NCBI GenBank assembly: GCA_028873865.1
Contig: JAPPNI010000034.1
Location: 62,001 to 126,000, forward strand
DNA from: Chloroflexota bacterium
GTDB taxonomy: Bacteria > Chloroflexota > Dehalococcoidia > Bin125
Direction of reading: 5' to 3'
Length of the DNA: 64,000 nucleotides
Part shown: in pieces, positions 1-64,000 of the stretch
How the letters are laid out: every line of letters starts with the position of its first letter
Position numbering within the stretch: position 1 is the stretch's first letter
Notes under the pieces: model-generated
Database searches by the model: none
Told to the model about the DNA's origin: nothing
What the model saw: only the letters and a program-made list of their open reading frames with translations
Translations under genes and position numbers: made by a program

Positions 1-309
1 CAGGAGATCGCCGGCGGCATTCTCGTGACGGGGCCGGGCGACGAGGACTGGGAGTCAGAAGAGCTGCGACCGTTCTTGCAGAAGTACCTCGCCGGTCGTG
101 ACGGCGTCAGCGGCGAACAGCGGATGAAACTGCTCAATTTCGTCCGCGACCTGACCTCATCGGACTATGGCGCATACCAGGAAGTGCTGGCGATTCACGC
201 CGAGGGCTCGCTCCAGGCCGAACGGCTGCAGGTGTTCCGGGCGTTCAACGAGAACGGCGGGGCGCGTCGCGTGATGCGGCTCGCGGGTAGAATGGCTGGC
301 GTCAGGTAA
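1..309 (+). CDS. 4-hydroxyphenylacetate 3-hydroxylase family protein, C-terminal end only
   Basis: The frame is open from the first base, so only the last 102 residues are present. The tail matches the C-terminal helical domain of HpaB-type flavin-dependent aromatic hydroxylases: an EIAGGILVTGPG stretch, then LLNFVRDLTSSDYGAY and the QEVLAIHAEGS motif. Family members use reduced FAD delivered by a separate reductase to hydroxylate phenolic substrates. The substrate cannot be judged because the active-site and FAD-binding parts lie outside the window. An internal GTG at 25 is in frame but is not a plausible start, since homology continues upstream of it. The next gene begins 27 bases downstream on the same strand. 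Confidence 0.8.
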   Translation, partial: QEIAGGILVTGPGDEDWESEELRPFLQKYLAGRDGVSGEQRMKLLNFVRDLTSSDYGAYQEVLAIHAEGSLQAERLQVFRAFNENGGARRVMRLAGRMAGVR

Positions 310-336
310 CGGCCGGCCCGTTCGGAAGCCGAGATC

Positions 337-1002
337 ATGCCGGAATTGCCCCTGTTTCCGCTTCAGATCGTCGTATTCCCGGGCGAATCGGTGCCGCTGC
401 ATATCTTCGAACCGCGCTACCGCCAGCTGGTCAAGGACACGCTGCAGACCGGTGAACCGTTCGGGATCGTCTTGACCCGTCGCACCCGTCAGCAGCCGAC
501 GCAGGAAGATCGGGAACCCACCCACGACATCGGCTGCACAGTACGTATGGAGTCGAACGAGGCGTTCCCCGACGGCCGGTTCAACATCGGCTGCATCGGC
601 GAGCGGCGCTTCCGGATCGTCGAGAAGCTTGGCGAGCGTCCATACTGGGTCGCCGATGTCGAATACCTGGAAGACCCTTCGGACTCAGAGTCGGCGGAAG
701 CCTATACCGCCCATGAAGCCACGTCCGTGTTGTACCGGGAGCATCTGGGGCTGGCGCTGGCGCTGCAGAACTCGTGGCAGCGATCGTATCGGCTACCGGG
801 GCGTCCCAATCCACTGGTCAACCACGTCGCCTCCAGCATCGAGGCGCCGGCATCGGTGAAGCAGGAAGTGCTGAAGTCGGAGTCGACGGTTGAGCAACTC
901 AATCTGCTCAGCCGGATTCTGAGAGCGTCAAACCGCCAGCTCAGCGACCGCGTCCATCTGCATCACAAGCAGCGTTACGAGGGCCTCGGGGTCGGGAACT
1001 GA
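337..1002 (+). CDS. Lon N-terminal (LON substrate-binding) domain protein
   Basis: A 221-residue protein that is only the N-terminal domain of Lon protease. It opens with the characteristic LPLFPLQIVVFPGESVPLHIFEPRYRQL-type segment (residues 4-31) and continues with a Glu/Arg-rich strand region (GCIGERRFRIVEKL) and a helical tail. There is no AAA+ or Ser-Lys protease domain. Stand-alone LON-domain proteins of this size are common in bacteria and are thought to bind unfolded or substrate proteins; their precise role is unsettled. It follows the HpaB-like gene closely on the same strand but has no obvious functional tie to it. Confidence 0.85.
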   Translation: MPELPLFPLQIVVFPGESVPLHIFEPRYRQLVKDTLQTGEPFGIVLTRRTRQQPTQEDREPTHDIGCTVRMESNEAFPDGRFNIGCIGERRFRIVEKLGERPYWVADVEYLEDPSDSESAEAYTAHEATSVLYREHLGLALALQNSWQRSYRLPGRPNPLVNHVASSIEAPASVKQEVLKSESTVEQLNLLSRILRASNRQLSDRVHLHHKQRYEGLGVGN

Positions 1003-1052
1003 GGGCCGGGACGACAGGGCCAAGATCAGGAGCGGCGGACCGATTCGCGCGG

Positions 1053-2207
1053 CTACAACGCGTCGACCCCATTGTGGCGGATGTGCCTGGCGACGGTGAG
1101 CCGCAGCAGCTCGGTTGGGCCCTCAGCGATCCGGAGCGAACGGCTGGTTCGGTAGAGGCGCTCCAGCGGGTGGCCCCGGAGCAGCGCCTGCGCGCCATGG
1201 AGTTGGATGGCCCGGTCGACGGTTCGGTGCAGGCACTCTGACGCCAGCCACTTGGCTGCAGCTACCTGAGTCCCCGCGGTCGACTCGTCCGCTTCTCGGG
1301 CCTCGGCTGCCTGATAGAGCGAAGTTCTGGCAGCGTAGGTATCGGCCGCCATGTCGGCGAAGATCGCCTGCACCTGTTGTTGCTCAGCAAGCGGCTGGCC
1401 GCTGCGGTGAGGACCTTCGATTCGCTCCAGCGTCGTTCGAGTGACCCAACGGGCCCAGCCGACGCAATCTGCCGCGACTCCGAGGCGCATCCGGTCGATG
1501 TTCTGCATCGCCCGAGGCAATCCATCGCCAACCTGGCCGAGCAGACGTGAAGCGGGTACGGCGACGGAGTCGAAGAAGAACGGGGAGTGGGTACTGCCGT
1601 CCATCGAAGCACCCATCTCCCCCTGGGTGACGCCGTCGGCCTCGCGGTCGATGACCAGTAAAGCTGTGCCTTCGTCGGGAACGTTGGCGACGACGACCAG
1701 CCAGTCGGAGGAAGCTCCGCCGGTCACGAACCCCTTCGCTCCGCTGACCAGAAAGCCGTCCGCGTCACCGTTCAGAGTCGACCGCACCGCCTGGGTCGGT
1801 CCACGAGTTTCATCAGGACGCAGCGCTTCGGTGAAGGCGAAGGCCGCCGTTCGCTCGCCCCTGAGAATGGGTTCGTACAGGTCCGCGCGCTGTTCCTCGT
1901 TGTCGGCGAGGCGCATGATGCCGGGACCCGCGCCCAGCACGTGCGATGCGAACGGATTGCCACTAAGCGCCAGTGCTTCGCGGGCGGCCGTGATCACTCG
2001 AGGGCCACCGCCCAATCCACCGTCGGCCTCGGGTACGACGAGCTGGTAGAAGCCGGCCTGGTCCGAACGTCGCGCGATCTCGCGGCGCAACTCCGTCGGG
2101 GGGCCTTCAGGGTCGGCGCCGGCCGTGATCGGATCGATCTCGTCCGCGACGAAGGTCAAGAGGTTCGACTGCAAGTCAGCCAGATCGGCTGCGAGTTCGA
2201 AGTGCAT
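1053..2207 (-). CDS. acyl-CoA dehydrogenase family protein
   Basis: About 384 residues with the full acyl-CoA dehydrogenase layout: an N-terminal helical domain, a central beta domain containing AFAFTEALRPDETRGP and FVTGGASSDWLVVVA, and a C-terminal helical domain ending in AIQLHGAQALLRGHPLERLYR and RIAEGPTELLR. The Glu in AEGPTE is at the usual catalytic-base position. FAD-dependent alpha,beta-dehydrogenation of an acyl-CoA thioester is expected; the chain-length preference is unknown. A TTG at 2222 is in frame, but GGGAG lies 8 bases before the ATG at 2207, so the ATG is preferred. It is transcribed toward the Lon-N gene. Confidence 0.85.
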   Translation of the reverse strand: MHFELAADLADLQSNLLTFVADEIDPITAGADPEGPPTELRREIARRSDQAGFYQLVVPEADGGLGGGPRVITAAREALALSGNPFASHVLGAGPGIMRLADNEEQRADLYEPILRGERTAAFAFTEALRPDETRGPTQAVRSTLNGDADGFLVSGAKGFVTGGASSDWLVVVANVPDEGTALLVIDREADGVTQGEMGASMDGSTHSPFFFDSVAVPASRLLGQVGDGLPRAMQNIDRMRLGVAADCVGWARWVTRTTLERIEGPHRSGQPLAEQQQVQAIFADMAADTYAARTSLYQAAEAREADESTAGTQVAAAKWLASECLHRTVDRAIQLHGAQALLRGHPLERLYRTSRSLRIAEGPTELLRLTVARHIRHNGVDAL

Positions 2208-2257
2208 CGGTGAGGCTCCCAACTAGTCGCTGCGATGTGACGCCTTCGTGGATATCG

Positions 2258-3469
2258 CTAATCCGTCATCTGCGCCAGTTCGAAGTCCCGGAGATCGGCT
2301 TCTGGCGCATGCGTGAGCGCGACGCCGAGCAGCCGCGTCTCGGCGAGAAGTAGTTGAGCGTCGACAAGCTGTTGGTCTGAGGCATCAGCTCGGGCCAGCA
2401 AAATCGCGCCGGAGGAGGACCGGGCCACAGCGGTCGAGGAGATGTCGCATAGCGGGTCGGTCAGCAGCAGCACATATCCGTCCGGACGCACCGCGCGCGC
2501 AGCGCTGCGCAGGATCAGTTCCCAGCGCTCGACCGGCGACCAGGAGACTCCGTTCAGCCACGCGGGAGGCGTTTCATATGTGATCTCGAACGCCGGACGC
2601 CGGGCGTCCAGCCAGATCACCGTTCTGCCGCGGGCCGCGAGTGTGCGGGCGGTTTGAATCAAGGTCGCCGTGACTCCCGATGCCTCGTCGAGCGGGACGA
2701 TCGCGACGATTCCGAAGAGCGGATTGATCGCATTGGCCAGCCTGACCGCATCGTCACTCGATGCACCACGTTCCTGCGTGGCGGCGATCGGGGCGACGGA
2801 CTGGTGTGTCGCGCCCTGTTGCGCGGCCTGTTCGGCCTCGGGCGAGATGACGACGATCGGACGCAGCCCGATTCGGCCGAGCCGACCGAGCGTCGTGCTG
2901 GGGGTCTGGGCCCGGTTTGCCACAAGCCATGCCAGCCCGAGTCCTCCGACCAGGCCGAGCGCTGAGGCCCAGGCGGCCGTCCACTCGGTGTCCGGAGCCA
3001 CTTTGCGGGCTCCCGGCCGGACCAGGCCGAGCACCTGCAGGCCGGCCTCGTCGCCATAGCGGTTGATCGCCTCACCGATCCCGGCGTGTGCCAACGCGAC
3101 CGCCAGGGCTTCGGCGTCAGTCTGGCGAGACGAACGCACCGTCACCCTGATCAAGGTGTCGGTCAACTCGACGGAAACGCCGCCGATGACAGGCAAACCC
3201 TCCTCGGTGGCCATCATGCCGCCGGTGGCGGCATCCTGTACGTCGGTGTCCAGAAAGAGTTCGGCGTACTCGGACGCAGGCAGACCTTCCTGGGCCCAGA
3301 GGTGCACATCTGCGTCCCAGGCGGCGACTGTCGATTGCGAGACGATGACGCCGATCAGGGCCGCCATGACCGCCGTAATGATCGGCAGCCACCAGGGGAA
3401 CCCGTCCTTGAGGCCGAGGGATCCGGTCACAGGTCCGAGTGTATCCGTCGACCGCGTTGGCCGAACCAA
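2258..3469 (-). CDS. Wzz-like membrane protein fused to a kinase-like domain lacking Walker A
   Basis: 403 residues. There are membrane segments at about 27-46 and 165-184 flanking an extracytoplasmic alpha/beta stretch, the topology of polysaccharide co-polymerase (Wzz) domains. The cytoplasmic C-terminus (about 205-400) has the order of a bacterial tyrosine kinase (Wzc/CapB) P-loop domain: a beta strand, a loop, a helix, then VIWLDARRPAF in place of the VLLIDxDxRRP strand. However, the loop that should read GEGKS/T is DEASGVTA (261-268), so the P-loop Lys is missing. It may act as a structural or regulatory subunit in surface-polysaccharide export. No glycosyltransferase operon is adjacent. 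The start used is a TTG; an in-frame GTG at 3430 is an alternative. Confidence 0.5.
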   Translation of the reverse strand: MVRPTRSTDTLGPVTGSLGLKDGFPWWLPIITAVMAALIGVIVSQSTVAAWDADVHLWAQEGLPASEYAELFLDTDVQDAATGGMMATEEGLPVIGGVSVELTDTLIRVTVRSSRQTDAEALAVALAHAGIGEAINRYGDEAGLQVLGLVRPGARKVAPDTEWTAAWASALGLVGGLGLAWLVANRAQTPSTTLGRLGRIGLRPIVVISPEAEQAAQQGATHQSVAPIAATQERGASSDDAVRLANAINPLFGIVAIVPLDEASGVTATLIQTARTLAARGRTVIWLDARRPAFEITYETPPAWLNGVSWSPVERWELILRSAARAVRPDGYVLLLTDPLCDISSTAVARSSSGAILLARADASDQQLVDAQLLLAETRLLGVALTHAPEADLRDFELAQMTD

Positions 3470-3593
3470 TCAGACAGGTCGGCGTCGCGGCCGAGCTGCT
3501 GTCCGCACTAGTGCATATGGATGGTTGCTTCCTCGTGATGTCAATCGCCCACCGGACCTCCGGCGGTGGCGGCGTTCCGGGTAATCTCCCCCA

Positions 3594-6500
3594 ATGCGAC
3601 GAGCCATTCTGTTGTTGGCCCTGGCAGTTGTTGTCGCCGCTTTCTTCGCCATTGGCGCTCGCCCGGTCGAGGCTGCGGACGATCGGCTACACGTCGACGT
3701 TCGCTTCGAAACGGTTGATCCTCAGATCGAGCAACGGCTGATCGACAGCGGCTTCGAGATTGAGCTCTCGATGCCTGAGCTCGGGCGCTGGCAAGGCTGG
3801 TTGCCAGCTCATCTGTTGGACAATCTCCGGGCATTGGAGGGTGTGGCCTCGGTCCGGACGCCTCGCTACGCGAGCTTCGCCGCCGGTGACACGCTGACCG
3901 AGGGGGACGAACTGCTCAATGCCGCATCGGCTCGGCGTCGGTTCAACGTGGACGGCAGTGGGGTCCGCGTCGCTGTCATCTCTGACGGGATCGTTGGCCT
4001 GGACGAGGCCATCCGGGCCGACGAAGCGCCGCGGCTTGCCGAGGCGCGGCCATTTGGGGGCGGCAGCCTGGATCGCGGCGAGGAAGGGACCGCGATGATC
4101 GAGATCGTGCACGACCTCGCCCCTGGCGCGTCGATCTCGTTCGGCGCGGTCTACACCGATCTGGATCACATCGCCGCCGTCAAACACTTCGCGAAGAAGG
4201 TCGACATCATCGTCGACGATGTGTCTTTTGCGTTTCCAGGGAACCAACGAAGCGACGTGTCGCTCAATACGACGAGAGCATTGCGTCATCCGGAATGGCC
4301 GCTCAGGCTGTATGTCACAGCGGCCGGTAACTGGGCCGAGTCTCATTGGACGGGACTGTGGCAGGCAGGCCCGGACGGTTCGCTGCTTGGGCTTCCTTCG
4401 TCAGGGGCGGTGCATCAGTTCAACGACTCCAGCGGCGCGGAGTCGCTCTTCGGCGCCGGCAACAGCTTCAACGTGGACCCCGACGACGAGATCCGCCTGG
4501 CGCTGTTCTGGGACGATCTCTGGGGGCGTTCGACCAATGATTACAACCTCTACCTCTTGTCGGGGGTCGGCGAGATCCTCGCGTCCAGCCAGATCACGCA
4601 AGCCATCGGCGTGGACAACCACGACCCACGGGAACATCTCACGTACACGCATGAGGGCGAAGCCACGGAATTGTTCGCTGTCATCCAGAATCGCAACGAC
4701 GACGCGCAGCCGGTCACGTTCGACCTCTTCGGGTTCCGCGGCAACGGCGAGCAACTTCGCCTGAATCACCGGACGCCGCAGGGCAGCATTCTCGCTCAGT
4801 CGGACGCCGAGGACGCGTTGACAGTAGGAGCGGTCAACGTTGGCCGGCAATCCGTTGCGGCCTATTCGAGCCGAGGACCCACCATCAACGGAGCGCCCAA
4901 GCCTGAACTGAGCGCGGTGGATGGCGTGTCGGTCTCAGAGACGACGCACTTCGGTCCGCGGTTTTCGGGATCCTCAGCGGCGGCGCCGCACGTAGCGGGT
5001 GTGGCGGCCCTGTTGCTCCAGGCCCAGCCCGCGCTGCGCGCTGGCGACGGCGGCAATCCCTTGCTCGAACGTCGGCTGATCCGGGACATCCTGATCGAAA
5101 CGGCCAGCGACATCCCTCCTGACGGCGCCGACCCGGCGTCGGGAGCGGGCTTGATCGATGCCGACGGCGCGCTCGAGATGGCCGCGACCGTCGTGGCTGT
5201 GGTTGAATCCAGCTCGGACGATGGTCCAGGGTCGTTCAGAGCTGCGATAGCGAGCGGCGCATCGATCGTGCTGTTCAGCGAGGCGCCGGACCAGCGGCGC
5301 ATCATCCTCGGATCAGAACTGCCGATCCTTGGGGACGGACTGACCATCGACGCAACCGGTTGGACCCTCGACGCCTCGGGGGTCAGCATCGGTTTGCGAA
5401 TCGGCGACGACACGGAACTGTGGGGGCTGTCCCTCACCGGCGCGCAGCGGGTTGGCATCGTGATCGCCGGCGACTCAAGCCGTCTCGTCGATGTGACGGT
5501 CGACGACAACGAAGTGGGTATCCGAGTCGACGGTGAGGATGCAATGCTGGAAAGGGTGAGGGTGCTGAGAGGAAGAACGAACGGAGTTGAGGTCTCGAAC
5601 CATGCATCCGTAGCGATCTCAGCCAGCGAGTTCGACGCGAACCAGGGCGCCGGTGTGAGGATCGCTCCCGCGGCGGGAGATGTGACGATCGGCCCCGACT
5701 CGGAACCTCCGACGCCAGCAAAAGCCAGCGAACTGCATGCGCCGATCGGTGCGCTGGAGTCCGCGTTTCCGCTGCCCCGCTCCGGCTTGAGCCATACGAT
5801 CATCGGTTCGGTCAGTAGGGACGGCTTGCCGGCCAGCCAGGGCACGCGCGTGGATGTTTACCTGGACAGGCGATTGACCGCGTCTGTCGCCGTCGACCAG
5901 GCCGCCAGCTTCAGAGCGACGGTGACGGGTCCAGGAACCGAGCTGCGCTTCGCTGTTGACGGTGCGGCCGCGGCGCAGCGAGTCAAATTTGAAGCCGGGG
6001 CCAGGACGACAATCACACTCCGTGCGGTCAGCCCGCTCAAGCTGCTCGCGGTCGGGACATCAGACGAGCATGTCGCAGGGGCGAATCTGTTCCGCAACAA
6101 CCTCACAGGCATAGAGATCGTGGCGGGAACGGGCGAATCAGGCGGTCGCCGTTTTATCTGGGGCAATCTGATGCAGCGCAACCGGACCAATGTGACATCG
6201 TCGCTATCCACGCCGACGATCAGCGAAGTGAGTTGGTCGGCGTCGGGCCTCAGCCTGTACGGGAACGCCGAGGGCGCTGAAGTTGCGCACTTGTACGCCG
6301 GAACAGCCGGAGAGCGTCGATTCGTCGGAGCGGCGACGACCGTTCAAGGCCAGTTTGCCTTCGAGCATCTCGACATCGCCTCGACGGCCACTGAGTTCTC
6401 CGTGATCGCACACAGCGCGGATGGAATCGCAAGCCCGGAAAGCAAGGTGCACACGGCGCCGACCACTGGATCGATCGCCAGCATCACGCCCGACTCGGGC

Positions 6501-6986
6501 TACGTCGACGGCGGCGAGTCCGTGCAAATCTGCGGCAATGGCATTGCGACCGACGCCGAGGCTCCCAGAGTCTGGTTCGGCAATCTGTCCGCCCGAGTGA
6601 TCTTCTGGTCCGGCGAGTGCGTGACGGTCTTGACCCCGCGCTACCACGTAGGCCCGGCCGATGTCGCCCTGTTGCTCAATCGCTCCCGGCCGATCGTCGC
6701 ACTTGAGGCGTTCGAATATCGGACCGTACGAGTCGTCAGCTTGAAGCAGGGTCGCAACTTCGTCACCTGGACAGGCTCCGATACTCGCGTGACGACGGCC
6801 TTCTCCTCGCTGGCAGGAGCGACGTTCCGCGCCTACGCATGGGACGGAAATGCCCAACAGTGGCAGATCTTCTCGACCGATCTCCCGGCCCGGCTGAACA
6901 CCCTGCGCACGCTCAAGCATGACCAGCCGCTCTGGATTCTGCTGGACTCCGAGGACATCGACTGGGAACAACCAGCGCCCGACTGA
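3594..6986 (+). CDS. large secreted subtilisin-like (S8-fold) protein with beta-helix and TIG-like domains
   Basis: 1130 residues with a signal peptide at about 1-27 (cleavage near VEA-AD). The catalytic domain has Asp131 in VAVISDGI, the oxyanion-hole Asn246 in TAAGNW, and the nucleophile Ser461 in FSGSSAAAPHVAGVAALL. The block that normally reads HGTxxA reads EGTAM, putting Glu164 where the catalytic His should be. A domain inserted between Asn246 and Ser461 (about 265-400) looks like a pre-peptidase-type beta sandwich. Downstream are a right-handed beta-helix-like region (about 530-720), a TIG/IPT-like domain (about 955-1045), and a C-terminal NFVTWTG...LWILLDS domain of a kind I recall from Chloroflexota surface proteins. 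It is likely extracellular; whether it is an active protease is uncertain because of the His-to-Glu change. Confidence 0.75.
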   Translation: MRRAILLLALAVVVAAFFAIGARPVEAADDRLHVDVRFETVDPQIEQRLIDSGFEIELSMPELGRWQGWLPAHLLDNLRALEGVASVRTPRYASFAAGDTLTEGDELLNAASARRRFNVDGSGVRVAVISDGIVGLDEAIRADEAPRLAEARPFGGGSLDRGEEGTAMIEIVHDLAPGASISFGAVYTDLDHIAAVKHFAKKVDIIVDDVSFAFPGNQRSDVSLNTTRALRHPEWPLRLYVTAAGNWAESHWTGLWQAGPDGSLLGLPSSGAVHQFNDSSGAESLFGAGNSFNVDPDDEIRLALFWDDLWGRSTNDYNLYLLSGVGEILASSQITQAIGVDNHDPREHLTYTHEGEATELFAVIQNRNDDAQPVTFDLFGFRGNGEQLRLNHRTPQGSILAQSDAEDALTVGAVNVGRQSVAAYSSRGPTINGAPKPELSAVDGVSVSETTHFGPRFSGSSAAAPHVAGVAALLLQAQPALRAGDGGNPLLERRLIRDILIETASDIPPDGADPASGAGLIDADGALEMAATVVAVVESSSDDGPGSFRAAIASGASIVLFSEAPDQRRIILGSELPILGDGLTIDATGWTLDASGVSIGLRIGDDTELWGLSLTGAQRVGIVIAGDSSRLVDVTVDDNEVGIRVDGEDAMLERVRVLRGRTNGVEVSNHASVAISASEFDANQGAGVRIAPAAGDVTIGPDSEPPTPAKASELHAPIGALESAFPLPRSGLSHTIIGSVSRDGLPASQGTRVDVYLDRRLTASVAVDQAASFRATVTGPGTELRFAVDGAAAAQRVKFEAGARTTITLRAVSPLKLLAVGTSDEHVAGANLFRNNLTGIEIVAGTGESGGRRFIWGNLMQRNRTNVTSSLSTPTISEVSWSASGLSLYGNAEGAEVAHLYAGTAGERRFVGAATTVQGQFAFEHLDIASTATEFSVIAHSADGIASPESKVHTAPTTGSIASITPDSGYVDGGESVQICGNGIATDAEAPRVWFGNLSARVIFWSGECVTVLTPRYHVGPADVALLLNRSRPIVALEAFEYRTVRVVSLKQGRNFVTWTGSDTRVTTAFSSLAGATFRAYAWDGNAQQWQIFSTDLPARLNTLRTLKHDQPLWILLDSEDIDWEQPAPD

Positions 6987-7060
6987 ACGGCGGCGGACAC
7001 TCGCTATCATCGATTCGGGTCGCGGCGGACGTAGGTCGCGTTGTATGAGAGGGCATCCGG

Positions 7061-7897
7061 ATGGCCATCACAAAATTTGCAGATCCTCAAGCCGGAGTCG
7101 ACCTGGGCAGCGCGACTGTCGTGATCGACGAGACCGCCCTGAGCGACTACTTCGAAGGTCTGGAGCTTGAACGTCCGGACGATCTCGCGACGGCCCCCTC
7201 GATGGTCGCCGCCAACGCGGACCTCTCGACGCGGATGCACTACGCCAACGACTTCGGCAACCTCTGGCTGCGCCAGGAGTGGGATTTCCGCAAGCCGCTC
7301 AAGCCGGGCGGAAGCTACGAAGCGTCAGCGAAGTCGATCGACATCTACGAGCGCCGCGACCGCAGCGTGATCTTGACTGAGACCGTGGTCAAAGACGAGG
7401 CCGGAGACGTCGCCGTGGCGATGCGGCATCATCAGTCGTTCGTGCTCTACCAGAGCGAAGGCCACGTGACCCTGCGCGATCCGTCAAAGAAAGAAGGCGC
7501 GAAATCCTATGCGCTGCCCGAGGGCGAGGCCTTCGGACCGCTGCTGCGCACGATCTCGTTGGAGATGTGCGGCTCTTTTTTCCACGGCGACCGCAACTAT
7601 CACACCGACAAGCAAGCGTCGGAGGAGCTCGGTTTCACCGATGTCGTGGTCGGCGGCAAAATGACGATGTCGCTGATCGGCGAACTGCTGGATCAGCGCT
7701 TCGGCGACGCTTGGAAGTCTTCCGGCAAGCTGCTGATCAAGTTCGCCAACATCGTCTGGCCGAACGAGACGGTCGCGGTGAAAGGCGTCCTGCAGGGCGT
7801 CAACGAGGATGATCCCGAGCGCCGCAACATCTCCTGCTGGGTGGAAAAGGACAACGGCGTGATCGCCGTCGTCGCCGAGGGTAGCCTCAGGCTCTAG
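7061..7897 (+). CDS. MaoC-like / hot-dog fold protein (double hot-dog length)
   Basis: 278 residues. It lacks an obvious signal or membrane segment and reads like a two-hot-dog protein of the MaoC dehydratase type. The N-terminal half includes MHYANDFGNLWLRQEWDFRKP; the C-terminal half includes FTDVVVGGKMTMSLIGELLDQRF and FANIVWPNETVAVKGVLQ, matching the usual G-x(n)-P-x-D/N-T/E-hydratase strand pattern. Enoyl- or hydroxyacyl-CoA hydration is the family role; the substrate is unknown. It lies 22 bases before the MoaD-like gene and upstream of the molybdenum hydroxylase, suggesting one catabolic cluster. Confidence 0.6.
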   Translation: MAITKFADPQAGVDLGSATVVIDETALSDYFEGLELERPDDLATAPSMVAANADLSTRMHYANDFGNLWLRQEWDFRKPLKPGGSYEASAKSIDIYERRDRSVILTETVVKDEAGDVAVAMRHHQSFVLYQSEGHVTLRDPSKKEGAKSYALPEGEAFGPLLRTISLEMCGSFFHGDRNYHTDKQASEELGFTDVVVGGKMTMSLIGELLDQRFGDAWKSSGKLLIKFANIVWPNETVAVKGVLQGVNEDDPERRNISCWVEKDNGVIAVVAEGSLRL

Positions 7898-7919
7898 CCA
7901 TCGACGGCAGGGAGCAGCG

Positions 7920-8219
7920 ATGCCTGCCGAGGTCACCGTGTTCGTCCCGATCGGCATGAGGCCGCTGACCGGCGGCCGGCGCACCGTGCCGGCGAGCGGC
8001 GCCACGATTGCCGAAATCGTCGCCGACCTGGAGGCGAACTTCCCCGGATTCCATGAGACGCTCGTCGAGGAGGGCAGCTTGAGGCGGAATCTGACGATCG
8101 CGGTCAACAGCGTGGAGCAGCCGCTCGGCCTGCTGGCCACGGTCCCCGAGGGTGCCGAGGTTCACATATTGCAGGCCATGGCCGGAGGCGCAGTCATCCT
8201 CGATACCGGCGGGAAGTGA
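7920..8219 (+). CDS. MoaD/ThiS-family beta-grasp protein with an extended C-terminus
   Basis: 99 residues with a ubiquitin-like beta-grasp pattern: EVTVFVPIGMRPLTGG, the helix TIAEIVADLEANFPGF, a LTIAVNSVEQP strand, and an EGAEVHILQAMAGG ending. In MoaD and ThiS the last two residues are Gly-Gly and are adenylated and thiocarboxylated. Here Gly89-Gly90 is followed by nine more residues that themselves end in Gly-Gly-Lys, so sulfur transfer would need trimming at one site or a non-sulfur role. The gene sits 54 bases before a molybdenum hydroxylase large subunit, which supports a link to molybdopterin or thio-cofactor supply. Confidence 0.65.
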   Translation: MPAEVTVFVPIGMRPLTGGRRTVPASGATIAEIVADLEANFPGFHETLVEEGSLRRNLTIAVNSVEQPLGLLATVPEGAEVHILQAMAGGAVILDTGGK

Positions 8220-8273
8220 AGGATTGGCGACCGGGCCGCGTGTATCCTTTGGTCAAATTTGAGAGGGTCAAGC

Positions 8274-10553
8274 ATGACGACTGCCGAATACAACGTGGTG
8301 GGGACGCGGCCGGTGCGACCGGATGGCGTAGAGAAGGTGACGGGGCGGGCCAACTACGGAGCTGACATCGCGCTGCCGGGCATGCTCTACGGCCGCATTC
8401 TGCGCTCGCCGCACGCGCACGCGCGCATCCTCAGCATCGACACCTCGAAGGCGGAAGCGCTCGACGGCGTGCGATGCGTGATCACCCACGAGGATCTACC
8501 CGGCGCGTCGGACACGGTGCTCGACTTCGGTGAGAGCGTCTCGCCCTACAAATGGGTGCTGGAGCAGACATTTGCCTCGGAGAAGGTGCTGTTCCAGGGT
8601 CACCCGGTCGCCGGCGTCTGCGCCACCGACCCACACATCGCCGAGGACGCACTGTCGTTGATCGAGGTGGAGTACGAGGAGCTGCCGCCGGTGCTATCGG
8701 TGCACGACGCGATGGCGGACGGCGCGCCGATCCTGCATGAGGGGATGAAGACGGTTGAGATGGTCGCACGGTTCGTGCCCGGCGACGGACGAGGAGAGCG
8801 CGATTCGAACATCGCCTCGCAGCTCGAGCTCGAGCATGGCGATCCGGCAGCGGGCTTCGAGGAAGCGGACATCATCCTCGAGGGCGAGTACGAGACGGCG
8901 GCGGCGCATCAGGGCTACATCGAGCCGCAGACCGGTACCGCCTACTGGAACGCCGATGGCACGCTGACCATCTGGACATCGTCGCAGGGACCGTTCGCCA
9001 TCCGCGATACCGTCGCGCACATGCTGGGCATTCCCCTGGCCAACGTGAAAGTCGTGCCGATGGAGATCGGCGGCGGCTTCGGCGGTAAGACGAAGCCGTA
9101 CATGGAGCCGGCTGCCGCGGTGATGTCGAGGAAGACCGGCCGGCCGGTCAAGATGTACATGAACCGCGAAGAGGTGCTGATCGGCACCGGACCGACCTCA
9201 GCGACCTATGTGCGCTGCAAGATCGGCGCCAGGAACGATGGCACACTGGTCGCCGCCGAGGCGACGCTGGCCTACGAGGCCGGTGCATTCCCGGGCTCGC
9301 CCGTGGGAGCGGGCGCGTCGTGCATGTTCTCCAGCTACGACCTTCCCAATCTCTACGTCAACGCCCTCGACGTGGTCACGAACAAACCGAAGGCGCACGC
9401 CTACCGCGCGCCCGGCTCGCCCCAGGCGACCTATGCGGTAGAGTCGTTGCTCGACCAGCTCGCCGAGCGCCTGGAGCGCGATCCGATGGAGTTGCGTGCG
9501 CAGAACGCCGCTCGCGAAGGAACGCGTCGGGCGGACGGGACGCGGATGCCGGAGATCGGGGCCGAGGAGACGATGCAGGCGGCGATGGATTCGCCCCACT
9601 ACCGCTCCGAGCTCGGCATCGATGAGGACGGCCGGCTACTCGGCCGTGGCGTCTCGATGGGGTTCTGGCACAACGCCGGCGGAGAGTCTTCGGCGTACGC
9701 CATGACCAACTCCGACGGCACGGTCAACCTGTCGCTCGGCTCGGTCGACATCGGCGGGCAGCGGGCTGGTCTCGCGATGCAGTTTGCCGAGACGATGGGA
9801 ATTGGCTACGAGCAGGTGCGGCCGCAGGTCGTCGACACCGATCAGATCGGCTTCACCAATGTCACCGGCGGGTCGCGCGTGTCCTACGCCAGCGGTCTCG
9901 CTGTCCACGAAGCGGCGCTCGACATGCAGCAGCTGCTCACGGCGCGCGCGGCGCGAATCTGGGACTGCGACGAAGAGGCAGTGTCCTACGCCGATGGCGC
10001 CGTGCACGGCCCGGACGGTCAGTCGATGCCGTTCGCGGAACTCTGCGGGCAGCTACAGCGGACGGGCGGTCAGATTCAGGGCGCGGCCGATGTCTCGCCG
10101 AATCGCCCCGGTCCGGCCTTTGCCTGCCACATCGTCGATGTGGCGGTGGACCAGGACACGGGCAAGGTCGACGTGCTGCGTTACTCGGCGGTGCAGGACG
10201 TGGGCACGGCCATTCACCCTGACTACGTCGAGGGACAGGTGCAGGGCGGCGTCGCCCAGGGCGCGGGCATGGCGCTAACCGAGGAGTACGTCTACTCCAA
10301 CGACGGTCGGATGACCAACGCCAGCCTGCTCGACTACCGCATGCCGACGGCGCTGGACCTGCCGGAGATCGAGACGATCCTGGTCGAAGTCCCGAACCCA
10401 AGTCACCCCTACGGAGTGCGAGGCGTCGGCGAGGTACCGATCGTCCCGCCGCTGGCCGCAATCGCCAACGCAATCTACGACGCCACGGGCATCCGTATGA
10501 ACTCACTCCCGGCCAGCCCGACGAAGTTGCTCGACCGGCTGCTGGACGAGTAA
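8274..10553 (+). CDS. xanthine dehydrogenase/CoxL-family molybdopterin-binding subunit
   Basis: 759 residues covering both parts of the molybdenum hydroxylase large subunit: the aldehyde-oxidase a/b hammerhead domain (about 15-130) and the two molybdopterin-binding domains. The conserved GGGFGGK cofactor loop is near residue 265, the substrate-side loop reads AYRAPGSPQATYAVE near 375, and the C-terminal GVRGVGE near 715 carries the Glu that acts as base in hydroxylation. The loop is not the AYxCSFR of true CO dehydrogenase, so oxidation of an aldehyde or N-heterocycle is more likely. The ATG at 8274 has GAGAGGG 6 bases upstream; a TTG at 8259 is less likely. The FAD and 2Fe-2S subunits are not adjacent. 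Confidence 0.85.
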   Translation: MTTAEYNVVGTRPVRPDGVEKVTGRANYGADIALPGMLYGRILRSPHAHARILSIDTSKAEALDGVRCVITHEDLPGASDTVLDFGESVSPYKWVLEQTFASEKVLFQGHPVAGVCATDPHIAEDALSLIEVEYEELPPVLSVHDAMADGAPILHEGMKTVEMVARFVPGDGRGERDSNIASQLELEHGDPAAGFEEADIILEGEYETAAAHQGYIEPQTGTAYWNADGTLTIWTSSQGPFAIRDTVAHMLGIPLANVKVVPMEIGGGFGGKTKPYMEPAAAVMSRKTGRPVKMYMNREEVLIGTGPTSATYVRCKIGARNDGTLVAAEATLAYEAGAFPGSPVGAGASCMFSSYDLPNLYVNALDVVTNKPKAHAYRAPGSPQATYAVESLLDQLAERLERDPMELRAQNAAREGTRRADGTRMPEIGAEETMQAAMDSPHYRSELGIDEDGRLLGRGVSMGFWHNAGGESSAYAMTNSDGTVNLSLGSVDIGGQRAGLAMQFAETMGIGYEQVRPQVVDTDQIGFTNVTGGSRVSYASGLAVHEAALDMQQLLTARAARIWDCDEEAVSYADGAVHGPDGQSMPFAELCGQLQRTGGQIQGAADVSPNRPGPAFACHIVDVAVDQDTGKVDVLRYSAVQDVGTAIHPDYVEGQVQGGVAQGAGMALTEEYVYSNDGRMTNASLLDYRMPTALDLPEIETILVEVPNPSHPYGVRGVGEVPIVPPLAAIANAIYDATGIRMNSLPASPTKLLDRLLDE

Positions 10554-10574
10554 GCGCCTCTGGATCCAGGTGTC

Positions 10575-10603
10575 AACGGGGCGACCGTCGTGGTCGCCCC
10601 GTT
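10575..10603 (+). terminator. strong hairpin, probable bidirectional transcription terminator
   Basis: A perfect 12-bp inverted repeat (AACGGGGCGACC / GGTCGCCCCGTT) with a 5-base loop lies between the convergent molybdenum hydroxylase gene and the alpha/beta-hydrolase gene. It is followed by a T-containing but not T-rich stretch. The position between two converging stop codons and the stem strength favour a terminator serving both strands. Confidence 0.6.
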
Positions 10604-10615
10604 GCTCTTGCTCAC

Positions 10616-11344
10616 TTAGGTCGCGTACTCGCGCGCCAGACTGTCCAGCAGGTCGACCAGGAGATGCGGGGCTGAGAAGAACGGCGAGTGGTCGGTCGCC
10701 CACTCAACGACCCGGTCGGCTCGGCGGGCGAGCGTTCGCTGACCCTCGGCCAGCAGCGCCTGATCCTCGGTGCAGACCACGTAGGTCGTCGTGATCTTGT
10801 TCCAGGCCGTGTCTCGCGGCGGCTGGTCAAGTGGGATCGCAGCCTCGTCCCTGACCAATTCCGTCAACGCCCGTTCATAGTCCTCCTCCGAGCACTGGTG
10901 ATAGAAGGCGTAGCGGATCTTGTCCTCCTGGACCGTGGTCGAGCCGTCCTCGCCCGGAATGACCGCGGTCGCCAGTTCGGGATTGACGAAGTTGTCGGGT
11001 ATCGATCCATCGGTATCGGGCATGATCGCCGTGAGGTACACGAGATGCTTCACGTTGTCGTTGCCCAGCGGCGCCGTGGTCAGCGAAACGCCGCCGAAGG
11101 AGTGGCCGAGCGCCACAATCGGACCGTCGACCTGATCGAACGCCGCGCGCACGATCGCCTCGTTCTCGTCCGAGTCGGTGACCCCACGTAGCTGTCCGCT
11201 CGGCTCATGCAGACGGCGACGCTCGACCGCGACGACGGGTACGCCTCGGGCTTCGAGGCCGGCCACCACCTTGTCGAAACACCAGGGGCCGTGCCAGGCG
11301 CCATGGATCAGTACGACGGTGGCCGGTGTCGTTGATGTCGTCAT
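10616..11344 (-). CDS. alpha/beta-hydrolase, salicylate/pheophorbide-esterase-like
   Basis: 242 residues. Family signs are the oxyanion segment LIHGAWHGPWCFDKV near the N-terminus, the nucleophile elbow GHSFGGVSL (Ser near residue 98), and a late His in ATDHSPFF. The HGAWHG start is typical of the plant-type methylesterase and hydroxynitrile-lyase branch found widely in soil and marine bacteria. Ester or carbon-carbon bond hydrolysis is expected; no substrate can be inferred. AAGGAG precedes the ATG. It is followed upstream on the same strand by a carboxymuconolactone-decarboxylase-like gene only 20 bases away, so the two may be co-transcribed. Confidence 0.8.
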   Translation of the reverse strand: MTTSTTPATVVLIHGAWHGPWCFDKVVAGLEARGVPVVAVERRRLHEPSGQLRGVTDSDENEAIVRAAFDQVDGPIVALGHSFGGVSLTTAPLGNDNVKHLVYLTAIMPDTDGSIPDNFVNPELATAVIPGEDGSTTVQEDKIRYAFYHQCSEEDYERALTELVRDEAAIPLDQPPRDTAWNKITTTYVVCTEDQALLAEGQRTLARRADRVVEWATDHSPFFSAPHLLVDLLDSLAREYAT

Positions 11345-11364
11345 GTTGGACTCCTTGAGACTGG

Positions 11365-11916
11365 TCAGGACGGGAATCGGTCTGTCGTGGTGGGTTCAAA
11401 CTGCACGCCGAACGAGTTCAGCGCCATGGAAACGATGTGGTACTGACCGACGGCGAACACGACATCCATTAGCTGCCGGGTCGAATACCGCTCGGCGAGC
11501 TGGTTCCAGGTGCCGTCGGAGATGAATGCATCGTTGTGCAACTCATCAGCGGCGCGAATCAACGTCGCATCAAATTCATCCCAGCCATCGGCGTCTGGAC
11601 CGAGAGTGATGCGGCGAATCTCGTCGTCGGTCAGACCGACCGAGCGCCCGAATCGCGAATGCTGACCAAACTCATACTCCGACTGGCAGTTCCAGCCGGT
11701 GCGGAGGATCAGGATCTCGCGCTCTCGCGGAGGCAACGAGGTCTCGCGCATGACATGATTGGTGAAGGCCTGGCGCGACCTGGCCAGCTCGGGATACTGC
11801 GCGATCGTCCGCTGAACATTGAGCGGCGACCTGCCGGATGCAGCAAGGATCTCGCGCTGTTCGTCAGTCGCATCTTCGTCGGAGACGGGGTCGATTCTGG
11901 GCCGTGAAAGTCGCAT
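11365..11916 (-). CDS. carboxymuconolactone decarboxylase family (AhpD-like fold) protein
   Basis: 183 residues with the AhpD-like helical fold. A central helix pair reads REREILILRTGWNCQSEYEFGQHSRFG, where AhpD-type peroxidase proteins have CxxC-x-H. Only one Cys (NCQSEYE) is present with the Tyr-Glu-x(3)-His pattern, so it belongs to the single-Cys CMD subgroup rather than the CxxC peroxidases. Family members include decarboxylases and poorly characterised hydroperoxidases. It ends 20 bases before the hydrolase start and lies just downstream of tRNA-Pro on the same strand. Confidence 0.8.
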   Translation of the reverse strand: MRLSRPRIDPVSDEDATDEQREILAASGRSPLNVQRTIAQYPELARSRQAFTNHVMRETSLPPREREILILRTGWNCQSEYEFGQHSRFGRSVGLTDDEIRRITLGPDADGWDEFDATLIRAADELHNDAFISDGTWNQLAERYSTRQLMDVVFAVGQYHIVSMALNSFGVQFEPTTTDRFPS

Positions 11917-11945
11917 CGGTCACCTGCCGGACGCAGGGTAGAGCA

Positions 11946-12022
<77 letters not shown>

Positions 12023-12068
12023 ACGACGGTCAGCGTAACACTGAAGGCCGCTCCGCCAGGCCGGACCC

Positions 12069-12527
12069 TCAGGCGTCTGCCGGGCGCTTGAGCATCATCC
12101 CGGTGCGGCGGCACTTGACGACCAGCTCGCCGCGTTGATTGATTCCTCGATGCTCGAAGATCACGATGCCCCGGTCAGGCCGGCTTCTCGACTCGCGCCG
12201 CTCGATCACCTCGGTCTCGCAGGTGATCGTGTCGCCGATAAACACGGGGTTGGGGAAGGTGGTCTCGTCGAAGCCGAGATTACCCAGCGTGGTGCCGAGC
12301 GTCGTATCAGCGACGCTGAGTCCAACAGCGAGGCCCAACGTGAAGATGCTGTTCACGATTCGCTGACCGAACTGGGTGTTGCCGGCGAACTCCGCGTCGA
12401 GATGCAGCGGCTGCGCGTTGTGCGTCAGCGCCGTGAACAGCAGGTTGTCCGCCTCGGTCACGGTGCGGGAGGGCTCGTGCTTGATCACGAGACCAGGTTC
12501 CAGTTCCTCGAACCACAAACCGGCCAC
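12069..12527 (-). CDS. MaoC family dehydratase
   Basis: 152 residues, a single hot-dog domain. It starts with the usual [25 protein letters not shown]-type lead and has the hydratase-2 active-site segment [11 protein letters not shown] (Asn-x-x-x-x-His near residues 35-43), followed by [23 protein letters not shown]. The Asp/His pair of (R)-enoyl-CoA hydratases is shifted to Asn/His here, as in mesaconyl-CoA-hydratase-like members. It is expected to hydrate an enoyl-CoA in the cytoplasm. It lies 24 bases downstream of the DUF169 gene on the same strand. Confidence 0.8.
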
Positions 12528-12551
12528 TGCGAATCTCCGAACGAAGCGAGA

Positions 12552-13262
12552 CTAAGCGAACCGTGTCATGTCGTCGGCCGCGTACTGGGCGACCGCGCGG
12601 TCGGCCTGTGCCGTCTCGCTGAGGCGCTCCAGCAATCCCTCGAGCTGCGATGCGGGGATCGCGCAGGTCATCTCCGCGTTCGGCATCTGCGTGCGCACGC
12701 GCGACAGCTGGCACCCGACCGAGGCCGCCATCTCGCCCGCCTTGGCGATCGCAACGATGTGGCACTGCGGCTTGCCTTCGATGCGGATGGTCGGAAAAGC
12801 GTCGTGCAGCACCATCAGCTGACGCCCCGTAATGCGGATGAATACGACATCCGGGTCGCTAGGTGACTCATCGAGTGGTCCGTAAACAACCTCCTCCGGC
12901 TTGTCTTCGACCACAGGAATACCCATCGCCGCCTCGGCCGTGACCCAGCCGGACTCGAGCAACGCGCCCACGTCGCCGCTTTCCAGCACATCGCCCAACT
13001 CAAGGAATCCATGCGTCACCGAGCCGACCGAGCAGTTGCGATGATCGGCGGCGACGGTCGAGAACGTGCTGTCGGCGGCATGCATCCAGAAGACGCACCC
13101 GGCCGGCACGGCGCCGGTGCGGCCATCGTCTGCCGGCGAGGGCATGTTCGATTGGAAGCGGTCGACGCCGCTGGCCGCGTCGTGGAACGTGATCGCGAGC
13201 GGTTTGTTCGCCAGTCCCAATGCGCCTTCGAGTTGCTCGGACAGGTCGGCCCAGTTCGTCAT
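12552..13262 (-). CDS. DUF169 family protein
   Basis: 236 residues matching the DUF169 family. The N-terminal segment is LANKPLAITFHD, then PAGCVFWMHAADSTFSTV and the Asp-His-x-Asn-Cys motif ADHRNCSVGSVTHGF, with later Cys residues at KPQCHIV, VGCQLSR and MTCAIP. The conserved Cys and His residues suggest metal or heme binding, but the function of DUF169 is not established. The start codon overlaps the stop of the cation exchanger gene upstream by 4 bases (ATGA), which implies translational coupling. Confidence 0.75.
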   Translation of the reverse strand: MTNWADLSEQLEGALGLANKPLAITFHDAASGVDRFQSNMPSPADDGRTGAVPAGCVFWMHAADSTFSTVAADHRNCSVGSVTHGFLELGDVLESGDVGALLESGWVTAEAAMGIPVVEDKPEEVVYGPLDESPSDPDVVFIRITGRQLMVLHDAFPTIRIEGKPQCHIVAIAKAGEMAASVGCQLSRVRTQMPNAEMTCAIPASQLEGLLERLSETAQADRAVAQYAADDMTRFA

Positions 13263-14587
13263 GCGTGTGTCCCCTTCTCAGGAACCGCGCCAGGCCGTTG
13301 AAAGGCCTCGCGCAGCGTCGGCGGGAAGAGCCGCCAGTGGCTTGGCAGCATCGCCGCCGCGCAGCCAAGATATATGACGCCGAAGATCCAGCGAATCAAG
13401 TTGTTCTCCTGGAAGAAGAACTGGCTCACCAACTGCGCCAGGAACACGCCGAGAAGCGCGAAGCCGGCCCGCGCTGTGAGCTGGCGGTCGATAATCAGCA
13501 TGACCCCGAACACCGACTGCGCGGCCGTGATAAAGACCTCCGCCACCTGTGTGTCACTCGACGTGATCCCCGACAGCGCGCCGCCGCCGGCAATGTACGC
13601 AATCGGCACCGACGCAATCAGTAGCGTCCACTGGTTCACCTTGCTGGAGATCAGCATGTTGACGCCCATCCCGGCCGACCCTCGCCAGACCAGATACAAC
13701 GCGGCCAGAAACTCGGGCGACTCCGATGCCAGCGGCGCGATCCACTGGATCACGAAGAACTCGCCGATTCCGACATCCCGGCCGACGTATTCGAGCCCGT
13801 GCACGAACGGCTCGGCCGCCAGCCCGATCACGATGGCCGAGTAGACGATGAAGAAAAGCACGGCCGCGCGGCGCGGCCAGACCGGCAGGCGCCCGATCGC
13901 CTCGGCGGGGCCTTCCAGCTCAGGTTCGCGGACCGGCGCGCGGGCGAGGCGGATCACGTACCAGAGAAACAGCACGCCGAGCACGACCGTGTCCTCGAGC
14001 CCGATCCGTCCCTTGGCGACGATGATGAACGAGTACAGCGTCGCGACGACCAGTATGCCGACGTCGAGCGTGATGCCGCGCGGCAGCGTGAGTTCGGGTT
14101 CGGTGCCGTCATTGGGGCGTCCGCGCAGGTCTCGCCACGCGTGACGCGCGGTAGACGTAATCAACGCGCGCGGGCCCGCCGCCTTCCAGGCGAAGAGGAA
14201 GATCACCGTCGCCCAGCCCACGCCGAGCAGCAGCCGGTTGGCGCCGGTCATGTTGGCCAGCGCTAGATTGGCCTTCTCTGAGAAGTCCGCGAACCGTACT
14301 GGGTCGGACGCGTACTGCCCCGCCTCGTAGGCCAACAGCAGATCAACCGCGTACTCGGGCAGCACGGCGATGAACGCCACCAGCGCCACCGACAGCGCCG
14401 CCGGAATGTCGTACTGCGACGCCTCCGCCCCGGAAGAGATGAGAAATGCAGCCGAGAGGATCGCCAGCCCGGAGATCGCCACCTCCGGATACGTATCCAG
14501 CTCAATCCCACCGAGTCGGAAGACCAACGACGGGACACCCGCCAAGACAGCCAGGATCAGCAGAGTCCACGGAGATCGGAAGTTCAC
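13259..14587 (-). CDS. sodium/calcium (CaCA superfamily) cation exchanger
   Basis: 442 residues with about eleven hydrophobic segments in two halves joined by a short cytoplasmic loop (about 150-175 and 220-235). The two alpha-repeats of the CaCA superfamily are visible: ALVAFIAVLPEYAVDL in the first half, and QWIAPLASESPEFLAALYL in the second, each with the acidic residue that coordinates the cation, followed by NMTGANRLLLG and ISSKVNQWTLL. It would exchange Ca2+ or another cation for Na+ or H+ across the membrane. It forms a coupled pair with the DUF169 gene downstream. Confidence 0.8.
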   Translation of the reverse strand: MNFRSPWTLLILAVLAGVPSLVFRLGGIELDTYPEVAISGLAILSAAFLISSGAEASQYDIPAALSVALVAFIAVLPEYAVDLLLAYEAGQYASDPVRFADFSEKANLALANMTGANRLLLGVGWATVIFLFAWKAAGPRALITSTARHAWRDLRGRPNDGTEPELTLPRGITLDVGILVVATLYSFIIVAKGRIGLEDTVVLGVLFLWYVIRLARAPVREPELEGPAEAIGRLPVWPRRAAVLFFIVYSAIVIGLAAEPFVHGLEYVGRDVGIGEFFVIQWIAPLASESPEFLAALYLVWRGSAGMGVNMLISSKVNQWTLLIASVPIAYIAGGGALSGITSSDTQVAEVFITAAQSVFGVMLIIDRQLTARAGFALLGVFLAQLVSQFFFQENNLIRWIFGVIYLGCAAAMLPSHWRLFPPTLREAFQRPGAVPEKGTHA

Positions 14588-14647
14588 CCGATCAGCGTAG
14601 TCAGCGATCCGCTGAGCGCCAGTGGGCGTCGGCTGCAGCGCGAAAGC

Positions 14648-17600
14648 TCAATTGTGGCCGAGCCGAACGAGCGCGTCCGACAACACCTGCTCCCACTCCG
14701 ACTCCGCCAGCCGCCGAGCTGGTTGATAGCGCAGCTGCGTGGAGCCGATCTGCACCTGTCGAGGGACATCGAGCCGACGCTGGGCCGGACTGAAGCTGAG
14801 TCCGGGCGCAAGCCGCAGCACCACGCGTTCGCCCTCGGACTGGATGGATTCCGCTCCAATTCGAGAGGCAAGAACCTTGAGTTTGACCGCGCCGAGCAGA
14901 TTGCGTCCCGGCTGCGGCAGCGGTCCAAAACGGTCGGCCAGCTCCCGCTCAAACTCCTCGACCTCGGAGGGGGAGTCAATCGCGGCCAGTCGTTGGTAGA
15001 GCGTCATCCGCAGACCCATGTCATCGACGTACGCCTCCGGTAGGTAGCGCGGAATCGCCAGATCGAGGTTCACGCGGGTGCCTTGGCGCGTACCGGCGGG
15101 GCGCCGACCCGACCGCTTCGCCCGCGCTCGCTGAACGGCCTCGCCGAGCAACTGGGTGAACAACGTGAAGCCGACCGCGCCGATATGTCCGGACTGCTGC
15201 GAGCCGAGCAGATTGCCCGCGCCGCGGATTTCGAGGTCCTTGAGCGCGATCTGGAAACCCGCGCCAAGGTCGTCCGCCTCCATGATCGTCGCCAGCCGTC
15301 GCTGGGCGACCTCGTTCAACGAGCGATACGGCTCGGTCATCAGATAGGCGTAGGCCCGCACGCTGGAGCGCCCGACGCGACCTCGCAGCTGGTACATCTG
15401 GGCCAGGCCGAGCCGCTCTGAGCGGTCGATGATGATCGTGTTGACTCGCGGGATGTCGACGCCCGACTCGATGATCGTCGAGCAGACGAGCACATCCGCC
15501 TCTCCGTGGGTGAAGCGCTCCATGTGCTCCCGCAGGATGTTGGCCGGCATCTGACCGTGCGCGACGAGGAAGCTCGCCTCGGGCACCAGGCGGCTAAGCT
15601 CAATCGCTTCGCTATCAATGGTTCGCACTTCGTTGTGCAGGAAATAGATCTGCCCGCCGCGATCGATCTCGCGCAGGATCGCCTCCCGGATCACGCTGTC
15701 GTCGCGCTCCATCACGTACGTGCTGATCGGCAGCCGCTCCTCCGGCGGCGTGGCGATCGTCGACATGTCGCGAATGCCGGTCACCGCCTGATGCAGCGAG
15801 CGTGGAATCGGCGTCGCCGAAAGCGTCAGCACATCGACTTCCCGGCGCAGCTTCTTCAGCCGCTCCTTGTGCTCGACCCCGAATCGCTGTTCCTCGTCGA
15901 TGATCAGCAGTCCGAGACTCTTGAAGCCGATGTCGCCCTGCAGCAGCCGGTGAGTGCCGATCACGATGTCGGTCGAACCAGCTTTGAGACCGTCAAGGGT
16001 GACTTGCTGCTCGGCCGAAGTGCGCAGGCGCGAGAGCAGCCCGATCTCAACCTGCATCGCGGCGAGGCGCTGGCGGAAGGTGTCGTAGTGTTGCTGCGCC
16101 AGCACGGTGGTCGGAACCAGCACGGCGACCTGATGACCCGACATCACCGCCTTGAATGCGGCCCGGATCGCGACCTCCGTCTTCCCGTAGCCGACGTCCC
16201 CGACGATCAGGCGGTCCATCGGTCTGGGAGCTTCCTGGTCCCGGCGAACCTCTTCGATCGCGCGATGCTGATCGGACGTTTCGATGTACGGGAACGATGC
16301 CTCCAGCTCGATCTGCCAGGGCGTGTCCGGCTCGATCGCGATGCCGGGCTCGGTCTCACGGGCAGCGTGCAGTTCAAGCAGTTCGTCGGCGATCTCGGCG
16401 ACCGCTCCACGTACGCGGGCCTTGGCTCGCTGCCACTGCCCCCCTCCGAGACGAGTCAGGGTCGGCGGCGAGTCTGATGGGCCAACGTACGGCTGGACCC
16501 GATCCAGCTTGTCCGTCGGAACCAACAGGCGGTCGCCTTTGGCGAAACGCAGGTCGAGGTACTCGCCCTCGCGCCCGCCGATCCGCTCGCGCACAACGCC
16601 ATGGAACTTGCCGATCCCGCTGTCGACGTGAACGACAAAGTCGCCCGGTTTGAGCGTCTCCAGCAGATGCGGATCCGACTCCGGCACGGCACGGGGCTTC
16701 AGTGGCCGTCGCTGGCGTTGTCGCTCGAAACCGAAGATCTCGGTATCGCTGATCAGCGTGACCAGCCGCTCTCCACTGTCCGGGTCATCGAGCTGCCAGC
16801 CCTCGCCGATCGCCGCGCGCCCGACCGAGATCGACCGCGGATCGGGCGGAGCCTCGGGCTCCAGTCGGGCCAGCGGCAAACCGAGGTCGGTCATCAGCTC
16901 CGACAGCCGAGCCTCCTGCAGCGAGATCAGAACGTGCGCGCCTTCGCCCCTCGTCTGGCGCAGCGACTCAAACAGCTGGGTCAGCTTGCCGGCCAGGCGC
17001 GGCGCCGGACGGAACGGCAGGCGTTTCTCCCCGCTCGCCAGTCGGGAAAGCGATCGCACCTGCGACGACGATCGGCGTAGATGCGCCTCCAGTTCATCGC
17101 AGGTCAGCCAGGGATGCGGCAGCCCCGGAGGAACCCGCCCGCCCCGCTCAAGCTCCTCGCGGGCGTGAACGGCGCGCTCATCCCGCTCCTCCGACCGCGA
17201 CGCGACGTCGTGCGGCTCATCAACGATGATCAGGGCGTCGGGCGGCAGATGGTCGAAGAGCACGCTCGGTCCAAGGAACTGCGTCCAGAAATCGGGGCGC
17301 GAGGTCGGACCGGCGTTGCGAAGATGTCCGAGGTCGAGAGCCAGCACCTCGGCCTCGGCATTCAACTCGACCTCTCGCCCCTCACAAGCCCGGCCGTCGA
17401 CGGCGCTCAACAGCGACTCGATCAGCGGTTGCGAGCCCGGACCTGGACTCCACTCGCGAGCCGGCCTCAGCCCGATCTCCTCAACGACATCCGTCGACCG
17501 CTGCGTCCGCGGGTCGAAGCGGCGGATCGAGTCGACCTCGTCGCCGAACAGCTCGACTCTGACCGGCTCTTCATCTGCCGGCGGCCAGAAATCGACGATC

Positions 17601-18142
17601 CCCCCGCGCACCGCGAACGAGGCTGGTTCGATAACGATCCGATTGCGCTCGTAGCCGCTGGCGTCGAGCGAGCGGACAAACTCGGCCAGGCGAATCGTGG
17701 AACCTCGCCCGATCGTCGTCGGTGGCGATGCCGCGGCGATCGTTCGCTGCGCGACAGCATCAACGTCGCAGACGATGATCGGCGAGCCGCTGCGTAACGC
17801 CTCGATCGCCGAGAGACGGGCCTCGATCACGTCCGGCGCCGGTCGCTGCCGCTCGTAGGGCGCGGTCTCGCGCGCCGGAAACTGGCGCAGGCGCTCTCGA
17901 TCCCCGCCCTCCAGCCAGAGCGGAAGTGCGTCGACCAGGTCGGCGGCGCTGGCCGGCGTCGGCGTCAGCACCAGCACCGATCCACGATGCCTTGCGGCCA
18001 GCGCCGCGATCACGGCCGGCTTCGCGGCGTCGGGAACCCCCAGCATCGGCTCGGAGTCAAAGGGTTCGATGGCCCGGAGCACAGCTTGGCCCAGCCCGGC
18101 GAGCAGGCCCGGAGGGGTGTCGTGCGGGTCGGTGGCGCTCAC
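14648..18142 (-). CDS. mfd: transcription-repair coupling factor Mfd
   Basis: 1164 residues, full length for Mfd. In order: the UvrB-homology region (about 1-330), the CarD-like RNA-polymerase interaction domain ([19 protein letters not shown], about 495-560), the superfamily 2 translocase with Walker [12 protein letters not shown] near 647, DEEQ near 750 and a helicase C lobe, and the TRCF C-terminal domain (about 1030-1164). It removes RNA polymerase stalled at DNA lesions and recruits UvrA. The start is a GTG with GGAG 9 bases upstream. It lies directly downstream of pth on the same strand, a frequent bacterial arrangement. Confidence 0.95.
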
Positions 18143-18214
18143 GCGCGAGTGCTCCGTCCGCTGACGTCTGGGCCCAGCTTACGGGAGCGACCGACCGCGA
18201 ACGTTATGCCGACT

Positions 18215-18868
18215 TCAACTCTGAGCGCTCGGCGTCGAGCGGTTGTACAGGTTCATCGCCGACTCCACGCCATGCTCGAGCATGTGCGCCACCGCCTCAG
18301 CAGCGCGCGTCTCCGCCTCATGCAGCAGCAATCGCTCCGACCGCGACGGATCGCTCAGCAGCCAGTCGGCGACATCGTCGGGATGACGCGAGCCCTTGCC
18401 GTCGACCATCGGCCGTCCGACGCCGATCCGCACGCGAGGAAAGTCAAGCTCGCCGATTACCGAGCGAATCGAGCGCATCCCGCGCTGCCCGGCGTCGGAG
18501 CCCGAGGGTCGGATCCGGATCCGTCCCGGTTCGAGATCAAGTTCGTCGACGAGCAGGATCAGGTCCGACGGCTCCGCGCGGTATCTGTCCAACAGCGACT
18601 GCACCGCCTTGCCCGACTCGTTCATGAACGTCCGGGGGATCACCACGGCGATCGGCCCATAAGCCGTTTCGGCCTGGGACACGCGAAATCGGGACTCGCG
18701 CTCAGGCTGAGGCAGTTTCAGCATCTTGCGAAGGTGTTCCGCCGATCGCGCGCCGGCGTTATGTCGATGCTGCGAGTATTCCGGCCCGGGATTGCCCAGC
18801 CCGACGATCAGTCGAGCGCCCTCCAGCGGCTTGATTCCGCGTCGTCGGAGTTTGGGCAGCCGAACCAT
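18215..18868 (-). CDS. pth: peptidyl-tRNA hydrolase, with altered active-site segment
   Basis: 217 residues. The fold and several catalytic residues of Pth are present: Asn in LIVGLGNPGPEY, His in HRHNAG, the TFMNESGKAV loop, and Asp in VDELDLEPG. The segment that is GGHNGL in Escherichia coli Pth (His113-Asn114) reads AGQRGM here, so the His-Asn pair that helps bind and hydrolyse peptidyl-tRNA is Gln-Arg. It also has a 16-residue basic N-terminal extension (MVRLPKLRRR...). It probably still releases peptides from tRNA, given its position before mfd, but activity cannot be assumed. Confidence 0.85.
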   Translation of the reverse strand: MVRLPKLRRRGIKPLEGARLIVGLGNPGPEYSQHRHNAGARSAEHLRKMLKLPQPERESRFRVSQAETAYGPIAVVIPRTFMNESGKAVQSLLDRYRAEPSDLILLVDELDLEPGRIRIRPSGSDAGQRGMRSIRSVIGELDFPRVRIGVGRPMVDGKGSRHPDDVADWLLSDPSRSERLLLHEAETRAAEAVAHMLEHGVESAMNLYNRSTPSAQS

Positions 18869-18900
18869 GCCTCAAGTGTCGCACGGACGCCTGAGGCGGA

Positions 18901-20490
18901 CTACGAAGAATCGCCCACGTACTTCTCGCCCAGCGCCGTCTCCCAGCGGAGGTAGTGCTGCATATCGGCGTAGCCGCGCTGCGGACCGAACGTGAGGATG
19001 TCGTTTGGGGGCGTCAAGACACCTGATAGTCCCTCTTCAATCGGTAATCGTTCCTCGCGATACGCCACCATGCCGCCCTGCATGACGCTCACATCGCCGT
19101 GTCCCAGCGACTCCACCGTTTGCGCCGCAAGTAAGGACTGGCGTCCGTCCTCGCACACGATGATCAGCGGCGAATCTTCGTAGGCAGCCATGAAGCTCCC
19201 GTCCGCTTCGAGATCACCGCGCGGCTCCCACTCGGCTCCCGGCGGGTGCCCTTCCGCGAACTCCTGGCTAGTGCCGACGTGAACCACCCTGGCATCCAGC
19301 GGATCAAACGCGTCCAGCGGGTCAACCAACCGCACTGACCCCCGCGCCTCCGCCAGCAGTGCTGGTTCGGCAACTGAAGGGCCTACGTCAAGCGACCGAC
19401 CCGCAGCGGTCCAGGCCCCGATCCCGCCGTCGAGCGCGTAGATGTGCCGATGGCCCATCTGCCGATACCAGGACGCTGTCAGCGCCGCACGCGCCACGCC
19501 GTCGCAGGCGAACACGATTGGCGCATGATGGACGATCGCGACATCGTCGCTCCGCTGCACCGCCTGTCCGCCAGGGAACCAGCGGAATCCGGGAATGTGC
19601 CCGGCCTCATGCTCGGTGTCGGTTCGAACATCGATGAAGTAGACGCTCTCCGACTCGCTGCGCTCTCGAAGTTCGTCCAATTGCTCGACGCCGATGAGCT
19701 GTACGCCGTCCTCTTCAGCGCAGCGCCGCGCATACCGTTCGGCCGCAGCCTGACCCTCGGCGGTAACCGCGGGCAGCGCGTCGCGGTCGGCGCCGAACTC
19801 AAGCCCGTGGCCAGCCAGCATCCAGCCAGCGGTGCCGTTCTTCAGCCCCACAACCTCACGCTCCAGCGCCATCCGCTGCAACACCCGGGTACCAATGATG
19901 CTCCGCGTCCGCCCCGCGCAGTTCACGACGACCGTCGCATCGTCGGGCGCATCCGCCAGCACATCGGTAATCCGCAGCGCAAGCTCGCCGCCGGGCATGC
20001 TGCGACCGCCCGGGATGCAGGCGCGGCGGTACTCCTCCGGCGTCCGAGTGTCGAGAATCACCAGCGAATCGCCGCGCTCAATCCGCTCATGCAGGTCGTC
20101 GGCGTCAATCTCCGGTACATGGTGAACGACCTCGACCCGCTCGCCAAAGTCCTTGCTCGGCACATTCACGCCCCACTCTGTCGGCAGATCGAGGAACGCC
20201 CAGCGATTCGTCCCGCCGGACAGCGTCGAAACATCGGAGTAGCCCATGCGCTCAACCGTCTCGGCGGCAAAGTGAACGCGCCGCTCATCCTCGTCGCACA
20301 GCACAATCGGCGTATCGCGATGAGGCACAGCCTCGGGAAGCTCGAACTCAAGCATCCGCCGAGGAATCAGGCTGGCCCCAACGATGTGCGACGCGTTGTA
20401 CTCAGGAGGATCGCGAACATCGATCAGAGCAATCGGTGCGTCGTCGGAAAGCCGCTCGTGCAGGTCGTCGGGTGTGATTGGTGTTGGCAT
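18901..20490 (-). CDS. four-domain rhodanese-like sulfurtransferase
   Basis: 529 residues made of four consecutive rhodanese domains (about 1-105, 125-235, 260-370, 390-490) and a short tail. Each keeps a Cys at the active-site loop: IVLCDEDERR, VVNCAGRTRS, VFACDGVARA and IVCEDGRQS. The domain starts also repeat the pattern (ALIDVRDPPEY, VILDTRTPEEY, YFIDVRTDTEH, RVVHVGTSQEF). Such multi-domain proteins transfer sulfane sulfur or move persulfides along the chain. No signal peptide is visible, so it is probably cytoplasmic. It stands alone upstream of pth, with a palindromic repeat region behind it. Confidence 0.85.
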   Translation of the reverse strand: MPTPITPDDLHERLSDDAPIALIDVRDPPEYNASHIVGASLIPRRMLEFELPEAVPHRDTPIVLCDEDERRVHFAAETVERMGYSDVSTLSGGTNRWAFLDLPTEWGVNVPSKDFGERVEVVHHVPEIDADDLHERIERGDSLVILDTRTPEEYRRACIPGGRSMPGGELALRITDVLADAPDDATVVVNCAGRTRSIIGTRVLQRMALEREVVGLKNGTAGWMLAGHGLEFGADRDALPAVTAEGQAAAERYARRCAEEDGVQLIGVEQLDELRERSESESVYFIDVRTDTEHEAGHIPGFRWFPGGQAVQRSDDVAIVHHAPIVFACDGVARAALTASWYRQMGHRHIYALDGGIGAWTAAGRSLDVGPSVAEPALLAEARGSVRLVDPLDAFDPLDARVVHVGTSQEFAEGHPPGAEWEPRGDLEADGSFMAAYEDSPLIIVCEDGRQSLLAAQTVESLGHGDVSVMQGGMVAYREERLPIEEGLSGVLTPPNDILTFGPQRGYADMQHYLRWETALGEKYVGDSS

Positions 20491-20599
20491 GGCTGAAGTC
20501 TAGGTCCGAACTCATTGACTGACTTCAGTTCGTCCCCCTCCGCCAATTCGCCCCGATGAGACCCGCGCGTAGATCACGGACTTGCAGTTGTCGTGAACC

Positions 20600-20714
20600 C
20601 CCTCTCCTTTTGGGAGAGGGCCGGGGTGAGGGTCCGGCCTCCGTCGGCACGTGATGACTGCGAAGGCTCGGCCGTCGCGGGCCCTCACCCTAACCCTCTC
20701 CCTCGGGGAGAGGG
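20600..20714. repeat. REPIN-like inverted pair of palindromic repeats (CCCTCTCC family)
   Basis: Two hairpins lie in opposite orientation about 70 bases apart. The first is CCCTCTCC-ttttg-GGAGAGGG (20600-20620) followed by CCGGGGTGAGGGTCC. The second is the mirror arrangement, GGGCCCTCACCCTAA followed by CCCTCTCCC-tcg-GGGAGAGGG (20694-20714). The two half-elements are imperfect reverse complements and could pair into one long cruciform. Similar sequences are common dispersed intergenic repeats in bacteria. It occupies the 262-base gap between the rhodanese and acyl-CoA synthetase genes. Confidence 0.7.
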
Positions 20715-20752
20715 GACCGGAAGGAGGAATGCGGATAGGTCTTGAAACGCCC

Positions 20753-22165
20753 CTACACCGCCGCCAGCCCCGACGCCTTCCGCAGCGCATTCGCCGCCCG
20801 CTCGAAGCTGGGGAACGTGGCGATCCCCTCTTCCTGCAGCCTCATCCTCGCGGTCAGCGCGGCCTCCTCGACGTGGCTCGGATGCAGCGCCGCCAGGAAT
20901 GGTTTATCCGACTCGGCCATGAATTTCTTCAGCGAGCCGATCAGGCGGTCGAACTCCTCCGGCTTGTCCTGCCAGCGACGAGCCATGAACGTAGCCGAGA
21001 GCTCCATCCCGACCGCGTCGATGTTCTCGTCCGCGTTGAGGATGTCGAAGATCGTGTCCAGGTGCTTCGGGTCCTGGCCGATCGTCCCGGCTGCGTCCAG
21101 CGGATTCCGGTAGCTGCCGCCGATAATGTTGAAGAACTCGGAGAGCTGGGCATAGCTCTCCTCCGAGAGCGTCGGCACCTTCCAGCCCGCCTTCTCAAAG
21201 GCGTCGGTGAGCACGACCGACTGGCCGCCGGTCATCGCGATCAGTCCGAGCCGATTGCCCTGGGTGCGCTTGGTCAACAAGGTGGCTTTGACCACGTCGA
21301 TCATCTCGTCGAGGTTGTGCACCGCGACCGCGCCGACCTGCCTGATCATCGCCTCCCAGATCGCCTGGTCGCTGGCCAGCGAGGCCGTGTGCGAGCGAAT
21401 CGCGCGTCCGCCGCCCTCGGTCTGGCCTCCCTTCCAGATGACCACCGGCTTCTTCGCCGCGACCTCGCGCAGCGTCCTGAACAGCCGTTGTCCGTCGCGC
21501 GCGCCCTCGATGTACATCCCAATCACCTCGGTCTGCGGGTCGTCGGCGAGGTACTCGAGGTAGTCGGCGGCCTCGAGGATGATCCCGTTGCCAAAGCTGA
21601 CCAGGGTCGAGCAGTAGAGCCCGTGCGCGGCGCCGGTCAGCGAGAAGTTCATCCCGTGCGTGCCCGACTGCGAGACGAAGCCGATGTTGCCCTGCACCCC
21701 GGCCGGCTGGTCGCGATTGAATCGCACGCCAAGTCCCGGCACGTGCAGACCCATGCAGTTGGGACCGATCAGCGCCAGACCGGACGGGTCGGCAATCTCG
21801 AAGATCTTGTTCTGCAGCTCGACCCCGATCTCCTCACCGGTCTCGGCGAAGCCGGACGTGAACAGCGTCACCCCGCCGACATTGGCCTCGACGCACCCCT
21901 GCACGATGAACGGCGCAACCTGCCGCGGCACCGCGCAGACGGCGAAGTCGACCTGGTCGGGGATATCGGTCAGCGACTTGTAGTTGGGGATGCCCAGCTC
22001 TTCGATCCCGGGAATCTCGCTCTCGTCGACCTGCACGCTGTAGACCGGGCCGTCGAATTCCTTCATCGAGCGCAGCCAGTTGTAGCCGCTGGCTTTCTTG
22101 TCGCCAATGACGGCGACAACCTTGGGCGCAAGCGCGCGGGTCAGGCGTTCACGTGTGACGGCCAT
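20753..22165 (-). CDS. ADP-forming acyl-CoA synthetase, CoA-binding (alpha) subunit
   Basis: 470 residues. An N-terminal CoA-binding Rossmann domain (PKVVAVIGDKKASGYN) is followed by two succinyl-CoA-synthetase-like flavodoxin domains, with GPNCMGLHVPG and GFVSQSGTHGMNF in the first. The phosphohistidine segment is AIRSHTASLASDQAIWE, corresponding to the phosphorylated His of NDP-forming acyl-CoA ligases. It would interconvert acyl-CoA + ADP + Pi with acid + CoA + ATP together with the ATP-grasp subunit encoded just upstream on the same strand (34-base gap). The acid used is unknown. Confidence 0.85.
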   Translation of the reverse strand: MAVTRERLTRALAPKVVAVIGDKKASGYNWLRSMKEFDGPVYSVQVDESEIPGIEELGIPNYKSLTDIPDQVDFAVCAVPRQVAPFIVQGCVEANVGGVTLFTSGFAETGEEIGVELQNKIFEIADPSGLALIGPNCMGLHVPGLGVRFNRDQPAGVQGNIGFVSQSGTHGMNFSLTGAAHGLYCSTLVSFGNGIILEAADYLEYLADDPQTEVIGMYIEGARDGQRLFRTLREVAAKKPVVIWKGGQTEGGGRAIRSHTASLASDQAIWEAMIRQVGAVAVHNLDEMIDVVKATLLTKRTQGNRLGLIAMTGGQSVVLTDAFEKAGWKVPTLSEESYAQLSEFFNIIGGSYRNPLDAAGTIGQDPKHLDTIFDILNADENIDAVGMELSATFMARRWQDKPEEFDRLIGSLKKFMAESDKPFLAALHPSHVEEAALTARMRLQEEGIATFPSFERAANALRKASGLAAV

Positions 22166-22198
22166 CGGAGTTCTCCAGAACTGTGAGCGAAAACTGCG

Positions 22199-22897
22199 CT
22201 AGTCGGATGAAGTGAGCAAAATGCGGGCGTCGACGGCGACGGCGCCATCCGGGCGAGCGAAGACGGGATTGAGGTCCAGCTCCGCGACCTCCGGGTTCGC
22301 TTCCGCAAACTCCGACAGCTGCATCAACATCGACTCAATCGCCTCAAGGTTCGCCGCCGGCTGCCCGCGGACGCCCTCCAGGATCGGGAAGCCCTGGATC
22401 TCGCGGATCATCTCGGAAGCGTCGCGAGGCTCCAGCGGGACGATCCGGAAGGCGACATCCTTGAGCACCTCGACGAACACGCCGCCCAGACCAAACATCA
22501 GCACCGGCCCAAACTGCTGGTCCTGGGTGACGCCGAGGATCACCTCGGCCCCCGGCTCGGCCATCGGCTGCACCGAGAGTCCCTGCAGATCCGCATTCGG
22601 CGCGGCCGCCGAGACCCGCTCGTGGATCGCGTCCCAGGCGGCGCGCAATCCGGACTCGTCGGCGATCCCCAGCTCGACCCCGCCGACGTCGGTCTTGTGC
22701 GTGATCGCATCGGAAACGACCTTGAGCGCCACGGGATAGCCGAGTTCGCCGGCGTGCGAGGCCGCTTCATCGGCGGACGCGGCGAGTCGTGTCTCCGTCA
22801 CACTCACGCCGGCCTCGGCCAGCAGTCCCTTGGCTTCGACCTCGGACAGGAGCGTGCGCTGCTCGGCGCGCGCAGCGGCGATGACATCAGCGGTCAT
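22199..22897 (-). CDS. ADP-forming acyl-CoA synthetase, ATP-grasp (beta) subunit
   Basis: 232 residues forming an ATP-grasp-5 domain. It begins SEVEAKGLLAEAGVSVTET, with the Lys strand YPVALKVVSDAITHKTDVGGVELG, then GVTQDQQFGPVLMFGLGGVFVE and the closing AELDLNPVFARPDGAVAVDARI, all characteristic of acetyl-CoA synthetase (ADP-forming) beta subunits. The open frame extends much further upstream, but GGAG lies 6 bases before the ATG at 22897 and the conserved sequence starts there, so the long form is rejected. It pairs with the alpha subunit downstream. Confidence 0.85.
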   Translation of the reverse strand: MTADVIAAARAEQRTLLSEVEAKGLLAEAGVSVTETRLAASADEAASHAGELGYPVALKVVSDAITHKTDVGGVELGIADESGLRAAWDAIHERVSAAAPNADLQGLSVQPMAEPGAEVILGVTQDQQFGPVLMFGLGGVFVEVLKDVAFRIVPLEPRDASEMIREIQGFPILEGVRGQPAANLEAIESMLMQLSEFAEANPEVAELDLNPVFARPDGAVAVDARILLTSSD

Positions 22898-23041
22898 GGG
22901 CATCTCCGGCAGAAATAGGCGCTCAACTGCGCGCAGAATACACGCCGACCCTCGACATCCCGACGCCGTTCCGCTGGAGCCGCTATTCTGTATACTCAGT
23001 TTCGCAGTTACCACCGCTGAGCAACGATGGAGGAGTTGGCC

Positions 23042-23260
23042 ATGGCCGAGGGTGATCCGTTCGAGGACTGGCTGGACATCGTCGAGGCGGCAAGAGAGCT
23101 GAACATCCACCCGCAATCCATGCGCCGACTCATCAAGCAGGGCCGGGTCCCCGCCCGCCTCTACGGAGGCAAATACCTCATCGAGCGAGACCAACTCCTC
23201 ATGTTCAAATCCAACTACGACCCCCGCCCAGGCCGAAAGCGCTCGCCTCGGTTGTTGTAG
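23042..23260 (+). CDS. small excisionase/BldC-type helix-turn-helix DNA-binding protein
   Basis: 72 residues. The core DWLDIVEAARELNIHPQSMRRLIKQGRVPARLYGGKYLIE is a winged MerR-like helix-turn-helix of the excisionase/BldC type, with a basic C-terminal tail (RPGRKRSPRLL). Such stand-alone proteins act as small transcription factors or recombination directionality factors. No integrase is nearby, so a regulatory role is more likely. GGAGGAG lies 6 bases before the ATG at 23042, which is preferred to the ATG at 23027. A TATACT -10-like hexamer lies at 22991. It diverges from the ADP-forming synthetase genes. Confidence 0.75.
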   Translation: MAEGDPFEDWLDIVEAARELNIHPQSMRRLIKQGRVPARLYGGKYLIERDQLLMFKSNYDPRPGRKRSPRLL

Positions 23261-23301
23261 AAAGTTCCAGTCTCGCCGGAGGCAAACAACAGATTCCTCA
23301 C

Positions 23302-25284
23302 TCAGTGCGCCGACGACGCCCCCTCGATGATCTCCTCGACCACATGCGGCTCCGCCAGTGTCGTCACATCGCCGACGTTCTCCGGCTCACCCTCGGCGAC
23401 CTTGCGCAGGATCCGGCGCATGATCTTCCCCGACCGCGTCTTCGGCAAACCGCCGACGAACTGGATCCGGTCGGGCGTGGCAATCGGACTGATCTCCGCC
23501 CGCACCTGGCGCTTCAGCTCGACCGCCAGATCCGGCCCCGGATCGAAACCGTCCTTGAGCAGCACGTAGGCGTAGATCCCCTCGCCCTTGATTTCATGCG
23601 GATAGCCGACGACCGCGGCCTCGGCGCAGCCGGCGTGGCCGACGAGGGCGCCTTCAATCTCCGCCGTGCCCAGCCGGTGCCCCGAGACGTTCAACACGTC
23701 GTCGACCCGGCCGGTCAGCCAGTAGTAGCCGTCGTGGTCGCGGAATGAGCCGTCGCCGGTGAAGTACTTACCCGGATACTGGATGAAGTAGGTGTTGATG
23801 AAGCGCTCGTGGTCGCCGTAGACCGTGCGCATCATCCCCGGCCAGCTCCGAGCCATGCAGAGCAGGCCGCTCTGCTGGTTGCCCTCCAGCTCATTGCCGT
23901 CCGGATCGACCAGTACCGGCTCGATCCCGAAGAAGGGCAGCGAGGCGGAGCCCGGCTTCATGTCGTTGGCGCCGGCCAGACCGGTCAGAATGTGCCCGCC
24001 CGTTTCGGTCTGCCAGTACGTATCCACGATCGAGCAATGACCATCCCCAACCACGTCGTGGTACCAACGCCACGCCTCGGGATTGATCGGCTCGCCCACA
24101 GTCCCCAGGACCCGCAAACTGGTCCGCTGGTGGACCTTGACCCACTCGTCGCCCTCGCGCATCAGCGCCCGGATCGCCGTCGGCGCCGTGTAGAGGATGT
24201 TGATCCCCAGCCGGTCGACCATGTCCCAGTAGCGCCCCGCGTCGGGATAGGTCGGAATCGACTCAAACATCACCGAGGTCGCCCCGTTGCCCAGCGGTCC
24301 GTAGACGATGTAGCTGTGACCCGTAATCCAGCCGACGTCGGCCGCGCAGCAGTAGATATCGCCCTCGCGGTAATCGAACGTGTATCGGTGGCTCAGCATG
24401 GTGAACAGCAGGTACCCCGCCTGCGTGTGCAGCACGCCCTTGGGTTTCCCGGTCGACCCCGACGTGTAGAGGATGAACAGCGGATCCTCGGCGTCGAGGA
24501 TCTCGGGCTCGCACTCGTCCGACTGGTGCGCAACCGTCTCGTGCCACCAGACGTCGCGGCCGTCCTTCATCGTCACGTCGCCGCCGGTGTGCTGATGGCA
24601 GATCACGAACTCGACGCAGTCGACGCCCGCCGCGTCGAGCTGGTCCATCGCCGCATCCACGTTCGCCTTGAGCGGCACCGTCCGACCGCCGCGCTTGCCC
24701 TCGTCCTGCGTGATCACGGCCTTGCACAGCGAATCCTCGACCCGATCTGCAATCGCCGTCGCCGAGAACCCGCCGAAGATCACCGAGTGAATCGCCCCGA
24801 TCCGAGCGCAGGCCAGCATCGCCGCCACGACCTCCGGCGTCATCCCCATGTAGATCGCGACCCGGTCGCCCTTGCCCACGCCCCGGCTGCGCAGCTCATT
24901 CGCCAGCCGGCAGACTTCGGCGTGTAGCTCGCGGTACGAGATCGACTCGTTGTCCGCCGGCTCATCGCCCTCCCACAGGATCGCCGTCTGGTCGCCGCGC
25001 GTCTCGAGGTGCCGGTCGAGGCAGTTCACCGAGACATTGAGCTTCGCCCCCAGGAACCACGCGATCTTGCCCTCGGCCAGGTTCTCCTCGCTCAGCGTGT
25101 GCCAGGGCTCGATCAAATCGAGGTGCTCATTCGCCATCTCCGTCCAGAAGGCGTCCGGCTCCTCCAGCGACCGTCGCCAGAGCGCCTCATAGCCCTCCCG
25201 CGACGTCACCAGCGCCCCATCGCGGACGTTGGCGGGCGGCGAATAAGTCTCATTGACCGGCATGGCGGCGTCAGGAGTAGTCAT
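23302..25284 (-). CDS. acs: acetyl-CoA synthetase (AMP-forming)
   Basis: 660 residues, normal length for Acs. The adenylation motif [16 protein letters not shown] is near residue 275, [13 protein letters not shown] and [11 protein letters not shown] follow in the large domain, and the C-terminal domain carries the adenylate-forming Lys in [16 protein letters not shown] near 616, the usual site of acetylation control. It makes acetyl-CoA from acetate, ATP and CoA. It lies downstream of the small HTH gene but on the opposite strand, and its promoter region contains a tandem-repeat array. Confidence 0.95.
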
Positions 25285-25429
25285 GTCAGCATCCTCATCT
25301 GCGTCAGGGAAGTCGTCCTGCTGAAAATCCTAACGCGCCCCAACGATCTCCGTCCCCACCTCCGAGCGGGGACCAGCCCTGTGCCGGACATCTTCCCAAC
25401 CGCGAAGTCGTCAGTCCGGCGGCGCTCTT
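25285..25429. other. gene-less acs upstream region
   Basis: Between the acs start and the GIY-YIG gene there are 316 bases without a supported gene. The half nearest acs (25285-25429) contains nothing I recognise except a degenerate extra repeat unit near 25409. The rest is the 20-bp tandem array and one palindromic repeat, listed separately. The acs promoter must lie here, but I cannot place its -10 and -35 elements with confidence. Confidence 0.5.
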
Positions 25430-25548
25430 CCGTCAGTCCCGCGCTCTCTCCATCATTCCTGCCCCTGTCCGTCGTCCCAGCGCCCCCTCCGTCATTCCCG
25501 CGCCCCCTCCGTCGTTCCAGCGCCCCCTCCGTCATTCCAGCGCCCCCT
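25430..25548 (+). repeat. tandem array of 20-bp units
   Basis: About six head-to-tail units of 20 bases (one is 19), consensus CCGTCRTTCCMGCGCCCCCT, run at 25430, 25450, 25469, 25489, 25509 and 25529. The array continues directly into the palindromic repeat at 25549, whose first 14 bases (CCGTCATTCCCGCG) match the start of the unit. The later units are nearly identical and the earlier ones degenerate, as expected if units were added at the palindrome edge. Confidence 0.85.
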
Positions 25549-25581
25549 CCGTCATTCCCGCGTAGGCGGGAATCCATCCAG
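25549..25581 (+). repeat. palindromic REP-like element, copy 1 (CCGTCATTCCCGC family)
   Basis: 33 bases with a perfect 8-bp stem ATTCCCGC/GCGGGAAT (25554-25561 and 25566-25573) around the loop GTAG, followed by CCATCCAG. It differs by one base from two copies at 28204 and 28330. It lies 26 bases from the 3' end of a GIY-YIG gene and abuts the 20-bp tandem array on its other side. Confidence 0.9.
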
Positions 25582-25607
25582 AACCAACCTCGCGCTGGAC
25601 GACATCC

Positions 25608-25901
25608 TCACGCCAACTCCTCGAACAAATCCCTCCAGTCCGGATTCGACTCGAAGATGAGCCGGAACTTCCACGGTCGCTCCCACTTCTTCAACTGCTT
25701 CTCCCGCAGGATCGCTTGCTCCATGTCGTCGTGATATTCGTACCAGACCAACTGATCCAGACCGTGGCGCTTGGCGAAGCCGTCCACGAGGCGCTGCTTG
25801 TGGGTCCAGATGCGCTGGGGCAGATTGGATGTGACACCGACGTACAGCGTGCCCTTGGGCTTGTTCGTAATCATGTACACGGCGGGCTCGCGTCGCTGCA
25901 T
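25608..25901 (-). CDS. GIY-YIG domain protein
   Basis: 97 residues, a single GIY-YIG nuclease domain of the UPF0213/YhbQ-like type. The two signature strands are VYM (8-10) and YVG (20-22), the catalytic Arg is in LPQRIWTHK (Arg30), and the metal-binding Glu is in AILREKQLKKWERPWK (Glu67). A Tyr-Glu-Tyr-His strand (LVWYEYH) precedes it. Stand-alone proteins of this kind are widespread and poorly understood; DNA cleavage is presumed from the fold. GTG at 25910 is an alternative start. Its 3' end is 26 bases from a palindromic repeat of a family present three times in this window. Confidence 0.85.
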   Translation of the reverse strand: MQRREPAVYMITNKPKGTLYVGVTSNLPQRIWTHKQRLVDGFAKRHGLDQLVWYEYHDDMEQAILREKQLKKWERPWKFRLIFESNPDWRDLFEELA

Positions 25902-25959
25902 GGAGGGCACCCTGTATGGCGGAGTGGTCTAATCGAGGAGTGGTGCTCATCCCGATCGT

Positions 25960-26238
25960 TCACCCATCCTCCCACCTCTGCGGGACCAGCCCGTCCTCCG
26001 ACAACGCGTCCGCCGTCATCTCCAGCACCCCCAGCCAGAACACCTCCGTCGATCCCGGGAAGTCGCGGGTCAACTCCCCGACCAGGCTCTGCGGGTCGGG
26101 CTGGTCGCAGTACGCGATCATGATCATGATCAACGTGTCCACCGCCTGGCGGTACGACTTCTCCGCCTCTGCCTGTACCCGCAGCAGATCCAGCCCCTCC
26201 AGTCCATCCGGCCCGTCCAGCTCGTGCATCTCCGACAT
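25960..26238 (-). CDS. small acidic hypothetical protein
   Basis: 92 residues, acidic, with a helical middle (LLRVQAEAEKSYRQAVDTLIMIMIAYC) and a C-terminal part SLVGELTRDFPGSTEVFWLGVLEMTADAL. I do not recognise a family. AGGAG lies 6 bases before the ATG at 26238, which is preferred over a TTG at 26244. It diverges from the HTH gene at 26370 across an AT-richer 131-base gap, an arrangement often seen for a regulator and its target, but nothing else ties the two together. Confidence 0.5.
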   Translation of the reverse strand: MSEMHELDGPDGLEGLDLLRVQAEAEKSYRQAVDTLIMIMIAYCDQPDPQSLVGELTRDFPGSTEVFWLGVLEMTADALSEDGLVPQRWEDG

Positions 26239-26369
26239 CCTCAACTCCTGTCTCTGGTTCGGGAGCGCTCAGCCCCCATGTCTCGCCCAACACATTCCGG
26301 TCACATCTTCGGAACATATTTACGATACCATGGCGCGAACGTCTGTACTCACAGGAAAGGAGCCAGATC

Positions 26370-27134
26370 ATGAAGATCTCATTCAGACGACGGCAGCGAG
26401 CCCTCAAGGTCCACGAACTCCGCCAGCAGGGACGCTCCCTGCGCAACATCGGTAAGCAGCTCGACATCTCGCACGCCACGGTCCTCTCCGACCTCAAGCT
26501 GATCGAGACCCATTGGAGCGAAGTCACCCAGGAGTCCGCCGACGACTTCCAGCTCGAGCAGTTCAGCCTGCTCCAGAGACGCCTGCGCGCGCTGCTCCAG
26601 CGCGACCTGCTCAAGGAGTTCGGCCGCATCACCCCGCAGGACTTCATCCGCATCTACGAGGCCCACAACCGCGAACTCGCCATCCTCCTCCGCGAGACCC
26701 GCCGTCTGACCGACCAGCTCCACCGCCGCGCCGAGCGCCGCGAACTCGAACCCGGCGATCTCCCCCCGGAACTCGACTTCCCCGAGGAAGAACTCGTTCC
26801 GGCGGCCAAAGCCGCCAAGTCCGCCAAGTCCGCCAAGTCCGCCGAGTCCGACAAGTCAACCAGGTCGGCCCGCTCGACCAGGGTGCCCGAGTCGACCAAC
26901 GCCCACCACGGCCTGCCAAAACTAACCAAACCTAACCACCCCAACCACCCAAATCCCCGCAAAACACGGCAATTCCCGCCACCGACCGCTCCGAAGAAAA
27001 AGTCTGACCAACCAGCCGACCAACCATCCGGCCAACCACCCGCACAACTGACCCCCGAACAACTCAACCGGGAGGCCGAAACCTTTCTCCGCAACTACAA
27101 CGGACAGGAATCGCACACCTCAGCTGCCCGCTGA
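26370..27134 (+). CDS. HTH DNA-binding protein with a simple-repeat, Pro/Asn/Gln-rich C-terminus
   Basis: 254 residues. The first 55 residues form a helix-turn-helix (LRQQGRSLRNIGKQLDISHATVLSDL) like those of resolvases, sigma factors or phage terminase small subunits. A charged helical region follows (about 60-135: LLQRRLRALLQRDLLKEFGR and RELAILLRETRRL), which could form a coiled coil. The C-terminal half is low complexity: a 9-bp DNA repeat encoding Ala-Lys-Ser units (26814-26858), then Asn-His-Pro and Asp-Gln-Pro runs. AAAGGAG precedes the start by 8 bases. A phage-derived origin is possible but no other phage gene is present. Confidence 0.6.
   Translation: MKISFRRRQRALKVHELRQQGRSLRNIGKQLDISHATVLSDLKLIETHWSEVTQESADDFQLEQFSLLQRRLRALLQRDLLKEFGRITPQDFIRIYEAHNRELAILLRETRRLTDQLHRRAERRELEPGDLPPELDFPEEELVPAAKAAKSAKSAKSAESDKSTRSARSTRVPESTNAHHGLPKLTKPNHPNHPNPRKTRQFPPPTAPKKKSDQPADQPSGQPPAQLTPEQLNREAETFLRNYNGQESHTSAAR
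26814..26858 (+). repeat. five 9-bp units inside the HTH gene
   Basis: GCCAAGTCC occurs three times in a row at 26814, 26823 and 26832, followed by the variants GCCGAGTCC and GACAAGTCA. The array is in frame and encodes repeated Ala-Lys-Ser. Because the period is a multiple of three, copy-number changes would lengthen or shorten the protein without a frameshift. Confidence 0.85.
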
Positions 27135-27208
27135 CCACTCAGCCTCCCCATCCCATGCGGTGATACGATGCCCTCAGGCGTGCCCACAACCGATCTGAGA
27201 GGCCCACG

Positions 27209-27553
27209 ATGGCGCAGCAGGAACCGTTTCAGCGAATCTCGGTGGAGGAAGCGGAGCAGAAGCGACAGGACGGCATCACCCTGATCGACACTCGCGAACT
27301 CGACGAGTACCAGGACGGCCACGCCGCCGGCGCGCCGCTGATGCCCCACATGTCCGTCATGACCCGCGCCGACGAGCTCGAGCAGATCGCCGGCGGCAAG
27401 GACGAACCGATCATGTTCATCTGCGCCAAGGGCCAGCGCTCCGCCGTCGCCTGCGAATTCGCCGCCGCCCTCGGTTTCACCGACCTCTACAACGTCGAGG
27501 GCGGCACCGACGCCTGGATCGCCGCCGGGTTGCCGATCGAGCATCCCGCCTAG
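27209..27553 (+). CDS. single-domain rhodanese-like protein
   Basis: 114 residues, one rhodanese domain. ISVEEAEQKRQDGITLIDTRELDEY leads to the active-site Cys in MFICAKGQRSAVA, and the closing GGTDAWIAAGLPIEH is typical of the family. It would act as a sulfurtransferase or sulfur carrier in the cytoplasm. The active-site loop CAKGQR is positively charged, as in GlpE-like proteins. It is followed 39 bases later by a membrane-anchored protein on the same strand. Confidence 0.85.
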   Translation: MAQQEPFQRISVEEAEQKRQDGITLIDTRELDEYQDGHAAGAPLMPHMSVMTRADELEQIAGGKDEPIMFICAKGQRSAVACEFAAALGFTDLYNVEGGTDAWIAAGLPIEHPA

Positions 27554-27592
27554 CGTGCGCGCCCCCAGCCGCCCGACGAGCGGTCGCTTCCA

Positions 27593-28171
27593 ATGTTGAG
27601 CGGACTCAGCGGGACCCAGCGCTACGCGCTCTTCGTCCTGCTCGTCGTCGTGGTGGTGGTCATCTACCTCTTCGTTTCCGGCGGCCTGAACGACCTCACC
27701 GGCGGCGGAGACGACGACCAACAACAGGCAGTCGAGGAGCCGACCAGCGCCCCCGAGGCGCTCCGCACCGTCGCCGTCGAGTTCGGCCAAACGCAGCAGG
27801 TCGGCCCGGTCGAGGTCGCCATCCTCGGCATCGCCTTCCCCGACCAGATTCGCGCCGAAGGCATCTGGCGCTCGCCCGCCCAGCGCTTCGCCGCCGTCCA
27901 CCTGACCATGACCAACCGCTCCCGGCAGGCGGTCGAACTGCCCCTCGACGGCCTCCAGCTGGTCACCGTTGACGGCCGCGCCTACCTCGCCGACGCCGCC
28001 CTCTCCCTCGGCCACGCCCGCACCGCCGAAGGCGTCGCCTACGCCCCGCCGCTGATCCTCCAGCCCCAGCTCACCATCACCGTCGTCGCCGTCTACGACA
28101 TCCCCCTCGACGCCTCCGGCCTCCAACTCCGGGTCCGAGGAGGCTGGACCGACTTCGAGCTGTTTGAGTGA
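27593..28171 (+). CDS. membrane-anchored DUF4352-like beta-sandwich protein
   Basis: 192 residues. One strongly hydrophobic N-terminal segment (ALFVLLVVVVVVIYLFVSG, about 12-30) is followed by a Gly/Asp/Gln linker and an extracytoplasmic domain of about 130 residues. The domain pattern (VGPVEVAILGIAF, AAVHLTMTNRSRQAVELPLDGLQLV, then a GGWTDFELF end) resembles the immunoglobulin-like DUF4352 fold. Its function is unknown. The 3' end runs up to a palindromic repeat pair. Confidence 0.6.
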   Translation: MLSGLSGTQRYALFVLLVVVVVVIYLFVSGGLNDLTGGGDDDQQQAVEEPTSAPEALRTVAVEFGQTQQVGPVEVAILGIAFPDQIRAEGIWRSPAQRFAAVHLTMTNRSRQAVELPLDGLQLVTVDGRAYLADAALSLGHARTAEGVAYAPPLILQPQLTITVVAVYDIPLDASGLQLRVRGGWTDFELFE

Positions 28172-28203
28172 CTGGCCAACGGGATGCAAAGACATGAGCT
28201 GAT

Positions 28204-28236
28204 CCGTCATTCCCGCGAAGGCGGGAATCCATCCAG
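28204..28236 (+). repeat. palindromic REP-like element, copy 2
   Basis: 33 bases with the stem ATTCCCGC/GCGGGAAT around the loop GAAG (28209-28228) and the flanks CCGTC and CCATCCAG. It is an exact reverse complement of copy 3 at 28330-28362 and one base different from copy 1 at 25549. Together copies 2 and 3 form an inverted pair with a 93-base spacer in which I see no gene. Confidence 0.9.
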
Positions 28237-28329
28237 GAAGACGTCAGTTGGCAGTGCATATGGGTGCTCACCTCTTCCAGCTTGCGGGTCAGCCCGGTCT
28301 CAATGCTTGCCTGTTGCTCAATGGTTGTG

Positions 28330-28362
28330 CTGGATGGATTCCCGCCTTCGCGGGAATGACGG
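28330..28362 (-). repeat. palindromic REP-like element, copy 3 (inverted)
   Basis: Exact reverse complement of copy 2. On its outer side, the side that reads GACGG on the plus strand, a 20-bp tandem array begins, as at copy 1. The pair of inverted copies with a spacer is the organisation called a REPIN. Confidence 0.9.
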
Positions 28363-28402
28363 AGTAGTGGCGGGAATGACGGAGTAGTCGCGAGAATGAC
28401 GA
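28351..28402 (-). repeat. 20-bp tandem units at the REP edge
   Basis: CGGGAATGACGGAGTAGTGG at 28351 is followed by CGGGAATGACGGAGTAGTCG at 28371 and a partial unit at 28391. The first unit overlaps the palindrome edge. The period is 20, as in the array at 25430, although the filler sequence between the shared CCGTCATTCCCG cores differs. Confidence 0.85.
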
Positions 28403-28415
28403 AAATTGATCTGTC

Positions 28416-29078
28416 ATGACCATCCTGATGTTCGACATAGACGGAACGCTGTCACTTTCGCAAGGCGCGGGGTCGCTGGCGATGTCGCGGACGTTTGAAC
28501 AGCTCTGGGGCATCGAGAACGCGTTGGAAGGTATGAGTTTCGCCGGTCGCTCAGACACCTGGATTGTGCCGACGGCGTTAGCCAATCAGGGCCGCGATTG
28601 CTCGGCGAATGACCTGGCCCGTTTCATCGATCACTACGTGCCTCACCTGGGCGATGCGCTGGTCGAACGCGACTCGCGGCTCTGTCCCGGCGTCGAGCCG
28701 CTGCTGGCGGCGCTCGCCGAAGAAGACGTGACGCTCGGCCTCGGCACCGGCAACTTCCGCCGAGCCGCCGAGGCAAAGCTCGCGCCGTTGGGCATCTGGG
28801 ACCACTTCCTCGACGGCGGCTTCGGCGATGACCATCCGAATCGCACCGAACTGCTGGCCGCCGGTCTCGAGCGTCTGCGCCGGCACTCGAACGACGGCGC
28901 CGATGTCGTCGTGATCGGCGATACCGCGCACGACGTCGAGGCCGGACATGCGATCGGTGCCCGCGTCGTTGCGGTGAAGACTGGCTACTCGCAGCCCGGC
29001 GAGCTGGACGAGGCTGATGTTGTGCTAGAAGATCTGTCGGACTTTGACCGATCGCTTGAGGCGATACTCGGCCGCTAG
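28416..29078 (+). CDS. HAD superfamily hydrolase
   Basis: 220 residues with all HAD motifs: MFDIDGTLSLS (motif I, nucleophile Asp and acid Asp), GLGTGNFRRAAEAK (motif II Thr and following Lys), and VVVIGDTAHDVEAGHAIGARVVAV (motif IV). A helical cap lies between residues 15 and 90. It probably dephosphorylates a small metabolite, like phosphoglycolate-phosphatase-type members, but the substrate is unknown. The next gene starts on the base after its stop codon, so they are probably co-transcribed. Confidence 0.85.
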   Translation: MTILMFDIDGTLSLSQGAGSLAMSRTFEQLWGIENALEGMSFAGRSDTWIVPTALANQGRDCSANDLARFIDHYVPHLGDALVERDSRLCPGVEPLLAALAEEDVTLGLGTGNFRRAAEAKLAPLGIWDHFLDGGFGDDHPNRTELLAAGLERLRRHSNDGADVVVIGDTAHDVEAGHAIGARVVAVKTGYSQPGELDEADVVLEDLSDFDRSLEAILGR

Positions 29079-29711
29079 ATGATCTATCGTCTGCTACGTA
29101 CGCTCTTCAGGATCGTCTGGCAGGCGGCGACTGCGCTGTTCGGGTACGGTGGCTACGATGCGCCAACTGAACAGGACCTGGCCGACGCCGACACCGCACG
29201 AGCCCGCCGGATAGCCCAGGTCAGCGCTTCGCCCGCAGATCGTGATCTTGCCCGCGCCCTGCTTCGAGACACTGACATACCGCCCGGAGTAAATGAGCTC
29301 TCGCGAAGTTGGACTCCACTCGATCCTTCAACGCCGGTCGTAGCCTCGACAATGCAACACCTGGTCAAGCGCCAAGGACGGGTTCGGCCAAGGACAACGA
29401 CTCGCATCATGCTGGAACTGAGTCGGCATCGGAACGAACAGGCTGCCAGCGAGGAGATATCCGCAGCGTCGATGCGACTCCTGTCCGACGGCCGCAGACT
29501 GCGCCCGCTTGACCGGTTCCACGAACAAGACATCAGCGCATACGAATGGTCGCGCTACGAAGATGGCCAGATTGCCGAGCGAGTGTTGCAACTCCGCCTG
29601 CAGCGGGGCACGGCCGTCGCCATCATGCTGGCGCAGACCAATCGGCCGGAGCCACGTTGGGATTCCGAAGTCCAATCCATGATGCGCATCGTCGGCTCTC
29701 GTCTGCGGTAA
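29079..29711 (+). CDS. hypothetical membrane-anchored protein, paralogue of the next gene
   Basis: 210 residues. It has a short hydrophobic N-terminus (LLRTLFRIVWQAATALFGYG), a charged middle, and a C-terminal domain reading EWSRYEDGQIAERVLQLRLQ and then DSEVQSMMRIVGSRL. That C-terminal domain aligns with the end of the next protein (EWTRTENGDSVQRMLELRWA ... DDDEVERLAALVKGRL), so the two are tandem paralogues although they share little elsewhere. I do not recognise a family. The gene abuts the HAD hydrolase upstream. Confidence 0.55.
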   Translation: MIYRLLRTLFRIVWQAATALFGYGGYDAPTEQDLADADTARARRIAQVSASPADRDLARALLRDTDIPPGVNELSRSWTPLDPSTPVVASTMQHLVKRQGRVRPRTTTRIMLELSRHRNEQAASEEISAASMRLLSDGRRLRPLDRFHEQDISAYEWSRYEDGQIAERVLQLRLQRGTAVAIMLAQTNRPEPRWDSEVQSMMRIVGSRLR

Positions 29712-29720
29712 TCTGACCCC

Positions 29721-30389
29721 ATGTCGACCGGGCTCATCGTCGGGATCATCATCATCCTGCTCGTCGTCGGCGTGCCCATCCTGCAGGCCCTGATCCGCGG
29801 GATCCAGCGCCGCCGATCGCTCGCCGCCGAAGGCGTGCCGGGACTGCGCGCAGCCGGCCTGCGCTCCGACGATCTCCCCCGCGGCCTCTCCCCCCAGACC
29901 GCCGAGGCCGTCACCTCCGAGGACATCGCCCTCGCCGACGACAACCCCGAGGCCACCATCACCCAGCTCGACGATTCCGGCCGCGTCATCGGCTACCGCG
30001 AGAGCTTCCGCGACCCGCGCTCATGGGGCGAGTTCATCGACTGGGCGCTAACCCAGTCGATCCATCGCAATCGGCAGCACCGCCGCGTCGAAGTCGAGCT
30101 CACCAGGTACGAATCATCAGAGCAGGCCGAGCAAGCGCTGCAGGCCGACCCGCCCTCCGACCTCGGCGACGCGGGCGTCACGGTCGAGGACGCCGGGGAA
30201 CGCGCCGGCCTGCTCGTTCGCGAGTGGACCCGGACCGAAAACGGCGACAGCGTCCAGCGAATGCTGGAACTGCGCTGGGCCTCCGGCGACGTACTCGGAG
30301 TCGTCAGGGGCGACTCGGAGCCGTCCGGCGCGCTGGACGACGACGAGGTCGAACGCCTCGCCGCATTGGTCAAGGGTCGGCTCTCATGA
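29721..30389 (+). CDS. hypothetical single-pass membrane protein, paralogue of the previous gene
   Basis: 222 residues. An N-terminal transmembrane helix (LIVGIIIILLVVGVPILQALI, about 4-25) is followed by basic residues and then a soluble domain containing FRDPRSWGEFIDWALTQSI and an EWTRTENGDSVQRMLELRW region. The C-terminal 60 residues match the preceding gene product. Its function is unknown; it probably faces the cytoplasm given the basic residues after the helix. Its stop overlaps the start of the next tiny gene (ATGA). Confidence 0.6.
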   Translation: MSTGLIVGIIIILLVVGVPILQALIRGIQRRRSLAAEGVPGLRAAGLRSDDLPRGLSPQTAEAVTSEDIALADDNPEATITQLDDSGRVIGYRESFRDPRSWGEFIDWALTQSIHRNRQHRRVEVELTRYESSEQAEQALQADPPSDLGDAGVTVEDAGERAGLLVREWTRTENGDSVQRMLELRWASGDVLGVVRGDSEPSGALDDDEVERLAALVKGRLS

Positions 30390-30541
30390 TCCCCGCCCTC
30401 TGGCGGCTGCTCTGGCCTCTCATCTGGCGTCGTACCGGCCTGCGCTACCTCTGGAAGTTCCTCTTCGGCTCCTGGCTGGTCAAACGCATCTGGGGCGACG
30501 AGCATCAGTCCCGGGAAGACGACCAGACCGATGGACGCTGA
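30386..30541 (+). CDS. 51-residue basic, tryptophan-rich small protein
   Basis: A short frame that starts with the ATG overlapping the previous stop by 4 bases and ends within the start of the next gene. It encodes PALWRLLWPLIWRRTGLRYL, then WKFLFGSWLVKRIWG and an acidic tail (DEHQSREDDQTDGR). The many Trp, Leu and Arg residues suggest an amphipathic membrane-associated helix. The overlapping arrangement on both sides (ATGA upstream, 11 bases downstream) supports translation by coupling. No family is recognised. Confidence 0.5.
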   Translation: MIPALWRLLWPLIWRRTGLRYLWKFLFGSWLVKRIWGDEHQSREDDQTDGR

Positions 30542-31004
30542 AACCCGCGCCGATCTCCTCGCCCGCTACCGAGCAGCGCCGAAGCTGCTGGCCGAATCCG
30601 TCGCCGGCGCTTCGATCGCCCAGCTCGACGGCCCGCCGCCCGAGCCCGGCTGGACCGCCCGAACCATCGTCCACCACACCGCCGACATCGCCGTCATGGG
30701 CGGACTCCGGCTCCGACTGATGCTGCTCGACATCGAGGTCGAGTACTGGCCCACCGATCAGGACACCATGCAGAAACGCCTGCGCAACGACCGCCGTCCA
30801 ATCCGCCCCGCGCTCAAGGCGCTGGAAGGCCTCGTCGAGTCGGCCGTCTCCATCCTCGACGCCCTCAGCGAGGACGAATGGCGGCAGCCGCGACCACTGC
30901 CCGGCAACAACGCCGCCACCGTCGAGGACTGGCTCGGCTCCAACACCCGCCACATCGAGCAGCACATCGACCAGGTCCGCTACGCCCTCACCGGTACCTG
31001 CTAG
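30531..31004 (+). CDS. DinB-like four-helix protein (first of three)
   Basis: 157 residues with the DinB/YfiT-like helical bundle: helix 1 about 5-30, WTARTIVHHTADIAVMGGLRLRLM carrying the first metal-ligand His, and a C-terminal RHIEQHIDQVRYAL helix with the other two. This spacing is typical of metal-dependent DinB proteins, some of which transfer bacillithiol or mycothiol or act as hydrolases. Its function here is unknown. It overlaps the upstream tiny gene and is followed 15 bases later by a second DinB gene. Confidence 0.8.
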   Translation: MDAETRADLLARYRAAPKLLAESVAGASIAQLDGPPPEPGWTARTIVHHTADIAVMGGLRLRLMLLDIEVEYWPTDQDTMQKRLRNDRRPIRPALKALEGLVESAVSILDALSEDEWRQPRPLPGNNAATVEDWLGSNTRHIEQHIDQVRYALTGTC

Positions 31005-31019
31005 GAGCGAGGAGCGGCC

Positions 31020-31496
31020 ATGGCCCACCAGACCAACGAGCGACCCGCCCTGCTGGCCGAATACCTCGAGGCGACCTATGAAATCGAGGTCGTCCTCGAA
31101 GAGCTGTCCGAGTCCGAACTCGAAGCGCGAGAGAGCCCCGACGAGTGGTCCGTCCGCCAGGTCGTCCACCACCTCGCCGACGTCGAAGTCGGCGACGCGA
31201 TGCGCCTCCGCCAGATGCTCGCCCACGACTCGCCGCTGATCGTCGCCTACGACGAAGACCGCTTCGCCACCCGCCTCCACTACGACCGCCCCATCGAATC
31301 CTCCGTGGCCACCTTCTTCGCCCTCCGCACATCCAACGGCGCCCTCCTGGAGCGCATCACCGAGGCCGACTGGTCCCGCCCCGGCCGCCACGAGGAGCAC
31401 GACCGCTACACGGTCGAAATCCTCGTCCGGCGCAGCATCGACCACGACCGCCTCCACCTCGGCCAGATCCGCCGGGCGCTGGATTCCTCAACCTGA
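31020..31496 (+). CDS. DinB-like four-helix protein (second of three)
   Basis: 158 residues. WSVRQVVHHLADVEVGDAMRLRQML carries the first His, and RRSIDHDRLHLGQIRRAL carries the HxxxH pair. It is similar to the preceding gene in length and layout, consistent with tandem duplication followed by divergence. No adjacent thiol-transferase substrate is evident. GGAGCGAGGAGCGGCC precedes its ATG. Confidence 0.8.
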   Translation: MAHQTNERPALLAEYLEATYEIEVVLEELSESELEARESPDEWSVRQVVHHLADVEVGDAMRLRQMLAHDSPLIVAYDEDRFATRLHYDRPIESSVATFFALRTSNGALLERITEADWSRPGRHEEHDRYTVEILVRRSIDHDRLHLGQIRRALDSST

Positions 31497-31522
31497 CTCA
31501 GCCGCGGAACAGGACATCACTC

Positions 31523-32113
31523 ATGCCAACGCCGACGAACTACACCCGCGAAGATGTCGAAGCGCTGCTCTCCAAGATGGCCCTCGAACGCGGCAAGCTG
31601 ATCACGGCGGCCGAAGCCCTGCGAGGAGACGACGCCGATCGCGTGCCCGTCGACGCCGTCGGCGAGGAACAGTGGACGGCCAAGGAACAGCTCGCCCACC
31701 TCTGGGAGATGGAGCGCAGCTACATCGCCTGGTGCCGGGCCGGTCAGGCCGAGAGCGGCGTCGATGCCTCCGACATCCGCGGCGAGCCGGTCGACATCCC
31801 GATCGAGCGCGCCCCCCGGCACTCGGTCCGCGAACTGCTCGATGCGCTGATCGACGAGCGAGCCAGGACCAACGACTACATCCGCTCGCTGACCCTCGAC
31901 GAGTTCGCGCACACGGCTTCGACGCCCGGCTTCGGCGAACTCACCCTGATGCAGTGGCTGCGCTCGTTCTACCGGCACGACCGCATGCACACCGCGCAGA
32001 TCGAGGGTCGCCAGTCCAACTATCAGCCGCGCTACCAGGGCGGTCGCGAAGCCAACCAGCGACAGATGCGCATCGACCAGGTCGCAGCGCGGGATCCGGA
32101 TTCGAGCGACTGA
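31523..32113 (+). CDS. DinB-like protein (third of three, longer)
   Basis: 196 residues. Conserved sites are WTAKEQLAHLWEMERSYIAW (first His) and LRSFYRHDRMHTAQIEG (HxxxH). It is longer than its two upstream neighbours and more diverged, with a C-terminal extension (NYQPRYQGGREANQRQMRI). The open frame runs well upstream through the preceding gene in another frame, but AGGA lies before the ATG at 31523 and family similarity begins there. Its stop overlaps the next start (TGATG). Confidence 0.8.
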   Translation: MPTPTNYTREDVEALLSKMALERGKLITAAEALRGDDADRVPVDAVGEEQWTAKEQLAHLWEMERSYIAWCRAGQAESGVDASDIRGEPVDIPIERAPRHSVRELLDALIDERARTNDYIRSLTLDEFAHTASTPGFGELTLMQWLRSFYRHDRMHTAQIEGRQSNYQPRYQGGREANQRQMRIDQVAARDPDSSD

Positions 32114-32517
32114 TGAGCGCCCGTCAACAGCCGCATCACCAGCAGCCGCACCAATGGCACGACGGCCGCCGCATGGTCACGCTTTGGGTCGGGCGCGGCC
32201 AGCAATGGGCCGAGTCCGCCCGCGGCCAGGCGCAACGAGCGCAACGAGCCAACCGGCGTCCGCGCAGTCCCCTGCAACGCTTCGCCCTCTGGCTGGTTGG
32301 CATCCCGCTCGGCCTGCTCGCGGCGGCGCTCGCCCTGGTCTTCATGATCCTCGCCGCCGTCATCGGAGTGGTCGTGCTCGGCTTCATGATCTGGGCGGGC
32401 ATGGGCTTCGCCGGTGCGGCAATGGCCTCAAGCAAGGGCCGTCCCGCCCGCCTCGGCTGGCTCCTCGGTCTGACCCTCGGCCCGATCGGACTGTTCCTGG
32501 TCCGCCGCGCCCTGTAG
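32113..32517 (+). CDS. small two-TM membrane protein
   Basis: 134 residues. A basic, Gln/His-rich N-terminal 55 residues precede a long hydrophobic region (FALWLVGIPLGLLAAALALVFMILAAVIGVVVLGFMIWAGM) that spans the membrane twice, then a short Gly-rich helix at the end (LGWLLGLTLGPIGLFLVRRAL). There is no recognised family. It starts within the stop codon of the third DinB gene, so it is probably the last member of the same transcription unit. Confidence 0.55.
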   Translation: MSARQQPHHQQPHQWHDGRRMVTLWVGRGQQWAESARGQAQRAQRANRRPRSPLQRFALWLVGIPLGLLAAALALVFMILAAVIGVVVLGFMIWAGMGFAGAAMASSKGRPARLGWLLGLTLGPIGLFLVRRAL

Positions 32518-32538
32518 CAGCCCGGCTACAGGAGGCGA

Positions 32539-32976
32539 TCAGAGGCAGCCGGCCTCGCCCAGGCGAGCACGAACGTCCGCCGGCAGTCCCTCGACCGCCC
32601 GCGCAAGCTGCGTTGCAATCCGCACCGCGTCGAGCCCGAACGCCAGCGGATTGGCCCGCTCATCAGGCGGCTGCTCCTCGGCCACGCCAACCACGAAGTC
32701 GAGAGTCTTGATCGAAAGGCGATGAAACTGACCAAGCACCTCAGGCGGCTCGACCGAGCGAAGGCGCGCCAGCGACGGTGCGGCGAGCCCAAGCAAGTCG
32801 GCCCACGTAAACGTCTCCGGTTCGATCAGCTCCGACGCGCTGGCAATCCCGTCGGCGCAGAACTCGGCATACTCCGCCACCGTCAGCCGCTCCGTCGAGC
32901 CGCACGCCAGCCCCAACAGCGCCGCGCCCAGCAACGCCGCGCCCAGCAACAGGATCGTCGTCAGGCTCCGCTTCAT
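32539..32976 (-). CDS. small lipoprotein
   Basis: 145 residues. The N-terminus from the ATG at 32976 is MKRSLTTILLLGAALLGAAL, and the signal ends in the lipobox LLGLAC-GS (Cys25), predicting diacylglyceryl modification and membrane anchoring. The mature part is mostly helical (VAEYAEFCADGIASASELI, then ARAVEGLPADVRARLGEAGCL). It is not a recognised family. An upstream in-frame ATG (33015) would put charged residues before the signal and is less likely. Confidence 0.6.
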   Translation of the reverse strand: MKRSLTTILLLGAALLGAALLGLACGSTERLTVAEYAEFCADGIASASELIEPETFTWADLLGLAAPSLARLRSVEPPEVLGQFHRLSIKTLDFVVGVAEEQPPDERANPLAFGLDAVRIATQLARAVEGLPADVRARLGEAGCL

Positions 32977-33060
32977 CCAGTGACCTGCCACAGCTTCACA
33001 CTTCATGATCCTCAAACACGCCCACTCCTATTATCTTGACCGTGAAACGGGAGGCTGCTG

Positions 33061-34038
33061 ATGACGGCGCCGTATCGGGTATTCGTGACTCGAGCACTGC
33101 CCGGCAACGGGTTTGCCCAACTGCTCGAAGACCCGGCGTTCGATCTCGACGTATGGCCCGAAGATTTCCCGCCGCCTAGAGATGAATTGCTCGCCCGCGT
33201 CGCGGGCGTCGACGGGTTGGTCTGCCTGATCACCGACACCATCGACGGCCAGGTCCTCGACGCCGCCGGATCGCAGCTCAGAGTCGTCTCGCAGATGGCG
33301 GTCGGCGTCGACAACGTCGATGTCGCCGCCTGCGCCGAGCGCGGCATCCCGGTCGGCAATACGCCGGGAGTTCTCACCGACACCACCGCCGACATGGCCT
33401 GGGCGCTGATCCTCGCCTCCGCCCGACGCGTGGTCGAAGCGGCCGAGTATGTCAAGGACGGCGAGTGGAAGACCTGGACGCCGACCCAGATAGCCGGCAT
33501 CGACGTCCACGGCGCGACCCTGGGCATCATCGGCTTCGGTGCGATCGGCCAGGCCATCGCCCGCCGCGCCCAGGGATTCGGGATGCGGGTCCTGTGCTGG
33601 AACCGCTCCCCTCGGCCGAAGGAGGCTGCTGCGGTTGGTGCGGAACAGTCCGAGTTCGATCTCGTGCTGTCCCAGTCCGACTTCGTCTGCGTCAGCATCG
33701 CCCTGACCGACGACACCCGCGACCTGATCGATGCCCGCGCATTCGAGCTGATGAAGCCGGGAGCGATCCTTGTCAACACCGCTCGCGGGCCGATCGTCGA
33801 CGAGGACGCGCTCGCCGCTGCCCTGCGCGACGGACAGATCGGCGGCGCCGGGCTCGACGTGACCGCGGTCGAGCCGCTCTCGATGGACTCGCCCCTGCTC
33901 ACCATGGACAACGTGGTCGTCCTGCCCCACATCGGCTCGGCCTCAATGGCGACCCGCGGCAAAATGGCCGACATGGCCGTCGCCAACCTGCGCGCCGGCC
34001 TGGCCGGGCAACCCTTGCCCAACTCGGTGGGCAGCTGA
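33061..34038 (+). CDS. D-2-hydroxyacid dehydrogenase, glyoxylate-reductase-like
   Basis: 325 residues with the two-domain D-2-hydroxyacid dehydrogenase fold. The NAD-binding loop is TLGIIGFGAIGQAIARRAQGF, and the catalytic triad sites are Arg in NTARGPIVDEDAL, Glu in VTAVEPLSMDSPL, and His in VVLPHIGSAS. It is close to glyoxylate/hydroxypyruvate reductases (GyaR/GhrB group). It would reduce glyoxylate or oxidise D-glycerate in the cytoplasm. Its stop overlaps the next start by one base. Confidence 0.85.
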   Translation: MTAPYRVFVTRALPGNGFAQLLEDPAFDLDVWPEDFPPPRDELLARVAGVDGLVCLITDTIDGQVLDAAGSQLRVVSQMAVGVDNVDVAACAERGIPVGNTPGVLTDTTADMAWALILASARRVVEAAEYVKDGEWKTWTPTQIAGIDVHGATLGIIGFGAIGQAIARRAQGFGMRVLCWNRSPRPKEAAAVGAEQSEFDLVLSQSDFVCVSIALTDDTRDLIDARAFELMKPGAILVNTARGPIVDEDALAAALRDGQIGGAGLDVTAVEPLSMDSPLLTMDNVVVLPHIGSASMATRGKMADMAVANLRAGLAGQPLPNSVGS

Positions 34039-34718
34039 TGGCTGCTTCCGGACGTGCCGCCTGGACGCCGCAAGGCGACGAACCCGGCAACCTCTGGTTG
34101 GCGCGCGCCCTGTGGGACTCCGGCGGAATCATGTTCGGCGACTTCGACCTCGGCGCGACCCTGGGCTCTCCCGTCTATCTCAACGTGCGTCGCCTGATCG
34201 CCCATCCCTGGGCGCTGCGCCGGATCGGTGAACTGCTCAGCGACGAAACCCGCATGTTGGGCGGCATGCTGCGCCCGACAATCGCGCCCTTCGAGCTGAT
34301 CGCCGGGGTGCCGATGGGCGGCCTGCACGCAGCGACCGCCTTCTCGCTCTCCAGCAATGTGCCGATGATCTATGTCCACCCACCCAGCCAGAGCCGTCAC
34401 GTCGCCGAGGAGATCGAGGGCGCCTACTACCCCGGCCAGACCGTCATCCTCGTCGACGACCTGATGACCCGCGGAGGCTCGCTCTCAGAAACCGCCGACC
34501 TGCTGCGCTCGGCCGGCCTGATGGTCCACGACGCCTTCGTCCTGATCGATCGCGGAGCCGGCGGCGTCGAACGGCTGCGCCGCGAAGGCATCAACGTACA
34601 CTCCTTGGTCACCCTCGAGGGCCTGCTCAACTATCTCCTCTCGCGGGATCTGATCACCCAGGCGATCTACGCCAAGTGCCTGACCTGGCTCGAAGGCGTG
34701 CGGGGGTTCGACCGGTGA
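34038..34718 (+). CDS. orotate phosphoribosyltransferase-like protein
   Basis: 226 residues. The PRPP-binding motif is TVILVDDLMTRGGSLSE, which is the 13-residue PRTase signature (VVDDVITTGGS type), preceded by LIAGVPMGGLHAATAFS and MIYVHPPSQSRH that match the hood and flexible-loop regions of PyrE. The C-terminal helix (LLNYLLSRDLITQAIYAKCLTWL) is also PyrE-like. It could make orotidylate in pyrimidine synthesis or be a related PRTase. No other pyrimidine gene is adjacent. Confidence 0.75.
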   Translation: MAASGRAAWTPQGDEPGNLWLARALWDSGGIMFGDFDLGATLGSPVYLNVRRLIAHPWALRRIGELLSDETRMLGGMLRPTIAPFELIAGVPMGGLHAATAFSLSSNVPMIYVHPPSQSRHVAEEIEGAYYPGQTVILVDDLMTRGGSLSETADLLRSAGLMVHDAFVLIDRGAGGVERLRREGINVHSLVTLEGLLNYLLSRDLITQAIYAKCLTWLEGVRGFDR

Positions 34719-35458
34719 GGCTGCTGCAAACCCTGGTCGCGTTTGTCACCGGCGCGGTCGCCGCGATTATGTGGCTGGAACGCCAGACGTCGCCGGATCG
34801 AGCCCGCCCCACTCCGCCGCCGACGCCCGCACCTCCGCCGGAGCCGGAGCGCGTCGTCGAGGAGGTGCTCGTCCCCGACCCCGAGCAGGCCTCCCGGATC
34901 GAGCAGCTCGAGGCCGAACTGGCCAAGCAACGCGCGATTCGCACGCCCGAACCGGGCGACCCTCACCCCGGCGTCGACGCGATCCGAGCTGCCCGGATCC
35001 GGGCGCTGGAGCTGGAACGACAGCTCGCCCGCGAAGGCGATGGATCGGCTCAACGATGGTTCCAGCTCGATCCACCGTCGACAGAAGAGCTGGTCGACGC
35101 AGCCGCGCAACATCTACCGAAGGTCGCGCTCTGGGTCAGCCCCGACTCGCTGGACTGCGCCGATCTCTGGCAGGCCCTGGGCGCGATGCAGGAGTTCGCG
35201 GAAGCCTGCGGCGGCGCCTGGTTCGAGTTCGACGGAGACTTCGCCCGCTGGTGCGCCGAAAGCGGCCATCCCCACGCGCTCGACCCGGATCTGCCCGGCA
35301 GCGACGAGGAGCGCCCCTCCTTTGCGGTGGCGCAAAAGGTCAATCGCTCGGGCCGGCAGCTCGTGCCCACCTACGTCCGAGTCGGCGAGCGACGCTGCTA
35401 CTACATCGACGACGTCGCCGGAGAAACGGGCCGGATGCACGTAGTGGGAGTCGGCTAG
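34715..35458 (+). CDS. hypothetical membrane-anchored protein
   Basis: 247 residues from a GTG that overlaps the previous stop by 4 bases. An N-terminal helix (LLQTLVAFVTGAVAAIMWLE) is followed by a Pro/Glu-rich linker and a coiled-coil stretch (RIEQLEAELAKQRA, RIRALELERQLA). A C-terminal globular domain follows, containing ALWVSPDSLDCADLWQALGAM and RCYYIDDVAGETGRMHVVGVG. I do not recognise the domain. A longer frame begins upstream but would remove the membrane helix from the N-terminus. Confidence 0.6.
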   Translation: MRLLQTLVAFVTGAVAAIMWLERQTSPDRARPTPPPTPAPPPEPERVVEEVLVPDPEQASRIEQLEAELAKQRAIRTPEPGDPHPGVDAIRAARIRALELERQLAREGDGSAQRWFQLDPPSTEELVDAAAQHLPKVALWVSPDSLDCADLWQALGAMQEFAEACGGAWFEFDGDFARWCAESGHPHALDPDLPGSDEERPSFAVAQKVNRSGRQLVPTYVRVGERRCYYIDDVAGETGRMHVVGVG

Positions 35459-35739
35459 CGGCGGCCGTTGAAGAAGTCACAGCCGGGCGTGTCTGACTCG
35501 GGGCTGAGGATCCCGCTCGCGGGATGACCGCAAGTTCCCTTGCCGCCCATGACATCGGCGCGCGGCGGCAACCATTCCAGACAGTTGCCGCACAGTTTGG
35601 GCAACGATGGCGCCGGTTGATCATCGAGGACCACCAGCTCGCGACGCTCGCGGCGGGCTTCGCGGGAGCTATGATAGCGGCCAGCCTGCTTCCTGGGCCG
35701 CTGACTCGGACGGCGACCCTTACGGTTGCGGCGCGGCAC
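35455..35739 (-). CDS. small basic zinc-ribbon-like hypothetical protein
   Basis: 94 residues. A very basic N-terminal third (PRRNRKGRRPSQRPRKQAGR) is followed by a Cys cluster: CGNC near residue 50, then GKGTCGHPASG and DTPGCDFFNG. Four Cys and a His fit a zinc-binding fold. It lies one base from the end of the next zinc-ribbon gene, so the two are one operon, and its stop overlaps the convergent membrane-protein gene by four bases. Confidence 0.5.
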   Translation of the reverse strand: MPRRNRKGRRPSQRPRKQAGRYHSSREARRERRELVVLDDQPAPSLPKLCGNCLEWLPPRADVMGGKGTCGHPASGILSPESDTPGCDFFNGRR

Positions 35740-35740
35740 G

Positions 35741-36268
35741 TCAGCGTCGCTCCAGCGCGTAGCGATCGGCGGTCAGCAACATCGACAGAGCCGACAGCCA
35801 GCGATCGCGCACGACGGTGTAGTCGCGTCCCGTCCGTCGATTCGGATTGCGCGGCACGCGATGCCCGTAGGGGCGCCTGAGTGCATAGTGCGAACCGACC
35901 CACTCGGTGCGCAGGGTGCGGTCGGCCTGAGGCGCCCAGCGGACCCGCAGGCGGGTCCGGCGGGAACGCTTGCGGTTCGGCGGGATCCACTTGATCACCA
36001 GGTCGCGTCCGCGCGAGGGCTTCACAGCCTCCACTGAAGACGCAGGGATATGCAGCAGGGGACGCCCGTCCTCGCGCAGGAAGGTCGCGCCGTCGAGATC
36101 GAGGATCAGATCGCCCTGATGGTCCGTGAACGGGACCGGTCCGACGAGCGTGGCGGCATCGCGGCTGGGCAGCGCGATCGGGCGCAACTCGGCGACATCC
36201 GCACCGCAGCGGTGACAGGCGGCGCGGCCGTCGAAGGTCTCCCGGTGGCAGGCGGGGCAGATCTTCAT
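35741..36268 (-). CDS. zinc-ribbon plus beta-barrel hypothetical protein
   Basis: 175 residues. The first 25 residues are a zinc ribbon (KICPACHRETFDGRAACHRCGADV, Cys-x2-Cys x(13) Cys-x2-Cys), followed by a beta-rich region (about 45-110: DGATFLREDGRPLLHIPAS, then LVIKWIPPNRKRSRRTRLRV) that may be a PH-like barrel, and a basic C-terminus. GGAG lies 6 bases before the start. No function can be assigned. Confidence 0.55.
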   Translation of the reverse strand: MKICPACHRETFDGRAACHRCGADVAELRPIALPSRDAATLVGPVPFTDHQGDLILDLDGATFLREDGRPLLHIPASSVEAVKPSRGRDLVIKWIPPNRKRSRRTRLRVRWAPQADRTLRTEWVGSHYALRRPYGHRVPRNPNRRTGRDYTVVRDRWLSALSMLLTADRYALERR

Positions 36269-36329
36269 CGTCGCTCCGACCTCGCCCTCCCGGGAAGGTG
36301 CGTGAACGGCCGGAAGGAGCTCTTCGCTG

Positions 36330-37466
36330 CTAGACCCCGACGGGGGAGCCGAAGCGTTCGATCAGCTCTTCGGCCTGGTTGACCATCGTCTCCACGACCT
36401 CGGTCGCGGGACGGATCGCCTTGATCAGGCCGGCGCCGTTACCGGCCGGGCCGCCAATCAGCTCCTCGATGTGCGCTTCGCGGGCGCCGCGGAGGGCTTC
36501 GCCGACCAGCAGACCCTGAAGCGGCATCGGCAGCGTGGGCGGCGCCTCGGGGCGCTCCCAGGCCTCGGTCCAGGCGTTGTACATGTGGCGCATCGTCTTG
36601 CCCGAGTACATCCGCCCGATCCGGGTGTCTTCGTCGACGGCGGCGACCAACTTGTCCCACTGGACCTTGCGCGTCCATTCGTCAGTCTCGCCCCGCTCCT
36701 CGGAATCCTGGTAAGCCTCCCAGGTGCCGAGGAATGCGGTGCCGCACCAGATCGCTTCAGCGCCGAGGGCGAGCGCGGCGAGCAAGCCGCGACCGTCCAT
36801 GATCCCGCCGGCGGCGATCGTCTTGGTCGGGGCGATCGCGTCGGCGACCTGCGGCACGAGCGCCAGGGTGCCGATCCGGCCGGTGTGGCCTCCGGCTTCC
36901 GTGCCCTGGGCGACGACGGCGTCGACCTTCGCGGCCGCAACGCGACGCGCGTTGCGGGTGTTCCCGACCAGACCGATCACTTTCATGCCCTGGGCGTGGG
37001 CGTCGTCCACCATCCAACCCGGGTTGCCCAGGCCGGAGGCGAAGACCGGCACGTTCTCATCCAGGATGACCTCGACCTGCTTACGGAAGTACTCTTGCGT
37101 CAGCGGAGGCCGGTCGATCTGCTGGGACGGCTCGGGAATCTCGAACTCCTGCTTGAGCTGGTCGACGAAGTGGTGGTGTTCCGTCGAGATCTCAAGCTCA
37201 AGATCCTCGCGGTTGCCCGAGTCGGCGATCGAAGAGGGCAGGAGCAGATCGACGCCGAAGGGCTTGTCGGTCAGCGAGCGGACCTTGGCAATCATGCCGT
37301 GCAGCTCGTCGGGCGTGTAGCCGGTCGCGCCCACGACGCCGAGCCCACCCGCCTCGGAGACGGCGGCGGCCAGCGTTGGTCCGGCGGCGCCGCCCATTCC
37401 GGCCAGCATCACCGGATACTCGATGCCGAGCATGTCGCAGAGTTCAGTCTTGAGTGGGGAAGCCAT
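36330..37466 (-). CDS. nitronate monooxygenase family (2-nitropropane dioxygenase-like) protein
   Basis: 378 residues, an FMN-binding TIM barrel. Conserved segments are EYPVMLAGMGGAAGPTLAAAV, the FMN-phosphate and catalytic region VVAQGTEAGGHTGR with its His, then PTKTIAAGGIMDGRGLLAALALGAEAIWCGTAFL. It would oxidise alkyl nitronates, although related enzymes act on other substrates. AAAGG precedes the start. An ATGGTACCAG sequence at 37511 reads as the extended -10 TGGTACCAT on the minus strand. Confidence 0.8.
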   Translation of the reverse strand: MASPLKTELCDMLGIEYPVMLAGMGGAAGPTLAAAVSEAGGLGVVGATGYTPDELHGMIAKVRSLTDKPFGVDLLLPSSIADSGNREDLELEISTEHHHFVDQLKQEFEIPEPSQQIDRPPLTQEYFRKQVEVILDENVPVFASGLGNPGWMVDDAHAQGMKVIGLVGNTRNARRVAAAKVDAVVAQGTEAGGHTGRIGTLALVPQVADAIAPTKTIAAGGIMDGRGLLAALALGAEAIWCGTAFLGTWEAYQDSEERGETDEWTRKVQWDKLVAAVDEDTRIGRMYSGKTMRHMYNAWTEAWERPEAPPTLPMPLQGLLVGEALRGAREAHIEELIGGPAGNGAGLIKAIRPATEVVETMVNQAEELIERFGSPVGV

Positions 37467-37790
37467 ACGTGGCCTTTCACGGGAGCATGGGTGTTTGCAG
37501 GATTGGCCGTATGGTACCAGCGCCTCCGAACGCGATGATCGGCGATCCTCCCGTGAATGCAGAGAGGCCCGCGCGACAGCCAGGGGGTGGTTCAGGATCG
37601 AGCGGCAAACGGCCTACGCGCTCGGCGTGCTGGCGGTGCGTTTGTTCTCGGTCGTCGTCGTGATTGTCCGGACGACCTCAAAGTTACTTTGGCAACGGTG
37701 GATATCGCGTGCCAATGCTGGACAAGCCGACTAATGATGACTAGTCTGATGACTAGTTAGATTGAATCGCAACAGTCATCGAGGTGCATC
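37467..37790. other. gene-less divergent intergenic region
   Basis: 324 bases between the nitronate monooxygenase start and the antitoxin start. It holds the promoters for both directions (a TGGTACCAT-type -10 toward the left) and the direct-repeat operator upstream of the toxin-antitoxin genes. No further gene is supported; short frames inside it lack ribosome-binding sites and family similarity. Confidence 0.5.
37735..37757 (+). promoter_or_regulatory. direct-repeat operator upstream of the toxin-antitoxin genes
   Basis: TGATGACTAGT occurs at 37735-37745 and again at 37747-37757, 12 bases apart, each containing the palindrome ACTAGT. It lies 34 bases before the antitoxin start, the usual place where Phd-type antitoxins bind paired sites to repress their own operon. 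Confidence 0.6.
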
Positions 37791-38084
37791 TTGGCAAACA
37801 GCTATGAGGGCCGCGAGCAGGAACAGACAGGCACCTGGCAGGTGCAGGAGGCGAAGGCTCGCTTTAGTGAGTTGCTGGACACCAGTCTGCGGGACGGGCC
37901 GCAGGTTGTGACCCGGCGTGGCGTGGAGACGGCGGTGATCGTGCCGTACGCCGAGTGGCAGCGGATCAAGAAGCCGAGGTATCGCGATGTCAAGGAGTGG
38001 CTGCTGGCGCCCGAGGCTCGCACCGAGGAACTCATCCCGGAGCGACTCGATTGGAAGCTGGGTTCGCCACCGAGCTTCGAGTAG
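37791..38084 (+). CDS. Phd/YefM-family antitoxin
   Basis: 97 residues. Typical Phd/YefM features are WQVQEAKARFSELLDTSL near the N-terminus and GPQVVTRRGVETAVIVPYAEWQRI, which form the DNA-binding beta-alpha fold; the C-terminal 30 residues would bind the toxin. The start is a TTG with GAGGTG a short 4 bases upstream; no better start exists in frame before the conserved region. It is followed 6 bases later by a PIN-domain toxin. Confidence 0.85.
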   Translation: MANSYEGREQEQTGTWQVQEAKARFSELLDTSLRDGPQVVTRRGVETAVIVPYAEWQRIKKPRYRDVKEWLLAPEARTEELIPERLDWKLGSPPSFE

Positions 38085-38090
38085 CCCGCC

Positions 38091-38504
38091 ATGTATCTGC
38101 TGGACACGAATGTCATTTCCGAGCTGCGGCGTCCGCGATCCAACCGAGCGGTCCTCGATTGGCTGGATGGCGTCGCAGCGGAGGATCTGCACTTCAGCGC
38201 GATGACGATCGCGGAGATTCAACGCGGCATCGAGAACTGCCGGACGGCGGACCCAGACAAGGCGCTGGAATTGACTGATTGGTTGGAGAGCCGGTTGCTC
38301 ACAGGGTTCGAGATCCTGCCCTTCGATGCTCGTGCGGCTCGTGCGTGGGGACGCATGATGCACAACCAATCGGGCAAGCTGGCTCAGGACGCCGTCATTG
38401 CGGCTACGGCGAGCATGCACTCCCTGACCGTGGTCACCCGAAACGTCAAGGACTTCAGGCGCCTGGGGGTGATCTGTCTCAACCCGTTCGAGTACGGTCG
38501 CTAG
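38091..38504 (+). CDS. PIN-domain (VapC/FitB-like) toxin
   Basis: 137 residues. The four acidic PIN residues are all present: Asp5 in YLLDTNVIS, Glu42 in TIAEIQRGI, Asp100 in QDAVIAATA, and Asp121 in NVKDFRRLG. It would be a metal-dependent ribonuclease held in check by the antitoxin encoded just upstream. The pair forms a complete type II module, though the Phd-with-PIN combination differs from the classical VapB partner. Confidence 0.9.
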   Translation: MYLLDTNVISELRRPRSNRAVLDWLDGVAAEDLHFSAMTIAEIQRGIENCRTADPDKALELTDWLESRLLTGFEILPFDARAARAWGRMMHNQSGKLAQDAVIAATASMHSLTVVTRNVKDFRRLGVICLNPFEYGR

Positions 38505-38517
38505 GAGTTCCGTAGAC

Positions 38518-39741
38518 TCACGTCCCTGCCGGACCGACGATCGTGATCTCCTCGCCCAGGGCGGCCAGCCCGAGCGAGTGCTGCAGTTCGTCCGTCTTCC
38601 AGGCCATGACGATGCCTCCGGTCAGGTCCCGGTAGAGCCGCTCCAGCGGCTGGCCCTTGACGTAGGCGTGAGCGCCGGTCGTCTTGATCCCGATCTGCGC
38701 GACCTCCTCGGCCATCCGCCGCAGATGATGCGTCGTTCTGACCTGCATGCGAATGAACGACTGGCGATCGCTGTACGCGCGGTCGACCTCGCTCACGGCG
38801 TGGTAGAGCATGGTCCGCCCGGAGGCCAGCCAGCTGTCCATCTCACCGAGCGCCATCTGCGCCCAGGCCTGTTGCGAGCGCAGCTCGTTTGTCCCTCCGA
38901 GCGGGCTGTTGGCCGAGGCCAGATAGCCGCGACGTTGACGTAGGTACTCAACGGTCTCATCGAACATCGCCTGCGCGTTGCCCAGCCAGATGGCGCAAAT
39001 GCCCAGTCCCGGCAGCGCCCGTCGTTGCCACTGGAGTTGGGGAATCATCTGCTCACCCATGCGAAGCAGCGAGAGCGGGACGACGAAGCAGTCAGCCCGG
39101 GGAATGCGGAGCTCGTCGATCACCACGTCGTGTGACGCGGTGGAGCGCAGACCCATGCCGTCCCAGTTGGCTCGATTCGTGATCGCATCCTGTTTGAAAT
39201 CGGGCAGGGCGATCACCAGGTCGGGTTCCGTCGGCCGTTCGATCAACGCGCCAACCATCGCGAACTGCGCCGCATCGGCGCCCGAGGCGAAGCCGGCTCG
39301 CCCGGAAATGATCAGATCGGTGCCGTCCTCGGTCGCGGAAAAGCCGGTCGAGGTGTTGTCGAGTTCCCGTGATGGAATGCTCCCGGGAGCGCAACACCAC
39401 GAGCCCTCGGCACAAGCCTTGAGCACCTCGTCCCGGTGCGGATAAGGCGGCAGTGCGCCGGCGATCCCGGTGACCAGGATGTGCATGTTCAGCGCGACCG
39501 CAGTCGACGCGTCGCCATAGGCGATCTCTTCGATCAGTCGGATGTAGGTCTCGCCGTCCGCCTCCAGACCGCCAAGCGCCTCAGAGATCAGCAGCCCGGA
39601 AACTCCCAGCTCGGCCAATTCATTGAAGTTGTCGATCGGCAGTTCACCGTCACGGTCGGCGGCGGTGGCGCGCTCCCGAAACGGTCCGCGGGCGAGCTCG
39701 CGCACCTGCTCGATCAACTGTCGTGAGGCGTCGGCGTCCAT
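38518..39741 (-). CDS. acyl-CoA dehydrogenase family protein
   Basis: 407 residues from the ATG at 39741, which has GGGAG 5 bases upstream; the longer open frame beyond it is not supported. The N-terminal helical part (LAELGVSGLLISEALGGLEAD), the central beta region (LIISGRAGFASGADAAQFAMVGALI) and the C-terminal helices (TTGAHAYVKGQPLERLYRDLTGG) follow the family. The usual Glu base motif near the C-terminus is not clear, as in some flavin monooxygenases and nitroalkane-oxidase relatives of this fold. It diverges from a phosphotriesterase gene. Confidence 0.75.
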   Translation of the reverse strand: MDADASRQLIEQVRELARGPFRERATAADRDGELPIDNFNELAELGVSGLLISEALGGLEADGETYIRLIEEIAYGDASTAVALNMHILVTGIAGALPPYPHRDEVLKACAEGSWCCAPGSIPSRELDNTSTGFSATEDGTDLIISGRAGFASGADAAQFAMVGALIERPTEPDLVIALPDFKQDAITNRANWDGMGLRSTASHDVVIDELRIPRADCFVVPLSLLRMGEQMIPQLQWQRRALPGLGICAIWLGNAQAMFDETVEYLRQRRGYLASANSPLGGTNELRSQQAWAQMALGEMDSWLASGRTMLYHAVSEVDRAYSDRQSFIRMQVRTTHHLRRMAEEVAQIGIKTTGAHAYVKGQPLERLYRDLTGGIVMAWKTDELQHSLGLAALGEEITIVGPAGT

Positions 39742-39850
39742 GGCAACTCCCGTTGTCGAAGTGAATGAGAACGTAGTCAGCGTATCGGCCGGCTCCGTTC
39801 GAGCGTTAGCATTCCGGCAGGAATGGATTCCTCTGGGAAGGACGCCGCCG

Positions 39851-40804
39851 ATGCCGTCGATCAACACATTGCACGGAGAAGTGGACACGTCGGAGCTGGG
39901 TCGAACGCTGATCCACGAGCACATCGGGATTCGCTCGCCGGGCATTTCCGAGAACTGGCCGGAGTTGTGGGACGAAGCAGGCTGCGTGGCCTCGGCCGAT
40001 GAGAAGCTGAACGCGCTCCAGCAACGCGGCGTCAGCACGGTGGTCGACCTCTCAACCGCTGATCTCGGACGAGACATGGGGTTCCTGCAGAAGGTCTCCC
40101 AGGTCACGTCGATCAACGTTGTGCTCTGCACCGGCATCTACTGGCTGCGCTCGATGTACTGGCGCGGACGGCCGGCCGAGCTGATGACCGAGGTGTTCGT
40201 CCGAGACATCACCGAGGGAATCGCGGGAACCGGCGTCAAGGCGAACATCATCAAGCTGGCTTCCGACGAACAAGGCGGCGGCGTCGACCGCTACAACGAG
40301 AAATGCCTGCGCGCCGGCGCACGAGCGCATCGGGCCACCGGCGTGCCGATCGCGACCCACAATGGCCCTCCTGAGCTGGGAGCGAAACAGCAGGACATCT
40401 TCGAAGACGAGGGCTGTGACCTCTCGCGCATAGTGATCGGCCACGTTGGCGACACGGCCGACACCGACTACCTCAAGTCGCTGATGGATCGCGGCTCCTA
40501 CGTCGGCCTGGACCGCTTTGGCCTCGACCAGATCCTGCCCTTCGACGATCGTGTGAACACGGTCGTCAAGCTGGCTGCCGACGGTTACACCGAGCGGATG
40601 CTGCTCGCTCACGATGCGTCGTGCTGCCTGGACTGGATCCCCGATATCGATGCAATGCGCCAGGCTCAGCCAAACTGGCACTTCAACCACATCTCCGACG
40701 ATGTCGTCCCCGCCCTGCTCGAGCGCGGCATGACCCAGTCGCAGGTCGACCAGATGCTGATCGGGAATCCGCGCGACCTGTTCGAGAAGCAGGGCGCGTA
40801 CTAG
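39851..40804 (+). CDS. phosphotriesterase-family metal-dependent hydrolase
   Basis: 317 residues with the complete binuclear metal site of the family: His22 and His24 in LIHEHIGI, the carbamylated Lys135 in NIIKLASDEQ, His170 in IATHNGPPE, His198 in IVIGHVGDTAD, and Asp255 in LLAHDASCC. Members hydrolyse lactones, phosphotriesters or other esters; a lactonase-like role is plausible here. GGAAGGA precedes the ATG at 39851; the long upstream open frame is a shadow. A GTG gene starts on the base after its stop. Confidence 0.85.
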   Translation: MPSINTLHGEVDTSELGRTLIHEHIGIRSPGISENWPELWDEAGCVASADEKLNALQQRGVSTVVDLSTADLGRDMGFLQKVSQVTSINVVLCTGIYWLRSMYWRGRPAELMTEVFVRDITEGIAGTGVKANIIKLASDEQGGGVDRYNEKCLRAGARAHRATGVPIATHNGPPELGAKQQDIFEDEGCDLSRIVIGHVGDTADTDYLKSLMDRGSYVGLDRFGLDQILPFDDRVNTVVKLAADGYTERMLLAHDASCCLDWIPDIDAMRQAQPNWHFNHISDDVVPALLERGMTQSQVDQMLIGNPRDLFEKQGAY

Positions 40805-42460
40805 GTGGCCCAATCAGCGGCCACTTCGGCCGTCGAACCGGCCGATTTGCTCTCGGCGGCGCGTGCCGGGTTTGCCGGAGCGCCGTTCGAAGACTCCACC
40901 GGCGACATCGCGGCGCGCGCGAGGCTCTGGCGCGCCGGACTCGTGGTCGCCGAAGCCGAGGCGTCGGCCTCGACCGGTCTGGCTGCCGCTCAGGCCGCCG
41001 GCGCCGCTCTACAGGCCGCGCTGGGTGAGCAGAGCGATCAGTCCGGCGATGCGCTCGGTATTGAGGTCGAGGCGGAACGGGCGTCGCGCAAACCTGAAGG
41101 TCTGATCGGCCTGATCCAGACGCCGCTGCCGGGATCTCACGGGCTCATTCTTCGCGACGAAGACCGCGTGGCACGTGGATGGCCGTTCGACGCGTTGCGC
41201 ACCGACGGTCGCACGGCCGCCTGGGTCAAGCAGCTGAACCGGGAGGTCCGGCGTCCCGGCGCGCGGCTGGCTCCAAGCACCTCCGTTGAGGTCTTCAGGA
41301 CCATCGAAGCGCTCGGCCCGGTTGCGCCAACGGACGGGGAGCGGATCTCCGCTCGCTCAGGCGGCTTCCGCCTGGTCGAAATGGACGAATTGCTGCCCGA
41401 CCGATTGTCGGGCTCGGCGCTGCAGGCGGCCGCCTGGCTGTTGCGCCACCAGCAGCCGGACGGCTCGTTCGCGTACGAGTACGCGCCACCGGGCGACGGC
41501 AAGGAGGGCAGCTGGACGCCGTACGATCAGCTCGTGCGGCAGTGCGGCTGCGCCTGGGCGATCGCGATGGTGGCGCGGCTCACTCGCGACCGCAGGATCG
41601 GCGAGGCGGCCGCAACGGCAATCAGCGGCATCCTGGAACGCCATCTCCGACGCGATGGCCCGGGTCGACTGTTCTATCTGCAGGACATGTACGGCGAGGC
41701 CAAGCTGGGAGCCCCGCCGCTCCTGCTGCTCGCGATCACTGAGCTGGGTCCGTCATTGCGCATTCCGCGTGAGACCGTGGATCAGCTCACGGCCTCGCTG
41801 TTGGCCGTGCAGGCGCCCGATGGACACTTCGGCACCCGGGCGCGAGGCATGGAGCTGGAAGGCTCGGAGACTTACTACGCCGGCCAGATCGTGCTTGCGC
41901 TGGCCAGGCTCTTCGGCGTCCGCAAGCGGCCGCGTCTCCGCTCAGCGGTGCAACGGGCCCTGAAGCATTACCAGTCCTGCTGGCAAAACGAAGACGAACG
42001 CGACCTCTCATTTACGACCTGGATGATCCAGGCCTGCGACCAATGGCACGCCCTGGACGGCGACGAACTGTCTCGGAGCTACGCCTACGAAATGGCTGAC
42101 TGGGCGCTCGAGGAACAGCACGGCGAAGACAGTCCCAACCCGCTCTGGGTCGGCGCATTCCAGAACACCCCGGGAATCGGCACGGCGGCCTATAGCGAAG
42201 GCATCGCCAGCGCTTTGTCGATCGCCCAGCGGGCAGGCGATGAGGATCGCGCAGATCGGTATCGCACGGCGCTGCTGCTCAGTATGCGATTCCTCCTGTC
42301 GCTCTCGCTCGATGGCCCCGAACACGCCTTGGTCGGAGGGCCCGAACACGTTGGCGCCGTGCGCTCGGCGTTGCACCGATCCGGCCTGCGCTGCGACAAC
42401 GCCCAGCACTACCTGATGTCGATGCTCCGCGCTCGGGCGCTGTGTTGGGATAGCGAATAA
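40805..42460 (+). CDS. alpha-toroid (prenyltransferase/epimerase-like) protein
   Basis: 551 residues, start GTG directly after the phosphotriesterase stop. The C-terminal 370 residues show repeated alpha-helical units with Gln-x-x-Asp-Gly-x-Phe turns (HQQPDGSFAYEYAPP near residue 217, VQAPDGHFGTRA near 337), as in (alpha/alpha)6 barrels of terpene cyclases, prenyltransferases and glucuronyl epimerases. The N-terminal 180 residues are a separate Ala-rich domain. The Asp-rich catalytic motifs of squalene-hopene cyclases are not seen. It may act on the same substrate as the hydrolase. Confidence 0.5.
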   Translation: MAQSAATSAVEPADLLSAARAGFAGAPFEDSTGDIAARARLWRAGLVVAEAEASASTGLAAAQAAGAALQAALGEQSDQSGDALGIEVEAERASRKPEGLIGLIQTPLPGSHGLILRDEDRVARGWPFDALRTDGRTAAWVKQLNREVRRPGARLAPSTSVEVFRTIEALGPVAPTDGERISARSGGFRLVEMDELLPDRLSGSALQAAAWLLRHQQPDGSFAYEYAPPGDGKEGSWTPYDQLVRQCGCAWAIAMVARLTRDRRIGEAAATAISGILERHLRRDGPGRLFYLQDMYGEAKLGAPPLLLLAITELGPSLRIPRETVDQLTASLLAVQAPDGHFGTRARGMELEGSETYYAGQIVLALARLFGVRKRPRLRSAVQRALKHYQSCWQNEDERDLSFTTWMIQACDQWHALDGDELSRSYAYEMADWALEEQHGEDSPNPLWVGAFQNTPGIGTAAYSEGIASALSIAQRAGDEDRADRYRTALLLSMRFLLSLSLDGPEHALVGGPEHVGAVRSALHRSGLRCDNAQHYLMSMLRARALCWDSE

Positions 42461-42523
42461 CCTCAGTTCTCCAAAGAGAACGGCCGTACTGGTACCATGT
42501 GAGTGCAGTTCAGGGAGTCTGCG

Positions 42524-42814
42524 TTGGCGATTCGCATCGACCGTCCGCGATTTCGAGACATCTTCGCCCGGATGGGGATCCCTCAGGCTCCGGCGGATGA
42601 CTTCGTCGACGCGGTTGAGGACACGGTCAATGAGGGGCGGGACGAACTTGCGACGAAGGATGACTTGCGTGCTCTTGCAGCCCAGCTCATGCAGGACGCT
42701 GCCGAGCGAGAAGCGCGGATTCTGCAGAATCAGTTGGTTATGGTCGGCGTGATCCTTGGAGCCATGGCGATCGCGACCGGCATCATCATCGCGGTCGTCA
42801 CACTCTCTGCCTAA
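42524..42814 (+). CDS. small coiled-coil membrane protein
   Basis: 96 residues from a TTG that has CAGGGAG 6 bases upstream; a GTG at 42503 is in frame but without a ribosome-binding site. The middle is a heptad-like helix (VEDTVNEGRDELATKDDLRALAAQLMQDAAEREARIL), followed by a transmembrane helix (VGVILGAMAIATGIIIAVVTL) at the very end. This layout resembles DUF1640/CCDC90-like proteins. A TACCAT -10-like hexamer lies 32 bases upstream. Confidence 0.6.
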   Translation: MAIRIDRPRFRDIFARMGIPQAPADDFVDAVEDTVNEGRDELATKDDLRALAAQLMQDAAEREARILQNQLVMVGVILGAMAIATGIIIAVVTLSA

Positions 42815-43713
42815 CTGCCTTTGACCTCCGGCCAGACCTCCCGCCAGGCGGTCTCGACCGTCTGCAGATATTGATCAACCGGAATCGACAACTCCCGGTC
42901 ATAGCTGGGCATCCCGATGCCGAGGCGGGTGATGCCCATCTCTCGGGCAGCGCTGAGCAAACGCAGCGTGTTCGACATGTCCGCGTCGAGCGGCGGCAGC
43001 CACTGGATCGGGAAGTCATCCGGGTCGCGGTCGTTGGCTTCAAGCTGCGCGCGCAGGCGCTCGATCAGCTCCGCGAGCTGATCCACCGAGGACTGAACGG
43101 GCGCGATCCAGCCGTCGCCGAGGCGGGCCGTACGCTCGATAGCGGCTTGAGCAAATCCGCCGAAGAGAATCGGCGGACCGCCCGGCGTGACCGGCTTGGG
43201 CATCACCGACATCTGGTCGATGTTCACGTAGCGGCCGCTGAACGAAATCGGTTCCTCGGTCCAACAAGCGCGCAGCACGCGGATGTACTCCTCCATCCGG
43301 CTCGGTCGCTGGCGGAAGTTGGCCTGTAGGGCGTCAAACTCCTGCCACTGCCAGCCGATCCCGATGCCCAACCGCATCCGGCCGCCAGAAAGAATGTCGA
43401 TTTCCGCCGCCTGCTTGGCGACCAGCACCGGCTCGCGCTGCGGCAGTACGAGCACGTTGGTCTGCAGCGCCACGCGGCTCGTGATCCCCGCCAGCCAGGC
43501 GAGCGTCGTCAGCACCTCGTGCTGATGCACATCGTCGGTGTAGGGGCCGGTCTGCGGACGATCATCGCGGGCATAGGCGTAGATCACGTGGTCGGCCATC
43601 GAGATGAAATCACAGCCGATCGCCTCGACGCCCTGAGCCCAGTCACGCAACTCCGATACGTCCCAGTGCCAGTGCCAGGCGGGGATCTGACAGCCGAACT
43701 CGAACTGCGCCAT
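42811..43713 (-). CDS. luciferase-like (LLM class) F420-dependent-type oxidoreductase
   Basis: 300 residues with the bacterial luciferase-like TIM barrel. Conserved segments are FISMADHVIYA, VALQTNVLVLPQREPVLVAKQAAEIDILSGGRMRLGIG-type walls, and GGPPILFGGFAQAAIERTARLGDGW. It belongs to the F420-dependent branch by pattern (LGIGIGWQWQEFDAL). It would carry out a hydride transfer on an unknown substrate. It converges with the preceding membrane protein gene, overlapping it by 4 bases. Confidence 0.8.
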   Translation of the reverse strand: MAQFEFGCQIPAWHWHWDVSELRDWAQGVEAIGCDFISMADHVIYAYARDDRPQTGPYTDDVHQHEVLTTLAWLAGITSRVALQTNVLVLPQREPVLVAKQAAEIDILSGGRMRLGIGIGWQWQEFDALQANFRQRPSRMEEYIRVLRACWTEEPISFSGRYVNIDQMSVMPKPVTPGGPPILFGGFAQAAIERTARLGDGWIAPVQSSVDQLAELIERLRAQLEANDRDPDDFPIQWLPPLDADMSNTLRLLSAAREMGITRLGIGMPSYDRELSIPVDQYLQTVETAWREVWPEVKGS

Positions 43714-43804
43714 GGGTCGCTCCCCTCGATACTGGATGGATTCGATCGCGGTCGGTCAGGTGTATCCTAAGCGCATCCCCAAGGCTGCTGGAGACCGGTG
43801 ATGT

Positions 43805-44044
43805 ATGGCGTTGGATGAACGGCATGCTGGTGAAGAGGGCGTCCTGCGAAGCGATATCGCGGACGTCATCGACCGTGCCGCTGCGATGGCGGTCTACGCC
43901 TTCGCGTCCGTAAACCAGGCCGGCGCGACCGAGGGTCTGCGCCTGCCCCCGCAGTTGGCGGAGCACCTGGCCGAGGCGACCTATGTCGACGTCCTGCGCT
44001 ACTCGCTCGACGAATGCACCTGCCCCTGTCACCAGGAACACTAG
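43805..44044 (+). CDS. 79-residue hypothetical protein with a CTCPCH tail
   Basis: The protein is helical (DIADVIDRAAAMAVYAFASV, LPPQLAEHLAEATYVDVLRYSL) and ends in DECTCPCHQEH, three Cys and two His in ten residues that could bind a metal. I recognise no family. A TATCCT -10-like hexamer lies at 43763 with a weak ribosome-binding site (GGAG, 11 bases). The gene stands alone in front of a gene-poor stretch. Confidence 0.5.
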   Translation: MALDERHAGEEGVLRSDIADVIDRAAAMAVYAFASVNQAGATEGLRLPPQLAEHLAEATYVDVLRYSLDECTCPCHQEH

Positions 44045-44521
44045 TCGTCCCATGGCCGGGATCCGGCCCGACGCAGCGCGCTGAGGCATTCCTGTTCACC
44101 TGTTGCCTCCGACACGCACTGTCAAGTCACTAGCCCTGGAAGCACACCTGTACGCATATGATTGATTGTGCTCAACGAGAACATCCAGCCGCGAGGAACC
44201 GACATGGCCCCTGCCAGAATCTGGACGAAACCTGACATTTCCTGCTCGCAGGCCGACAAACACGCCAGAAATCTGGAACGATCTGGACAAATCCGGACTT
44301 TTCCGGACACTTGCCGCGCGAATCCTCAGCCCACATCAGGAGATCCACCCAATCAGGCCAGAATTCCCTCGCCTCCAACCATCTCCTCCCGGATCTCGCG
44401 TCGGGGTGCGGGCATTGACAGGGCGCGATGACCAAACGAGGACCACAACGCAGGGCTACACTGGGATTGACTGCGATCATGCAGACTGGCTCTCACGCAA
44501 CGACATGAAGGAGCACGCGCG
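44045..44521. other. gene-less region with 10-bp-period repeats
   Basis: 477 bases without a supported gene, and visibly less GC-rich than its surroundings. It contains two CCAGA...TCTGG palindromes (44214-44224 and 44265-44276) and runs of similar 10-mers on a 10-bp period (44271-44310: ATCTGGAACG, ATCTGGACAA, ATCCGGACTT, TTCCGGACAC). A TTGACA hexamer near 44415 may be a -35 for the downstream thioredoxin-fold gene, but no good -10 is placed. Short frames on both strands lack ribosome-binding sites. Confidence 0.5.
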
Positions 44522-45157
44522 ATGACGACGGCGACCAAGGAATCCGTGGTAACCCCTGAGCGATTCAAGTCGGGGATGACCTGGAACCAGTACCTAGCCT
44601 TTATCAATTCGGAAGAGAATTTTCAGCGCCTGACCCCGGGTGGCCAACCGCGCGGCGACGCCAACGTTGAGCGCTTCATCCGCAACATGAGCGCCTGGCA
44701 GGTTTCTGAAGAAGGCCGCGAGGCGCTCCAGTCACTGCCGCGCCTGAAGATGCTGGTCCTCGGCGAGGACTGGTGTCCGGATGTCTATCGCGGCTTGCCC
44801 GTGCTCGCCGAGATCGCTGCCACCGCCGGCTGGGAGATTCGCATCTTCGCCCGCGATGAGAACAACGACATCATGTCCGAGTTCCTCAAAGACGGCCAGC
44901 ACGAGTCGATTCCCACCGCGGTGATCTACACCCTCGACCACGAGTACGTCGGCCACTGGATCGAGCGCCCGGCAGTGGCCAACGAGCACATGGCCAACAT
45001 GCAGAAGCTGTTCAGCCGCAAAGAGGGCGAGTCGGAAGACGACATGCGCGCCCGCATCCGCCAGGGCTACCGAGACCTGCAGTCCTCCGACGAGTGGGCC
45101 TCGTGGCGCGACGAGACCGTCAACGAGATCGTCGAACTGGTTCGCAGCAATACGTAG
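44522..45157 (+). CDS. thioredoxin-fold protein with a single Cys (WCPD)
   Basis: 211 residues. A helical N-terminal 70 residues is followed by a thioredoxin domain: LKMLVLGEDWCPDVYRGLPVLAEIA, where the usual WCxxC is WCPDV, so only the first Cys remains, then cis-Pro in ESIPTAVIYTLD. Single-Cys members of this family are known and may act by mixed disulfides or peptide binding. GAAGGAG precedes the ATG. It is followed by an inverted repeat that may end transcription. Confidence 0.75.
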   Translation: MTTATKESVVTPERFKSGMTWNQYLAFINSEENFQRLTPGGQPRGDANVERFIRNMSAWQVSEEGREALQSLPRLKMLVLGEDWCPDVYRGLPVLAEIAATAGWEIRIFARDENNDIMSEFLKDGQHESIPTAVIYTLDHEYVGHWIERPAVANEHMANMQKLFSRKEGESEDDMRARIRQGYRDLQSSDEWASWRDETVNEIVELVRSNT

Positions 45158-45175
45158 CTGCTGCTTGCCGATTCC

Positions 45176-45192
45176 CTCTCCGTCTGGGAGAG
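45176..45192. terminator. weak hairpin after the thioredoxin-fold gene
   Basis: CTCTCC and GGAGAG (45176-45181 and 45187-45192) form a 6-bp stem with a 5-base loop, 19 bases after the stop of the thioredoxin-fold gene and before the convergent phosphatidyltransferase gene. It lacks a T tract, so it may be a terminator or a palindromic repeat. Confidence 0.3.
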
Positions 45193-45204
45193 ATGGTTGG
45201 GGGG

Positions 45205-45870
45205 CTAGTCGCCCCCACCCCCGCCGAATGGGCTGTCGAGCGGCTCGTCCGGTTCCCCGTCTTCGACCACGACTGGCGCGTCCTGTTCAATTGAGCGCAT
45301 CGCCCGCCAGGTGATGAACCATCGCTGCAACGCGGTGAGATTGGTCAGCACGGCGAGCAGCCAGAGGATCGGCAGGATCTGCGCCGAGAGCAGACCGATC
45401 GCCATGATCAGCACGCGCTCGAGCCGCGTGCCCAGCCCGGTGCGGATCCCGACCCCGAACTCACCCGCCTTTGAGCGTGTGTAGCTGACCATCATGCTGC
45501 CGAACAGCGAGACGCCGATCAGCACGATCGCCGTGCGGTCGAAACGCTCGGCGGCGCTGTACCAGATCAGCAGGGCGAAGAGCAGGGCGAAATCGGCCAG
45601 TCGGTCGGAGACCGCATCGAAGACGGCCCCCCAGTCCGATGCGCGCCCGGTCGCACGGGCGACGGCGCCATCGAGCATGTCGAAACTGGCGGCCGCGAGC
45701 ATGACGATCCCGGCCTGCCAGAACCGGCCGTAGGCAGCCAACGTGGCGGCTCCGCCCATGCCCAGCAGGCCGATCAGGGTCAGGGCGTTGGGGGTCAGAC
45801 CGGTCCGCGCAACAGCCCGACCGAGCCGCTCGGAAACGCCAGACGATATCGAGTGGGGGAGGAGAGACAA
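45205..45870 (-). CDS. CDP-alcohol phosphatidyltransferase, probable phosphatidylinositol(-phosphate) synthase
   Basis: 221 residues with about five to six membrane helices. The family motif D-x2-DG-x2-AR-x8-G-x3-D-x3-D is complete at residues 64-89 (DMLDGAVARATG ... G81, D85, D89). It joins a CDP-linked lipid to an alcohol. The neighbouring inositol-phosphate synthase, inositol-phosphatase-family gene and PimA-like mannosyltransferase make inositol the likely acceptor, giving phosphatidylinositol phosphate or phosphatidylinositol. The C-terminal tail is acidic and Gly-rich. It is the last gene of the minus-strand block. Confidence 0.8.
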   Translation of the reverse strand: MSLLPHSISSGVSERLGRAVARTGLTPNALTLIGLLGMGGAATLAAYGRFWQAGIVMLAAASFDMLDGAVARATGRASDWGAVFDAVSDRLADFALLFALLIWYSAAERFDRTAIVLIGVSLFGSMMVSYTRSKAGEFGVGIRTGLGTRLERVLIMAIGLLSAQILPILWLLAVLTNLTALQRWFITWRAMRSIEQDAPVVVEDGEPDEPLDSPFGGGGGD

Positions 45871-45936
45871 GAGTATCTCGAACCAGGCCCGGCCGCCGTG
45901 GATTCACTCTACACAGGCAGCAGGGCGGGAACAGCG

Positions 45937-46830
45937 TCAGTCGTAAAACAGCCGTTTACCGATGAAGAAGAGCAGGAGCGCGAGAGGGATCGCCGCGGCG
46001 ACAAGGATCACATGATTGAGATTGAGCCGCTCGAAGAAGGGCTTCTGTTGCGGTTCGATGTAGGGCCAGGTCAGGAGCAAGGCGCGCTCGGCGTTCCTGG
46101 TGAACTCAGAAATCAGCTTCTCCTCGGGAATGCCGTAGATCTGCTCGATCGCGTCATAGAACGGGACGCCCTGACCGACGGTCCGGAAGAGCTCGGCGAG
46201 CGCTTCGGATCCCCAGTCCTGGATCAACCAGGCGAGCATCCCGCCGGCCTGACCGAAGTACTTGGCCTGGAACTGCCAGGTCGTCGGGACGACCTTCAGT
46301 TGCTCGAGCGTGTAGTACTCCTCGTGATCGAAGATGACCACCGCACCGGCTCGCGTCAGGAAGTAGCCCGGCAGCGGCCCTTGCGACCAGAAACCCAGGG
46401 CGGCTCGCATCCAGAGCGGCACCTCTGCCGCATATCGCCCGGTGGCGGAGTTGATCAGTGCGTTGGTGACCGCGTTGCGCACGTCACCCGACGCGTTGCG
46501 CATTACATGCAACGGAGCCGGCTCCGGGCTCACGCCATCGGGTAGCCGGTGGACATCGGACGGGTCGGCGCCCAGGGGCCAGACAATGACAGTTAGGGGC
46601 TCTTCTATCGATGTCTCGATCAGGTCGCTGACCAGGTCATAGGCGCCCTGCCCGTGGTCGGCGAGATCCTCGGCTCGAAGCTGTCCCTGAGTGTGCCAGA
46701 GCGTGAGGTTATCCCGCTCGGCCGTGGACCATTCAAGATCATCGGTCTGTGCGGACAGCACAACCGGAACCAGGCATCCGACCAGAACGGCCACGAACGA
46801 GACAAACGGGGCGAGCCGATGGAGCTTCAC
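45937..46830 (-). CDS. peptidase MA-family protein lacking the zinc site (pseudopeptidase)
   Basis: 297 residues: signal peptide (about 1-27), an extracytoplasmic domain and a C-terminal membrane helix (VILVAAAIPLALLLFFIG). The domain aligns without gaps to the HELTH-containing protein encoded at 56486 from this region on: RHELTH there is RNAVTN here (Asn119, Asn123), and the distal Glu (LPAWLDEG) is Ala143 (VPLWMRAA). All three zinc ligands and the catalytic Glu are gone, so peptidase activity is not expected. It lies between the PimA-like and phosphatidyltransferase genes, suggesting a role in the same lipid system. Confidence 0.75.
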   Translation of the reverse strand: MKLHRLAPFVSFVAVLVGCLVPVVLSAQTDDLEWSTAERDNLTLWHTQGQLRAEDLADHGQGAYDLVSDLIETSIEEPLTVIVWPLGADPSDVHRLPDGVSPEPAPLHVMRNASGDVRNAVTNALINSATGRYAAEVPLWMRAALGFWSQGPLPGYFLTRAGAVVIFDHEEYYTLEQLKVVPTTWQFQAKYFGQAGGMLAWLIQDWGSEALAELFRTVGQGVPFYDAIEQIYGIPEEKLISEFTRNAERALLLTWPYIEPQQKPFFERLNLNHVILVAAAIPLALLLFFIGKRLFYD

Positions 46831-46845
46831 TGGGTCAGGGTACGG

Positions 46846-47862
46846 TCACTGCAGGGATCGATACAGGTGAACATGCTGCTCCGCGATCGCTCGCGCATCG
46901 AAACGCTCGGCAGCCTCTCGCCCGTTGCGGACCAACTCGTCCCGGCACGCGCCGTCGGATAGCAACCGTTCGAGATTATCGGCCAGCGCTCCGGCGTCGC
47001 CGGGGGTAGAGAGCAGCGCTGCCCGACCACCGTCCGAGGCGATGCGGTAAGCATCGATGTCCGAGGCGGCGACGGGCACACCGGCCGCCATGGCCTCGAT
47101 CAGCACCAACCCGAGCGCTTCACCTCCGAGAGACGGAACCGCCACGCAGGTCGCCGAGGCCAGCAGCCCCGGAATCTGCTGGTGCGGCACAGGTCCGAGA
47201 AACGTGATGCGTGAATCGGATGTTGACCGAGTTGCGGCGGAAACCGGGCCGGCCACGACGAGTCTGGCATCGGCGAGACGTCCCATCGCTTCAACCAGCA
47301 CCGAAAGCCCCTTGCGCGGTTCGTCTCGTCCCAGGAACAGGATCGTGCGTGGCTCGGGATCGCGCTGGACACGGCGAAACGATTGGAGATCGATGCAGGG
47401 GAAGATCTGATGGCTTGTGGGCGAGATGGCGTGGGCTGCGGTCCGGCGTGACAGCTCACTGGCGCAAATCAGGGCGCTGGCTCGATTGAGCAACATCCGA
47501 GAGAGCGGCCTGGTCCAGTGATAGAAGCGTCCGGCGACTGGCTCGGCGGAGTGCAGCGTGGCGACCGTCGGCGCAGAACCTGGATGCAACAGTGAGAGAG
47601 GGCCGGATAGAGGCAGCATCGGTTCCTGGACGTGCAGAATGTCGTGTGGTCTCTTTAGGAAACTGCGCAGCTCGAGCAGGTCCCGGGGATGCAAGGTCAG
47701 GTCGGCGCGAGTACCGCCGAGAGCCACGCGTAGCGGTTGCGACGGAGCGAACACTTCCGACTCGTGACCGAGCTCCATGAGGGCTCGGGACAGGGCAACG
47801 GTGTGGGTCTGGACGCCACCCGGTTGGCTCAGGTCGTAGGGCAGAACATGGTGAATTCGCAC
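46846..47862 (-). CDS. GT4 glycosyltransferase, PimA-like phosphatidylinositol mannosyltransferase
   Basis: 338 residues of GT-B fold. PimA-like segments include LPYDLSQPGGVQTHTVALSRAL, the donor-binding ILFLGRDEPRKGLSVLVEAM, and GGEALGLVLIEAMAAGVPV with the E-x7-E motif and a following SDIDAYR. These are the same landmarks as the mycobacterial GDP-mannose-dependent PI mannosyltransferase. It likely mannosylates phosphatidylinositol at the cytoplasmic membrane face. The start is a GTG without a clear ribosome-binding site; a repeat array lies 86-168 bases upstream. Confidence 0.75.
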   Translation of the reverse strand: MRIHHVLPYDLSQPGGVQTHTVALSRALMELGHESEVFAPSQPLRVALGGTRADLTLHPRDLLELRSFLKRPHDILHVQEPMLPLSGPLSLLHPGSAPTVATLHSAEPVAGRFYHWTRPLSRMLLNRASALICASELSRRTAAHAISPTSHQIFPCIDLQSFRRVQRDPEPRTILFLGRDEPRKGLSVLVEAMGRLADARLVVAGPVSAATRSTSDSRITFLGPVPHQQIPGLLASATCVAVPSLGGEALGLVLIEAMAAGVPVAASDIDAYRIASDGGRAALLSTPGDAGALADNLERLLSDGACRDELVRNGREAAERFDARAIAEQHVHLYRSLQ

Positions 47863-47947
47863 GGTTCGGATGTTCAGGTGAAATCCTTTTCGGCGGCGAG
47901 AAACGTGCGGAAGTTCAGCGTATTGCTGAAGATCGTGCGTTCAGACA

Positions 47948-47987
47948 TTCAGGTTCTTTCAGGTTTTTTCAGGTTCTTTCAGGTTTG
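47948..47987 (+). repeat. four 10-bp tandem units (TTCAGGTTYT)
   Basis: TTCAGGTTCT, TTCAGGTTTT, TTCAGGTTCT and TTCAGGTTTG follow each other without gaps. The period of 10 is close to one helical turn, so all units face the same side of the DNA. Confidence 0.9.
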
Positions 47988-48000
47988 TGCGGCTTGTCCT

Positions 48001-48030
48001 GTTCGGCTCTGTTCGGTTCCGTTCGGCCCA
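48001..48030 (+). repeat. three 10-bp tandem units (GTTCGGYYCY)
   Basis: GTTCGGCTCT, GTTCGGTTCC and GTTCGGCCCA are contiguous, 13 bases after the preceding array and of the same period. Confidence 0.85.
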
Positions 48031-48211
48031 GGATGACGCCTACCGATGTCTGGGCGAAGGCTCGACATCGCCCAGAAAAAACAAGGCCTGGTCGCCGGAT
48101 CGATTCGGACAGGTTTCCGGGCTTCCGATTTGTGACGACCATGCGTTCTGAGACTATCAGGCTCCGCGGGAGTTGGGCGATGCTGGAGTGTGAACGAACC
48201 TGCAGAGAGGC

Positions 48212-48967
48212 TCATCTGCGAAGGCGTCCTAACAGAGCCTTCGGCGTCGCGCTGATTCCGCGCCACTGTTGGCGGAGGAGTCTGCCCGCTCCGATGTGGC
48301 TCAGCCGCGGATATTGGCCAAGCTCACCGCTCGTCGTTCCTGCCTGCAACGCTGCTCGCAATGCGTCCTGACCAGTTCCTGCGAAGGTTGTGACGGCCGA
48401 GCCGACCTGCTCATGGAAATGCGCGTCCGATCCGCCGGTGGTCGCCAGTCCCCAGCGCTGGTTGGCCTCGATGACGCCCCGGCGGCGCCAGCGCGCCGAT
48501 GGGATCGGATTGGCGGTCTCGACGCCGAGGATCGGCGGTTGATCGCCGGCGCGTTCCGGTGTGAGGTCACGGAGCAGGCGGTCGATGTCGCCAATGTTCA
48601 ACGCGATCGGCATGATGGCGCAGGGGTGCGAGATAATCGCGACGCCGCCCTGCTTCCAGATGGCCTCGACCGTTGCGGCGGCGCTGCGGAAGAACGGGAT
48701 CGGCTCCTCGATCCAGAGGGCGAGGATGTGTCCGTGGCGACTGGTGACTTCGCTGCCGATGATGACCTCAACCGGATGATTGGCTCGCGCCGCCGCTTCC
48801 CGGGCGAGATGCGCCCCTCGGGTCTGGTCGTGATCGGTGACGGCGATGATGTCGACACCGCGCCGATGCGCCGCATTGAGAATGGTCAGCGCGTCGTCCA
48901 TGCCATCCGATTCCTCGGTATGGACCTGGAGGTCGGCCCGACCGGTTGTCGGTTCAGAGTCAGTCAT
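48212..48967 (-). CDS. PHP-domain phosphoesterase
   Basis: 251 residues. The PHP metal-ligand motifs are present: ADLQVHTEESDGMDD (motif 1), IIAVTDHDQTRGAHLA (motif 2), VIIGSEVTSRHGHILALW, IISHPCAIMP (His), and the terminal GGSDAHFHEQVG. The family hydrolyses phosphate esters, for example histidinol phosphate or nucleotides, with a trinuclear metal site. The ATG at 48967 overlaps the preceding acyltransferase gene by 8 bases, so it is co-translated with the PI-lipid genes, where a phosphatase role would fit. Confidence 0.85.
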   Translation of the reverse strand: MTDSEPTTGRADLQVHTEESDGMDDALTILNAAHRRGVDIIAVTDHDQTRGAHLAREAAARANHPVEVIIGSEVTSRHGHILALWIEEPIPFFRSAAATVEAIWKQGGVAIISHPCAIMPIALNIGDIDRLLRDLTPERAGDQPPILGVETANPIPSARWRRRGVIEANQRWGLATTGGSDAHFHEQVGSAVTTFAGTGQDALRAALQAGTTSGELGQYPRLSHIGAGRLLRQQWRGISATPKALLGRLRR

Positions 48968-49895
48968 GTGCGACCTCGGCTGGGTGATCGCGCGGGTGCA
49001 GATCGTCCCAGGGCGTATCGCGACAGGGCGCCCAGGGTGATTCGGCGACGCGCCACAGATGCGCATGTTTCTCGATGATCGGCTCGAAGAGGCGGGCGAG
49101 GTTGGCGGTGTTTGTTCGTGTGTCGAGGGCTCGGTTGCCCTTGACCAGCAGGTCCAGCGGGGGCATGAAACTGACGTCGAACTGCAGCCGGTCACGTCCG
49201 GGCCGGCGGACCGCGTACAGCGGCAGCACGTCGGCCTCGGCGCGAAGTGCGAGATCGACCGCGCCGACAGGGAATCGCGCTTGGCGGCCAAAGAATGGCA
49301 CGCAGGTCCCGCCGCCCTGTCGATCGCGATCCCAGAGGATGCAGACCACACCGCCCTCGCGCAAGGTGCGCAAGGCCGAGGCGATGCCGGTCTGCGTGGC
49401 CGTCAGAAACTCGATACCGACGGCCTCGCGCGCCGCGTTGACCGCTTCGAGATGGCGAGGATGGTCAAGCCGTTCGACCAGGGCGACGGCAGGAATGTCC
49501 AATGCCGCCAGGGCCTTGACCGCGACCTCGGGATTGGAGATGTGAGCCGTCGTCAGGACGACTCCCCGACCAGACCCGTGGGAGTCGAGCAGGTGGTCGA
49601 GTCCGGTGACGTGGAGGTGATCGTCAAGCACGCGCCGGGATGAAACAGAAGGCAGGATGGCGAGGTCGACGTAGTAGCGGGCGGTCTCGGCGATGACCTC
49701 GGCCGTGTCTTGGTTGAGCTGTGACGGCGAGTGCTCCGGATGGATGCGCTGGAGGTTGTTGCGAATGCGAATCCGCCTGCGTTCGAGCAGGGGAAGGGCG
49801 AGCGAGGCTGCGCCCTCCGCGAGGGCGTAGACCCACTCGCGAGGGAGAAGCTGATCCAGCCAAGCCAGGATCCTCAGGGCGTACGCGGTCTGCAT
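48960..49895 (-). CDS. lysophospholipid acyltransferase family protein, PatA/LpxL-like (first)
   Basis: 311 residues, an LpxL/HtrB-like acyltransferase. The catalytic His is in LTTAHISNPEVAVKAL, in the H-x4-E form seen in mycobacterial PatA rather than H-x4-D. The downstream CILWDRDRQGGGTCVPFFGRQ segment is the conserved substrate-binding loop. In this locus it probably acylates the mannose or inositol of a PI mannoside. It is preceded by a second acyltransferase 21 bases away on the same strand. Confidence 0.8.
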   Translation of the reverse strand: MQTAYALRILAWLDQLLPREWVYALAEGAASLALPLLERRRIRIRNNLQRIHPEHSPSQLNQDTAEVIAETARYYVDLAILPSVSSRRVLDDHLHVTGLDHLLDSHGSGRGVVLTTAHISNPEVAVKALAALDIPAVALVERLDHPRHLEAVNAAREAVGIEFLTATQTGIASALRTLREGGVVCILWDRDRQGGGTCVPFFGRQARFPVGAVDLALRAEADVLPLYAVRRPGRDRLQFDVSFMPPLDLLVKGNRALDTRTNTANLARLFEPIIEKHAHLWRVAESPWAPCRDTPWDDLHPRDHPAEVAHD

Positions 49896-49916
49896 GCCGA
49901 CATGTTCGCACGAGCG

Positions 49917-50756
49917 TCAGAAGTCGCGGAACTGATACCACTGGTCCGGGGCCGACCGGAGTGGGTACTCGAAGGCTGGCAAGAGTGGTGCGTCTGCGCA
50001 GTGTTCCAGGTCGATGTGCGGTCTGAACCTGAGGTCGTGGCCCAGTCGCTCGGCGGTCAGCGGGATGAGCCTGGCCTCGGTCGATTCAGCGATCCGGTGG
50101 ATTTCGCTGGGGATGTCAACCGCTCGACCGAACAGGGGCTCTTTGAGGACTTGCTCATTTGGCCTCGGCGGCCGATCGAAGAGGATGGCGGCGGTCCCGT
50201 TGGCTTTGAGGTGATCGACGATCTGGCGCAGCCCGCGCCGGCCGCTGGCCGGGGTCATACCAAGTCGGGCCCGCTGTTCCTGGATGGCGCGGTTCAGGGC
50301 CGGGTGGCCGAGATCGTCCACCAGCACCATCGACGGGCCGATCCGGTGGGTGTATGCGCCCCCGAGGATGTCCCAGTTGCCGAAGTGGATCACGGCAAAG
50401 AGGATTGGGCGTCGTCGGTACCACTGTTCAAGCTGTCGCCACTGGTCGGCCCAGGCAGGGTCGTCGCCGCCGACCGCCTCAAAGCAGTCAGCGGGGCTGA
50501 GTTCGTCGAGGCGGACGGCGTCGACGAGGTACTCGCCGTAGCGCTGGAACTGGGCTCGCACGAGCGATGACGCGGGACCGCTCCAGTTGACGTGCGGCAG
50601 CAGATGCTCGGCGTTGCGCCGGGCGGCGTTGCGGCCACGCGGCCAGCCGGCGTAGACCGCGTCCATCAGGCGTCGGGCGGCTGTGTAGGCGGCTTGACGG
50701 GGGAGGATTCGGGCGGCGCGTCCGAGGGTCTGGTAGCCGAGGGCGAGGGGGTGCAT
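49917..50756 (-). CDS. lysophospholipid acyltransferase family protein, LpxL/PatA-like (second)
   Basis: 279 residues. The catalytic motif is VIHFGNWDILGG (H-x4-D), followed by a typical loop AAILFDRPPRPNEQ and LFGRAVDIPSEIHRIAE. Compared with the first acyltransferase it keeps the canonical Asp, so the two probably acylate different positions. It starts 76 bases after the inositol-phosphate synthase stop, separated from it by a double-hairpin repeat. Confidence 0.8.
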   Translation of the reverse strand: MHPLALGYQTLGRAARILPRQAAYTAARRLMDAVYAGWPRGRNAARRNAEHLLPHVNWSGPASSLVRAQFQRYGEYLVDAVRLDELSPADCFEAVGGDDPAWADQWRQLEQWYRRRPILFAVIHFGNWDILGGAYTHRIGPSMVLVDDLGHPALNRAIQEQRARLGMTPASGRRGLRQIVDHLKANGTAAILFDRPPRPNEQVLKEPLFGRAVDIPSEIHRIAESTEARLIPLTAERLGHDLRFRPHIDLEHCADAPLLPAFEYPLRSAPDQWYQFRDF

Positions 50757-50779
50757 GCTGTGCGCGATCGTGGCGCGGG

Positions 50780-50822
50780 CCCCCTCGGTCGCTTCGCGAC
50801 AGCTCCCCCAGAGGGGGAGTTC
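50780..50822. repeat. double-hairpin intergenic repeat
   Basis: Two adjacent hairpins, GTCGC-ttc-GCGAC (50788-50800) and CTCCCCC-aga-GGGGGAG (50803-50819), lie in the 76-base gap between the inositol-phosphate synthase gene and the second acyltransferase gene. It is of a third type, different from the REP families at 20.6 and 25.5 kb, and may also attenuate transcription into the downstream genes. Confidence 0.6.
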
Positions 50823-50832
50823 CCGGACAGGT

Positions 50833-51936
50833 CTAGTCGCCGTGGGCGAAGGTTTCGACGGAGTCGCGGGCGACGTCGTCGGTCCATTGCTCGGGCGGTG
50901 ACTTCATGAAGTACGCGGACGGCGCCAGGAGCGGGCCGGAGAGGCCGCGGTCGAGTCCGAGCTTGGCGCAACGAACCGCGTCGATCACGACGCCGGCCGA
51001 GTTGGGGGAGTCCCAGACCTCCAGCTTGAGTTCGAGATTGAGCGGCACGTCACCGAAGGTCGTGCCTTCGATGCGGATGTGGCACCACTTGCGGTCCTCG
51101 AGCCAGGGGACGTGGTCGGAGGGGCCGACGTGGACGTCGCCGGACGGCATCTCGTATTCGATCTGCGAGGTAACCGCGTTGGTCTTGCTGATCTTCTTCG
51201 ATTCGAGGCGCTCGCGTTCGAGCATGTTGTAGAAGTCGGTGTTGCCGCCGAAGTTGAGCTGGTAGGTGCGGTCGATCTGCACGCCGCGGTCGCGGAACAG
51301 GCGCGAGAGCACGCGGTGGACGATTGTCGCACCAACCTGCGACTTGATGTCGTCGCCGATAATCGGCGCGCCGGCGCGGCGGAAGCGGTTGGCCCAATAT
51401 TCCTCACGGGCGATGAAGACCGGAATGCAGTTGATGAATCCGCAGCCCGCCTCGAGCACCTGCTCGACGTACCACTTGGTCGCCTCCTCGGAGCCGACCG
51501 GCAGGTAGTTGATCACGACATCAACGTCGCGGTCCTTCAGGATCTGGGCGACGTCGACGGTTGAGCCTGGGGCCTTCTCGATCACCTGCGAGAGGTACTT
51601 GCCCAGACCGTCGTGAGTCATGCCGCGTTCGACGGGAACGCCCAGGCTCGGAACGTCGGTGAATTTCACCGTGTTGTTGGGTTCGGCAAAGATGGCCTCG
51701 GACAGGTCAAGTCCGACCTTGCGCGAATCGATGTCGAAGGCGGCCACGAAATTGAGGTCGGAGATCGAGTATCCGCCGAGCACGGCGTGCATGATTCCGG
51801 GGATCTCGTCGCCGTCCTGGGCGTTCTGATAGTGGGTCACACCCTGGACGAGGGACGAGGCGCAGTTGCCGACCCCGATGATGGCGACGTTGATCTTTCC
51901 GCTTGGGCTATTGACGCCGGATGCGTCGTCTGGCAT
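50833..51936 (-). CDS. ino1: inositol-3-phosphate synthase
   Basis: 367 residues. The NAD-binding start is [19 protein letters not shown], with MIPS core segments [51 protein letters not shown] and [14 protein letters not shown], including the Lys-rich active-site region [10 protein letters not shown]. It converts glucose-6-phosphate to inositol-1-phosphate using NAD. The length and sequence resemble the short actinobacterial/archaeal form. It heads the minus-strand PI-lipid block and diverges from an inositol-monophosphatase-family gene. Confidence 0.9.
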
Positions 51937-52149
51937 GAATGAATCCTTCCGCCGTGGATGCGGTCGCGCGGGAATGCCGAGGCAGATCGGGATCTCGCCA
52001 AGAGGCGACCGCCGCGCCCACCTGCGAGTACTGCAATGTATCAGCCGGACTTCAGCCGCGCAGTCATAGAGAACATAGATGGTCCACCCGCCCTGGGCGC
52101 CACTCCCTCCGTGTCACCCAGGCCGGACAGCACGGGATAGGCTGAGGCC

Positions 52150-52959
52150 ATGCCCGACCCTCGCGAGCTGATGGCGGAGATGTACCTGCAGTTCGCGGAG
52201 GAGCTGGCCGACGCCGCGGGAGAGGCGATCCGACCACGGTTTCGCAGCGAGTTGCAGGTTGATCGCAAGGGCGACGGCTCACCGGTGACACAAGCGGACC
52301 GCGCCGCGGAGACGGCGATCCGCGAACTCATTGCCGGTCAGTTTCCGCTCCACGGCGTGATCGGCGAAGAATACGGGAACGAGCGGGCCGATGCGGAGTG
52401 GGTCTGGGTGGTCGACCCGATTGACGGAACCGGAGCGTTTGTCTCCGGTTTGCCGACGTTCGGGACGCTGATCGCACTGCTGCACGATGGAACACCCCTG
52501 TTGGGCCTACTTGACCAACCGATATTGAACGACCGCTGGGCGGGCGTGAGTTATCCCGGCGTGATACGTCGAACTACACACAATTCACACCCTGTCCACA
52601 CGTCCTCCACGACGGATCTGGAAACGTCGATTGGGTTCGCCACCACGCCGGACATGTTCAGCGGCGACGCCCGCGAAGCCTGGAACTCTCTGTCCTCGTC
52701 GCTCGAGCGAGTCCGCTACGGCGCGGATTGCTACGCCTATGGACTTCTGGCCTCGGGGTTTGTGGACATTGTGTGCGAAGCGTCCTTGAAGTCGTGGGAC
52801 TACCTCGCATTGGCGCCAATTGTGGAAGGAGCGGGGGGACGAATGACGGACTGGGATGGGCAAACGCTGACGGTGGAGTCCGAGGATCGGGTCCTGGCCT
52901 CGGCGACCCAACGACTACATCGGGCGGCGTTGGAGCGATTGACGTGTGCGAACGGTTAA
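52150..52959 (+). CDS. inositol monophosphatase family protein
   Basis: 269 residues. The metal-binding signatures are GEEYGNER (Glu), VVDPIDGTGAFVSG (Asp-x-Ile-Asp-Gly-Thr), and the C-terminal SWDYLALAPIVEGAGG. The family includes inositol-1-phosphatase and histidinol-phosphatase (HisN). Its position opposite the inositol-phosphate synthase gene favours an inositol-phosphate role, but the DGTGAF variant is also seen in HisN-like enzymes. A TAGGCT hexamer ends 6 bases before the ATG, so the message may be leaderless. Confidence 0.8.
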   Translation: MPDPRELMAEMYLQFAEELADAAGEAIRPRFRSELQVDRKGDGSPVTQADRAAETAIRELIAGQFPLHGVIGEEYGNERADAEWVWVVDPIDGTGAFVSGLPTFGTLIALLHDGTPLLGLLDQPILNDRWAGVSYPGVIRRTTHNSHPVHTSSTTDLETSIGFATTPDMFSGDAREAWNSLSSSLERVRYGADCYAYGLLASGFVDIVCEASLKSWDYLALAPIVEGAGGRMTDWDGQTLTVESEDRVLASATQRLHRAALERLTCANG

Positions 52960-53065
52960 CTGGACTGTGGATCGTTCGTGGAAATCCGGCAGAAATGTGG
53001 ACAGAACCTCAATAGGTCTCGATGCCATTCGAGAAGAGTTATCAACCGAGAACCGGCAGGAGCAA

Positions 53066-53287
53066 TCAGCCGGCTGCGTCGGCGTGAGCCCTGACCTTGC
53101 GCAGGACGGGCAATCCGGTCCGCACATTTTCGACGATCTCATAGCCATCGGGCACGGCGTCGATCGCTCCGGGCTTCTCGGACTTGGCGAAGAAGTAGAT
53201 GCGCTGCGAATGGTGATTCCGCAGCTCGATGTCGCGCGCGTGGAGGAAATAAGTCTCCTGGCGACGGTTGGTGGTGGAATAGGCCAT
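53066..53287 (-). CDS. small conserved hypothetical protein
   Basis: 73 residues. The pattern SQRIYFFAKSEKPGAIDAVPDGYEIVENVRTGLPVLRK matches a short conserved bacterial protein of unknown function that I recall with exactly this YxFA...PGAIDxxPxGYEVxEN.RTGLPxL core. The first residues (AYSTTNRRQETYFLHARDIELRN) also fit. It starts opposite the next gene and the two ends overlap by only two bases. There is no further clue to its role. Confidence 0.65.
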   Translation of the reverse strand: MAYSTTNRRQETYFLHARDIELRNHHSQRIYFFAKSEKPGAIDAVPDGYEIVENVRTGLPVLRKVRAHADAAG

Positions 53288-53360
53288 GGCTGCCAGCCTC
53301 CGTCAAAATGATCAGGCGCCTATGCGGTTGTGTCGTATGTATAAGCGACTCTCGGCTGCG

Positions 53361-54389
53361 ATGTCAAACCAGAGTCGAATTCTCGTTACGTCGAGTGGCC
53401 GCCAACTGCTGACAGGGTTCGCAGGTCCATTGCTGATCGGGATGATCGCCGTCGCACTCGCCGCGTCAGCCTGCAGCGGCGAGCCTCCGGAGACTCGACC
53501 GACGGGTCCGGCCGGGGTGGACGAATGGGCCGTCGCGCAGCCAGATCCCGATGCCGAATGGCTACCGGTTCTTGCCACCCAAGACCTGGCGGTCGGCGTG
53601 AAGCGAATCGCTTTCAGCCTCGACGGTCTGGGGCCGAGCCAGGAACCACCTTCGGTCAGAGTGTCGCTGTTCGCGCTGGATGAAGATCGGATCTCGCCGC
53701 GTTCGGTGCAGTATGCGAGGTTTGTCCCCTATGACCCGAGCGTGGGCATCACAGCTCATGGCCACGCCAATACGAGCGTCTCTGACCGCTCGCTGCCCAT
53801 TGGCTCGGGGGTCTACATCGTTCCCGTGAGGCTGACATCGACCGGACTATGGGGCATGCTCCTCGAGATGAGCACAGATGACCGTCGGGAGTCAGTCAGG
53901 CTGCGGTTCTCGGTTCGCGAGCGTCAAGCCGCACCCCGGGTCGGAGAGCGAGCTCCGGCGGTCGACTCGCGCACTCGCGACGACGTGTCGAGCCTTTCCG
54001 AGCTGACCTCCGACCCCGATCCGGAACCCGGGTTGTACGCCACATCGATCTCGGAGGCGCTGAGCCACGGACGACCCGTGATCGTCGCCTTTGCCACGCC
54101 GGCGTTCTGCCATTCGCGCACCTGCGCTCCGGTCCTCGATGCCGTCAAGGAGGTCTGGCGCGAGTTCTCATCCGAGGTCATGGGCATTCACGTCGAGGTG
54201 TTTGAGAATCCGGGCGAGCCGGAGCGTCTGATCGAGGCGGAGGCGTTTGTCGCGTGGCGGCTGCCATCGGAGCCGTGGGTCTTCGTGATCGACGCAGATG
54301 GCGTGATCCGCTACGCCTTCGAGGGCGCCATGACGGAGGATGAGCTGCGGTCGGCGGTCGAGTGGGTCGTGCAGGACGGGTCGGACTGA
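53361..54389 (+). CDS. thioredoxin-fold lipoprotein
   Basis: 342 residues from the ATG at 53361. The signal peptide ends in a lipobox AASAC-SG (Cys38). A beta-rich domain (about 70-190) precedes a thioredoxin-like domain containing VIVAFATPAFCHSRTCAPVLDAV (a Cys-x4-Cys, unlike the usual CxxC), SEPWVFVIDADGVIRYAFEG and a C-terminal helix. It is anchored outside the cytoplasmic membrane and may handle thiols or metals, as Sco-like proteins do. Several in-frame starts lie upstream (53286, 53322, 53337); the lipobox supports a start in this area. Confidence 0.65.
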   Translation: MSNQSRILVTSSGRQLLTGFAGPLLIGMIAVALAASACSGEPPETRPTGPAGVDEWAVAQPDPDAEWLPVLATQDLAVGVKRIAFSLDGLGPSQEPPSVRVSLFALDEDRISPRSVQYARFVPYDPSVGITAHGHANTSVSDRSLPIGSGVYIVPVRLTSTGLWGMLLEMSTDDRRESVRLRFSVRERQAAPRVGERAPAVDSRTRDDVSSLSELTSDPDPEPGLYATSISEALSHGRPVIVAFATPAFCHSRTCAPVLDAVKEVWREFSSEVMGIHVEVFENPGEPERLIEAEAFVAWRLPSEPWVFVIDADGVIRYAFEGAMTEDELRSAVEWVVQDGSD

Positions 54390-54426
54390 ACGCTAGGCTG
54401 ATGAGAGGGCGAGAGCGAGGATCGGC

Positions 54427-55293
54427 ATGGCGCTGGCAAGTTCGGAGCGGGCGCAGATTCGGCAGCAGTTTGCTGCGATTGAGGCTCCGCTCAAACTGGA
54501 GTACTACCACCAGAGCCCGCGTCGGGTGATGGTCCCTGGTCGACCGGACAAACCCAGTTGCGTACTGGCCAAGGAACTGTACGAGGAGATCGCCGACCTT
54601 TCGGACCACATCTCGTTGACGATCTATGAACACGAGGAATCAGAAGAGCAGGTCAAACGTCGCGACATTGTCGATGTTCCCTGTGTCCTGATTCGCGGCG
54701 AGCTGAATCGACCGTTGCGCTTCTACGGCGCGCCCAACGGGCACCTGTTGGTCGCGATGATTCGGGCGATGGTGCTGGCGGCGACGAGCCAGTCGCAGCC
54801 ATCGGTCAAGATGAAGAGAATTCTGGGCAAACTACGTCGCACGACGAGGCTGCGGTTGCTGGGCTCGGCGCAGGATCCGAAGGCCGGGCAGGCGGCCCTG
54901 GCGGCCTGCGCGGCGACCCTGTTGTCGCCCAAGTTGCAGACCGACGTGTTTGCCATCGAGGAGTTTGCCGAGATTGGCGCCCGATCAGGCGTGTCGGCGC
55001 TGCCGGCGCTGTTCATCGATGACCGGCTGTTCGCCGAAGGACTGGTTGAGCCGTTCGAGCTGGTGGAGTTCATCGGTCTCTGGCAGGCCAATCCGGAAAA
55101 GGCCCAGCTCAATCCGCCGCCGGTTCAGCCGGGCTCGGCGACCCCCTGGCGGCCGCCGCAACCCTCGCCCCAACACCATGAGCCAACCTCGATCGACCCG
55201 GTCGCGGCGGCGGCCGGACGCGCCCGGGAAGCCTCAGCGACGCCGGAGGGCATGCGACGCACGACCGGCGGCCTCATCGTCCCGAATCGGTAG
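54427..55293 (+). CDS. disulfide-oxidoreductase-like protein without intact CxxC motifs
   Basis: 288 residues resembling a two-domain protein disulfide oxidoreductase (tandem thioredoxin/glutaredoxin folds). Domain 1 has KPSCVLAKELYEEIADL, where the CxxC is reduced to a single Cys. Domain 2 (LLGSAQDPKAGQAALAACAATL) has no CxxC, but keeps the cis-Pro strand SALPALFIDDRLFAEGL. A long Pro/Gln-rich disordered tail follows (about 225-288). Without both cysteines it should not cycle disulfides, so a binding role is likelier. Confidence 0.55.
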   Translation: MALASSERAQIRQQFAAIEAPLKLEYYHQSPRRVMVPGRPDKPSCVLAKELYEEIADLSDHISLTIYEHEESEEQVKRRDIVDVPCVLIRGELNRPLRFYGAPNGHLLVAMIRAMVLAATSQSQPSVKMKRILGKLRRTTRLRLLGSAQDPKAGQAALAACAATLLSPKLQTDVFAIEEFAEIGARSGVSALPALFIDDRLFAEGLVEPFELVEFIGLWQANPEKAQLNPPPVQPGSATPWRPPQPSPQHHEPTSIDPVAAAAGRAREASATPEGMRRTTGGLIVPNR

Positions 55294-55351
55294 TACGCTC
55301 CAACGTGTAGGAGCTACAGGGAAGTTCGGGCAACCTTGGCGGAGATCTGCA

Positions 55352-56489
55352 GTGGCTGATGTTGATGAACTGCGCAGCACGCTGGAGGCGCTGGCTGAGC
55401 AATTGAGCGACGTTCTGGAGCGTCTTTGACCTGCCCGCAGTAGAGGCCGAAGGCTCCCGCCTGGAGTCCGCCTCGACCGCCGCTGGATTCTGGGATGATC
55501 CGGAGCGCGCTCGCTCGGTGATGAAACGGTTGTCCTCGCGGCAGCGCACGATCGAAGTCTGGCGTGGACTGGAAAATCGCGTCGACGAGGCGGTCGAGTT
55601 GCTCGAGCTGGCGGACGATGACGAGCTGGCAGCGGATCTGGCGACCGAGGCGGCCGCGATCGGTGAAGAGATCGAGCGTCGCTCGTTCGAGCTGGCCTTC
55701 TCGGGACCCTACGACGATCGCTCGGCGGTGATCTCGATTTACGCCGGATCGGGCGGCATCGACTCGCAAGACTGGACCGAAATGCTGCTGCGCATGTACC
55801 AGCGCTGGTCCGAGCGGGCTGGCTTCGACGTCGATCTCGTCGACCTGGTCGAGGGCGAAGAGGCTGGCTTGAAATCCGCCATGCTCGAGGTGCGAGGTGA
55901 ATCGGAAGGCGGCGGCGCATACGGCTGGCTGCGTTCCGAGCACGGCGTACACCGGCTGGTGCGGATCTCGCCGTTCGATCAGAACCACGCCCGGCACACG
56001 TCTTTCGCCCGCGTGGAGATCATGCCGGAGACCGAAGGCGCGGCCGAGGTAGAGATCGACGACGATGACATCAAGATCGATGTCTACCGCGCCTCGGGCA
56101 ACGGCGGTCAGAACGTGCAAAAGAACTCCACCGCGGTGCGGATCACGCACTTGCCGACCGGCTTCGTCGTGAGTTGCCAGAACGAGCGCTCGCTGCGGCG
56201 CAACCGCGAGTCGGCGATGCGTGTCCTGGAGGCTCGATTGCTGATGCTTGAGGAGCAGAAGCGCGAGGAAGAGCGCCTGGCGATCCGCGGTGACCACATC
56301 GAAGCCGGCTGGGGCAATCAGATCCGTTCCTACGTCCTGCAGCCCTACCGAATGGTCAAGGACTTACGCACCCAGCATGAGACCTCGGACGCCGACCGCG
56401 TTCTTGACGGCGATATCGAGGAGTTCCTGCGCGCCTCGCTCCAACATCAAATCGGCCAGCAAGCCAAGCGCGAGGGAGCGGTCGCATGA
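55352..56489 (+). CDS. prfB: peptide chain release factor 2, with programmed +1 frameshift
   Basis: The gene starts at the GTG at 55352 (GGAG 7 bases upstream). It reads 25 codons to CTT, then a TGA stop at 55427 that must be bypassed by a +1 shift into the frame continuing GACCTGCCC (residues DLPAVEAEG) to 56489. Bases 55417-55420 (GGAG) sit 3 bases before the slip codon, as in Escherichia coli prfB. After the shift the product has RF2 landmarks at normal positions: the SPF discriminator near residue 205 (RISPFDQNHARHTS) and GGQ near 250 (GNGGQNVQKNS). It releases peptides at UAA and UGA. Its stop overlaps the next start by 4 bases. Confidence 0.95.
55417..55430 (+). other. prfB programmed +1 frameshift site
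   Basis: GGAG (55417-55420), a 3-base spacer CGT, the slip codon CTT (55424-55426), the in-frame stop TGA (55427-55429) and the following C (55430). Slow recognition of the stop when RF2 is scarce lets ribosomes slip by one base, so the gene autoregulates. Confidence 0.95.
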
Positions 56490-57988
56490 GACGGCCGGGA
56501 TTGCTGCTGCTGGTCGTCGCGTTGACGGGCTTCGTCTGCGCGGGACTTGTCGGGGTGGCTGCGATTGATGCGCAGTCGGCTGAGGATGGCCCGACGGTAC
56601 AGGGCACGCGCTTCGAAAACTCCTGGCCGGACTCCGTCGTCGTGACGGCGCTGGTCGGCGACGCCGGCGAGATTGAGTCTGCGACCTTCCTCTACGCGAT
56701 CTTGCCTGAAGGCGCTCTGACTCGCGAAGCGGCTGAGATCGACCAGGGCGATGTCACCCGTATTCGCGCCGAGTTCCCCACTCGAAACCCCCGGCTCTGG
56801 ATCCCTGCCGGCGCCGATTTCGAGTGGCGCTGGGAGTTCGTCTACACCTCGGGCGAAACGTTTGAGACCGAGCCGCAGATCTGGCGCTATGAAGATCCCC
56901 GGTTCGAATGGCAATCCCTCACGGAAGGCGATCTTGAGGTCGCCTGGTACCACGACCGCGGCGTCGCCGAGACGATGCTTCGCGAGGGGCTCCAGGCGTT
57001 GGAGGAAATCTCACCGTTCCTGGGACTTGAGGAGTTGATTCCGATCAAGGTCTACGTCTGGGCCAACACGGAGGATGCGCGCCAGGTCGAGCGGATTCAG
57101 TCGGAGCGATTCGAGGAATCGGTGCTCACCGGCGGCACGCGAGTCCTGGCCGACCTCGTCCACATCTACCAGCCCACCCGCTGGGTCGTGCGCCATGAGT
57201 TGACGCACGTGCTGACCAAGCTCGCGGGCGAGGGTCCATACGGCGATCTGCCCGCCTGGCTGGACGAGGGCATGGCGACGCTCGCCGAGGGCGACTGGCT
57301 GGAGCGTCGCGGCGGGGCCTTGCAGTATGCGATCAACAACGACCTGGTGCTGTCGCTGCGCAGCATGGAGTCTCCCTCCAACGTTCCTGGCTCTGTTGAC
57401 ATCTTTTATGGGCAGTCGGCGGCGGTTGTCCTCTATCTGCTCGGCGAGTACGGCAACGAGAAAATGAACGAGCTGTTCGCCACATTCAAGGAGGGTTCTT
57501 CGGTTGAGGACGCACTGGACAAGGTCTACGGACTGACCCGCGACGGGTTGGACAATGATTGGCGAGCCTCCGTTGGACTCGCTCCGCGAGAGCAGGGAGA
57601 GGACCGTTCGACGACGATCGAGGACGAGGTGATCGCGGGACCGGAAGTCGCCGAGGACGAGCAATCAAGCAACGAGCAGACGGAGAGCCAGGCGGAGCGG
57701 TCGACCGGCGAAGCGGATCAGGCGCAACAGCCCGCCCGGCAGGCGGAACAAGCCTCACAGGACGAATCATCGGAAACCGACAGACAATCGACCGCTAGCC
57801 GCACTGAAGGGGAAATCGCCGAGCGAAAAGCGGAGATTCAGCAGCGGCAAGACCAACGTCGCAGCGGTCCGGTCTTCGAGGTTCCTGCGCCGTTCCCATG
57901 GGAGTACCCGCTGATTGGCATTGCCGGAGGGTTGGTGCTGCTGAGCGGCTTGCTGCTGGTCCGGGTGTTGACGCCGCGGCGGGACTGA
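56486..57988 (+). CDS. membrane-anchored peptidase MA-family metalloprotease (gluzincin)
   Basis: 500 residues. A signal peptide (about 1-30) is followed by a beta-rich domain and the metalloprotease domain with HELTH at 237-241 and the third ligand Glu261 in LPAWLDEGMA, then the domain end AVVLYLLGEYGNEKMNELF. A Ser/Gln/Glu-rich linker (about 370-455) leads to a C-terminal membrane helix (WEYPLIGIAGGLVLLSGLLL). It should act as a zinc peptidase outside the cell membrane. The start overlaps the prfB stop (ATGA). Its inactive relative is encoded in the PI-lipid block. Confidence 0.8.
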   Translation: MRRPGLLLLVVALTGFVCAGLVGVAAIDAQSAEDGPTVQGTRFENSWPDSVVVTALVGDAGEIESATFLYAILPEGALTREAAEIDQGDVTRIRAEFPTRNPRLWIPAGADFEWRWEFVYTSGETFETEPQIWRYEDPRFEWQSLTEGDLEVAWYHDRGVAETMLREGLQALEEISPFLGLEELIPIKVYVWANTEDARQVERIQSERFEESVLTGGTRVLADLVHIYQPTRWVVRHELTHVLTKLAGEGPYGDLPAWLDEGMATLAEGDWLERRGGALQYAINNDLVLSLRSMESPSNVPGSVDIFYGQSAAVVLYLLGEYGNEKMNELFATFKEGSSVEDALDKVYGLTRDGLDNDWRASVGLAPREQGEDRSTTIEDEVIAGPEVAEDEQSSNEQTESQAERSTGEADQAQQPARQAEQASQDESSETDRQSTASRTEGEIAERKAEIQQRQDQRRSGPVFEVPAPFPWEYPLIGIAGGLVLLSGLLLVRVLTPRRD

Positions 57989-58109
57989 GCCGACAGAGCA
58001 CCAGACGATACCCACGCCCGCCGATATCCCGACGCGCTCGGCGCCATGCCCGAGCAACACGGTTGTCGTGCTATCGGGCGGAAACGGCGAACTGGGGCAA
58101 CGAGACCAA

Positions 58110-59006
58110 CTAGCGCTGTTGCGAGATGCGGGCTGCACGGGTGACATTGTTGAGGAGCATCGCGACTGTCATCGGGCCGACTCCACCCGGTACTGGCGTG
58201 ATCGCCCCTGCCACCTCGGAGACCGAGTCAAAGTCAACGTCGCCGACCAGCCGGTAGCCGCGCTTTCGGGTCACGTCATCGACGCGGTTGACCCCGACAT
58301 CAATCACCGTGACTCCCGCGCGAACCATGCCTGCGGTGATCGTCCCCGGACGGCCCGTGGCGGCGACGAGAATGTCGGCTTCTCTGGTGATTGCGGGCAG
58401 GTCGATGGTGTTCGTATGGCAGACCGTCACGGTCGCGTTGGCGCCCTGACGTTTCTGGGCGAGCATCGCCGCCAGCGGCATCCCGACCAGCCGGCTGCGT
58501 CCGACGATGACCACGTGTTTGCCGGCGGGATCGGCACCGCTGCGCACGAGTAGCTGCTGCACGCCGTGGGGCGTTGCGGGCAGATAACGCTCGCGTCCCT
58601 GCAGGATTCGACCCTGATTGGCCGGGTGCAGGCCGTCGACATCCTTGAGTGGATCGATTCGCTCCAGCAGGACGTCGGAATGTACGCCTTCGGGGACGGG
58701 GAGCTGGAGGATGACACCGTGAACGTCGGGATCGGCGTTGAGCAGATCGATGCGGTCCCGGATCCGGCGTTCGGTCTGCTGTGGTTCAGGGTCGGCTTCG
58801 ATCTTGTGGATGACGACCTTGATCCCCGTCTCCTGACCGGCCCGTTGCTTGCCGGTCACGTACGACGCGGACGCCGGATTGTCGCCAACGAGGATGACTG
58901 CGAGATGGGGTAACAGTCCGCCGGCGATCATGTCTTCGACCTGCCGGGTCAGCGCCTCGCGGATACCGGCGGCAATGGCAGCGCCATCAATGATCGTGGC
59001 CGTCAT
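58110..59006 (-). CDS. folD: bifunctional methylenetetrahydrofolate dehydrogenase/cyclohydrolase
   Basis: 298 residues, standard FolD length. The catalytic Lys is in ASYVTGKQRAGQETGI, the cofactor loop is VVIVGRSRLVGMPLAAML, and the C-terminal signature is AITPVPGGVGPMTVAMLL. It converts 5,10-methylene-THF to 10-formyl-THF. The ATG at 59006 gives the canonical start (TATIIDGAAIAAGIRE); a longer frame exists but is not supported. It diverges from acpS. Confidence 0.95.
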   Translation of the reverse strand: MTATIIDGAAIAAGIREALTRQVEDMIAGGLLPHLAVILVGDNPASASYVTGKQRAGQETGIKVVIHKIEADPEPQQTERRIRDRIDLLNADPDVHGVILQLPVPEGVHSDVLLERIDPLKDVDGLHPANQGRILQGRERYLPATPHGVQQLLVRSGADPAGKHVVIVGRSRLVGMPLAAMLAQKRQGANATVTVCHTNTIDLPAITREADILVAATGRPGTITAGMVRAGVTVIDVGVNRVDDVTRKRGYRLVGDVDFDSVSEVAGAITPVPGGVGPMTVAMLLNNVTRAARISQQR

Positions 59007-59080
59007 ACGCTCAGGGTATGCCAGAGCTGGTTGATGAAGTGTGACCTGGCGCCGCCGGCACGTTGATAGGCTGCGAAACA

Positions 59081-59467
59081 ATGTTCGGCGACCTGACCTG
59101 CGGCGTGGACTTACTGCTGATTGAGCGCTTCGAGAGCGTGCTCAATCGGCATCCGGACCGTTTCCCCCGGCGCATTCTGACCGACCGGGAACGTGAGTAC
59201 TGCGGCGATCGGCTGGCCGAGATGGCGGTCCGTTTCGCCGGCAAAGAGGCGGTGATGAAGTGTCTCGGCACGGGCGTGCGAGGCGTGAAGTGGAAGGAAA
59301 TCGAAATCCTGGCCAACGCGCGAGGCAAGCCGATCGTCATCCTGCACGGAGGCGCCCGCGACCGGGCGCGCGAGATCGGGCTGGAGCGAATCGAGATTAG
59401 CCTGACCCACGAGAAGAACATGGTCTGTGCATTTGCGGTGGGGCAACCGAAACTGGGAAGCCAATAG
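59081..59467 (+). CDS. acpS: holo-[acyl-carrier-protein] synthase
   Basis: 128 residues. The AcpS signatures are GVDLLLIERFESVL (Asp of the Mg2+ site), RRILTDREREYC, and RFAGKEAVMKCLGTG (Glu and Lys of the PPant-transferase motif), then the terminal SLTHEKNMVCAFAV. It transfers 4'-phosphopantetheine from CoA to acyl carrier protein. A TAGGCT hexamer at 59067 ends 8 bases before the ATG at 59081. It is followed 11 bases later by the NAD(P)HX repair gene, a very common pairing. Confidence 0.9.
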   Translation: MFGDLTCGVDLLLIERFESVLNRHPDRFPRRILTDREREYCGDRLAEMAVRFAGKEAVMKCLGTGVRGVKWKEIEILANARGKPIVILHGGARDRAREIGLERIEISLTHEKNMVCAFAVGQPKLGSQ

Positions 59468-59478
59468 GGAGACGGACG

Positions 59479-61164
59479 ATGAAACTGCTGACGTCGGCGG
59501 AGATGCGGGAACTGGAAGCGCGGGCCGAGGCGGCGGGCGTCTCGACGGACACCTTGATGGAGAACGCCGGGCTGGCCGTGGCCCAGGAGATCTGGATGCA
59601 ACTGGGTTCGCTCGAGGATCGGCGAATCGCGGTGTTGGTGGGATCGGGCAACAACGGCGGCGACGGTCTCGTCGCGGCGCGTCACCTGTTCGAGTGGGGA
59701 GCTCAGGTCCGCGTCTATGCATTGCGCGAGCGGAGCGACAGCCAGTGGACTCAGACGGTGGACATGGGGGTGCCCTGCGGCAGCGTAAACAAGGACGAGG
59801 ACTTCGAGGCTCTGGAGGCCTTGCTGTCGGGCGCCGAGGCGATCGTCGATGCCTTGCTCGGGACCGGTTCGTCACGACCGATCGAGGGCGACCTTGCCCA
59901 GATCATGACCCGCCTCGCCGCGATTCGATCACGCACGGTGAAGCCAAAGCTGGTGGCTGTCGACCTGCCCACCGGTCTTGACGCCGACAGCGGCCGGCTT
60001 GATCCGCTGGCGGTCGCGGCCGACGAGACGGTCACCTTCCATGCGCCGAAGGTCGGGCTCTACATGCAGCCGGGCGCGTCGGCTGCGGGCTCGGTGCAGC
60101 AGGTCGAGATTGGCATTCCCGCCGGCCTGGACGAGGATTTACAGACCGAAGTGCTCGAGCGCCGAGCGGCCAAGGCGCTCCTGCCGGATCGCCCGGCGGA
60201 CGGGCACAAAGGGACGTTCGGTCGCGTGTTGGTGATCGCCGGCTCGGCCCGATATCCCGGCGCGGCGATCCTGGCGGCGCGCGCTGCGTACCGCGCCGGC
60301 GCAGGGCTGGTGACCATCGCCACCCCGCAATCGATCGCTTCGCACATGGTCGCTGCGGTGCCGGAGGCGACGCTGTTGCCCCTGCCGGAATACGACGATG
60401 GCGTGATTTCCGGCTTTGCTGCCTGGGAAGTCGTTCGGGACGAGCTGCCCGGCGTCGACTCAGTCGTGATCGGCTGCGGTTTCGGACGACACGACCACAG
60501 CGGCAAGTTTGTGCGCGAGTTCCTCATCTCACCGGAAGTGGGCATGGTCAAGGGAGTCGTGGTCGACGCGGACGGACTGAATCTGCTGGCGGCGGACATG
60601 TCCGGACTACCGAGCGCCGTCGCGCCGGTCGTGCTGACCCCGCATCCGGGGGAGATGGGCACCCTGACCGGGATGACCGCGGACGATGTCCAGCGTCAGC
60701 GCCTGACGCTCTCGCGAGATTGCGCAGCCGAGTGGAACTGCCATGTCGTGCTCAAGGGCGCCAACACCGTCGTAGCCACCCCCGACCATCGGGCGCGCGT
60801 GTCGGAGGTCGCCCAGCCGGCCCTCGCGACGGCCGGAACCGGGGATGTGTTGAGCGGAGCAATCGGCGCACTGATCGCCCAGGGGCTCGAACCGTTTGAC
60901 GCAGCCACATTGGGGGTCTATCTCCACGGTGACGCCGGCAATCGTGCCGCCCGAGCGCGGGGAACGATCGGAGTGACAGCCGGAGACGTTGCCGATCAAC
61001 TCGCCATGGCGGCAAGATCGCTGGCCGGCGAGGAGCCCGTCGAGGCGCCCTCCATGGGCGGCGGCTTCGGGATGGGCGCTGGGGACGTCGGTGGACTCGG
61101 ACAACTGGCGGGGGCCGGAGGTCTGGGTGGCGGACTGGAGGGCTTGCTGGGCGGCCAGCAATGA
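59479..61164 (+). CDS. nnr: bifunctional NAD(P)H-hydrate epimerase/dehydratase
   Basis: 561 residues. The N-terminal epimerase domain (YjeF_N, about 1-215) has LMENAGLAVAQEI and VGSGNNGGDGLVAARHL; the C-terminal ADP/ATP-dependent dehydratase (about 230-510) has FGRVLVIAGSARYPGAA and the kinase-like ATAGTGDVLSGAIGAL. It repairs hydrated NADH and NADPH. Beyond the domain the protein has an unusual Gly-rich tail of about 40 residues (GGGFGMGAGDVGGLGQLAG, GGLGGGLEGLLGGQQ) not usual for Nnr. Confidence 0.9.
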   Translation: MKLLTSAEMRELEARAEAAGVSTDTLMENAGLAVAQEIWMQLGSLEDRRIAVLVGSGNNGGDGLVAARHLFEWGAQVRVYALRERSDSQWTQTVDMGVPCGSVNKDEDFEALEALLSGAEAIVDALLGTGSSRPIEGDLAQIMTRLAAIRSRTVKPKLVAVDLPTGLDADSGRLDPLAVAADETVTFHAPKVGLYMQPGASAAGSVQQVEIGIPAGLDEDLQTEVLERRAAKALLPDRPADGHKGTFGRVLVIAGSARYPGAAILAARAAYRAGAGLVTIATPQSIASHMVAAVPEATLLPLPEYDDGVISGFAAWEVVRDELPGVDSVVIGCGFGRHDHSGKFVREFLISPEVGMVKGVVVDADGLNLLAADMSGLPSAVAPVVLTPHPGEMGTLTGMTADDVQRQRLTLSRDCAAEWNCHVVLKGANTVVATPDHRARVSEVAQPALATAGTGDVLSGAIGALIAQGLEPFDAATLGVYLHGDAGNRAARARGTIGVTAGDVADQLAMAARSLAGEEPVEAPSMGGGFGMGAGDVGGLGQLAGAGGLGGGLEGLLGGQQ

Positions 61165-61228
61165 CCTCACACCTGGTTGATCTGTAGCCTCAGGGAAGCC
61201 GGGACGTTGCAGAGAGAGGAGCAGCCTC

Positions 61229-61555
61229 GTGTCGCGAGTGAGTTTCAACTGCACGATGCAGGAAGGGCAGATCGGCGAGGAATTGCGAGCGAAGCTGGCT
61301 GTCGCTCTCCAGCAGATCACTGAGGACGTGCTCGGCGAGTCGCCCGACGACGTACCGGTGACGTTCTCCAACATTCCCAGTGGATTCGGATTCCGCGGCG
61401 GCGAACCGTCCACGACCTCGCTGGTGCGAGGCAGCATCGTCGGCGGGGTAACCCAGGAAGTGCGCGAGGACCTGATGCGCCGGATCTGCGACCGCTGGAT
61501 GGAAATCAGCGGCTGCACGGTCGACGAGCTCGTGGTGTCGGCCCGCGATGTCTAG
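61229..61555 (+). CDS. tautomerase-superfamily-like protein without N-terminal Pro
   Basis: 108 residues, GTG start with a good ribosome-binding site (AGAGAGGAG). The size and beta-alpha-beta pattern (SRVSFNCTMQEGQIGEELRAKL, then VPVTFSNIPSGFGFRGGEP and CTVDELVVSARDV) resemble tautomerase/MIF-like proteins, and the next gene is a clear member. However, the residue after Met is Ser, not the catalytic Pro, so tautomerase chemistry by Pro1 is not possible in this protein. Confidence 0.5.
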   Translation: MSRVSFNCTMQEGQIGEELRAKLAVALQQITEDVLGESPDDVPVTFSNIPSGFGFRGGEPSTTSLVRGSIVGGVTQEVREDLMRRICDRWMEISGCTVDELVVSARDV

Positions 61556-61606
61556 TCGCGTGGGATAGCATGGTTTGGAACTCTGCGACGAGAGAGGAAG
61601 TCTGAG

Positions 61607-62002
61607 ATGCCGTATTACCGTTGCGTGGTCCCCAAGGACTCCGTTCCTTACGAGCAGCGGGCAGCAGTGGCCAAGGCATTCACTGACATTCACTGCGGCA
61701 ACACCGGCGCGCCGCGCAGCTTCGTCCATGTTGTGTTCGACGAGGCCGACGACCGCTGGGACACTCCCTACTTCCTCGACGGCGGCAACCGGGCCGGGCG
61801 CTCCGAAGAGGTCAAGGCCGAGTTGCTGAGCGACCTGATGAGCGCTTTCCGCGAGATCACTGGCGTGGCCTCGGACGACTTCAGCGGCCGCATCACCGAG
61901 GGGCCGGCGAAGTGGACGATGGAGGGCGGCATGGTCCTGCCCGAGCCGGGCGAAGAGACCGAAGAGTGGTACTCCCACGGTCAGGCCGCCGCCGGCGGAT
62001 AG
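61607..62002 (+). CDS. tautomerase-superfamily protein, cis-CaaD/MSAD-like
   Basis: 131 residues. The N-terminus is Met-Pro-Tyr-Tyr-Arg, so Pro1 after Met removal is the general base of the family. The body (VPKDSVPYEQRAAVAKAFTDIHCGNTGAPRSFVHVVFDE) fits the long (130-residue class) tautomerases that include cis-3-chloroacrylic acid dehalogenase and malonate-semialdehyde decarboxylase. The acidic C-terminal tail is long. It may act with the preceding Pro-less protein. Confidence 0.8.
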   Translation: MPYYRCVVPKDSVPYEQRAAVAKAFTDIHCGNTGAPRSFVHVVFDEADDRWDTPYFLDGGNRAGRSEEVKAELLSDLMSAFREITGVASDDFSGRITEGPAKWTMEGGMVLPEPGEETEEWYSHGQAAAGG

Positions 62003-62152
62003 TTCCGCCTCGACGTTATCGATACTCAGGGACGGTTCGATAGTCCGTCCGCGCCACCGCACGAACTTCGCCGACACGACCTCTGCCCACAGTGGAGCAC
62101 TCGTAGCCCATTGAACGGGTAGGCTGAGAGCGCACTGATCTTTGGGGGCCTT

Positions 62153-63394
62153 ATGGACGAGCGCATTGTGGTGACGGGGATGGGCGCGGTCACGGCGGTC
62201 GGCGGTACGGCCGACGAAACATGGGATTCCCTCGTCTCCGGACGCTCGGGCGTGACAGGCATTTCCATCTTCGATCCGTCGCGTCTGTCGGTCCGGTTTG
62301 CAGCCGAAATCAGCGACTGGAAGCCAGAGGAGTACATGCCGCGCAAGGACGCGCGGCGCATGGATCGCTACTCGCAGTTTGCAATCGTCGCATCGCGCGA
62401 GGCGGCGGCGAATGCCGGTTTCGACGACGGATTCGACGGCTCCGATCGAGCCGGGGTGATGATCGGAACCGGGATCGGCGGGATCTCCACCACCCAGGAG
62501 CAATTCCGCATCCTCGACTCGCGCGGGCCCGACCGCGTGTCTCCCTTTGCCGTGCCCATGATGCTGCCCAACATGGCTTCCGGACAGGTGTCAATCGCCC
62601 TGCAGGCGCGGGGGCCGAACCTGGCCCCGATGTCGGCCTGCTCCTCGGCGGCCGACGCCCTGGGCCTCGCCGCACAGACCATCATCCGCAACGAGGCAGA
62701 TGTGATCGTCGTCGGCGGCGCTGAAGCGCCGCTCTGCGAAATGGCGGTCGCCGGATTCGCCTCGGCGCGCGCACTCTCGTCGCGCAACGACGAGCCGGAA
62801 ACCGCCTCGCGTCCGTTCGACGCCGAGCGCGATGGTTTCGTGATGGGCGAAGGGGCAGCGGTGATGGTGCTCGAACGGGCGGAGCACGCCACCGCTCGGG
62901 GCGCTGAGATCCTGGCCGAAGTCTGTGGTTACGGATCGGTCGGCGACGCCTATCACATTACCCAGCCGGCCGAAGGCGGCGACGGTGGCGTCCGGGCGAT
63001 GTCGCTCGCGCTGGAGCGATCCGGAATCGCGCCTTCAGAGGTCGACTACGTCAACGCGCACGGAACGTCGACCCCGCTCAACGACAAGTTCGAGACGATG
63101 GCGATCAAGAGCGTGTTCGGCGAGGCGGCCTACGGGCTGTCGATCTCCTCGACCAAGTCGATGACCGGTCACCTGCTCGGCGCCGCCGGCGCGGTTGAGG
63201 CGCTCGCGACCATCGAAGCAGTCCGACGCGGCATGATCCCACCGACGATCAACCTCAAGAACCCCGATCCCGATTGCGACCTCGACTACACGGCCAACGT
63301 CTGCCGGGAACGGGATGTGCGCGTCGCGATTTCGAATTCGATGGGCTTCGGCGGACACAATGCCTGTCTGGTCTTCCGTCGCTGGGAGGACTGA
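62153..63394 (+). CDS. fabF: beta-ketoacyl-[acyl-carrier-protein] synthase II
   Basis: 413 residues. The catalytic triad is Cys near 162 (PMSACSSAADALG), His near 303 (VNAHGTSTPLND) and His near 338 (SMTGHLLGAAGAVEAL), with the closing NSMGFGGHNACLVF. It elongates acyl-ACP in fatty-acid synthesis. Together with acpS 3 kb upstream, this region serves lipid synthesis, though the genes between them are unrelated. Confidence 0.95.
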   Translation: MDERIVVTGMGAVTAVGGTADETWDSLVSGRSGVTGISIFDPSRLSVRFAAEISDWKPEEYMPRKDARRMDRYSQFAIVASREAAANAGFDDGFDGSDRAGVMIGTGIGGISTTQEQFRILDSRGPDRVSPFAVPMMLPNMASGQVSIALQARGPNLAPMSACSSAADALGLAAQTIIRNEADVIVVGGAEAPLCEMAVAGFASARALSSRNDEPETASRPFDAERDGFVMGEGAAVMVLERAEHATARGAEILAEVCGYGSVGDAYHITQPAEGGDGGVRAMSLALERSGIAPSEVDYVNAHGTSTPLNDKFETMAIKSVFGEAAYGLSISSTKSMTGHLLGAAGAVEALATIEAVRRGMIPPTINLKNPDPDCDLDYTANVCRERDVRVAISNSMGFGGHNACLVFRRWED

Positions 63395-63415
63395 TCCGGC
63401 GGACGGGAGAACGCG

Positions 63416-64000
63416 GTGCGGGAGCGCTCGGACGGCTGGCTCGGTCGTACCTGGCGGATCGCCGAGCCCCACGACGCGCCACCGATCGAAGGACTCGACG
63501 CGCCTTCATTCATCGGTCGATTGCTGCGCCAGCGCGGTGTCGACACCGTTCCGGCGGCGCAGGAATTCCTCAATCCCGAGTGGTATCAACCTGCCGAGCC
63601 ATCGGTGCTCGGCGACTGGCGCGAAGCGATCGATCGGATCGCCCTGGCTGCGCAGCGCGATGAGCCGGTCGCCATCTACGGCGACTACGACGTCGACGGG
63701 ATCACGGGCACGGCGATCCTGACCGAGGCGCTACGCGAGGTCGGAGTCGACGCCAGACCCTTCATCCCTCATCGCGAACGCGAGGGTTACGGCCTGCAGG
63801 ACGAGGCGGTCGGCCAACTCGCCGCGGACGGCGCCCGGGTGTTGATCACGGCCGACTGCGGCATCACCGCGCTGACCGAGATCGCTGCGGCGCGGGACCA
63901 GCATGGTCTCGATGTCGTCGTGCTCGATCACCACGAGCCGGCAGAATCGCTGCCCGACGCCACGGCGATCGTCACGCCGAAGCGCGCGCCGAAGGGACAT
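63416..64000 (+). CDS. recJ: single-stranded-DNA-specific exonuclease RecJ, N-terminal part
   Basis: The frame starts at a GTG with GGGAG upstream and is open to the window end (195 codons). RecJ-type DHH phosphoesterase motifs are IYGDYDVDGITGTAILTEAL (motif I), VLITADCGITALTEIAAARD and VVVLDHHEPAESLPDATAIV (motif III with DHH). It degrades single-stranded DNA 5' to 3' in recombination and repair. The C-terminal DHHA1 and oligonucleotide-binding domains lie beyond the window. Confidence 0.9.
   Translation, partial: MRERSDGWLGRTWRIAEPHDAPPIEGLDAPSFIGRLLRQRGVDTVPAAQEFLNPEWYQPAEPSVLGDWREAIDRIALAAQRDEPVAIYGDYDVDGITGTAILTEALREVGVDARPFIPHREREGYGLQDEAVGQLAADGARVLITADCGITALTEIAAARDQHGLDVVVLDHHEPAESLPDATAIVTPKRAPKGH

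Follow-up and report, generated by a model that had tools for sequence, protein, structure and literature searches.

The open reading frame at positions 3594..6986 on the forward strand of the window (the whole stretch of DNA analysed, 64,000 nucleotides from an uncultured Chloroflexota bacterium) encodes a Glu-type subtilase, a member of a family in which four active-site positions changed together. The classical Asp32-His64-Ser221 triad is absent, and Ser130, Glu164 and Ser461 stand at those positions. In Glu-type subtilases acidic residues probably do the job usually done by histidine, and we lean towards reading this product as an active secreted serine-carboxyl peptidase with the catalytic residues Ser461-Glu164-Asp209 and Asp131 as an auxiliary acid.

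Gene and Domain Organization

The gene has an ATG start and encodes 1130 amino acids plus a stop codon; the product is predicted to be a secreted, propeptide-bearing protein of subtilisin fold. All features lie on the forward strand. A signal peptide (residues 1–27; 3594..3674) was recognized by eye from MRR, a hydrophobic stretch and cleavage after VEA. It is followed by a subtilisin-type propeptide (approximately residues 28–103; 3675..3902), placed by the AF2 model of residues 29–545 and by VIA alignments. The catalytic domain comprised two parts: residues 104–255 (3903..4358), delimited by alignments A1 and A3 and the model, and residues 397–545 (4782..5228), which held most of the PF00082 match. 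Within this domain an inserted beta-sandwich of jelly-roll or PPC-like type (approximately residues 256–396; 4359..4781) was delineated from model strands and Foldseek matches. PF04151 (PPC) matched five of 82 A3 rows, counted per row regardless of position in the protein.

The C-terminal half contained a short-strand, beta-helix-like region (approximately residues 558–700; 5265..5693), drawn from the AF2 model and sub-threshold Beta_helix/NosD matches (Beta_helix PF13229 fell below its cut-off); a TIG/IPT domain (residues 961–1030; 6474..6683; PF01833, 35.4 bits against a cut-off of 20.9); and a C-terminal module (residues 1048–1122; 6735..6959) also present in two other open reading frames of the same genome.

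PF00082 matched the product over residues 383–519 only (63.6 bits, cut-off 21.8; E = 2.4e-17), and matched all 82 A3 rows at E ≤ 0.001. The AF2 model of residues 29–545 (pLDDT 92.7, pTM 0.92) had a subtilase fold with a propeptide. It gave a VIA Z score of 37 to pro-subtilisin structures, and the VIA alignments to 3whi, 3afg and 2e1p began at model residue 1 or 2. The model of residues 541–1130 (pLDDT 84.1) was long and beta-rich; among the 50 Foldseek matches listed for it there were only generic beta-domains, with TM to the query of at most 0.26.

Gene neighbors were mostly metabolic, and no functional link to them was found. The promoter scan gave no promoter-like site, and the terminator scan gave three terminator-like sites against 2.2 expected. 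A phage origin was set aside, there being no phage match for the query. Seven plasmid records matched it: six from Haloarcula (25–29% identity, approximately 70% coverage) and one from Chroococcidiopsis (42% identity, 18% coverage). A plasmid origin was rejected because none covered 80% of the query. Judged by record title, Glu-type rows came from both Bacteria and Archaea, and cultured species such as Amycolatopsis and Methanosarcina carry homologues. One relative (L121) was seen in viral contigs.

Conservation of Active-Site Residues

Conservation was counted over 112 rows below 60% identity: 75 Glu-type rows (own protein included), the 36 nearest His-type rows and one row, a Glu-clade member (L066), with Ala at position 164. 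Glu164 (4083..4085), the first residue of a helix at model residues 136–147, aligned with subtilisin His64, as the earlier note had claimed. After removal of rows at least 95% identical, 108 rows (own protein included) carried Glu there, so it is neither chance nor a sequencing error. All 36 His-type rows had His at this position. The nucleophile Ser461 (4974..4976), close to the start of a helix at model residues 432–449, and Asn246 (4329..4331), the oxyanion-hole Asn155 of subtilisin, had been numbered correctly: Ser461 was kept in 75/75 Glu-type and 36/36 His-type rows, and Asn246 in 73/75 and 36/36, respectively. Gly165 was kept in 75/75 Glu-type rows. The residue four positions after the Glu, Met168 in this protein, was Met, Leu or Ile in 75/75.

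The earlier assignment of Asp131 as the triad Asp was off by one residue. In the alignments Ser130-Asp131 (3981..3986) correspond to subtilisin positions 32 and 33 (VAVI-S-D-G-I vs. L-D-T-G in subtilisin). Position 130 was Ser in 74/75 Glu-type rows and Asp in 36/36 His-type rows, and position 131 was Asp in 67 Glu-type rows, Asn in six and Thr in two. The survey of homologues for residue loss that had been proposed gave a divided answer: loss of Ser461 was seen in none of the 75 rows, and Asp131 was lost in eight. Asp208-Asp209 (4215..4220) lie at the end of a strand at model residues 177–180, Asp208 being its last residue and Asp209 directly following. By alignment and model Asp209 holds the position of Ser125 (CHO3, in the CHO numbering of PMC11593635). 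Position 208 was Asp in 71/75 Glu-type rows. Position 209 was Asp in 73/75, with Asn in L018 (same genus) and L069, and Ser in 36/36 His-type rows. The idea of a sedolisin-like Glu in a subtilisin-type frame thus stood, but Ser130 and Asp208/Asp209, the family's distinguishing residues, had been overlooked.

A four-group alignment was made of 65 Glu-clade rows (one with Ala164), 21 His-type rows, 16 sedolisins and 16 ordinary subtilases. Position 209 was Asp in 63/65 Glu-clade rows and Ser in every row of the other three groups; column 130 was Asp in all 16 ordinary subtilases and all 21 His-type relatives. Because the joint change sits on one tree branch and could have happened a single time, the row counts are not independent, and one of the two peptide search patterns contained SDG, which favors rows with Ser130-Asp131. 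Thirty Glu rows from a profile search (some repeating earlier loci) all had Ser130 and Asp208-Asp209, the profile itself having been built mostly from Glu rows. An A1 profile search of 301 phylum genomes matched 171 and was excluded from the counts, as many matches covered the general serine half only.

The protease half is under strong constraint. Its dN/dS was approximately 0.10–0.16, against 0.22–0.30 in the C-terminal half, and it evolved more slowly in all six comparisons (five distinct genes).

Proposed Mechanism and Alternatives

A carboxyl relay would replace the Ser-His-Asp relay within the subtilisin fold. Ser461 would act as the nucleophile and Glu164, at the His64 place, would accept its proton. 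Asp209, from the strand that normally gives Ser125, would hold Glu164 and share the proton with it, and the replacement of Asp32 by Ser130 would leave space for this contact. Asp131 and Asp208 would serve as auxiliary acids, and Asn246 would preserve an ordinary oxyanion hole. The enzyme would be active from acidic to neutral pH and would free itself from its own propeptide, and the beta-helix, TIG and C-terminal domains may tether it to the cell surface or to a substrate. In solved serine-carboxyl peptidases (PMC11593635), the acid has moved from its own segment to that of the base while keeping the same place in space; because the acid has already relocated once, a third location is plausible. 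The same paper reports that the side chains of subtilisin residues 123 and 125 touch and adjoin a water that also contacts Asp32, contacts from which we infer that residue 125 would face the acid.

Glu164 might instead be partnered by Asp131 or Asp208 in an active serine-carboxyl peptidase. Asp131 comes directly after the strand bearing the classical Asp and is the common residue there, and Asp208 is nearly as well kept as Asp209, which is itself Asn in two rows, so either could take the part. Asp131, however, is replaced in eight rows and lies one residue beyond the Asp32 position; Asp209 is kept in all but two; and in the contact tables of PMC11593635 subtilisin 124 makes backbone contacts only, while the side chain of 125 lies by the Asp32 water. 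This arrangement is rather unlikely. Another histidine acting as base, His173 or His466, can be given almost no credence. His466 is present in 68/75 Glu-type rows, but the seven that lack it, and its presence in 29/36 His-type rows, argue that it is not the replacement base; His173 sits on the helix headed by Glu164 in the model and also occurs in some His-type rows.

The earlier note offered two alternatives, a hybrid acid-type protease and a dead adhesion scaffold, of which the former is preferable. A dead subtilase retained for its fold within a surface adhesin would accord with the loss of both the classical His and Asp32, with the long beta-rich C-terminal half of the AF2 model and with the top Foldseek matches, Csp germination proteins that include the pseudoprotease CspC. 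It is nevertheless improbable: Ser461, Gly165 and Asn246 are retained across Bacteria and Archaea, the protease half is more constrained than the C-terminal half, the new acids arrive together and not by drift, and the protein is the sole PF00082 match in both genus genomes scanned (G000 and G010). Four conserved acids (Glu164, Asp131, Asp208 and Asp209) on the three segments that form a subtilase active site might also bind a metal ion, making the domain a metal-dependent binder or regulator, but that does not account for why Ser461, Asn246 and the propeptide are kept, and it is very improbable.

Phylogeny and Origin of the Glutamate

The tree joined Glu-type with His-type rows (support 98/78), a grouping not secure under the AU test, which also accepted trees that unite the Glu-type rows with sedolisins (p = 0.561) or with ordinary subtilases (p = 0.53). 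The constrained trees scored slightly higher than the free tree, by 1.51 and 0.93 log units. Given the AU result for Glu-type plus sedolisins, it was not demonstrated that the two groups acquired the Glu separately.

The base and the AP-motif Pro were spaced 13 residues apart in 121/122 Glu-type rows (the other had no Pro), 43/43 His-type rows and 22/22 sedolisins, the last collected with a motif allowing 9 to 20. Among ordinary subtilases, 11 of 18 in a first set were measurable and all had spacings of at least 20. A wider set of 90 PF00082 loci yielded 76 rows, of which 39 were measurable and 37 were not by the pattern used; 38 of the 39 had spacings of at least 20, at least two of these 38 (L158 and L163) having been measured from the wrong HG motif. 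The one spacing of 13 belonged to L269, which is the same gene as the His-type row L235, the two overlapping on one contig.

The shared 13-residue loop offers a lead but falls short of proof. A tentative reading, which we consider possible, is that Glu-type subtilases are a third subtilisin-fold layout, with the acid on the Ser125 strand, and form one short-loop lineage with their His-type sisters and sedolisins, recording the passage from Ser-His-Asp to Ser-Glu-Asp either as a halfway stage or as a conversion that took place separately a second time. We know of no settled account of how the His to Glu swap of sedolisins came about. The Glu-type family retains the subtilisin oxyanion Asn, and its near relatives have an intact His triad and equal loop length; because such relatives exist, the order of changes can be probed by mutation in either direction.

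Comparison With Known Systems

Csp proteases and pseudoproteases (CspA, CspB and CspC) were the best Foldseek matches among those listed, at approximately 15% identity over at least 590 alignment columns (gaps counted). Their subtilase domain contains a jelly roll, like the inserted beta-sandwich here, and their active-site changes differ from those of Glu-type subtilases. Csp are germination proteins, whereas this gene has no germination context, and NCBIfam germ_prot_CspBA scored 31.6 bits against a cut-off of 1250, so the product is not a Csp by that profile.

Sedolisins (MEROPS S53; kumamolisin, sedolisin) are the textbook serine proteases with Glu where relatives have His. They share with Glu-type subtilases the subtilisin fold, the Ser nucleophile, the Glu at the His64 position and the Glu-to-Pro spacing. 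They differ in having Asp at Glu+4 (16/16 rows, collected with a motif that required it), where Glu-type rows have Met, Leu or Ile; Ser at position 209 in place of Asp; and Asp (16/16) in place of Asn in the oxyanion hole. Pro-kumamolisin (PF09286) was absent from the protein's matches, listed to E ≤ 10, and had none in its own genome (94.9% complete). Sedolisin membership was rejected on the missing Asp, the oxyanion Asn and the absent Pro-kumamolisin domain. No S53 structure was among the 50 Foldseek and 50 VIA matches listed, which is not evidence of absence.

The His-type S8 subtilases, whose motifs resemble HGTAVAEIVxDxAPGA, share the DYDL-type inserted region and the loop length, but have the classical Asp130 and His164 together with Ser209 (36/36 each). 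Profile libraries class proteins of the Glu type as S8 subtilases despite the missing classical triad. Should they prove active, many bacterial and archaeal groups would possess secreted serine proteases of carboxyl type. They form a widespread, apparently untried branch of the subtilisin family; no structure, assay or other experiment on a member was recognized in a search of the PMC literature, a library that mostly excludes subscription papers.

Siezen, Renckens and Boekhorst reportedly predicted in 2007 a sedolisin-like subset with a Glu base and a catalytic Asp on a beta strand, a kind to which the CDD grouping 'Peptidases_S53_like' also refers. Asp208-Asp209 would fit a strand-borne Asp, not one on the Glu helix, and the product appears to be a new member of this kind already predicted. 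The change to Ser130, and how Glu-type rows differ from their His-type relatives, were worked out here. The proposed layout would be set apart both from subtilisin, with the acid on its own segment, and from sedolisin, with the acid on the base helix.

Protein Architecture

The subtilase gene (window positions 3594-6986, forward strand) encodes 1130 amino acids beginning, as read by eye, with a signal peptide. An AF2 model of residues 29-545, built with 82 sequences (pLDDT 92.7, pTM 0.92), contained a subtilisin-type propeptide followed by the subtilase domain, whose oxyanion-hole and serine blocks were separated by a beta-sandwich insert. The top VIA-align matches to this model were pro-subtilisin structures; 3whi_B aligned over 321 residues (Z 37.0, rmsd 3.2) and 3afg_A over 326 (Z 36.9, rmsd 3.6). 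The top Foldseek matches were Csp germination proteins (TM to query 0.56-0.69 in the first eleven rows). The PDB sequence matches listed (39 in one search, the best 60 of 180 in another) were named S8-type proteins or proteases, the single exception by name being a cyclodextrin glucanotransferase. The window subtilase was the only PF00082 match in its own genome, and its counterpart was the only one in genome G010.

The C-terminal half (AF2 pLDDT 84.1) comprised short beta-helix-type strands, beta-sandwiches, a TIG domain (residues 961-1030) and a terminal module of the pattern LxxGxNxVxWxG (window 6735-6959). This module also occurred in two further ORFs of the same genome (loci L002 and L003). 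By eye, we take one to be M23-like and the other to have a HEYIH metallopeptidase motif; the latter carried its module copies at the N-terminus. The module is possibly a common surface-binding module. The adjoining 403-aa ORF (window 2258-3469, reverse strand) had no Pfam match at E ≤0.001.

Active-Site Positions

An earlier note had placed Asp131, Glu164 and Ser461 at the positions of the catalytic triad, and its numbering of D131, E164, N246 and S461 agreed with the ORF translation. In subtilisin savinase the segments are: acid LDTG 31-34, base HG 64-65, CHO NLS 123-125, oxyanion ASGN 152-155, and nucleophile TS 220-221 (PMC11593635). The window equivalents were: acid ISDG 129-132, base EG 164-165, CHO VDD 207-209, oxyanion AAGN 243-246, and nucleophile SS 460-461. 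By this correspondence Glu does occupy the His position as the note observed, but its triad needs correcting: Asp131 lies at subtilisin position 33, Ser130 lies at Asp32, and a new Asp209 lies at the Ser125 position. Judging from the contacts tabulated for subtilisin residues 123 and 125 in PMC11593635, Asp209 rather than Asp208 would face the active site.

Relatives and Residue Conservation

The related-genome search matched 38 of 61 genomes at E ≤0.001; 19 of the 38 were outside the window genome's own family, 12 of these with E weaker than 1e-20. Further sources were seven extra stretches, named genome contigs (best 80 of 483), one viral contig, six genomes and four phylum samples, with 47 rows added to give a joint alignment of 169. 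Two ORFs judged to be outside the family (L053a and L093a) and one fragment without column 164 were removed. The remaining 166 rows, the window's included, had Glu (122), His (43) or Ala (1) at column 164. Filtering at <60% identity left 75 Glu, 36 His and 1 Ala.

Among the 75 filtered Glu rows, residues were distributed as follows: column 130, S 74 and G 1; column 131, D 67, N 6 and T 2; column 208, D 71, E 2, N 1 and S 1; column 209, D 73 and N 2; column 246, N 73, S 1 and Y 1; and column 461, S 75. All 36 filtered His rows had Asp at 130, Ser at 209, Asn at 246 and Ser at 461. Invariant columns of the Glu set included Ser461, Gly165, Gly459 and, by definition of the set, Glu164. None of the 75 Glu rows lacked all three of Asp131, Asp208 and Asp209; Asp131 was the sole survivor in L069, and Asp131 and Asp208 were kept in L018. 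Asp-Asn, with Asn at 209, occurred in two genomes from the same genus as the window's (L018 and L019; the contig of L044 equals that of L019 in length) and offers a natural experiment on which of the Asp residues is important. The Ala row, L066 (Sumerlaeota), fell in the Glu clade and retained Asp-Asp, Asn and Ser; from its sequence it is a candidate natural knock-out.

Congeneric genes gave dN of 0.167-0.235 and dS of 1.15-1.99 for the pro- and catalytic part, and dN of 0.278-0.440 and dS of 1.21-1.62 for the C-terminal part, with synonymous sites nearly saturated. The six comparisons represented five genes (L007 and L041, on contigs of equal length, gave identical catalytic values), and the C-terminal comparison covered 499 rather than 585 codons for L005-L008, which end early.

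Taxonomic Distribution

Taxa named in the record titles of Glu rows included: Chloroflexota, Acidobacteria, Actinobacteria (Amycolatopsis, Actinocrispum), Hymenobacter and other Bacteroidota, Planctomycetota, Proteobacteria, and methanogens. A profile of A3, an alignment of 82 rows, was scanned at E ≤1e-40 with Glu- and His-type matches pooled and the centre genome counted. Matches occurred in 4 of 99 genomes from the phylum of G357 (Hymenobacter, L106), 7 of 100 from that of G354 (Methanomicrobiales, L060), 10 of 99 from that of G355 (Isosphaeraceae, L116), and 9 of 100 from that of G356 (Amycolatopsis, L105). The Hymenobacter genome contained seven Glu-type paralogues, including a tandem trio (L187, L190 and L199 at C100:10942-17723). 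Another Glu-type relative, L121, was found on a 38 kb IMG/VR viral contig.

Phylogeny and Motif Spacing

Sedolisin (S53) domains were taken from Chloroflexota genomes via the Pro-kumamolisin domain PF09286, which was present in 55 of 201 genomes searched and had 0 matches in the window's own genome; 22 of 30 loci yielded a domain. Ordinary subtilases from the window genome's class yielded domains at 18 of 30 loci. Before alignment the S53 set was thinned by six near-identical rows and the ordinary set by two that carried long inserts, and family rows L053a, L093a, L074, L040 and L030 were omitted, leaving 65 Glu-clade rows (including L066, with Ala), 21 His, 16 S53 and 16 ordinary rows. Asp was present at 209 in 63 of the 65 Glu-clade rows and in zero rows of the other groups. 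Ser was missing from column 461 in two of the 16 S53 rows, which was provisionally taken to be misalignment.

A tree of rows picked for diversity (24/65 Glu, 16/21 His, 12/16 S53, 13/16 ordinary), with seven active-site columns excluded, placed each group in one clade (bootstrap/SH-aLRT 100/97, 99/88, 100/100 and 100/96, respectively). Glu and His rows grouped together (98/78). The AU test did not reject Glu with S53 (p 0.561) or Glu with ordinary rows (p 0.53), so the data are compatible with more than one deep order of the groups. A distance of exactly 13 residues between base residue and AP motif was common to the Glu-type, the His-type and the S53 rows. Among the 39 measurable of 76 rows in a wider PF00082 set, spacing was at least 20 in 38 and 13 in a single row, whose gene had also supplied a His-type row. 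With 39 of 76 wider-set rows measurable, this common spacing suggests that Glu-type, His-type and S53 sequences belong together.

Comparison With Known Subtilases and Sedolisins

Siezen, Renckens and Boekhorst reportedly described two novel subtilase subsets in 2007: one Glu-His-Ser, and one said to be sedolisin-like with Asp on a beta strand rather than on the Glu helix. SprP is an active member of the Glu-His-Ser subset, and its S499A variant is inactive (PMC3937732). The literature searched yielded no experiment on the strand-Asp subset, and none of the Pfam/NCBIfam models matched names it. The window protein is probably a new addition to this predicted subtilase branch, and its interest is a testable route from Ser-His-Asp to Ser-Glu-Asp.

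In the proposed mechanism Ser461 would attack, its proton being taken by Glu164, which Asp209 would support. In sedolisins the catalytic acid has shifted to the base's helix with its spatial place unchanged (PMC11593635), whereas in the window subtilase it would have relocated to the CHO strand. Sedolisins and the Glu clade also differed in the four-group alignment: S53 rows, collected with a motif requiring Asp at Glu+4, had that Asp in 16/16 and Asp at the oxyanion position in 16/16, whereas the Glu clade had each in 0/65.

Follow-up and report, generated by a model that had tools for sequence, protein, structure and literature searches.

Stand-alone GIY-YIG nuclease genes and their cognate CGTC-REP palindromes: a probable RAYT/REPIN-like mobile unit

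Among the described systems that combine a nuclease gene with palindromic repeats, the closest to the locus analyzed here is RAYT (TnpA-REP)/REPIN, in which, as in the present case, a small single-domain nuclease gene lies between inverted hairpin repeats that carry an unpaired tetranucleotide tag, gene-less inverted pairs occur across the genome, and the repeat type is matched to the nuclease paralogue. The differences are equally clear: RAYT is an HUH Y1 transposase (PF01797) and its repeats carry the tag GTAG, whereas the enzyme here is a GIY-YIG protein, the tag is CGTC, the stems are of 8-9 bp and mostly begin with AT, and the gene-less pairs enclose unrelated spacers of 26-202 nt. The repeats themselves resemble the CGTC-REPs defined by Di Nocera et al. 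2013 (PMC3733652), a superfamily that includes Neisseria dRS3 and Rickettsia RPE-4 and RPE-6 and was stated to be without a dedicated transposase (PMC3733652). The same paper makes no mention of GIY-YIG genes (PMC3733652); RepRanger 2025 makes no mention of nucleases. We found no report tying GIY-YIG genes to REPs in a literature search whose reach did not include preprints and most subscription papers. The nuclease domains of the UPF0213-type GIY-YIG protein (1zg2), UvrC and Slx1 share the fold and catalytic residues of the protein described below; UvrC and Slx1 both belong to repair systems, and no REP partner is reported for either in the literature found. GIY-YIG homing endonucleases share with the unit described here the catalytic domain and the mobile setting but, unlike them, this unit has no DNA-binding modules and no intron or intein, and is flanked by hairpin repeats.

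The window, that is, the whole 64-kb stretch of DNA analyzed, belongs to a genome of 2.8 Mb in 41 contigs (95% complete; denoted G000 below), whose nearest named relatives are Chloroflexota (Dehalococcoidia) MAGs. An earlier note on this DNA had described a 33-base palindrome in three copies, and the sequence confirms all of them: one at 25549-25581 and two forming an inverted pair at 28204-28362, with the left REP at 28204..28236 (+), a spacer of 93 nt at 28237..28329, and the right REP at 28330..28362 (-), a perfect complement of the left one. The pair extends to 34 nt with 100% complementarity (28203-28236 and 28330-28363, 93 nt between); the window contains no second inverted pair of exact 20-mers. 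The palindrome copies are one base apart (loop GTAG vs GAAG), and the formula, from tag to tail, is CGTC-ATTCCCGC-GWAG-GCGGGAAT-CCA. The single copy at 25549..25581 (+) lies on the 3' side of a GIY-YIG gene, with the tag at 25550-25553 facing away from the gene, an 8-bp stem (ATTCCCGC), a 4-nt loop and the tail CCA. The palindrome fits the published description of CGTC-REPs (CGTC-1, dRS3 type): the CGTC tag is unpaired and located at one end, the 8-bp stem begins with AT and is followed by the 4-nt loop and the CCA tail (ATTCCCGC-GTAG/GAAG-GCGGGAAT-CCA), and the element is multicopy and occurs mostly in inverted pairs. The strict pattern has 13 copies in this genome, at the low end of copy number, and up to 132 in relatives; the backwards control has 0 copies genome-wide. 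Tag, 8-bp stem, 4-nt loop and CCA tail are common to the window element and the CGTC-REPs of PMC3733652, inverted (HH) pairs predominate in both, and the hosts Azospirillum lipoferum, Sinorhizobium meliloti and Neisseria are common to both studies.

Two further components had been overlooked in the earlier note. Half-REPs of 20 bp (tag plus 5' arm) are arrayed in tandem at 25424..25562 (+), on the outer, tag side of the single REP, and two more tandem half-REPs, mirrored, lie outside the right REP of the pair (28363..28401, -) and are missing from the ortholog in the related genome G003; the latter two either originated recently here or were lost in G003. The REP type found at 25549..25581 also flanks the G003 ortholog of the GIY-YIG gene, where the 5'-side REP is intact; in the window this REP is lost, and the comparison of G000 with G003 points to ATGGCGGAGTGG at 25915..25927 as its probable remnant. 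The spacer at 28237..28329 showed no similarity to the GIY-YIG unit. In the Rfam search, the hairpin pair gave a single microRNA match below the threshold, which we judged to be due to chance. Between the single REP and the pair, an ORF at 26370-27134 with a helix-turn-helix-like start and a low-complexity tail is present, absent or inverted (G013) in the corresponding locus of the relatives. A second abundant palindromic repeat of the genus, unrelated to the CGTC-REPs (TCTCCCCCCGCGCAGCGGGGGGAGATGCCGAAGGCAGAGGGGGG; L034 1530-1580), is about 45-50 nt long and has very many near-identical copies.

The stand-alone GIY-YIG nuclease gene (25608..25910, -; 100 aa) was identified as an ORF with a PF01541 match of 59.6 bits (cut-off 22.6), and its reported distance of 26 nt from the palindrome is correct. 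The protein retains an intact catalytic set (Y12, Y23, R33, H37, E70, N89), and these six active-site positions (Tyr, Tyr, Arg, His, Glu, Asn) show 98-100% conservation among 106 relatives. The AlphaFold2 model (pLDDT 91.8, pTM 0.84) is nearest to the solved folds of UPF0213 (PDB 1zg2), the UvrC GIY-YIG domain and Slx1, with modest scores (best E 0.007); Slx1 is a branched-DNA nuclease. The dN/dS value is 0.125 between the window gene and its G003 ortholog and 0.10-0.15 between GIY-YIG orthologues. Given the active-site conservation, the predicted fold and these dN/dS values, the protein is likely to be an active nuclease maintained by selection. The best matches in PHROGs are homing endonucleases; no relative of the protein was found in phage records.

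The same genome encodes four small stand-alone GIY-YIG proteins as well as UvrC. Tagged palindromes of three REP types flank all four stand-alone genes, with ATTCCCGC at C15 (in the window) and C34, GCCCCCGC at C26 and ATACCCGCG at C39; there is no REP in the 1.9 kb of flank examined next to the uvrC gene (up to the contig end). The check proposed in the earlier note, namely, whether the palindromes are enriched at GIY-YIG genes, gave a strongly positive result. Among 80 relatives of the protein from GTDB genomes, which were picked by protein sequence alone and span Alpha-, Beta- and Gammaproteobacteria, Rickettsiales, Chloroflexota and one Bacteroidetes MAG, 58 of the 80 genes have a CGTC-tagged palindrome within 200 bp, compared to 57 of 805 control genes (OR 35, p 3e-40), the controls being all other predicted genes of the same loci, unmatched for intergenic position. 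Palindromes, defined by a perfect 8-bp stem and a GTC tag, reach a density of 4.3 per kb in the 200 bp upstream of the genes and of 5.1 per kb in the 200 bp downstream, vs 0.04-0.16 per kb at distances of 1-10 kb; the other intergenic DNA of these loci has 0.33 per kb. At least 6 of the 22 negative loci contain REPs with 7-bp stems, and the relatives without a nearby REP, about a fifth, belong for the most part to an adjacent section of the family. When a second set of relatives was analyzed, all 16 matches above 120 bits had a tagged palindrome no more than 250 bp away, compared to 3 of 10 matches at 80-120 bits; because of this difference, the association belongs to this GIY-YIG subfamily and not to GIY-YIG proteins in general. 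On the protein tree, the REP label requires 10 changes, compared to 19.3 in shuffles. In 46 of 55 cases, the nearest REPs on the two sides of the gene are opposite in orientation (27 tag-out, 19 tag-in).

Not only the presence but also the type of the REP is linked to the nuclease, matching the closest homologue in another species rather than the other paralogues in the same genome. In comparisons between species of the genus, the genes C15 and G003:C26, the products of which are 90% identical, have a common REP type, the tail included or nearly so; REP types are likewise shared between C34, G004 and G008:C12, between C26 and G014:C40, between C39 and G011:C17, and between G001:C14 and G008:C16. 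By contrast, paralogues within one genome, a comparison that holds the host constant, mostly differ in their REPs (three types for four genes in G000, three types for three genes in G008). Mantel correlations between protein and stem distances (rho 0.19 overall, with 2 of 500 permutations as high; 0.26, p 0.003, in Alphaproteobacteria; 0.57, p 0.001, in Chloroflexota) are partly due to shared ancestry, and some are inflated by horizontal co-transfer of genes. C39-type REPs are abundant in G008 and G009, and no C39-type nuclease was seen in these two genomes; REPs may outlive their nuclease.

Across 61 genomes, the presence of GIY-YIG genes tracks the presence of REPs (OR 13, p 1.6e-5; outside the genus, OR 14, p 6e-4), the REP counts being lower bounds since the pattern covers one stem family. 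Six genomes (G005, G010, G013, G025, G029 and G040) contain REPs without a detected GIY-YIG relative, possibly as a result of relic repeats, missed genes or incomplete assemblies. The association extends to hosts in which CGTC-REPs are well known. In two records of N. gonorrhoeae, a homologous gene resides inside a dRS3 array, with one dRS3 starting right after the stop codon, and CGTC-REPs are found near homologues in S. meliloti, A. lipoferum, Aeromonas caviae, Photobacterium and Sphingobium; the Rhizobium tumorigenes homologue has no CGTC-REP nearby. Two PLSDB entries labelled as N. gonorrhoeae plasmids (NZ_CP119140.1 and NZ_CP119142.1) are of about 2.17 Mb and look like chromosomes. The 26 GIY-YIG matches in G027 were considered as a case of self-amplification, and this was rejected, since the copies are bounded by IS-like terminal inverted repeats and not by REPs. 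They belong to a MITE of about 510 bp with imperfect terminal repeats (GGCTCTTTTTCATTTCAAGTGGGTAAA...; L187-L206), which contains a GIY-YIG gene and a REP pair and is present in about 18 or more copies, many of these at contig ends or with stop codons.

Comparison of related loci reveals filled and empty sites. The alignment of the C39-type units G000:C39 and G011:C17 extends from CGTC to GACG; their REPs match without a difference for 32-33 nt, and the flanks are unrelated. The site of the G011 unit is reduced to 0-22 bp in G001, G004, G005 and G010, is occupied by a REPIN in G003, and in G009 contains one double-tagged palindrome, CGTCATTCCCGCCTGCGCGGGAATGACG, which reads as if two REPs had been joined by their outer halves. 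The REPIN of the window is present in G000 and G003, and the junction is empty (11-16 bp) in G002, G009, G010, G011 and G013; the GIY-YIG unit itself, located between acs and a rhodanese gene, was found only in G000 and G003 among the compared relatives, and G002 is empty at this position. In A. lipoferum 4B, a REPIN-gene-REPIN cassette splits sufB-sufC and is absent from three congeners with flanks that are 94-95% identical. On Sphingobium plasmids, a REP-gene-REP unit lies beside fnrL, and in TomTYG64 and TomTYG74 a single fused double-tagged palindrome is found instead; similarly, Sinorhizobium K101 has a fused double-tagged palindrome in place of the split REP(+)/REP(-). S. meliloti Ak57 carries two tandem units with the same ends, one with a full gene and the other with only the last 30 or so codons; the truncated unit is, by its sequence, a REPIN made by internal deletion. 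Of the hallmarks of insertion sequences and MITEs, terminal inverted repeats with target-site duplication, the units show inverted hairpin ends; the compared flanks, at only 80-95% identity, differ too much for a target-site duplication to be read, and they yielded neither a precise duplication nor an exact junction of insertion. In one comparison (L073 vs L114), G001 and G008 have the GIY-YIG unit in opposite orientations within syntenic flanks, as though it had flipped between its inverted REPs. The possibility that REPINs in general are decayed GIY-YIG genes was rejected, given that a weak local-alignment signal was obtained in only 4 of 13 cases (p 0.005-0.025 against shuffles, uncorrected); the spacers of most REPINs bear no relation to the GIY-YIG unit, with S. 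meliloti being the clear case of a relationship.

Taken together, these observations suggest that the gene and the palindromes probably constitute one system, a GIY-YIG/CGTC-REP mobile unit that resembles RAYT/REPIN and employs an unrelated nuclease, with cleavage and transposition as its predicted activities. In the best reading, the unit is a segment of about 450-550 bp that encodes a stand-alone GIY-YIG nuclease between inverted copies of its own cognate CGTC-REP. This reading draws on sequence comparisons that show the association and its cognate specificity, the inverted flanks, the presence or absence of units and REPINs at conserved sites, the loss of the gene by internal deletion to leave a REPIN, the collapse of a REP pair to one double-tagged palindrome, and the constraint acting on the protein. 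The cognate nuclease would recognise the hairpin together with the CGTC tag, either as a single-stranded DNA structure or as a cruciform, in what we infer to be structure-specific recognition, and would cut at or near the hairpin tag, with the result that the unit itself, or whatever DNA lies between two hairpins of this kind, could be copied or pasted elsewhere. Single REPs and REPINs would then be non-autonomous derivatives and relics of the unit: internal deletion would give rise to REPINs, and collapse between repeated arms to single palindromes, the resulting states of both kinds being seen in genomes. The tandem half-REP arrays at 25424-25562 and 28363-28401 may be by-products of this cycle. 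The GIY-YIG unit of the window is then best read as one from which the 5' REP has disappeared, and the inverted pair (28204-28362) as a gene-less copy.

The alternatives differ mainly in the role that they assign to the gene. It could be a mere passenger, carried between REPs that are moved in trans by a RAYT or an IS transposase, a possibility favoured by the six genomes with REPs and no detected GIY-YIG gene and by the MITE of G027, evidently amplified by another transposase. However, the search for Y1_Tnp (PF01797) in the genome itself, 60 relatives and 27 proteobacterial genomes lends no support to RAYT as the mobiliser: the domain has no match in this genome and is absent from 17 of the 25 REP-bearing relatives and from 20 of the 27 proteobacterial genomes with the GIY-YIG/REP locus, one of these 20 being that of Bosea caraganae with 124 REP pattern matches. 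The presence of RAYT shows no association with that of REPs overall (p 0.37) and a weak one outside the genus (p 0.027). Furthermore, a passenger would not be expected to have its own REP type, nor such a broad distribution, and we regard this explanation as quite unlikely. Even more improbable, to the point of being hardly credible, is a purely regulatory role, with the REPs functioning as terminators or RNA stabilisers of the GIY-YIG and other genes and not being mobile. Hairpins do occur near both ends of the gene, and REPs can act on RNA (PMC3733652), but control genes in the same loci lack hairpins, the flanks are two-sided and inverted, and units and REPINs are gained or lost between relatives.

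A homing-like mechanism, although unlikely, deserves more serious consideration. Under this scenario, the target is a double-tagged palindrome (CGTC-stem-loop-stem-GACG). The GIY-YIG protein would cleave it in the middle, and repair of the break with a filled site as the template would bring in the unit and split the palindrome into two inverted REPs, which would be target halves and not transposon ends. The alternation between split REP(+)/REP(-) and fused palindrome at the three loci described above (Sphingobium TomTYG64/74, Sinorhizobium K101 and G009) is compatible with such a process, and the GIY-YIG domain is the catalytic part of many homing endonucleases, in agreement with the PHROGs matches. 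Nevertheless, units are found at unrelated sites that bear no sign of an earlier palindrome, some sites are truly empty (0-22 bp) and likewise contain none, and no intron or intein was seen; fused palindromes are equally expected as a product of deletion between two REP arms and, indeed, could form by slippage between repeated arms without any nuclease.

A mobile unit with a cognate nuclease thus remains the preferred reading, and the hypothesis of the earlier note that GIY-YIG proteins handle these repeats is supported: neither of the two outcomes that the note named as refuting it was obtained, since the palindromes are enriched at the genes and no RAYT accounts for them. Originally based on position only, the hypothesis can now draw as well on the finding that the REP type follows the nuclease and on the comparisons of units and empty sites; the protein would then cut or move the repeats. 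No better candidate than the GIY-YIG gene has so far emerged for the partner that CGTC-REPs, including Neisseria dRS3, have lacked. Going further, we lean slightly toward the view that these elements represent a new class of bacterial transposable elements: a stand-alone nuclease of the GIY-YIG type would move units with hairpin ends and would also act in trans on CGTC-REPs at large, dRS3 included, such that REP-mobilising nucleases would have arisen at least two times from unrelated folds.

CGTC-REPs comprise dRS3, of which the repeat arrays of Neisseria are made, as well as palindromes of Rickettsia and many Alphaproteobacteria. For each of these, the present analysis names a specific, very small candidate enzyme and its substrate, along with natural cognate and non-cognate pairs within one genome, which makes the question open to simple cleavage assays. 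If the proposed link holds, it would provide a role for a large family that is annotated only as 'GIY-YIG nuclease family protein', and would imply that REP-handling nucleases evolved more than once in bacteria.
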